A stretch of 23,319 bases of DNA from Gemmatimonadota bacterium. GTDB taxonomy: Bacteria; Gemmatimonadota; Gemmatimonadetes; Gemmatimonadales; Gemmatimonadaceae. A program made the position numbers and the translations under genes. The DNA is taken from positions 1 through 23,319 of the forward strand of contig PLMM01000297.1 in assembly GCA_003142495.1 (NCBI GenBank). The letters are read 5' to 3'. Below, in pieces: positions 1-23,319 of the stretch; within the stretch, counting starts at the first letter, position 1, and every line of letters starts with the position of its first letter. The notes beneath the pieces are model-generated. The model was not told where the DNA came from. It did not search any database and saw only the letters and a program-made list of their open reading frames with translations.

Positions 1-219
1 CGCCTGATCGGGGAATTTCACGTCATCGCGGCCCACCATGTTCAGGTAGGCCTCGTGCAGCAGCGTCGTGGCACCGAGCGTGATCGAGCCGCCGGCGCGG
101 CGCAGGCTACTCTGCGCGAGCCGGTGCAGCTCGGCATAGAGCATTTCGAACAACGCGTCAGCCGCGGCGGGATCGGCGCGGTCCGCTTTTTGGATGAGTG
201 CCTGGACTTCGGCCTCCAC
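1..219 (-). CDS. ECF RNA polymerase sigma factor, TIGR02999-like (partial, 3' end beyond window)
   Basis: Translating the minus strand from a GTG at 219 gives 73 residues that run off the left edge. They match the start of the ECF-like sigma-70 family TIGR02999/PF07638: an acidic N-terminus, then DALFEMLYAELHRLAQSSLR (region 2 helix), then the family signature around TTLLHEAYLNMVG (residues 51-63). The family is abundant in Acidobacteria, Planctomycetes and Gemmatimonadota and directs core polymerase to a small regulon. An in-frame stop (TAG) lies further upstream with no ATG between, so GTG 219 or a TTG nearer the stop is the start; GTG puts the conserved region at the usual distance from the N-terminus. 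Region 4 is outside the window. Family call is firm; target genes unknown. Confidence 0.8.
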   Translation of the reverse strand, partial: MEAEVQALIQKADRADPAAADALFEMLYAELHRLAQSSLRRAGGSITLGATTLLHEAYLNMVGRDDVKFPDQA

Positions 220-358
220 GTCTATCCTGCTCCGCGAGTGAGAGGTCGAAAGACGACGCTCGAACTTCGGGCGCAACTTTCGATGACGTCGAAGCTACGC
301 CTTGCGATGGTGAAGGCCAGAGCTGCGCCCGAGCGGCGCTTGCTCTCACGCCTTGCTG

Positions 359-853
359 CTATTTCCCCTTCTTCGGCCCCTTTTCCTTGCGCGCCTTCGG
401 GTTCGGCACGACGCCGAGGGCGGATGCCAGATCGATCTGGTGATCCTGCTCCTGCTTGATGAGCTCCTGGAGCACTTCAGCGAGCGCGTACTCGCCGAGC
501 GCTTCCGCCTGCTTGATGCGCTGGCGATAGTGCTCGATGGTGTCGTCCTCGGCGTGCAAATCCGCCCACAGCATGTCCTCGTTCTCTTCCGAGACCTCGA
601 CGGTCGCGGGAACGTGCACGGGATAGGCGCCGAAGTAGTCGATCTGGCGCGCGATGGCGAGCGCGTGATCGAGCTCTTCGTGGGCGTGCTTCTCGAGCTC
701 GCCCGCAATGTTCTGGAAGCGCGCGGTGTCGAGCTTCTGGCTGAAGATGATGTACTGGATGATCGCCTTGTACTCGCGGGCGAGATCCTGCTGCAGCCCC
801 GCCACGAGCTGCTCGCGCGTCACGGGCGCGGACGAAGGGTCTTGCTTGGCCAT
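359..853 (-). CDS. Ferritin-like diiron protein (bacterioferritin/Dps-type fold) with Lys-rich C-tail
   Basis: A 164-aa four-helix-bundle protein. The full set of ferritin-like diiron ligands is visible: E27 (in REYKA), E60 and H63 (EELDH, ExxH), E107 (in TIEHY), and E135 and H138 (EQDH, second ExxH). Such proteins oxidise Fe(II) and store or detoxify iron and peroxide in the cytoplasm. No Met haem ligand typical of bacterioferritin can be assigned with confidence. The last 14 residues are strongly basic (KARKEKGPKKGK), which could bind DNA or nucleoid, as Lys-rich tails do in some Dps proteins; this part is inference. The gene faces away from the DUF5076 gene across an 83-bp divergent region. 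Start ATG 853 has only a weak purine stretch upstream. Confidence 0.85.
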   Translation of the reverse strand: MAKQDPSSAPVTREQLVAGLQQDLAREYKAIIQYIIFSQKLDTARFQNIAGELEKHAHEELDHALAIARQIDYFGAYPVHVPATVEVSEENEDMLWADLHAEDDTIEHYRQRIKQAEALGEYALAEVLQELIKQEQDHQIDLASALGVVPNPKARKEKGPKKGK

Positions 854-936
854 GATCGGTCTCTAACGTTTGAATGTGAAATGGGGCATCCTGCCCTCCT
901 GAATGAACGCAGGAATCTGGCCCGCGCGCGAGGGGG

Positions 937-1212
937 ATGAGCTACCCAAAGGATGAGATGACGCCGCCTCCGGCCGCGTCCGGCGATGCGCAATCGTTCG
1001 AGATTGCCCGGCTCTGGGTGGCGAACGAAGCGCAGCACGTCGTTTTTCGCACCGACGTCTGGCCGGATCCGGCGGCGTGGGGGATCGTGCTCGCGGATCT
1101 CGCTCGTCATGTGGCGCTCGCATACCAGCAGAAGGACGGACACGACTACGAGGATGTACTCGAGCGCGTGCTTGCGGGCTTTCACGCCGAAATCGACGGA
1201 GCTCCGGAATGA
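937..1212 (+). CDS. DUF5076 domain protein
   Basis: A 91-aa soluble protein. The segment EIARLWVANEAQHVVF followed by DPAAWGIVLADLARHVALAY matches the small DUF5076 family of unknown function, known as a stand-alone protein of about 90-100 residues. No catalytic motif is evident. Its stop overlaps the ATG of the following cupin gene (ATGA at 1209-1212), so the two are almost certainly co-transcribed and translationally coupled. The ATG at 937 follows a run of five G (agggggATG), which may act as the ribosome site. Family assignment is from memory of the conserved core; function is not known. Confidence 0.75.
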   Translation: MSYPKDEMTPPPAASGDAQSFEIARLWVANEAQHVVFRTDVWPDPAAWGIVLADLARHVALAYQQKDGHDYEDVLERVLAGFHAEIDGAPE

Positions 1213-1595
1213 GTGATCGCCTTGGAGGGATGCCGGTGGAGAAGGTGGTGCTCGCGCGAAAGTTCGCCGCGATCGACGATCACTGGAGTCCGCGAATCAT
1301 CGGCGAGCTCAATGGGCAGCACGTGAAGATCGCGAAGATCCAGGGCGCCTTCGACTGGCATCATCACGAGCACGAGGACGAGCTCTTTCTCGTCCATCGC
1401 GGCACCTTCCGCATGGAGTTTCGCGATCGAGCGATCGATCTCACGCCGGGCGACATGCTCATCGTACCGCGCGGCGTCGAGCATAGGCCCGTGGCGGAAG
1501 AGGAAGCCGAGATTCTGATGTTCGAGCCCGCGGGCACGCTCAACACGGGGAACGCGGTGAGCGAGCGAACGATTCACGATCCAACGCGGCTCTAG
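1209..1595 (+). CDS. Single-domain cupin protein
   Basis: A 128-aa cupin. Motif 1 is around residues 46-65 (GAFDWHHHEHEDELFLVHRG) with H51, H53 and E58 as likely metal ligands; motif 2 is GDMLIVPRGVEHRP (81-94) with H92 as the fourth ligand. Small cupins of this kind bind a divalent metal; roles range from dioxygenase and isomerase to sensor, so no reaction is assigned. The ATG at 1209 overlaps the stop of DUF5076 and has GGAG about seven bases upstream. A second ATG at 1230 abuts a GGAGGG and is too close to it to be the better start. A longer open frame extends upstream but lies inside the DUF5076 gene. Likely a two-gene operon with it. Confidence 0.85.
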   Translation: MSDRLGGMPVEKVVLARKFAAIDDHWSPRIIGELNGQHVKIAKIQGAFDWHHHEHEDELFLVHRGTFRMEFRDRAIDLTPGDMLIVPRGVEHRPVAEEEAEILMFEPAGTLNTGNAVSERTIHDPTRL

Positions 1596-1630
1596 CTCGT
1601 CACACGCCAGCCCCGAACCCAACGACGATC

Positions 1631-2218
1631 GTGAGCACAATGACATCCTCTTCAACAACGCCATCCGCTGAGCTGCATCCGAGAATCCGGGAGCTCATCG
1701 ATTATCTCGACGTACATCGTCGAGTCTTTCACGACGCCATCGCATCGGTGCCGGCGAAGCTGCGCGAGGTGAAGCCGGGCGAGGGGAGGTGGTCGGTGGC
1801 CGAGGTGATGGAGCACGTGTCGCTGATCGAGGGGCGGGTAGCGGGGCTGCTCGCGATGCGCGTCGCCGAGGCGCGCGCGATCGGCGTGGGTGCGGACCCG
1901 GAGACGAGCTCCGTTGTCGCGAGCTACGCGGATCCCGCTGCGGTCGTGGATCGAACGACCAAGATCGTCGCTCCCAAGTTCGTGGTTCCGACCGGCGTGC
2001 TCGATTCGGCGGCGGGCTCGCAGGCGCTCGAGCGGTCGCGTGCGGCGCTGGTCTCGGCATTGCACAACGCAAATGGCGTGTCGCTCGAAAATCTGATGCA
2101 GACGCACCCCGTACTCGGGCCGCTGAATCTGTACCACTGGATTGTGGCCACAGCCTTGCACGATGATCGGCACGCCGCGCAGATCCGCGAGATCGGCGAT
2201 TCGCTCGCGGCCAGCTAG
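1631..2218 (+). CDS. DinB-fold protein (DinB_2 type)
   Basis: A 195-aa protein with the DinB/YfiT four-helix fold. The metal triad is visible as H62 (in VMEHVS), H177 and H181 (LHDDRHAAQI). The N-terminal block ELIDYLDVHRRVFHDAI and the GEGRWSVAEVMEHV segment are typical of DinB_2 (PF12867). Members are thiol-dependent metalloenzymes (transferases or hydrolases) often induced by stress; the substrate cannot be read here. Start could be GTG 1631 or ATG 1640; both precede a Ser/Thr-rich, non-conserved N-terminus. It stands 35 bp after the cupin gene on the same strand. A second, distinct DinB protein lies at 5751-6260. Confidence 0.85.
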   Translation: MSTMTSSSTTPSAELHPRIRELIDYLDVHRRVFHDAIASVPAKLREVKPGEGRWSVAEVMEHVSLIEGRVAGLLAMRVAEARAIGVGADPETSSVVASYADPAAVVDRTTKIVAPKFVVPTGVLDSAAGSQALERSRAALVSALHNANGVSLENLMQTHPVLGPLNLYHWIVATALHDDRHAAQIREIGDSLAAS

Positions 2219-2254
2219 CGTTCGCGCACGCATCACATCCATCAGGAGATTCGC

Positions 2255-2470
2255 ATGCGACCACTCGGGATCATTGGCGTCCTTCTCATCATCTGCGGCA
2301 TCGTGGTGCTCGCGATGAAGGGAATCAGCTACACGAAGGATCGCGACGCCGTCAAGATCGGTGGCATCGAGATCGCGAAGGAAGATCGCGGCTTCGTTCC
2401 ACCGGTCGTGGGGATCATCGCCGTCGTCGCGGGGGTGGCGCTCGTCGCGGCGGGGCGGAAGAAGGTGTAG
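2255..2470 (+). CDS. Small two-TM membrane protein (DUF3185-like)
   Basis: A 71-aa protein with two hydrophobic helices (about residues 4-21 and 48-67) joined by a polar loop containing GISYTKDRDAVKIGGIE. The hairpin layout, with a TKDR/V-IGG motif between the helices and a basic end (GRKKV), resembles the DUF3185 small membrane family, which has no known function. A clear ribosome site (AGGAGA, 2244-2249) stands six bases before the ATG. The gene lies 36 bp after the DinB gene and 6 bp before the lipoprotein gene, so probably in one transcript. Existence is well supported; the family name is tentative. Confidence 0.75.
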   Translation: MRPLGIIGVLLIICGIVVLAMKGISYTKDRDAVKIGGIEIAKEDRGFVPPVVGIIAVVAGVALVAAGRKKV

Positions 2471-2476
2471 CGAAGG

Positions 2477-2875
2477 GTGGCGCGGCGATGGCGCAGTGCG
2501 GTGTTGCTCGCGGCCGCACTGTGCGGATGCAAGGCCGAGCCGGCGCTCGTGGCGGGGAGCGTTGATTCCTACGAGTTCACCGCGCGCGTGCGCCGCGCGA
2601 TCCCCGTCGGCGCGAACGATGCGAGCGCCGGGCGGGCGCTGGCGGTGCAGGGCTTCGACTGCGCGCGCACCGATACCCTGCAGTCCGACGAAGGCGACAC
2701 GCTCCAATCGCACTCGGCGCCCGACGAGGTGGGCACGGAGTATCTCACGTGCGACTACGTGCGCAGTCGCCGGTGGGGGGAGAACACCAGGCGCCGATAC
2801 CTGGTGGTACTATACATACGCGAGCACCGCGTCGACCGCGTGTTCGCCGTCACGCACCTGCTCGAGGTGCACTGA
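2477..2875 (+). CDS. Putative lipoprotein of unknown function
   Basis: A 132-aa protein starting with GTG six bases after the preceding stop. The N-terminus has a basic n-region (MARRWR), a hydrophobic core and a lipobox ALCGC with the lipidated Cys at residue 18, so it is predicted to be a lipoprotein. The mature part has a YEFTARVRRAIPV segment and three Cys-containing blocks (FDCART, LTCDYV); two Cys could form a disulfide. I recognise no family. Gemmatimonadota genomes carry many small orphan lipoproteins, so lineage restriction would not be surprising. Reading frame and signal support the gene well; function unknown. Confidence 0.65.
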   Translation: MARRWRSAVLLAAALCGCKAEPALVAGSVDSYEFTARVRRAIPVGANDASAGRALAVQGFDCARTDTLQSDEGDTLQSHSAPDEVGTEYLTCDYVRSRRWGENTRRRYLVVLYIREHRVDRVFAVTHLLEVH

Positions 2876-2897
2876 TGTCCCGGCACCCAAGGAACAT

Positions 2898-3005
2898 GTG
2901 AGCAGCGGTGAACGAAAAATCCATCACAAGATCGTCTTCGGCGGAATCGTGATCTTGATCGTCATGCTCGTCTGGATTTTCGCGTTCCCCAAGCCAGCGC
3001 CGTAA
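2898..3005 (+). CDS. Possible 35-aa single-TM small protein
   Basis: A GTG at 2898, preceded by AAGGA at 2889-2893, opens a 35-codon frame ending at TAA 3005. The product has a short basic N-terminus (MSSGERKIHHK), one strongly hydrophobic helix (about residues 12-30, VFGGIVILIVMLVWIFAF) and a short PKPAP tail. It fills the gap between the lipoprotein stop (2875) and the DoxX-like start (3009) almost exactly, leaving 22 and 3 bases, which favours a real gene within the operon. Single-helix proteins of this size are often subunits or modulators of membrane complexes, but nothing here identifies a partner. Confidence 0.5.
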   Translation: MSSGERKIHHKIVFGGIVILIVMLVWIFAFPKPAP

Positions 3006-3008
3006 CCC

Positions 3009-3431
3009 GTGAATAGCGCCACTGCGGAAGAAGTCCCGAAGCACGCGCGAAGCGGACTCGGCCTGACGCCGCCCCGACTGCTTCTGGCCGCGCTCTTCTC
3101 CTTCGCCGGCACTATGCACTTCGTGGCTCCAACGCCATACATCGCCATCGTCCCGCCCTGGCTGCCGAATGCGCCGCTGCTGGTGATCGTCAGCGGTGTC
3201 TGCGAGATCCTCGGCGGCCTCGGCGTTCTGCTCCCGCAAACGCGCCGCCTCGCGGGGTGGGGGCTGATCGCGCTGCTCTTCGCCGTCTTCCCGGCGAACA
3301 TTCACATGCTGCAGCTCGCGTACGCGAACGATGGAACCACGCTCTGGAAGGCGGCACTGTGGTTTCGCCTCCCACTGCAGCTGCTGATGCTGTGGTGGGT
3401 GTGGCGAGCGGCCGCGCGCCCCAAGCGGTGA
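3009..3431 (+). CDS. DoxX-like four-TM membrane protein
   Basis: A 140-aa inner-membrane protein with four predicted helices. After a polar N-terminus, helix 1 leads to the DoxX-family motif FAGTMHFVAPTPYIAIVPPW (about residues 32-51), then helix 2 with VCEILGGLGVLLP, helix 3 (GLIALLFAVFPANIHM) and helix 4 (LPLQLLMLWWVW). This arrangement is typical of DoxX/DoxD-like proteins, linked in various species to quinone-coupled thiosulfate oxidation or membrane stress, though most members are uncharacterised. GTG 3009 is the only reasonable start. The stop overlaps the GTG of the next gene (GTGA, 3428-3431), so translation of the YigZ-family gene is probably coupled to it. Confidence 0.8.
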   Translation: MNSATAEEVPKHARSGLGLTPPRLLLAALFSFAGTMHFVAPTPYIAIVPPWLPNAPLLVIVSGVCEILGGLGVLLPQTRRLAGWGLIALLFAVFPANIHMLQLAYANDGTTLWKAALWFRLPLQLLMLWWVWRAAARPKR

Positions 3432-4069
3432 GCGGCGCGCGCTACCTCGTGCCGGGCGCGAGGCACCGCGCCGAGCAGACGATCGATCGGAGTCGCTTCA
3501 TCTGCACGGTCGAGCGCGTGTCATCCGCGGCAGATGCGCAGGATTTCCTCCGTGAGATGAACGCCGAGTTCGCGGACGCGACGCACAACTGCTGGGCGTA
3601 TCTCATAGGAGCCCCCGGCAGCACCGATCGCATCGGGATGAGCGACGCCGGTGAGCCGCACGGCACCGCGGGGCGACCGATGCTCACGGTGCTACAGCAC
3701 AGCGGCGTAGGCGACGTCGCTGCGATCGTCACCCGCTATTACGGCGGCACCAACCTCGGCACCGGCGGCCTGGTCAAGGCGTACGGCGGCGCGGTGCAGC
3801 TCGCGCTCGCGACCATGCCTCGCGTGGAGCGCATCGACTACACCGAGCTCACGGTGGCCGTGGGCTACGAAAGCATCTCGGCGGTGCAGCAGCTGCTCCC
3901 GCGCTTCGAGTCGTCATCGCTGGGCGAGGAGTATGGCGAGCGGGCGACCTTTCGCCTCCGCGTGCCCGTGGCGAACGTCGTGGCGATGCGCGCCGCGCTG
4001 CTCGACGCGACGAGCGGCCGGGCCGAGGTGGCGCTCGGTGAGCCAAACGCGCTCCAGGAACCGGGATAG
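3428..4069 (+). CDS. yigZ: YigZ/IMPACT family protein (UPF0029 plus DUF1949)
   Basis: A 213-aa protein, close to the about 205 residues of E. coli YigZ. The N-terminal domain has SRFICTVERVSSAADAQDFL, then NCWAYLIG, then GEPHGTAGRPML and the UPF0029 signature ending VTRYYGGTNLGTGGL. The C-terminal part (about 140-205) is the ferredoxin-like DUF1949 domain. The eukaryotic relative IMPACT modulates translational control; the bacterial protein is thought to bind nucleic acid or ribosomal components, but its role is not settled. The start GTG at 3428 overlaps the DoxX-like stop; upstream in-frame starts lie inside that gene and would add non-conserved sequence. Family call is secure. Confidence 0.9.
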   Translation: MSGARYLVPGARHRAEQTIDRSRFICTVERVSSAADAQDFLREMNAEFADATHNCWAYLIGAPGSTDRIGMSDAGEPHGTAGRPMLTVLQHSGVGDVAAIVTRYYGGTNLGTGGLVKAYGGAVQLALATMPRVERIDYTELTVAVGYESISAVQQLLPRFESSSLGEEYGERATFRLRVPVANVVAMRAALLDATSGRAEVALGEPNALQEPG

Positions 4070-4121
4070 CCCGTCGCGCGCTTATCTTGGGTAACCGCTG
4101 TATCTCACACCGCAGGTCATC

Positions 4122-4280
4122 ATGAAGAAGAGAAAAACCACGATTCCCGCGGGCGCACCAAAGCCGAGTGCCATTCGCGGCCCGAAAGTGCCGATCTGGG
4201 CGCCGCGTCAGTCGAAGGCTCCGCAAACGCGCATTAAGCCACGCGACACGTCGGGGAAGTCGGGACAGCGCGGCAAGTAA
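4122..4280 (+). CDS. 52-aa highly basic small protein
   Basis: ATG 4122 to TAA 4280 encodes 52 residues with about a quarter Lys/Arg, only one acidic residue (D42), and many Pro and Ser. It begins MKKRKTTIPAGAPKPS and contains IRGPKVPIWAPRQ. It has no hydrophobic segment and looks intrinsically disordered, as nucleic-acid or ribosome-associated small basic proteins do. It lies 52 bp after yigZ and 11 bp before yaeQ on the same strand. Only a weak AGG precedes the start. Codon use is like the neighbours. I do not recognise a family; RNA/DNA binding is an inference from charge alone. Confidence 0.55.
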   Translation: MKKRKTTIPAGAPKPSAIRGPKVPIWAPRQSKAPQTRIKPRDTSGKSGQRGK

Positions 4281-4291
4281 GGCTCTGCCCA

Positions 4292-4840
4292 GTGGCACTG
4301 ACCGCAACGATCTACAACTTCGACATCGAGCTCGCGAACGTCGACCGCAACGTCTACGAGACGCTCGCGCTCCGCGTCGCGCAGCAGCCATCCGAAACGG
4401 AGGAGTATCTCCTCACGCGCGTGATTGCGTACTGTCTCGAGTACGCGGAGGGAATCACGTTCTCGAGAGGGATCGCGGAGCCGGACGAGCCACCGCTCTC
4501 CATTCGCGATCTCACCGGCGCGCTCAAGCTATGGGTGGAGCTCGGCGCGCCCGATGCGGCGCGGATGCACAAGGCGAGCAAGGCCGCGCCACGCGTGGCG
4601 ATCTACACGCACAAGGATCCGCAGCAGCTCCTCCGCCAATACGCCGGCGAACGCATTCATCGCGCGGAAGAGGTCGAGCTCTACGCAGTCAACCGCGAGC
4701 TGCTCGCCGAGCTCATTGCGCGACTCGAACGCCGCATGTCCTTTCAACTGTCGGTCATGGAGGGGCATCTCTACTTCACGATCGATGGCGACGCCGTGGA
4801 TGGTGCCGTGGTGCGGCATTCACTCGTCCCTGCGGGCTAG
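4292..4840 (+). CDS. yaeQ: YaeQ family protein
   Basis: A 182-aa protein, the same length as E. coli YaeQ (181). The N-terminal MALTATIYNFDIELANVDRN, PSETEEYLLTRVIAYCLE, the FSRGIAEPDEPPL stretch and DLTGALKLWVELGAPDAARM are all conserved YaeQ blocks. YaeQ structures show a PD-(D/E)xK nuclease-like fold, and the E and D residues in the DEPPL and WVELG strands correspond to the presumed active site; no biochemical activity is firmly established. Start is GTG 4292 (V read as M, matching the family N-terminus MAL). It follows the small basic gene by 11 bp and precedes the next gene by 29 bp. Confidence 0.93.
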   Translation: MALTATIYNFDIELANVDRNVYETLALRVAQQPSETEEYLLTRVIAYCLEYAEGITFSRGIAEPDEPPLSIRDLTGALKLWVELGAPDAARMHKASKAAPRVAIYTHKDPQQLLRQYAGERIHRAEEVELYAVNRELLAELIARLERRMSFQLSVMEGHLYFTIDGDAVDGAVVRHSLVPAG

Positions 4841-4869
4841 CATTTTTCTTTTTCGCAAGGGAGCGTTAC

Positions 4870-5235
4870 GTGATCGACATCTCAGTTGATGGTGACAAGG
4901 CGGTGTTCGAGGTGGAGGGCTTCGACAAGATGTGGAGCTTTCGAAGCCGGCTCGAGATTCCGCTCGCGCACATCAAGAGCGTGCGCGCGGATCCCACGGC
5001 GGCGCGCGGATGGTATCACGGCCTCCGCCTGCTCGGCACCAACATGCCCGGCGTTCTCACCGCCGGCACCTTTCACAGGGACGGCAACAACGTGTTCTGG
5101 GACGTGCACAATCCCGAGCGCACGATCGTTCTCGAGCTGGATCACGAGTTCTACGACCAGCTCATCATCGAGGTACCCGACCCGGCCAATGCCGTGGCGC
5201 TACTTCAATTCAAAATTGGCTCGGCTCGCACATAA
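4870..5235 (+). CDS. Conserved hypothetical protein, about 120 aa
   Basis: GTG 4870 has a good ribosome site (AAGGGA, 4857-4862) and opens a 121-aa soluble protein. Its blocks FEVEGFDKMWSFRSRLEIPL, HIKSVRADP, GWYHGLRLLGTNMPGV, TAGTF and FWDVHNPERTIVLEL recur in a widespread bacterial family of about 120 residues without an assigned function. The pattern of alternating beta strands ending in a helix (ANAVALLQFKI) is reminiscent of small PH-like barrels, but that is a guess from appearance. The open frame continues far upstream inside yaeQ; the conserved part begins at 4870, so the long version is rejected. Part of the plus-strand run from yigZ to the HNH gene. Confidence 0.75.
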   Translation: MIDISVDGDKAVFEVEGFDKMWSFRSRLEIPLAHIKSVRADPTAARGWYHGLRLLGTNMPGVLTAGTFHRDGNNVFWDVHNPERTIVLELDHEFYDQLIIEVPDPANAVALLQFKIGSART

Positions 5236-5293
5236 TTCCTGGGCCCTGCCTGATCACCCGGTGCCAAGCGTACCGGAGAAGGCTATCTTTCAA

Positions 5294-5761
5294 GTGACTC
5301 ATGACCACACGCTACAACCGGTGACCACACCCCGCCGCCCTCGACGTCCGCGCCGCCGCACGAGCGCCGCCCCGCGCCTCACGTCGGTTCCAACCAGCCG
5401 GAACGCCTACCAGGCCACGCGCGAATGGCTTCTTTCGCGGCACGGCTCGGTGTGCGCGTACTGCGAGCGCAGATTCGACGCCGAGCTGATGACGCTCGAC
5501 CACGTGACGCCACGCCGCGGGCAAACCGCGTACGACCGGCGCGACAATCTCGTGTTGTGCTGCCCCGCCTGCAACGCGCAGAAGGCCGACCAGCCCTTTC
5601 TCGCCTTCCTGCTCGCGCGCCGGGCGCGCGCCGCTAGCCTGCTACGATACGGAGAGCATCTGAGCCCGATGCTGCTGCAGCTCGCGCGAGAGATCGCGGG
5701 GCCTGAAGCGTCCGCGCGCGCCTCGCGCCTCGCGGATCCCGACTATCCGTATGCCGACTGA
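5294..5761 (+). CDS. HNH endonuclease family protein
   Basis: A protein of 155 aa from GTG 5294 (146 from GTG 5321). The HNH module is complete: a first zinc knuckle CAYC, then LDHVTPRRG with the catalytic-type DH, then RRDNLVLCC with the Asn, and a second knuckle CPACN followed by QKAD. Such nucleases nick or cut DNA using one divalent metal. Before the domain is a basic, low-complexity stretch (PRRPRRPRRRTS) that could bind DNA. GTG 5294 is preferred because AAGG lies about ten bases upstream; 5321 has none. It is not next to any phage, intein or restriction gene, so it is a stand-alone HNH of unknown target. The stop overlaps the next gene by 11 bp. Confidence 0.85.
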   Translation: MTHDHTLQPVTTPRRPRRPRRRTSAAPRLTSVPTSRNAYQATREWLLSRHGSVCAYCERRFDAELMTLDHVTPRRGQTAYDRRDNLVLCCPACNAQKADQPFLAFLLARRARAASLLRYGEHLSPMLLQLAREIAGPEASARASRLADPDYPYAD

Positions 5762-6260
5762 CGCTCCTCAGGCTGCCGACCGGCAACTGAGCAAGCTGGT
5801 CGACCATCTCGAGTGGGCGGACAAGCGCGTGCTCGACTCCCTTCGCGCGATGCCACATCCAGACGCGCGTGCGCTCGATCTCTACGCGCATGTTCTCGGC
5901 ACCGAGCACACGTGGCTCTCGCGCATCCACGAGCGTGCGCCGCGAGAGAAGGTGTGGCCGCAGCTCACGCTCACCGCTGCCGCCGCGCTCGCGGCCGAGA
6001 ACGCCGCGGCCCTGCGCGCGCTCATCGCGACCGACACTCCGGAGCAGCTGCAGCGGAAGGTCGCTTACAGCAACAGCGCCGGCCTCGCCTTCGAGTCGAC
6101 GGTTGAGGATATGCTGCTTCAGGTAGTGCTTCACGGCTGCTACCACCGCGGCCAGGTCGCGATGATCGTCAGGGGAGCGGGTGCCGAACCGGCGCCAACG
6201 GACTACATCGCCTTCGTCCGCGGCGCCCCAGCCGCCGTTACACTTCGACCAACCCGCTAG
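5751..6260 (+). CDS. DinB family protein (PF05163 type)
   Basis: A 169-aa DinB-fold protein. Metal-binding His are H47 (LYAHVLGTEHTW), H128 and H132 (VLHGCYHRGQVAMI); the last block is the hallmark of the classic DinB subgroup. The N-terminal helix DRQLSKLVDHLEWADKRVLD is also typical. Related proteins are thiol S-transferases or stress-induced metalloproteins; which thiol is used here cannot be told. ATG 5751 overlaps the HNH stop by 11 bp without an evident ribosome site, suggesting coupled translation. It belongs to a different subgroup from the DinB protein at 1631-2218, so the pair is not a recent tandem copy. Confidence 0.87.
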   Translation: MPTDAPQAADRQLSKLVDHLEWADKRVLDSLRAMPHPDARALDLYAHVLGTEHTWLSRIHERAPREKVWPQLTLTAAAALAAENAAALRALIATDTPEQLQRKVAYSNSAGLAFESTVEDMLLQVVLHGCYHRGQVAMIVRGAGAEPAPTDYIAFVRGAPAAVTLRPTR

Positions 6261-6291
6261 CTCGCTGCTCTCGTCATGCCAGAGGTACAAA

Positions 6292-6399
6292 TCACATCCT
6301 CGCGGCAAAGAGCAGCAGGAGCAGAAACGCGGCGAAGACCCCGCTGTTGCGGCGAATGGCGACCAGCAGGAGCGCCAGCGGCACGACGAGCGCAATCAT
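6292..6399 (-). CDS. Possible 35-aa hydrophobic peptide
   Basis: An ATG at 6399 on the minus strand opens 35 codons to TGA at 6292. The peptide is almost entirely hydrophobic apart from a central IRRNSG turn: MIALVVPLALLLVA then VFAAFLLLLLFAARM, which looks like a two-helix hairpin. Against it, the sequence before the ATG is pyrimidine-rich with no ribosome site, and both neighbours are on the other strand. It could be a small membrane protein, or chance. Reported because it is the only ORF in this gap with protein-like structure. Confidence 0.3.
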   Translation of the reverse strand: MIALVVPLALLLVAIRRNSGVFAAFLLLLLFAARM

Positions 6400-6415
6400 G
6401 GAATAGAGGGGAAGG

Positions 6416-6436
6416 GGTGCGGTGCACCAACGCACC
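6416..6436. repeat. Inverted repeat with nested palindrome
   Basis: GGTGCG (6416-6421) and CGCACC (6431-6436) are exact complements separated by nine bases. The 8-bp palindrome GGTGCACC sits at 6421-6428. It may be a regulator site or a small hairpin; no T-tract follows, so it is not a standard terminator. Confidence 0.35.
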
Positions 6437-6586
6437 GTTCTCAGTGAAAGGCCCTTACCTCTAGAGCGTAAGTCACCCGCCAAAGCGGACAGGCGATCGT
6501 GACATTCATGGCTGGCGCTGCGGCCCAGGTTGGCATAGTGTAGCGAGCGCTCTTCGCCGCGACTCCACCCGCACCCCGGCACCCAC

Positions 6587-7111
6587 TTGAATAGCAGCTA
6601 CCTGTTCCTGCTCGCACGCTTCATTCACGTTGTTTTCGGTGTCGTCTGGGCCGGTGCGCTGGTCTTCATCGCCTGGTTTCTGCTGCCGGCCGTGCGCGCC
6701 ACCGGACCAACGGGCGTCGCCTTCATGCAGCAACTCGTTCGCGTGCAGCGCGTTCCGACTTACCTGATGATCCTGATGGCTCTCACGCTCTTGTCGGGGC
6801 TGTCGCTCATGTATCTCGACTTCGCCGCGTTCGGCAGCGCGTGGGCGCACGCCGGCCCGGGACGCACCTTCTCGCTCGGTGGCCTCATCGCAATTCTCAC
6901 CGCGCTCCTCGGCATGTTCGTCAACGTCCCGACGGCGAAGAAAATCGGCGCCCTCAGCGCTTCGATCCAGGCGACGGGCGCTCAGCCGTCACCCGCACAG
7001 GCTGCGGAGCTCGGCCGCCTGCAGAATCGACTCTTTCGCGCGGGGCAGGCCGCAGCCGTGCTCATTCTGCTCGCCGTCACCTGCATGGGCGTCGCCCGCT
7101 ACGTCCCGTAA
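6587..7111 (+). CDS. Four-TM membrane protein (CopD/DUF2269-like)
   Basis: A 174-aa integral membrane protein with four predicted helices: residues about 4-34 (FLLARFIHVVFGVVWAGALV), 55-80, 93-114 and 150-170. The first helix carries the RFIHxxFGVxWAG pattern seen in CopD-like and DUF2269-like membrane proteins, where His residues may bind haem or copper; only that His (H14) is clear here. Between helices 3 and 4 is a polar loop with a PTAKKIGALSASI segment. Start is TTG 6587, the only in-frame start before helix 1; no ribosome site is visible. The next gene (SRPBCC) begins 31 bp later on the same strand. The family name is tentative. Confidence 0.7.
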   Translation: MNSSYLFLLARFIHVVFGVVWAGALVFIAWFLLPAVRATGPTGVAFMQQLVRVQRVPTYLMILMALTLLSGLSLMYLDFAAFGSAWAHAGPGRTFSLGGLIAILTALLGMFVNVPTAKKIGALSASIQATGAQPSPAQAAELGRLQNRLFRAGQAAAVLILLAVTCMGVARYVP

Positions 7112-7142
7112 CGATCCGTCCGACGCTTGACTGGAGGGCACC

Positions 7143-7667
7143 GTGCTTCGTTACGTCGTGATGATCGTCGGACTACTCGTTGCCGTTGTTGCGCTGGTTC
7201 TCATTATCGGCTCCGCGCTGCCGGAGAAGCACACGGTCACACGCGAGGCGACGTATCGAGCGACCCCCGAGCAGCTGTTCACGCTCATCCGCAACGTGAG
7301 CGACTATCCGTCGTGGCAGAAGGCCGTTTCGAAGGTCGAGCTCCTTCCGGCTATCGACGGAAAGCCGCGCATGCGCGAGACCAACAGCGGTCAGGCGATC
7401 ACCTATGAGCTCAGCGACATCGTGCCGAATCAGGGGATGACCAGCCGGATCGCCGATGCGAAGCTGCCCTTCGGCGGGAGCTGGACGTACGAGATTGCGC
7501 CCGGAGTCACGCGCGATTTGACGACGTTGCGAATCACGGAGAACGGCGAGGTCTACAACCCTGTCTTCCGCTTCGTGTCGAAATTCGTGATGGGACACAG
7601 CGCGACGATCGACAAATATTTAGCGGCGGTGGCGACGCGATATCCGAGGTTGCCGGCGAGCGATTAG
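7143..7667 (+). CDS. Membrane-anchored SRPBCC (START-like) family protein
   Basis: A 174-aa protein with one N-terminal helix (residues 4-26, YVVMIVGLLVAVVALVLIIG) followed by an SRPBCC/polyketide-cyclase-like domain: TVTREATYRATPEQLFTLIR, then VSDYPSWQKAVSKVELLP, and a long C-terminal helix (VFRFVSKFVMGHSATIDKYL). Such folds bind hydrophobic ligands; here the domain would sit at the outer face of the inner membrane or in the cytoplasm depending on orientation. GTG 7143 has a strong GGAGG at 7133-7137. Likely co-transcribed with the four-TM gene. It converges on the minus-strand operon with 22 bp between the stops. Confidence 0.82.
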   Translation: MLRYVVMIVGLLVAVVALVLIIGSALPEKHTVTREATYRATPEQLFTLIRNVSDYPSWQKAVSKVELLPAIDGKPRMRETNSGQAITYELSDIVPNQGMTSRIADAKLPFGGSWTYEIAPGVTRDLTTLRITENGEVYNPVFRFVSKFVMGHSATIDKYLAAVATRYPRLPASD

Positions 7668-7689
7668 TTGTTCGCGTGACGATTCGCTA

Positions 7690-8397
7690 TCAGGTGCCGC
7701 CGTACCATTCGTAGCCCTGATCGCTCCAGTAGCCGCCGTTCCGCTTCGGAAGGAACACGACCTTCGTCAGATACTTCGTGTTCTTGTAGCCGAGCTTCAC
7801 GGGCGAGTGCACACGCGCGGGGGCGCCGTGCGCCATGCCGAGCAGATGGCCGTCCATCGCGAAAACGATGAGCGTTTGCGGATGCATCGCGCTATCCATG
7901 TCCCAGCTCTCGTGGTAGCCGTCGTCGAACGACTGAAAGTCGACGTAGGCTGCGTCCGGCTTCACGCCCACGACGCGCGCGATGTCGCTGAGGCGCACGC
8001 CCTGCCACACGGCCACCGCGTTCCACCCTTCCACGCAGAAGTGATCGACGCGCTGGCTGCGAAAGGGAAGCTTGCGCAGATCATCGAGAGTGAGCTTCAC
8101 CGGATTGTTCACCGCGCCACTCACCTCGAGCGCCCACGGGCCGCGCACCTTCTCGTCCCACACGGGCACCGTTTTGGAGATGAAGTACGAGGGAAAGGCG
8201 GTGCCGGCGATCTTCGCACCGCTCCGCGCGCTGTTCATCGCGGAGTGATGAAAGAGCGAGCGCTCAATCCCCTCGTTCTTTCGCTCGGCGAGATCGAGCA
8301 ACCGCTGCGCGCGCGGCGAGCGATCGACGCTGCACGCGGCGAGAAAGGCGGCCGTGAGCGAGAAGCCGCCCGTGCTCAGAAAGCGTCTGCGGTCCAC
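7690..8397 (-). CDS. Tat-exported MsrP-like molybdopterin oxidoreductase
   Basis: A 235-aa protein of the sulfite-oxidase fold (oxidoreductase molybdopterin-binding domain). The N-terminus is a twin-arginine signal (MDRRRFLSTGG) running into a lipobox-like LAAC, with Cys22 as a possible lipidation site. The domain begins at PWALEVSGAVNNPVKLTLDDL; C121 in DHFCVEGW is the expected molybdenum ligand. The later DAMHPQTL-like block (SAMHPQTLIV), HGAPARVHSPVKLGYKNTKY and the C-terminal GYEWYGGT also fit. It lacks the C-terminal dimer domain of true sulfite oxidases, as MsrP does. MsrP reduces methionine sulfoxide in periplasmic proteins. Start GTG 8397 is one base after the cytochrome stop. Third gene of the operon. 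Confidence 0.87.
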   Translation of the reverse strand: MDRRRFLSTGGFSLTAAFLAACSVDRSPRAQRLLDLAERKNEGIERSLFHHSAMNSARSGAKIAGTAFPSYFISKTVPVWDEKVRGPWALEVSGAVNNPVKLTLDDLRKLPFRSQRVDHFCVEGWNAVAVWQGVRLSDIARVVGVKPDAAYVDFQSFDDGYHESWDMDSAMHPQTLIVFAMDGHLLGMAHGAPARVHSPVKLGYKNTKYLTKVVFLPKRNGGYWSDQGYEWYGGT

Positions 8398-8398
8398 G

Positions 8399-9118
8399 TC
8401 ACTTCTCCTGCGTCGGGCGATGAGCCCAGCGCGGAAGCAGGTGATAGAACGGGCGCGCGTTTCGCGCCTCGGGAGAGAGATCCTCGCGATAGCCGCCGGT
8501 GACCATCGATTGCATCGAGTACGGATCGACCGCGAACACCATGAAGACGTGCGCGAACGACAATGCGATGAGGCCGACCATCGTCATGAAGTGCCAGTAG
8601 CGCGCCCATACAAAGCCGCCGAAGAGCGCGGTGATCCATCCCAGCTGTACCGGCTTCCAGATCGCGAGCCCGGTGAGCACCTGCACGATCGCGAGAACCG
8701 GCAACGCGAAGTACGTCACCTTCTGCATCGCGTTGTGCTTCCCCTGCTTCGGGTGCGTCTTCGAAACGAACAGGTAGAACTTGAGCATCGCGAGCGCATA
8801 GCGCGCATCGCCGCGGCGCGGCACGAGATCGCGCCACTCGCCGTGCAGATAGATGAACGTGAGGTAGACGAGCCCGTTCAGCACGAGAATCCACATCAGT
8901 GCGAAGTGCCAGTGGCGCGCGCCGCCGAGCCATCCGCCGAACGTCAGGTAATCAGGGATTGCCTTGTGCTCGAACGGATAGCAGCAGAACTGCTCCCCGC
9001 GCCGGGCGAACGCAGGGTATGCGTTGAAGATGCGGAGGCCACTTCCCACCATCAGCGTCAGCGCGATCGCATTGACCCAATGCGTTACGCGGACGATCCA
9101 ATGGTGGCGGCCCGTCAC
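8399..9118 (-). CDS. Cytochrome b561-type membrane electron carrier
   Basis: A 239-aa membrane protein of the b561/Ni-Fe-hydrogenase cytochrome b type (PF01292-like). Four helices are predicted near residues 12-32, 68-92, 130-153 and 174-197. Candidate haem His are H13 (RVTHWVNA), H69 or H71 (ARHWHFAL), H176 (RYWHFMT) and H190 (SFAHVFM), enough for two b haems. It would take electrons from the quinol pool and pass them outward, here most simply to the molybdopterin protein encoded one base downstream. This plays the role that MsrQ/YedZ has in E. coli, but the sequence is of a different cytochrome family. Start GTG 9118 overlaps the MsrB stop (GTGA). Confidence 0.87.
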
Positions 9119-9756
9119 GGCTTGTGCGTCGTCGGCTTCGAGTCGGCCTTCTTGAACAGCGTGTCGTACTGGCCGTACCCAGCCTTATCGAGCTGGCTCG
9201 CCGGAATGAACTTGAGCGACGCGGAGTTCATGCAGTAGCGAAGTCCCGTTGGCGCCGGCCCGTCGTCGAAAACGTGGCCGAGGTGCGAGTTGGCGTGCTC
9301 GGAACGAATCTCGTCGCGCTCCATGCCGAGCGTGCGGTCGGACTGCTTCTTGATGTTCGACGGCTCGAGCGGCTTGGTGAAGCTCGGCCAACCGGTACCG
9401 GACTCGAACTTGTCGGTCGAGCTGAAGAGCGGCTCGCCAGAAACGATGTCGACGTAGATACCGGCCTCGTGATTGTCCCAGTACTCGTTGTGGAACGGCG
9501 ACTCGGTGCCGGCGTTCTGCGTGACATAGTATTGCTCGGGAGTGAGCTTCTTTTTCAGCTCGCCATCGCTTGGCTTCTTGTAGTCCATCTTTTTCACTTG
9601 TGTGGCTTGAGTCAATGTAGTGTCCAGCTGCGCGTCCGTGAGAAAGACCGGCTGGCGCGGCGTATCGTTCGCGGTGCGCGCCGCGGATCGGCTGCTGATG
9701 CTCAGCGCAACGAATCCGATCGTCGCAATCCCGACTGCGATTCCAAGAGTGCTCAT
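9115..9756 (-). CDS. msrB: Membrane-anchored peptide-methionine (R)-S-oxide reductase MsrB
   Basis: A 213-aa protein with an N-terminal signal-anchor (residues 3-22) and a linker, then a complete MsrB domain from about 66: [36 protein letters not shown] (119-126), [12 protein letters not shown] and the catalytic [11 protein letters not shown] (C175). MsrB reduces methionine-R-sulfoxide in proteins. C175 is the only Cys: the zinc-binding CxxC pairs are absent, and the usual recycling Cys is Thr121, as in one-Cys MsrB forms, so the sulfenic acid must be reduced by an outside thiol. It is the first gene of the minus-strand operon; the ATG has AGGA upstream. The anchor predicts action outside the cytoplasm. 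Confidence 0.92.
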
Positions 9757-9926
9757 GTCAGTGTCCTGCGAGAGATGTCCATACCATACTAACGACGCCT
9801 TGGTGTAGGGGGGTTCCGGCCCTGTCAGCCTTCAAATAGCGTTCAAGTCCAGCGTACCCAACCGTGCGTCCTCGCACCATACTATGCGTTAGGGCACTCT
9901 CTTACGCACCCCCAACTGCCGGGCCT

Positions 9927-11051
9927 GTGAATCCTCATTTTGTACGTCCTGGCCGGCTCATTGGATTCATCGGCTTCGCGCTCGCTGGCTGCGGCGCCGG
10001 GCATCCGCAGGGCCGCGGCGCGCTCGCTGCGCCACCAACTCAACCACCCAATGCAATGACAGACAGCGCCATCGACGCGATCCTGGGCCAGTACAACCGG
10101 CCCGGCGTGCCCGGCGCGAGTGTGATCGTGCTCTCGCGGGGGAAGGTGGCGTACGAGCGAGCATTCGGCAGCTCCGATCTCGAGACGCACACCCGCGCGA
10201 CCATTCACACCGACTACCGGCTCGCATCGCTCACCAAGGCGTTCACGGCGATGTCGATCATGCTGCTCGTGAAGGACGGGAAGCTTCGTTACGATGATCG
10301 CGTCATCGATGTCCTCCCCGGCTTCCCCGCGTACGCGCGCGACATTCGCATTCGGCATCTCCTCACGCACACGTCGGGGATCGTCGACTACGAGGACTTC
10401 GTTCCCGACTCGCAGACCACGCAGCTCGACGACGACGATGTGCTCCGCCTCGTGCATCGCACGGACACGCTCAACTTCGCACCGGGCTCCGCCTATCACT
10501 ACAGCAACTCCGCGTACGTGCTGCTCGGCCTCATCGTGCAGCATGCGTCGGGAGTGCCGTTCCCGAAATTTCTGCACGACCGGATCTTCGCGCCGCTGCA
10601 CATGGATTCGACCGTCGCGCACGTGGCGGGCGTTTCGCGCGTGCCCGAGCGCGCATACGGGTACACGGGCGATTCCGCCGGCCACTTCTCGCGCACCGAC
10701 CAGAGCTCCACCAGCGCCACGCTCGGCGACGGCGGCATCTACACGTCGGTGGTGGACATGGAGAAGTGGAGCAATGCGCTCGATCATGCGGCGCTGGTCG
10801 GTGCGGCGGCGATGAACGAGGCGTGGTCGCCGACCCTCTTGACGACGGGAAAGGAGAGCGGGTACGGCTACGGCTGGTTCGTGGCGATGGTGAACGGCGA
10901 GAAGCAGCTGCGTCATCACGGTGAGAGCACGGGCTTCACGAACGCGATCCTCAAATATCCGCGGCGCGAGCTCACGATCATCGTGCTGACGAATCGCACG
11001 GGTGGAGATCCGTGGGACATCGCGGATCGCATCGCGGCTCTGTTTCCGTAG
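9927..11051 (+). CDS. Serine hydrolase, class C beta-lactamase fold, lipoprotein
   Basis: A 374-aa protein from GTG 9927. It opens with a lipoprotein signal (MNPHFVRPGRLIGFIGFALAGC, lipobox LAGC, lipidated C22). The serine hydrolase motifs follow: SLTK (S101-K104), YSN (Y192-N194) and HHG (330-332), as in penicillin-binding-protein-like esterases and D-Ala-D-Ala peptidases (PF00144). LLTHTSGIVDYED and GDGGIYTSVVDMEKW are typical of this group. Whether it acts on peptidoglycan, peptides or esters cannot be read from sequence. A longer version from GTG 9864 would place the lipobox at residue 43, unusually far, so 9927 is preferred. It precedes the sensor kinase gene with a 167-bp gap. Confidence 0.88.
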   Translation: MNPHFVRPGRLIGFIGFALAGCGAGHPQGRGALAAPPTQPPNAMTDSAIDAILGQYNRPGVPGASVIVLSRGKVAYERAFGSSDLETHTRATIHTDYRLASLTKAFTAMSIMLLVKDGKLRYDDRVIDVLPGFPAYARDIRIRHLLTHTSGIVDYEDFVPDSQTTQLDDDDVLRLVHRTDTLNFAPGSAYHYSNSAYVLLGLIVQHASGVPFPKFLHDRIFAPLHMDSTVAHVAGVSRVPERAYGYTGDSAGHFSRTDQSSTSATLGDGGIYTSVVDMEKWSNALDHAALVGAAAMNEAWSPTLLTTGKESGYGYGWFVAMVNGEKQLRHHGESTGFTNAILKYPRRELTIIVLTNRTGGDPWDIADRIAALFP

Positions 11052-11218
11052 CGCGATCAGAGCGCGACTCGCTCAACTCGCTGAGGGCCGGCGCGTGCCT
11101 TCGGGTGCGCGCCGCCCTTGTTTTGTCCCGCGGCGCGAAGGGAATGCGACGCGCTGGTGTAGCACACAGACACCGGATATATCTCGCGCATGGCTCGCCA
11201 CACAGCAGCTCTCGTCAC

Positions 11219-13144
11219 GTGAACTCCTCCGCCGCGCTCGTCCATCTCCTCGGCTTCTCCGCGGGGATCGTCCTCTACGCGATGCTCGGCGTCATGACGC
11301 TGCGCTCGGGGCGGAGCACCGGCGCATCGGGCGCGCGGGCGATGGACAGAATTCCGCTGGCAACGTCGGGGCTGGGGCTACTGTGGAACGCGGGCGCGCT
11401 GGTCATCTATGGTACGCGCGACCTGGGTGGCGCGCCGAACGCGTGGTTCGAGGCCGCGGCGTTCGCAGCGCTCGGCTTTCTCCCGGCGGTGGTGGTGCAC
11501 TCATCGCTGCAGGCGGAGGAGCGCAAAAGCGCGAGGGTGCTCGTCGCCGCGGCCTACGCACTGAGCGCCATCGGCGCGCTGCTGCAGCTGCGCGCCGCAT
11601 TTCTCCACGAGGAGATTCCATCGTCGCTCGCGCTGACGATGCTCACCGCTGGCTACATCGCGGTCATCGCGCTACTCGCACTCCTCGCGCCGAAGGCTCC
11701 GCGCGCCGGCTGGACGCTCTCGGCCGTCGCGCTGGCGGCATTCGCGGTGATGGCGCTTCACCTCCAGCGGCACACCACCGGCACCGAGAGCGTGCCGATC
11801 GAGCTCGTCGGTCACCACGCATCGCTGCCGCTCGCGCTAGTGATTCTCTACCAGGACTATCGCTTCGCGCTCGCCGACATCTTTCTCAAGCGCGTGCTGA
11901 CGCTGCTCGCCGTGGTGCTGCTCGCGGCATTGCTCTACACCTTCGTGGCGGTGCCGGTGGTGCTCCCCAGTCTCGGCGCGGGGAATGGCGCCTCGTGGGC
12001 GGTGAGCGCACTCATCGCGCTCTGGGTGATCACGGCGCTCGCCTATCCGCCGCTCGAGCGCGCGATCAGCCGATTCGTCGATCGCATCGTGCTGCGCCGC
12101 GCGGACTACGAGAAAGTGCGCGTCGAGGTAGCGATCGCGATCGCCGAGCTGTCGAGCGCATCCGACATTCTCGACGCGGTGTGCGAGCGCGTCGCGCCCG
12201 CGATGTCGGCGCGCGCGGTCACGTGGGCGCCGGTCTCGCAGACACCGAGCCTCGCTGCGCACACCATGAGCCTCGCCACCACGACGCGCGCCGGCGAAGC
12301 AACCGTGCTCGTGCCCACCTCCGACGCGCCGTCGTACCAGCTCGCGGTGAGTGAGCTCACCGGCGGGCGCCGCCTGCTCTCTGGCGATCTCGCGCTGCTC
12401 GAGACGCTCGGGCTCCTCGCCGCGCGTCGCATCGATGCGGTGCGCGTGAGCGATGAGCGTCACCGCCGCGATCTCCGCGAGCGAGAGATCGTGCAGCTAG
12501 CGGCCGAGGCGGAGCTGTCGGCGCTGCGCGCGCAGCTCAACCCGCACTTTCTCTTCAACACGCTCACGACCATCGGCCAGCTTATTCAGGAGGCGCCGCC
12601 GCGCGCGCTCGACACGCTGTACAAGCTCACCGGCCTCCTTCGTGCCGTGCTAAAGCGCTCGGACGGCGGCTTCGTCACACTCGGCGAGGAGATCGAGATC
12701 GTGCGCACCTATCTCGCGATCGAGGGCGCACGCTTCGAGGAGCGCCTCGCGGTGAGCATCGACGTGCCGGAGTCGCTCGCGGAGCTGCCGGTGCCGCCGC
12801 TGGTGCTGCAGCCGCTCGCGGAGAACGCGGTCAAGCACGGGATAGCGCCGATGCGGGCCGGGGGCCGAGTGCGCGTGAAGGCGGAGGTCGAGGGCGACAC
12901 GCTCGTGCTGAGCGTGACGGATAGCGGCACGGTGGTTCCGGCGGCGGAGCTCGAGCGCCGGCGCGGCGCGGGGATCGGGATCTCGAACCTGGAGAAGCGG
13001 CTCGAGCGCTACTATGGAGACTCGGCCTCGCTGGCACTGCGCAGCTCTGTCGAGCGCGGGACGGAGGTGACGGTGCGAATCGCGATGTCTGCAATGCAGC
13101 GAGGCTCCGATGCGAAGCGGGTAGCGCGGGAGCAGATCGCGTGA
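11219..13144 (+). CDS. LytS-type sensor histidine kinase (PF06580)
   Basis: A 641-aa membrane kinase. The N-terminal half has about eight hydrophobic helices (first at residues 5-25, HLLGFSAGIVLYAMLG; last near 235-285). A GAF-like region without clear motifs follows (about 300-410), then a helical stretch (REREIVQLAAEAELSALRAQ) leading to the His_kinase box LNPHFLFNTL with phospho-acceptor H443. The ATPase domain has LAENAVKHG (N536), DSG and GIGISNLEKRL. Such kinases phosphorylate LytTR regulators; the partner is encoded directly downstream, the two overlapping as GTGA (13141-13144). GTG 11219 starts just before the first helix; earlier starts (11012 GTG, an ATG near 11144) lie in non-conserved sequence. 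Signal sensed is unknown. Confidence 0.9.
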   Translation: MNSSAALVHLLGFSAGIVLYAMLGVMTLRSGRSTGASGARAMDRIPLATSGLGLLWNAGALVIYGTRDLGGAPNAWFEAAAFAALGFLPAVVVHSSLQAEERKSARVLVAAAYALSAIGALLQLRAAFLHEEIPSSLALTMLTAGYIAVIALLALLAPKAPRAGWTLSAVALAAFAVMALHLQRHTTGTESVPIELVGHHASLPLALVILYQDYRFALADIFLKRVLTLLAVVLLAALLYTFVAVPVVLPSLGAGNGASWAVSALIALWVITALAYPPLERAISRFVDRIVLRRADYEKVRVEVAIAIAELSSASDILDAVCERVAPAMSARAVTWAPVSQTPSLAAHTMSLATTTRAGEATVLVPTSDAPSYQLAVSELTGGRRLLSGDLALLETLGLLAARRIDAVRVSDERHRRDLREREIVQLAAEAELSALRAQLNPHFLFNTLTTIGQLIQEAPPRALDTLYKLTGLLRAVLKRSDGGFVTLGEEIEIVRTYLAIEGARFEERLAVSIDVPESLAELPVPPLVLQPLAENAVKHGIAPMRAGGRVRVKAEVEGDTLVLSVTDSGTVVPAAELERRRGAGIGISNLEKRLERYYGDSASLALRSSVERGTEVTVRIAMSAMQRGSDAKRVAREQIA

Positions 13145-13920
13145 GCGCGCAACTACGTGTCGTCATCGCGGACGATGAGCGCCCCGCGCGCGCCTTTCTC
13201 GCGCGGCTGCTCGCGCAGTGCGGCGACGTGGAGCTCGTTGGCGAGGCGACCGGCGGTGCGGAGGCGATCGTGCTGATCGAGAGTACGAAGCCCGATCTCG
13301 CACTGCTCGACCTGCAGATGCCGGAGGTCGATGGCCTCGCGGTCGTGCGTCTCGTGAAGAAGGAGCTCCTCCCGCTGTTCGCGTTTGTGACGGCGCACGA
13401 TGCGTACGCGGTGCGCGCATTCGAGGCGAACGCGATCGACTTCCTCCTCAAGCCCGTCGAGCCGGCGCGCCTGCGGCACACGCTCGATCGCGTGCACGCG
13501 CGCCTCGCGCGCGGCACGGATCCGGGCGCGGCCGCGGGGCGCGTACGCGTGGCCGCGGCGCAGGCGGCGGGCGGCGATGCGAGCTATCTGCGCCGCATTC
13601 CCGTGCGCCTCAAGGACGACATCGTGCTCGTTCCCGCTGCGCAGCTGGCGTCCGTCGTCGCCGACGGCGAGCTGCTGCATCTCACCACGATCGAGGGCAG
13701 GCACTACACGATCAACTATCGCCTCAAGGATCTCGCCGCGCGCCTCGACCCGGCCACGTTCGTACGCATCTCGCGGAGCGCGCTCGTGAATCTCGACATA
13801 CTCGCGAAGGTCAGCGCGATGCCCGGCGGCAGCTATCTCGTCACCCTCACGAACAAGCAGCAGCTCGCCGTGAGCCGGCAGCGCGCGCGCGACCTGCGTG
13901 AGGAGCTGCTCAAGCTCTGA
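13141..13920 (+). CDS. LytTR family response regulator
   Basis: A 259-aa regulator. The receiver domain (residues 4-120) has acidic pocket D11/D12, phospho-acceptor D57 (LLDLQMPEVDG), T84 and K104 (FLLKPVEP). After an Ala/Gly-rich linker, the LytTR DNA-binding domain spans about 150-259: IPVRLKDDIVLVPAAQL, ADGELLHLTT, FVRISRSALVNLDIL and GGSYLVTLTNKQQLAVSR, close to the family consensus. It overlaps the kinase gene by four bases, so the two form a two-component system. LytTR proteins bind paired 9-bp direct repeats; such a pair lies 18 bp after its stop, ahead of the TonB receptor gene, which is therefore the best candidate target. Confidence 0.94.
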   Translation: MSAQLRVVIADDERPARAFLARLLAQCGDVELVGEATGGAEAIVLIESTKPDLALLDLQMPEVDGLAVVRLVKKELLPLFAFVTAHDAYAVRAFEANAIDFLLKPVEPARLRHTLDRVHARLARGTDPGAAAGRVRVAAAQAAGGDASYLRRIPVRLKDDIVLVPAAQLASVVADGELLHLTTIEGRHYTINYRLKDLAARLDPATFVRISRSALVNLDILAKVSAMPGGSYLVTLTNKQQLAVSRQRARDLREELLKL

Positions 13921-13938
13921 CTCGTTTGTTTCGCCCGC

Positions 13939-13968
13939 GCCATTCGTTGGGCAAAAGCGACCGTTCGT
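13939..13968 (+). promoter_or_regulatory. Candidate LytTR operator (paired direct repeat)
   Basis: Two 9-bp repeats, GCCATTCGT (13939-13947) and ACCGTTCGT (13960-13968), are 12 bp apart on the same face of the helix (21-bp period). The second fits the published LytTR half-site [TA][AC][CA]GTTN[AG][TG] at every position; the first at seven of nine. The TTCGTTG core is identical in both. The site lies between the LytTR gene and the TonB receptor gene, about 90 bp before the receptor ATG. Downstream, TATCCT at 14006-14011 could be a -10 element with no good -35, as expected for an activated promoter. An alternative is a 6-bp hairpin (GGGCAA/TTGCCC, 13949-13973). Confidence 0.5.
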
Positions 13969-14055
13969 TGCCCGCCCGCGCCGCTCCACTGAACTTCGCT
14001 CTGACTATCCTACGCCGACCGCGAGCTTCGATGCTCCTCGTTACGGAGCACCCGC

Positions 14056-16419
14056 ATGCGTGGTACCTGGGTCAGTTGTTGCCTCTCGCTGTGCACTTCA
14101 ATCCTCACCATCGCTGCGCTCGGCGCCGCCACACCGGGCGTCGCGCACGCCGCCACCGATCCCGACGCCGGTGACATCGCCGGCGTCGTCCGCGACTCCA
14201 CCACCGGCGAGCCGCTCGCGAACGCGGAGCTCAGCGTGACACGCGAGACGCATCTCGTGGTGAACGCCGAGAGCGATCAGTTCGGGCACTTCATCGTGCA
14301 CAACGTTCCTTCGGGGGCGTACGCGATCGAGGTGCGCATGATCGGCTTCCGCTCGGAGACGCGAACGGTCACTGTGACGGCGGGCGGGCGAGTGAATCTC
14401 ACCTTCGCGCTCGCGCCCGTCGCGACGCAGCTCGAGGCGCTGACCATCACCGCGCAGGCGCCGATCGCCGTCGACACGCGCAGCGGCAATCAGGTCTACA
14501 AGCAGAACGATTATCATGGCGCGCCGTCGAACACGACGTCGCAGATTCTGCAGCAGAGCATCGCCGGTGCGGCGCGCGCACCCACAGGCGAGGTCCACAT
14601 TCGCGGGCAGCACGCGGAGTACGAATACTACGTCGACGGCGTGCCCGTGCCCTCTGGAATTTCCGGGAGCCTCAACGAGCTATTTGATCCGTCCGTCGTC
14701 GATCGCATCGAATTTCAGACCGGCGGCTGGGACGCCGAGTTCGGGAACAAGAACGCGGCGATCGTCGACGTGCACACGCGCATCCCCGCCGGCGGCTTCC
14801 ACATGAACGTCGACGGCTATGCCGGCTCGTTCAACACGAACGGGCAGGGGCTCAACCTCAGCGACAACGTCGGCAAGTGGGGCTTCTTTCTCTCAGGCTC
14901 GCGACAGGAATCGGGAATGCGCCAGGAGCCCGTCGTCTTCGACACGACGACACTCAAGCCGATCAACTATCACAACAGCGGGCAGGACTATTTCACCTTC
15001 GGCAAGGTGCAGTTCACGCCGAGCTCGCGCGACGTGTTCAATCTCGAAGGGAACTGGTCGCGCACGCGCTTTCTCGTTCCCTTCGATTCGACGCAGGGCT
15101 TCTCGAACGATCGGCAAACCGATGTGAACTCCTTCGCGAATCTCGGCTGGCGCCATCGCTTCGGCGATCTCGACTCAGCAAGCGTGTCGAGCTCGGAGCT
15201 CTTCACGGGATTCTACTTTAGGCACGGGAGTTTGGGCTACGTACCGGGAGCGACGGACGATCCGGGATTCTTTTTCTTCCCCGATACGACGACACCGTAC
15301 AACATCGCCGAGCAGAGGAACTTCAATACGTACGGCACGAAGATCGACTTCAAGTGGCGCGCGACGCACGCGTTTGAGCTCAAAACGGGCGTGCAGGCGT
15401 CAGTGACGACGGGGCGCGAGGACTTCGTGTCGACGGATAGCGTTGGCGGGATCGGACCGGGGTCGAACTCGAATCTCAAGGGGCACGACATCGGCGTGTA
15501 CGTGCAGGACTCGTACACGCCGTTCGAGTGGATGGAGCTGCGCACGGGCGTGCGCTACGACTCGCACGTCGCGCCGTTCGCGGGCGATCAGCATCAGGTG
15601 AGCCCGCGCGTGAAGCTCAGCTTCTTTCCGAATCTCTCGAACACGTTCTATCTGTACTATGGTAGGCAGTTCATTCCGACGAACATCGAGGACCTCCGCT
15701 CGATCACGACGGTGTCCGAGGGCGGCGACACGACGTCGACGTCGCCGACGCTCCCCGAGCGCGACGACTTCTATGAGGTTGGCTACATCCATCGCTTCCC
15801 GGCCGGCATCGTGTGGAAGCTGTCTGGGTACGTGAAGAACAGCAGCCCGGGCATCGACGACAACACGATAGCGGGGACTGCAATCGTGACGTCGGTGAAT
15901 CTCGCGCAGGTGCACATCCGCGGCGTCGAGACAGTGGTCGAGATTCGTCCCGGTGGCCCGTTCTCCGGCTACATGAACTTCGCAATCAATCATGCGTACG
16001 GGCGCGGACCGGTGACGGGCGGCTTCTTCCCGACGGACATCGCCGATGTTCCGGGCGGCTGGTTCGATCTCGATCACGATCAGCGGATCTCGTCGGTCGC
16101 GTCGCTGGTGTACTCGAAGAGTCGCTTCTTCGTGAGCACGACGGGCATCTACGGCACCGGCCTCGCGAACGGCGCGGACATCACGTCGCCGATCGGCACC
16201 GGGCTGTTCGATTTCAACAAGTCGATTCACACCGATCCGAGCTTCATCCTGAACGGGTCGCTCGGCTACAGCCTCATCGTCGGCGGCACGATCGTGCGCC
16301 CGCAGCTCTTCGTCGACAACATCTTCGACCATCGCTACCTGCTCAAGGGCGCGTTCTTCAGCGGGGCGTCGGTGGGGCGGCCGCGCACACTCGAGGTGCG
16401 CGTGGACGTAGGGGTGTAA
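14056..16419 (+). CDS. TonB-dependent receptor with CarboxypepD-like N-domain
   Basis: A 787-aa outer-membrane receptor. The signal peptide ends near residue 32 (VAHA). A carboxypeptidase-regulatory-like beta-sandwich (about 38-116; GVVRDSTTGEPLANAELSV ... GFRSETRTVTV) precedes the plug (about 125-255; GEVHIRGQHAEYEYYVDGVP, FQTGGWDAEFGNKNAAIVDV) and the 22-strand barrel. It imports a substrate across the outer membrane using TonB energy; the ligand is unknown and no SusD-like partner is adjacent. GGAG at 14045-14048 supports ATG 14056. The protein ends EVRVDVGV, without the usual terminal aromatic residue of barrel proteins. It is probably regulated by the upstream LytTR system (inference from the operator-like repeats). 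Confidence 0.92.
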   Translation: MRGTWVSCCLSLCTSILTIAALGAATPGVAHAATDPDAGDIAGVVRDSTTGEPLANAELSVTRETHLVVNAESDQFGHFIVHNVPSGAYAIEVRMIGFRSETRTVTVTAGGRVNLTFALAPVATQLEALTITAQAPIAVDTRSGNQVYKQNDYHGAPSNTTSQILQQSIAGAARAPTGEVHIRGQHAEYEYYVDGVPVPSGISGSLNELFDPSVVDRIEFQTGGWDAEFGNKNAAIVDVHTRIPAGGFHMNVDGYAGSFNTNGQGLNLSDNVGKWGFFLSGSRQESGMRQEPVVFDTTTLKPINYHNSGQDYFTFGKVQFTPSSRDVFNLEGNWSRTRFLVPFDSTQGFSNDRQTDVNSFANLGWRHRFGDLDSASVSSSELFTGFYFRHGSLGYVPGATDDPGFFFFPDTTTPYNIAEQRNFNTYGTKIDFKWRATHAFELKTGVQASVTTGREDFVSTDSVGGIGPGSNSNLKGHDIGVYVQDSYTPFEWMELRTGVRYDSHVAPFAGDQHQVSPRVKLSFFPNLSNTFYLYYGRQFIPTNIEDLRSITTVSEGGDTTSTSPTLPERDDFYEVGYIHRFPAGIVWKLSGYVKNSSPGIDDNTIAGTAIVTSVNLAQVHIRGVETVVEIRPGGPFSGYMNFAINHAYGRGPVTGGFFPTDIADVPGGWFDLDHDQRISSVASLVYSKSRFFVSTTGIYGTGLANGADITSPIGTGLFDFNKSIHTDPSFILNGSLGYSLIVGGTIVRPQLFVDNIFDHRYLLKGAFFSGASVGRPRTLEVRVDVGV

Positions 16420-16499
16420 CTGGACGTTTTATGACGCGGTGGCGAGCAACGCGCACGTCTGGCCTTGCTCGCCGCCGCCGTTGGGTACAAAGTTTCCCG

Positions 16500-17414
16500 A
16501 TGTCGCTCCGTCCGATTTTGCTCGCCATCGTCGGCGACAGCGCTGCAGGCAAATCGACGCTCGGCGACGGCATCAGCGCGCTCTTGGGCGATGAGCGCGT
16601 CACCGTCGTCACGACGGATGACTATCACAAGCACAATCGACGGAAGCGCCGCGAGCTGCGCTTGAGCGCGCTCCATCCGGACTGCAACGACCTCGATCTG
16701 CTCGGCGAGCATCTCGAGCAGCTCTCGAGCGGAAAGTCCGTGCAGAAGGCGCCGTACAATCACTCGACCGGCGACTTCGATGCGCCCAGGGAAATTGCGC
16801 CGTCGGAGTTCTTGATCGTGGAGGGGCTGCTTGGACTATCGACGCCCGCGCTCCGCGAGCGCTATGACGTGAGCGTGTATCTCGACACACCGGAGCCGCT
16901 GCGTCATCGCTGGAAGATGTCGCGCGATACGGCGAAGCGTGGCTATTCGGAGAATCAGGTGTCGGAGCTCCTCGAGCGGCGCGAGGGCGTGTCTGCCGCG
17001 TACGTACGCCCGCAACGCGAACATGCGGACATGGTGGTGCGCTTTCGCACGGGGCCAAGGGCGATCGACGATACGAAGCTGCACGCGACCGTGGCGATGC
17101 GTGACCAGGTGCGGCATCCCGCGCTACGTGCGGTACTCGAGCAGTCGCCGCTGGCGGCAGCGAGGCTGCTGCTGCGAAGGCAGGGTGCGGGGGCAGTGCT
17201 CGAGATCGACGGACGCATCTCGGATGCGGAGACGGCGCAAGCGGAGCGAGCGCTGATACTCCAGCGACCGGAGCTGCAGTACATCCTGCAGCGTCGCACG
17301 GGGCAGTTCATGACGAACGGAACGCAGCGCCACAGTAACGCGCTCGGGCTCGCGCAATTGTTGATCGCCTATCCGGTGCTGAGCGCGAAACTCGAGCAGG
17401 GAGACTCTGGATGA
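16500..17414 (+). CDS. Phosphoribulokinase/uridine kinase family protein (PRK-like)
   Basis: A 304-aa P-loop kinase. Walker A is GDSAAGKST (12-20). Further motifs resemble phosphoribulokinase rather than uridine kinase: TTDDYHKHNR (39-48), NDLDLLGEHL (63-72), YNHSTGDFD (86-94), the Walker B-like FLIVEGLLGL (104-113), YLDTPEPLRHRWKMSRDTAKRG and a C-terminal EIDGRISD plus RHSNALGLAQLLIA that match the end of plant/cyanobacterial-type PRK. PRK phosphorylates ribulose-5-phosphate for the Calvin cycle, but no RuBisCO or other cycle gene is in view, so the substrate is open. ATG 16500 is chosen just before the nucleotide-binding strand; the upstream frame is Arg-rich and unconserved. Its stop overlaps the next start (ATGA). 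Confidence 0.82.
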   Translation: MSLRPILLAIVGDSAAGKSTLGDGISALLGDERVTVVTTDDYHKHNRRKRRELRLSALHPDCNDLDLLGEHLEQLSSGKSVQKAPYNHSTGDFDAPREIAPSEFLIVEGLLGLSTPALRERYDVSVYLDTPEPLRHRWKMSRDTAKRGYSENQVSELLERREGVSAAYVRPQREHADMVVRFRTGPRAIDDTKLHATVAMRDQVRHPALRAVLEQSPLAAARLLLRRQGAGAVLEIDGRISDAETAQAERALILQRPELQYILQRRTGQFMTNGTQRHSNALGLAQLLIAYPVLSAKLEQGDSG

Positions 17415-18196
17415 TCATGTCGCATGCGCTGTCGGCGCTGACTCTCGCGTGCGCGCTCGCGGCGGCGCTGCCGGCGCAGAAGACGGGCTTTCTCGATCGG
17501 ACGGTGAAGTCGGGCGCGCTCACGATCAAGTATCAGGTGTACGTGCCGCCGTCGTACGACGGGCAGCAGGCGTTGCCGGTGATCCTGTTCATGCACGGGT
17601 CGGGCGAGCGCGGGAGCGATGGGCTCAAGCAGACACAGGTCGGGATGCCGTCGCAGATCAGATGGCATCGTGACTGGTTCAATGCGATCGTCGTGATGCC
17701 GCAGTGTCCCGACGACAGCGTCTTTCGCGGAGTCGTCGCGGACGCGACGTATGCGGCGCTCGAGAAGAGTGTGCGGGAATTCCACGGCGATCGCTCGCGG
17801 ATCTATGTGACCGGGCTCTCGATGGGCGGCTACGGCGTGTGGCAGGAAGTCTTGGATCATCCAGGGGTTTTTGCTGCCGCTGTGGCGGCGTCGGGCGGTC
17901 TCACACCGTCGGCGGACATGGACAATCTGTTCGTGAGCGTGAAGGGCGACGATCCGTATGCGTACGTCGCGTCGCAGACGAAGGGGCTGCCGATCTGGAT
18001 TTTCCACGGGGCGAAGGACGACGTCGTACCGACGGTGCAGTCGCAGAAGCTCGTGAAGGCGATGCGCGATGCCGGCACGGATGTGAAGTACACGGAGTAT
18101 CCGGACGTTGGCCACGGCGCGTGGGAGCCGGCGTACGCGGACGAGGAGCTGTGGAAGTGGCTGTTCGCGCAGCGGCTCACCAAGGCGAGCCGCTGA
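17411..18196 (+). CDS. Secreted alpha/beta hydrolase (esterase/phospholipase type)
   Basis: A 261-aa exported hydrolase. A signal peptide is predicted, with cleavage after LPA (residue 22). The fold is that of PHB-depolymerase or carboxylesterase-like enzymes with an oxyanion region MHGSGERGSDGL (61-72), nucleophile S137 in GLSMGGYG, acid D203 or D204 (GAKDDVVP) and H235 (VGHGAWEP). The similar arrangement is seen in feruloyl/acyl esterases and predicted peptidases. It would hydrolyse an ester in the periplasm or outside; the substrate is not known. ATG 17411 overlaps the stop of the PRK-like gene, so the two are translationally coupled although one product is cytoplasmic and the other exported. 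It converges on the stress-protein gene 16 bp away. Confidence 0.87.
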   Translation: MIMSHALSALTLACALAAALPAQKTGFLDRTVKSGALTIKYQVYVPPSYDGQQALPVILFMHGSGERGSDGLKQTQVGMPSQIRWHRDWFNAIVVMPQCPDDSVFRGVVADATYAALEKSVREFHGDRSRIYVTGLSMGGYGVWQEVLDHPGVFAAAVAASGGLTPSADMDNLFVSVKGDDPYAYVASQTKGLPIWIFHGAKDDVVPTVQSQKLVKAMRDAGTDVKYTEYPDVGHGAWEPAYADEELWKWLFAQRLTKASR

Positions 18197-18212
18197 CGCG
18201 AGCGGCGCGGAG

Positions 18213-18842
18213 TTAGCGTCGCGCCTCCAGCTCTTTCTTTCCGACGTGGCGCATGTCGCCGATCTTTGGCGGCTCGCCGGTAAGGAGCGCCTTCGCAACC
18301 TTGAAGAGCTGCACGGCGCGGGGCTCGTTCGACTTGAGATACGTGGCCTCGTGCGCCTCGACCTCGATGAGCACCAGTCGCGGATCGTTCGGACCACCGT
18401 TGCGATTGCCACCCTCGTCGCCGAACCACGCCTTCCAGTCCGGCTTGTAGAGAGTGCGAATGAGATCGCGATCGGTGATGATCCGCGCAGTGCCGCTCAC
18501 CGACACCCACTCGCGCGACTTGTTGTTATAGTAGGCGAGATTCACTTCCGGCTGCGCCTCGATCTCATCTACCTTGTGCGTGTCGGTGCTGGTGACGAAC
18601 CAGAAGTCGACGCGCGGGCGTTTCTCCTGCGTGGACATCGGGCGCGACACTAGGGTGCCGTCGAAGTTGCGGCTCGTGAGCATCGCGATGTCTATTCCTT
18701 CGACGAGGGAGTAGAGCTCCTCGATTTTCTTGGCAGGGGAGACGTTGTCGTTTTTCATCTTCGCGGCTGCGGTCGAGGTGTCTTTGCTCTTGGCAGTTTT
18801 CGCGGTCGGGGCGGTCTTGCTCTTGGCTTTGACGCTGGGCAT
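18213..18842 (-). CDS. General stress protein 26-like FMN-binding (PNPOx-fold) protein with basic tail
   Basis: A 209-aa protein. From about residue 36 it has the split-barrel flavin fold of the general stress protein/pyridoxamine-phosphate-oxidase-like family: KKIEELYSLVEGIDIAMLTS, GTLVSRPMSTQ, VDFWFVTSTDTHK, NLAYYNNKSREWVSVSGTAR and DWKAWFGDEGG. Relatives bind FMN or FAD and are induced by salt and oxidative stress; the substrate is uncertain. The first 38 residues are low-complexity and rich in Lys, Ala, Thr and Ser (KAKSKTAPTAKTAKSK), like histone-H1-type tails. ATG 18842 has a strong GAGGAGAG ahead of it; the longer open frame upstream to 19187 has no support. It faces away from the HEAT-like gene. 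Confidence 0.88.
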   Translation of the reverse strand: MPSVKAKSKTAPTAKTAKSKDTSTAAAKMKNDNVSPAKKIEELYSLVEGIDIAMLTSRNFDGTLVSRPMSTQEKRPRVDFWFVTSTDTHKVDEIEAQPEVNLAYYNNKSREWVSVSGTARIITDRDLIRTLYKPDWKAWFGDEGGNRNGGPNDPRLVLIEVEAHEATYLKSNEPRAVQLFKVAKALLTGEPPKIGDMRHVGKKELEARR

Positions 18843-19088
18843 GTGGCTCTCCTCGTATGGCGGTAACGAAGGGCGCGGTGCGCTCTGTGGGGGAGAATAA
18901 GGCAAGGCGTGCGCCGCGCCGCATAGCCGGGCTCGGCTACTTAGCCCTGTCCAGACGCAGGCAAGTCGACTATGCACTCTGGTCTTTCCAGGAAAGAAAA
19001 CGGCCGGCAATCGCCGAACGATGACGGTTGTGGCGGTGGTGGTGGCGTGGCGGAGCGGGTAAAGAGCCAAGACGACGCGGAGGGGAGA

Positions 19089-19796
19089 GTGAAGAAGAAA
19101 CGCGAGATGACCGCCGCTGAATTCATCGCGGAGCGCAACGCAGATCCGGAATGGGTCGCGGCCCAGCGTGTGAGAGAGGAGGCTCACGCGCTTCGCGGCG
19201 CTAAAAGGAAAGCAGCCTTTGAACCCGTGCTCTTGTCGATTCGCTCGGCAGGATTTCCGATCGATTCGATCGGTGACCTCGTCCGCGTCTATGCACCTCT
19301 TCCAAAGAAGCTGGTCGCTGTCTTACTCGAGGCGCTGCCCACTTTCAAAGATCCCGCTCTTCAAGAAGTGATTGTGCGAGCTCTGGGCGCGTCGTACATC
19401 CCTTACGACGGAAAGGCGCTCACCGAGCTATTCGAGAGCACGGACAACCACTCTCTTCGTTGGGCGATCGGCAACTCGCTCTCGATAGGTAAGATGCGAG
19501 GCGTTGGCGAATGGATTCTCGATGCGGTGCAGAGAAGGGAGTATGGCACGGCGCGGCAGATGCTTCCCCTGGCCGCCGTTAGACACAATCCGCCAGAGCT
19601 GGCGAACCCGATTCTCGTGAGCCTCATCGATGACCTGCCGAGTCACGTTGCTCTCGCCTTGGCCGAAAGCGGCGGCGAGGCAGAGATCGAAGCTCTTCAG
19701 AGGCAATATGAAAAATCAGACGGCTGGGTGAACAAGGCGATCGGCCAGGCGATCGGCGTGATACAACGGCGATTGCAGGAGAGGAGCGAGAGATGA
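19089..19796 (+). CDS. HEAT-like helical repeat protein, unknown function
   Basis: A 235-aa, mostly alpha-helical protein. A charged N-terminus (KKKREMTAAEFIAERNADPEW) leads to about five helix pairs, for example LPKKLVAVLLEALPTFKDPA and LQEVIVRALGASYIP, SLRWAIGNSLSIG, GVGEWILDAVQRREYG and PELANPILVSLIDDLP. This periodicity suggests a HEAT-type solenoid used for protein binding; no catalytic motif is seen. GTG 19089 has GGAGGGG at 19079-19085, so it is preferred over the ATG-like upstream frame from 18972, which is Gly-rich and polar. Codons such as TTA, ACT, AAA, CTT and CAA are more frequent than in neighbours and GC appears lower, hinting at recent transfer. Confidence 0.7.
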   Translation: MKKKREMTAAEFIAERNADPEWVAAQRVREEAHALRGAKRKAAFEPVLLSIRSAGFPIDSIGDLVRVYAPLPKKLVAVLLEALPTFKDPALQEVIVRALGASYIPYDGKALTELFESTDNHSLRWAIGNSLSIGKMRGVGEWILDAVQRREYGTARQMLPLAAVRHNPPELANPILVSLIDDLPSHVALALAESGGEAEIEALQRQYEKSDGWVNKAIGQAIGVIQRRLQERSER

Positions 19797-19805
19797 CCGC
19801 ATCAT

Positions 19806-19820
19806 GTCGATGTGATCGAC
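19806..19820. repeat. Inverted repeat between convergent genes
   Basis: GTCGAT (19806-19811) and ATCGAC (19815-19820) are exact complements with a 3-base loop. It lies between the convergent stops at 19796 and 19832 and could act as a bidirectional hairpin, but no T-run follows on either strand, so terminator function is doubtful. Confidence 0.3.
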
Positions 19821-19831
19821 GCCCCACTCAC

Positions 19832-20188
19832 TCAGTTGATATTCCCTAACCCGTACGCAAGCACCGCGAGGAACGTAACCACCGTCACCGCGGCAACTCC
19901 AATCACCAACCCACCAGTTCGCAGCGGCGAGAACTTGCGCTCCGAAATCCGCGCGATGCTGTCGGTTGGTATCGCGATGTGATCGTGCTTGGTGACCGCG
20001 TGCAGCGTGTCGTTCGCGATCGTCGCACCAGTCGCCATGAACTCGAGCTCCTCGCCCGAGCGCGTCGTCACTCCCGTCGCGTTCTCGAGTCCCGTGCTCC
20101 CGTTGAACGGCACGTGGTGCGTGCCGTAACAGCCCGCGACGAGCGGGGCGAGGAAAACCATCAGGCGTATCGCGCGCCGCGAGCTCAA
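19832..20188 (-). CDS. Small lipoprotein with C-terminal membrane helix
   Basis: A 118-aa protein. It begins with a lipoprotein signal (RRAIRLMVFLAPLVAGC; lipobox VAGC, lipidated C20) and has a short beta-rich middle (LEFMATGATIANDTLHAV, IPTDSIARISERKF) followed by a C-terminal hydrophobic helix (about 93-115, GLVIGVAAVTVVTFLAVLAYG). The middle resembles small proteins that specify how a value is reported or bound, but I recognise no family. Start is TTG 20188, overlapping the stop of the preceding gene (TTGA); the internal ATG at 20161 would lose the basic n-region. It is co-transcribed with the coiled-coil membrane protein. Confidence 0.7.
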   Translation of the reverse strand: MSSRRAIRLMVFLAPLVAGCYGTHHVPFNGSTGLENATGVTTRSGEELEFMATGATIANDTLHAVTKHDHIAIPTDSIARISERKFSPLRTGGLVIGVAAVTVVTFLAVLAYGLGNIN

Positions 20189-20490
20189 TGCGGCGTATCC
20201 ACTCGCCGCACCGGCAGTGCCACCGGCGCCTCGCTCTTCAGCGGATTCGCCTTCTCATTCAGCAGCTTCGTCACGAAACGCTGCCCCTCGCTCACGCGCT
20301 CGATCTCGATGGCGATCGCCTCGACCGCCTGCTCCACTCGCGCGAGACGTTCGTCGGACGCCGCAACTCCCGTCCTCGTCTGCACGCCCGATCGCGTCCG
20401 CTCACGATGGCCTAGCCACATCTTGAGCATCCATACACTGGTGATAAGGACCCCGAACATGCCAACAAGCGGAATAATGTCGTGATCCAT
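20185..20490 (-). CDS. Small membrane protein with coiled coil
   Basis: A 101-aa protein with one N-terminal transmembrane helix (residues 5-26, IIPLVGMFGVLITSVWMLKM) and a cytoplasmic helix with heptad-like spacing (DERLARVEQAVEAIAIEIER, about 46-65) ending VSEGQRFVTKLLNEK. Proteins with this TM plus EQAVDAIAIEVERISEGQRF pattern are, from memory, common in Gemmatimonadota, which supports the taxonomic guess; their role is unknown. It recalls phage-shock-protein-like membrane coiled coils in general layout only. ATG 20490; its stop overlaps the TTG of the lipoprotein gene. Confidence 0.75.
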   Translation of the reverse strand: MDHDIIPLVGMFGVLITSVWMLKMWLGHRERTRSGVQTRTGVAASDERLARVEQAVEAIAIEIERVSEGQRFVTKLLNEKANPLKSEAPVALPVRRVDTPH

Positions 20491-20643
20491 GCGCCCAATG
20501 CCTGTGTTGGAGGTTCAGTCCCTACGGCGCGTCGCCGCCGAAGGTGTCGCCACCACTTTCAATCCTCGCGTGTCCGCTTTTACCACGCGAATCGCGCCTT
20601 AACGACATACGACTGCAGCTCGGACCCCAATCAATAGGCCCAA

Positions 20644-21153
20644 GTGAGCCCACGAGCGCAACTCCACTTAGCGATCACGTTCCTTCTCGCGCTTGCCGCC
20701 TGCGCCCCTGGGCGAGTAACGCCGCCCTCCCCCATTCACGACTCGCCGCCCACCGTCACCGTCGGCTACGCAGACATCACCGGCCTAGGCCCAATACCTC
20801 CGACAAATCCAACCTACACTCGGGAAACCACCACCACCGAAATCGACATGCCACTCAAGGCCACGAACCACCAGATCGCCCTCTGGGCAACCGCGCACAA
20901 TCCAGGCGGCGTGAAATATCTTCGCCTCTCCGTCAACACCACCGATACGACATCGCTTACCGTCGCGCCCGATGCAAACGGGCAAGTCCCGCCGACGATC
21001 GGCGTCGTCGGTTCCGACGGAGCCGGCGCACCCGGCGATCAGAAGATCACCTTTCTGAACACGGGCGCAAACGTCGTCGTCGCAACGGCGACAAACTTCA
21101 ACGGAGGGTCATCGCACATCACGATTACCTTCGTCGCGCACGCCCTGCCGTGA
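20644..21153 (+). CDS. Secreted lipoprotein, unknown function
   Basis: A 169-aa protein starting at GTG 20644 with a clear lipoprotein signal (MSPRAQLHLAITFLLALAAC, lipobox LAAC, C20). The mature part is Thr-, Val- and Gly-rich with alternating beta strands (PTVTVGYADI, ALWATAHNPGGVKYLRLSVN, DQKITFLNTGANVVVATATN, SHITITFVAHALP), suggesting an Ig-like or other beta-sandwich domain of about 130 residues. No Cys beyond the lipidated one and no catalytic pattern. No family recognised. It stands alone between a divergent membrane-protein gene and a convergent EEP gene; the 153-bp upstream region probably carries promoters for both directions. Confidence 0.7.
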   Translation: MSPRAQLHLAITFLLALAACAPGRVTPPSPIHDSPPTVTVGYADITGLGPIPPTNPTYTRETTTTEIDMPLKATNHQIALWATAHNPGGVKYLRLSVNTTDTTSLTVAPDANGQVPPTIGVVGSDGAGAPGDQKITFLNTGANVVVATATNFNGGSSHITITFVAHALP

Positions 21154-21162
21154 TCTCGTGAG

Positions 21163-21864
21163 CTACGCGAGGTCGACGAGCAGTATCGAGTGATCGGACA
21201 CCGCCTCGCTTCGCTCTTCGTGCGAGTACGCGCAGTCGCTTACTCGCGCAGCGATCGATGCCGAGCCGAACGCGTGATCGAGGCGATACGGATGCTTCGC
21301 TCCCTCCCACGTATGCTCCCTCGCATCCTCACCGCGCTTCGCACGCCATAGATCCGTAAATCCGATCGCCGGCAGCCGGTCGAAGAACGTGCCGCTGAAC
21401 ACGCCGGTGCTCGGCGAATCGTTCCTCGGACTTCCGGAGTTGAAGTCGCCCACCGCGAGCACCTGGCCAGAGCGCGCCGCGCGAAGCGACGAGAGCAGCC
21501 CTGACCAGTAGCGCCTAAACACGGCGCGATGCAGCGGTCCGTATATCGCGCGCAGCTCGAGATCGTGCGCAGGCACGCGCACCGACAGATAGTGCCGCTC
21601 GAGATCGCGCAGTGCGCGCGGTCGCGCACGCGGCTCGATCGGAGTCGCCGACAGCACCGCAAGCCCGCCCTCGCGCGATGATTGCGACGTGGTCACGAGA
21701 TGCGACCACCCGCTCGCTATCAACGACTCGATGATCTTCGCACTCCCAGTTGCCTGGTACTCTGAGAGAACTACGACCTCGGGCGCATGCCCACGAATCG
21801 CGTCGACGATGCGCTCACTCCGCCCTCGCCCGCCGCGCAGAATATTCCACGCGAGCACTCTCAC
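21163..21864 (-). CDS. Endonuclease/exonuclease/phosphatase family hydrolase
   Basis: A 233-aa single-domain EEP protein. Visible active-site residues: N7 (WNILRGG), E35 (LSEYQ), Y108 (IYGPLH), D140 and N142 (AVGDFNSG), D196 with H197 (RLDHAFGS) and D224-H225 (VSDHS). The fold covers DNase I-like nucleases, sphingomyelinases and inositol phosphatases; substrate cannot be told. No signal peptide, so cytoplasmic. GTG 21864 is chosen because it stands right before the first beta strand (MRVLAWNILRGG) and overlaps the stop of the methyltransferase-like gene (GTGA). Last gene of the minus-strand group that starts with the amidohydrolase. Confidence 0.9.
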   Translation of the reverse strand: MRVLAWNILRGGRGRSERIVDAIRGHAPEVVVLSEYQATGSAKIIESLIASGWSHLVTTSQSSREGGLAVLSATPIEPRARPRALRDLERHYLSVRVPAHDLELRAIYGPLHRAVFRRYWSGLLSSLRAARSGQVLAVGDFNSGSPRNDSPSTGVFSGTFFDRLPAIGFTDLWRAKRGEDAREHTWEGAKHPYRLDHAFGSASIAARVSDCAYSHEERSEAVSDHSILLVDLA

Positions 21865-22511
21865 TCGCGCCGAGTCGAACGCTGGCGAGCAAAAGGAAGG
21901 AGCGCCCGCACCTCCTCCCGATACGTCGCGTACTCAGCGCCGAGCGCGCCGACGAGCATCTCATCCTCGACCTTGATCCGATAGCCATACCCCACCGCCG
22001 TCACGGGCAGCGACGCGATCAGGATCATCCAGTTTCCGGACGCGAGCGCGATTCCGTTGAGACACAAGAGTGACCCGAGATACCCGGGATGTCGCACCCA
22101 TCGATAGATCCCGTTGCGCTCGACGGTGTGCGTCTCACGCACGAGCAGCGTCCTGGTGTATCGCTCGCGCAGCCTCAGCACCGCAACAAGCCGCACTCCA
22201 AGACCGATCACTCCCAGCGCCACTCCCATCCACGCGACCGCAGGCAAGCCGGGGAGAACGGCCTCGCGAAACCAGAGCGGAAGCCGAGAGGCTGGCGACG
22301 TCGCCTTCAACGCGAGCGCCAGGCCCAGCGTCGGAACCAGCGCGGCAGCCGACAGCGCCCACGTGCTATTGCGATCGCTCGCACCCGCAACGTGCGCCCG
22401 CGCGCGCGAGCCAAAGCGCAACTCCGCTTGAAGCATGTACAGCACGAGCACGACGATCCCGCCAATTCCATAGGCGGGAAGCGCAGCGAAGTGTGAGATC
22501 CACTCTGACAT
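21861..22511 (-). CDS. Isoprenylcysteine carboxyl methyltransferase-like membrane protein
   Basis: A 216-aa integral membrane protein with about five helices. The C-terminal half has the ICMT/PEMT signature: RNGIYRWVRHPGYLGSLLCL (residues 132-151; R140, H141, P142, Y144) and KVEDEMLVGALGAEYATYRE with the two acidic residues typical of the S-adenosylmethionine site. Bacterial members methylate small or lipid substrates; prenylated Cys is unlikely here, and the true substrate is not known. ATG 22511 is 21 bp after the stop of the upstream amidohydrolase gene, and its own stop overlaps the EEP gene, so the three likely form one transcript. Confidence 0.88.
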   Translation of the reverse strand: MSEWISHFAALPAYGIGGIVVLVLYMLQAELRFGSRARAHVAGASDRNSTWALSAAALVPTLGLALALKATSPASRLPLWFREAVLPGLPAVAWMGVALGVIGLGVRLVAVLRLRERYTRTLLVRETHTVERNGIYRWVRHPGYLGSLLCLNGIALASGNWMILIASLPVTAVGYGYRIKVEDEMLVGALGAEYATYREEVRALLPFARQRSTRRE

Positions 22512-22532
22512 GCGGCTATCGTGCTCGCGTTT

Positions 22533-23319
22533 CTACTTCATCCCCGCCCCAACTCCCCGCAACGCGCGCCCCGGCTTCGCCCCCGTATGCACTCCGTCCC
22601 TCAGCACCTCCACACCATTCACGAACACCTCCCGCATCCCCACCGACAGCTGGTGTGGTTTTTCGTATGTCGCACGATCGATGATCGTGTTCGGATCGAA
22701 CACCACCACGTCCGCATACATCCCCGCGCGCAGCAGCCCGCGATCCGGAATCGAGAGCCGCTCCGCCACCCCAGACGAAAACTTCCTGATCGCATCCTCG
22801 AGCGTCAGCACGTGCTCCTCGCGCACGTACTTGCCGAGCAATCTCGGATAGCTCCCGTACGCGCGCGGATGCGTCAGCCCCTTCGCGCCCTCCGGATCGA
22901 AGCCCTCGGCGTCCGTCCCAATCACCACCCACGGGCGACGCAGCTGCATCGCGACATTCTCGTCCGTCATGCTGAACGTCACCTTCCCCGCGCGACCGCC
23001 CGACGTGAGCACGACATCCGCCATCGCCTCGCCCCACGACTTGTGCATGTCGTCCGCAATCTTGTCGAGCCGCCATCCTTCGTACTTCGCGAGCGATGGC
23101 GTCGACAGCAGCCCCACTACCATGATCGGACCCGGCCCCGACTCCTGACAGTAACTCGGCTTCCCCGGCGTCGAGTCCATCGCCTCGTTGATGATGCGCG
23201 CGCGAGTCTCCGGATTTTTCAGATTGTCGAGCAGCTTCCCGTTCTCCGCCGCCCACGGGGGCACGCACGCCGCGAGCCCATTCGCCGACGCCGTGTACGG
23301 ATACATCGTCGCCCCGACT
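22533..23319 (-). CDS. N-acyl-D-amino-acid deacylase/D-aminoacylase family (partial, 5' end beyond window)
   Basis: The C-terminal 262 residues of a larger amidohydrolase whose start lies past the right edge; the frame stays open to 23319. Matching blocks are VGATMYPYTASANGLAACVP, a linker with MDSTPGKPS, then VTFSMTDENVAMQL, VVIGTDAEGF (the Asp is the metal-site Asp of this fold), THPRAYGSYPRLLGKYVREE, LTLEDAIRKFSS and the final small beta domain GLLRAGMYADVVVFDPNTII with FVNGVEVLRDG. Such enzymes deacylate N-acyl-D-amino acids, or related dipeptides, with zinc. The N-terminal HxH motif and any signal peptide are outside the window. First gene of the minus-strand group with the methyltransferase-like and EEP genes. 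Confidence 0.9.
   Translation of the reverse strand, partial: VGATMYPYTASANGLAACVPPWAAENGKLLDNLKNPETRARIINEAMDSTPGKPSYCQESGPGPIMVVGLLSTPSLAKYEGWRLDKIADDMHKSWGEAMADVVLTSGGRAGKVTFSMTDENVAMQLRRPWVVIGTDAEGFDPEGAKGLTHPRAYGSYPRLLGKYVREEHVLTLEDAIRKFSSGVAERLSIPDRGLLRAGMYADVVVFDPNTIIDRATYEKPHQLSVGMREVFVNGVEVLRDGVHTGAKPGRALRGVGAGMK

Follow-up and report, generated by a model that had tools for sequence, protein, structure and literature searches.

The three genes at positions 7,690 to 9,756 of the window, i.e., of the whole 23,319-nucleotide stretch of Gemmatimonadota contig PLMM01000297.1 that was analyzed, probably (we put it at about 70%) form an operon for the repair of methionine sulfoxide in the cell envelope, in which a cytochrome/molybdenum-protein pair of the YedZ1-YedY1 kind stands in the place of MsrPQ. 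According to this reading, the cytochrome would accept electrons from membrane quinol and conduct them across its two b haems to a molybdenum (Mo) lipoprotein on the outer side of the inner membrane; this lipoprotein would reduce sulfoxides of envelope methionines. In parallel with the Mo route, an exported one-Cys MsrB would reduce R-sulfoxides, using thiol electrons that may be delivered by periplasmic thioredoxin-like proteins, themselves presumably fed by DsbD/CcdA. The features are:

9115..9756, minus strand: msrB, from ATG at 9756 to the stop at 9115, 213 aa
8399..9118, minus strand: cytochrome b gene (PF01292), from GTG at 9118 to the stop at 8399, 239 aa
7690..8397, minus strand: Mo-cofactor protein gene (PF00174), from GTG at 8397 to the stop at 7690, 235 aa
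9115..9118, minus strand: 4 bases shared by the MsrB stop and the cytochrome GTG start, read from the sequence
9791..9817, minus strand: GGAAC-N-CGTT motif upstream of msrB, found by pattern match

All three genes lie on the minus strand in the order MsrB, cytochrome, Mo protein, and the tight spacing given in a preliminary description of this DNA is borne out by the coordinates: the 4-base overlap, at which msrB and the cytochrome gene are probably translationally coupled, and a single base separating the cytochrome stop from the Mo protein GTG. The proteins exceed the cut-offs of Pfam SelR (MsrB), Ni_hydr_CYTB (cytochrome) and Oxidored_molyb (Mo protein); among the NCBIfam families MsrB lies above its cut-off and no family cut-off is reached by the cytochrome or the Mo protein. 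The genome assembly comprises 3.2 Mb at 84.5% completeness, and its near relatives with an organism name are mostly Gemmatimonadaceae or Gemmatimonadota. The same three-gene order was found in all five genomes examined of the genus, which argues against a chance arrangement.

The motif upstream of msrB resembles ECF-sigma promoters. As GGAAC-N-CGT it occurs twice in the window against 1.15 matches expected, which is not significant alone; it precedes the operon in four other genomes of the genus too, and it was found upstream of 15 of 94 pair loci with 2.5 expected from mononucleotide shuffles (related loci counted separately). This is a hint of a possible ECF-sigma control of the operon. Also upstream of msrB, the block TAGTATGG..TTGGGTACGCT (window ~9830-9870) is kept in four of the five genus loci and could act on the divergent gene of the beta-lactamase family at 9864-11051. 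At 11219-13920 of the window a sensor histidine kinase gene is followed, with a 4-base overlap, by a gene that by eye is response-regulator-like.

The MsrB domain (residues 61-194; 210.5 bits against TIGR00357, cut-off 113.05) is preceded by an N-terminal hydrophobic stretch and a linker. Its only Cys, C175 in the motif RYC, is the catalytic Cys, and in the alignment a Thr occupies the place of the Cys in SGCGWPSF of the PDB chains 1l1d/3hcg, where two-Cys MsrBs carry their resolving Cys; the protein is thus a one-Cys enzyme as first described. It is zinc-less and of exported type. That it is membrane-anchored agrees with the hydrophobic N-terminus, which in sequence looks alike for an anchor and for a cleaved signal peptide. 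Immediately ahead of the MsrB start a shifted frame can be read with a twin Arg; this reading was dropped, as it is not kept in relatives. A second MsrB of the genome has two CxxC motifs and lacks an N-terminal extension; the genome further encodes two MsrAs and three DsbD-type membrane proteins that could serve as thiol electron supply for the operon MsrB. Stand-alone MsrB relatives, e.g., in loci L076-L078, possess hydrophobic signal-like N-termini as judged by eye. In one relative of the window's 8399-9320 (P0141) a protein of 308 aa is predicted, with the C-terminal half of MsrB in frame with the cytochrome, either as a natural fusion, a frameshift or a gene-call artefact.

The cytochrome scores 85.9 bits against PF01292 (cut-off 30.1), and its structure model shows four long helices, in line with the initial assignment as a four-helix b-type membrane cytochrome. 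One source names it a Ni/Fe-hydrogenase b-type cytochrome; it misses the respective family TIGR02125 with 84.1 bits at a cut-off of 121.5. Its fold and four conserved His are common to the cytochromes b FdnI and HyaC (1kqf_C, 4gd3_A), in which the conserved His are presumably the haem ligands; the partner here differs, being a Mo lipoprotein of sulfite-oxidase fold. His 13, 71, 176 and 190 are likely the ligands of two b haems, and they are invariant in all 94-96 Gemmatimonadota rows having those columns and in 78 of 78 such rows from the best 80 of 588 loci of the named collection. A vicinal Cys pair, C45-C46 (window 8981-8986), lies in the loop that connects helices 1 and 2, predicted to be periplasmic, and is found in 45 of 96 Gemmatimonadota cytochromes and in 15 of the 78 named ones (from the best 80 of 588). 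The idea that it feeds electrons to MsrB was not adopted, as most carriers of the pair have no linked MsrB.

The Mo protein shows a twin-Arg signal and a lipobox Cys, Cys22, not mentioned before, by which it is predicted to be a Tat-exported lipoprotein. Its Mo-ligand Cys121 stands in HxCVEGW and conforms to the C-V-E-x-W motif of MsrP, and Foldseek matches the protein best to E. coli YedY (1xdy/1xdq), a fold that alone is not decisive against sulfite enzymes. The curated scores are highest for MsrP (NF003767, 94.7 bits), below the cut-off of 207, followed by SorA (48.1/600), SoxC (42.5/420) and SorT (33.5/570), none of which is reached. The description as a Tat-signal Mo protein of MsrP type therefore holds for the twin Arg and the motif and falls short at the family cut-off. 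The same genome contains another, distant match to the Mo protein (G000:C312:18607-19053), which lies inside a 619-aa open frame.

The cytochrome and the Mo protein are strictly linked across relatives. With loci at contig edges kept in the denominators, and a codon-scored gene call in place of a longest-ORF one for part of the set, the cytochrome gene is directly upstream of the Mo protein gene in 96 of 100 Gemmatimonadota genomes (30 plus 79 loci, 9 of the 79 repeating earlier genomes); three misses are contig edges (G007, G213, G103) and one, G197, is real. In the latter (L263, 4030-4731) the Mo protein has no cytochrome; the frame upstream of it is unrelated and begins like a lipoprotein. 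In the named collection, sampled as the best 80 of 588 confirmed stretches, 78 of 80 loci show the adjacency and the other two are contig edges; the two sets overlap, e.g., L097 is a contig of G004. The best 80 of 588 cover Gemmatimonadota, Myxococcota, Binataceae, Alpha-, Beta- and Gammaproteobacteria and Nitrospirae, and in the sources the pair members are named as hydrogenase or thiosulfate-reductase cytochrome and as "molybdopterin-dependent oxidoreductase." Homologues of the Mo protein were also found in 268 plasmid records, including 58 from Escherichia and 13 from Klebsiella, the weaker plasmid matches including true MsrP (Azospirillum). One record labelled Myxococcota and possibly mis-binned (L107, JAICYS010000154.1) carries a Mo protein 62% identical to the window's, directly followed by an exported-type MsrA.

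The full order with MsrB is narrower. Of the gene order for which a check in related genomes had been suggested, the adjacency of cytochrome and Mo protein stands, and MsrB is directly upstream in 7 of the 100 Gemmatimonadota genomes, in two genera only: the window's own (G000-G004) and another (G021 and G129). In these it is present in five of five and two of two pair-bearing genomes, respectively. The operon MsrB of the window's genus groups in the tree with the stand-alone MsrB copy of G021, and that of G021 and G129 groups with Anaeromyxobacter; the operon MsrBs of the two genera are joined in 0% of 200 bootstrap trees. Two separate recruitments are therefore favoured by the phylogeny, but the AU test does not reject one common recruitment (p 0.071, or 0.11 when Anaeromyxobacter is included).

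A replacement of MsrPQ by the pair in this genus is supported by the largely exclusive distribution of the two systems within the window's taxonomic order. MsrP above the cut-off is encoded in 33 of 60 relatives, each time with a PF01794 protein, the MsrQ family, at most 2 kb away (33/33, compared by hand). In the five genus genomes, three of them 68-85% complete, neither PF01794 nor over-cut-off MsrP was found, and the Mo protein's neighbour is the PF01292 protein. The absence of msrQ is supported at this coverage. The preliminary idea of a b561-type cytochrome replacing MsrQ is to be corrected: rather than a new partner under an MsrP, an entire cytochrome/Mo-protein pair occupies the position that the entire MsrPQ pair has in other genomes. 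Among 173 genomes of the window's order (families f1-f3, presumably Gemmatimonadales, within a phylum-wide draw of 298), 31 have both systems, 79 MsrP only, 53 the pair only and 10 neither, corresponding to an odds ratio of 0.074 (Fisher p 6e-13, relatedness ignored). With one majority vote per genus for 60 genera, ties broken arbitrarily, the exclusion yields p 4e-7, and five genera (g14, g22, g33, g37, g41) each contain one MsrP-only and one pair-only species. MsrP presence was scored at E < 1e-50, which counts the partial MsrP of G043 (213 instead of 212 by the tool's cut-off in the whole draw), and the pair was scored via the Mo protein, a fragment in G044 being counted as absent. MsrPQ and the pair thus largely exclude each other in this order. 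Of the 125 genomes of the phylum outside it, tallied by hand, few carry the pair, and the exclusion is weak there (both systems in 4, MsrP alone in 99, the pair alone in 4, neither in 18).

The neighbourhood of the pair in other lineages points to methionine-sulfoxide repair. MsrA and/or MsrB lie within ~5 kb of the pair in six of the 80 named loci (best 80 of 588), namely L118, L144, L166 and L170 beside L107 and L097, the last of the window's genus; ~0.6 of 80 would be expected by chance in a rough hand estimate assuming ~3 Msr genes per 4 Mb. The N-termini of the linked MsrBs are of Tat type, lipoprotein-like or simply hydrophobic (L166 is incomplete), and by eye export-type N-termini were seen in seven of nine MsrAs near the pair, the exceptions being L035 and L207. 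Beyond the two genera with an operon MsrB, four or more lineages have exported MsrA/MsrB close to the pair: Anaeromyxobacter, Acetobacteraceae, one MAG of Nitrospirae and one of Alphaproteobacteria. Kozakia baliensis encodes NrsF, ECF sigma, msrA and msrB together on one strand, while cytochrome, Mo protein and an MXKDX peptide are encoded on the opposite strand. MXKDX peptides adjoin the pair in 2 of the 80 named loci (Collimonas, Enterobacter; best 80 of 588) and in four of eight plasmid pair loci (Klebsiella, Kozakia, Rahnella, E. coli), and NrsF was found in L193 and, by single-sequence search, in 2 of the 80 named loci (best 80 of 588).

Three other explanations were weighed. The pair might use quinol to reduce small sulfoxides or N-oxides such as free methionine sulfoxide or DMSO, leaving protein repair to MsrB. 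We regard this as unlikely: the substrate cannot be read from fold and motif, and E. coli and Rhodobacter YedY weakly reduce DMSO and TMAO according to excerpts of PMC4228395, but homologous pairs adjoin Met-rich MXKDX peptides and NrsF/ECF genes, and the pair and MsrP largely exclude each other. A comparably low standing is given to the view that MsrB lies beside the pair by an accident of gene order and that both act independently, for which its restriction to two genera speaks and against which stand its retention in every pair-bearing genome of these genera and the exported MsrA/MsrB near the pair in the further lineages. Improbable, and the weakest of the three, is a quinone-reducing dehydrogenase of sulfite or another sulfur compound with an FdnI-like cytochrome passing electrons to quinone and an incidental MsrB, which is opposed by the low SorA, SoxC and SorT scores beside the top score of MsrP, the lack in the Mo protein of any further Pfam domain, e.g., that for sulfite-oxidase dimerisation, the CVEGW motif, the first place of MsrP in the Foldseek ranking, the anticorrelation with MsrP and the MsrA/MsrB, MXKDX and NrsF neighbours. 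The sulfite dehydrogenase and hydrogenase readings were accordingly set aside by family cut-offs and motif. The envelope repair operon remains the preferred reading.

Beyond the single operon, it is tentatively proposed, at somewhat less than even odds, that MsrPQ and the pair of FdnI-type cytochrome and Tat lipoprotein are two interchangeable quinol-driven machines for envelope methionine sulfoxide that displaced each other repeatedly, and that the latter repeatedly recruited an exported MsrB or MsrA to its side, so that Mo and thiol chemistry would work as one membrane-tethered unit for both epimers. If true, the pair would be a second respiratory repair system for oxidised envelope proteins across several phyla and on some enterobacterial plasmids, its displacement against MsrPQ would offer natural swap experiments in the five genera, and the MsrB operon would let the division of labour between the two sulfoxide epimers be tested directly. 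Among CC-licensed PMC papers searched with some synonyms, none combined "cytochrome b561" with MsrP or YedY. By its gene neighbourhood the pair looks like the MrpX/YedY1 and BcrXQP kind, so that the substitution of a cytochrome for MsrQ is not new in kind and belongs to a wider, partly published group; against the papers searched, what seems new is that an exported MsrB belongs to the operon, that the Mo protein has lipoprotein features, that the two partners keep so strictly together and that they show the exclusion pattern with MsrPQ.

With E. coli MsrPQ (YedYZ) the system shares an exported Mo protein of the same fold, the C-V-E-x-W motif and a membrane b-haem partner; it differs in its PF01292 instead of PF01794 partner, the predicted lipoprotein nature of its Mo protein and the 94.7 bits against the MsrP cut-off of 207. 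For YedY itself, a tag at the C-terminus is reported to be detrimental to activity (PMC4228395). In excerpts of the respective papers, the Azospira MrpX/YedY1 system is described as hypochlorite-responsive (PMC5748585, PMC4623255), Brucella bcrXQP as HOCl-induced and contributing to HOCl resistance (PMC8315932), and YedZ1 as the name of a methionine-sulfoxide reductase subunit in Collimonas (PMC12542777). As far as these excerpts go, Azospira suillum SigF/NrsF-MrpX-YedY1 (with YedZ) and Brucella BcrXQP have in common with the pair homologues the adjacent MXKDX, ECF sigma or NrsF genes (PMC5748585, PMC8315932, PMC4623255), and the Mo protein adjoins a membrane cytochrome b here as well. MsrA/MsrB, Met-rich MXKDX peptides or ECF sigma/NrsF are encoded at homologous loci as in the MrpX/YedY1 neighbourhood, and this context supports, by analogy, that the Gemmatimonadota pair and Azospira YedY1/YedZ1 may be one family. 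In contrast to the Azospira and Brucella systems, no MXKDX peptide was found near the operon or in the genus loci L031-L034 and no NrsF match in the window's own genome, and an exported MsrB is encoded instead. Streptomyces Sco3746, as described in part of PMC5449189, likewise combines a membrane b-haem part, a twin Arg and a Mo domain, but as one fused five-helix protein in place of two genes. Periplasmic MsrAB (PilB-type; perchlorate-island msrA/msrB), in the excerpt of PMC4623255, is also an exported thiol-dependent Msr near a YedYZ-type system, whereas the one-Cys MsrB gene of the window overlaps the cytochrome gene itself.
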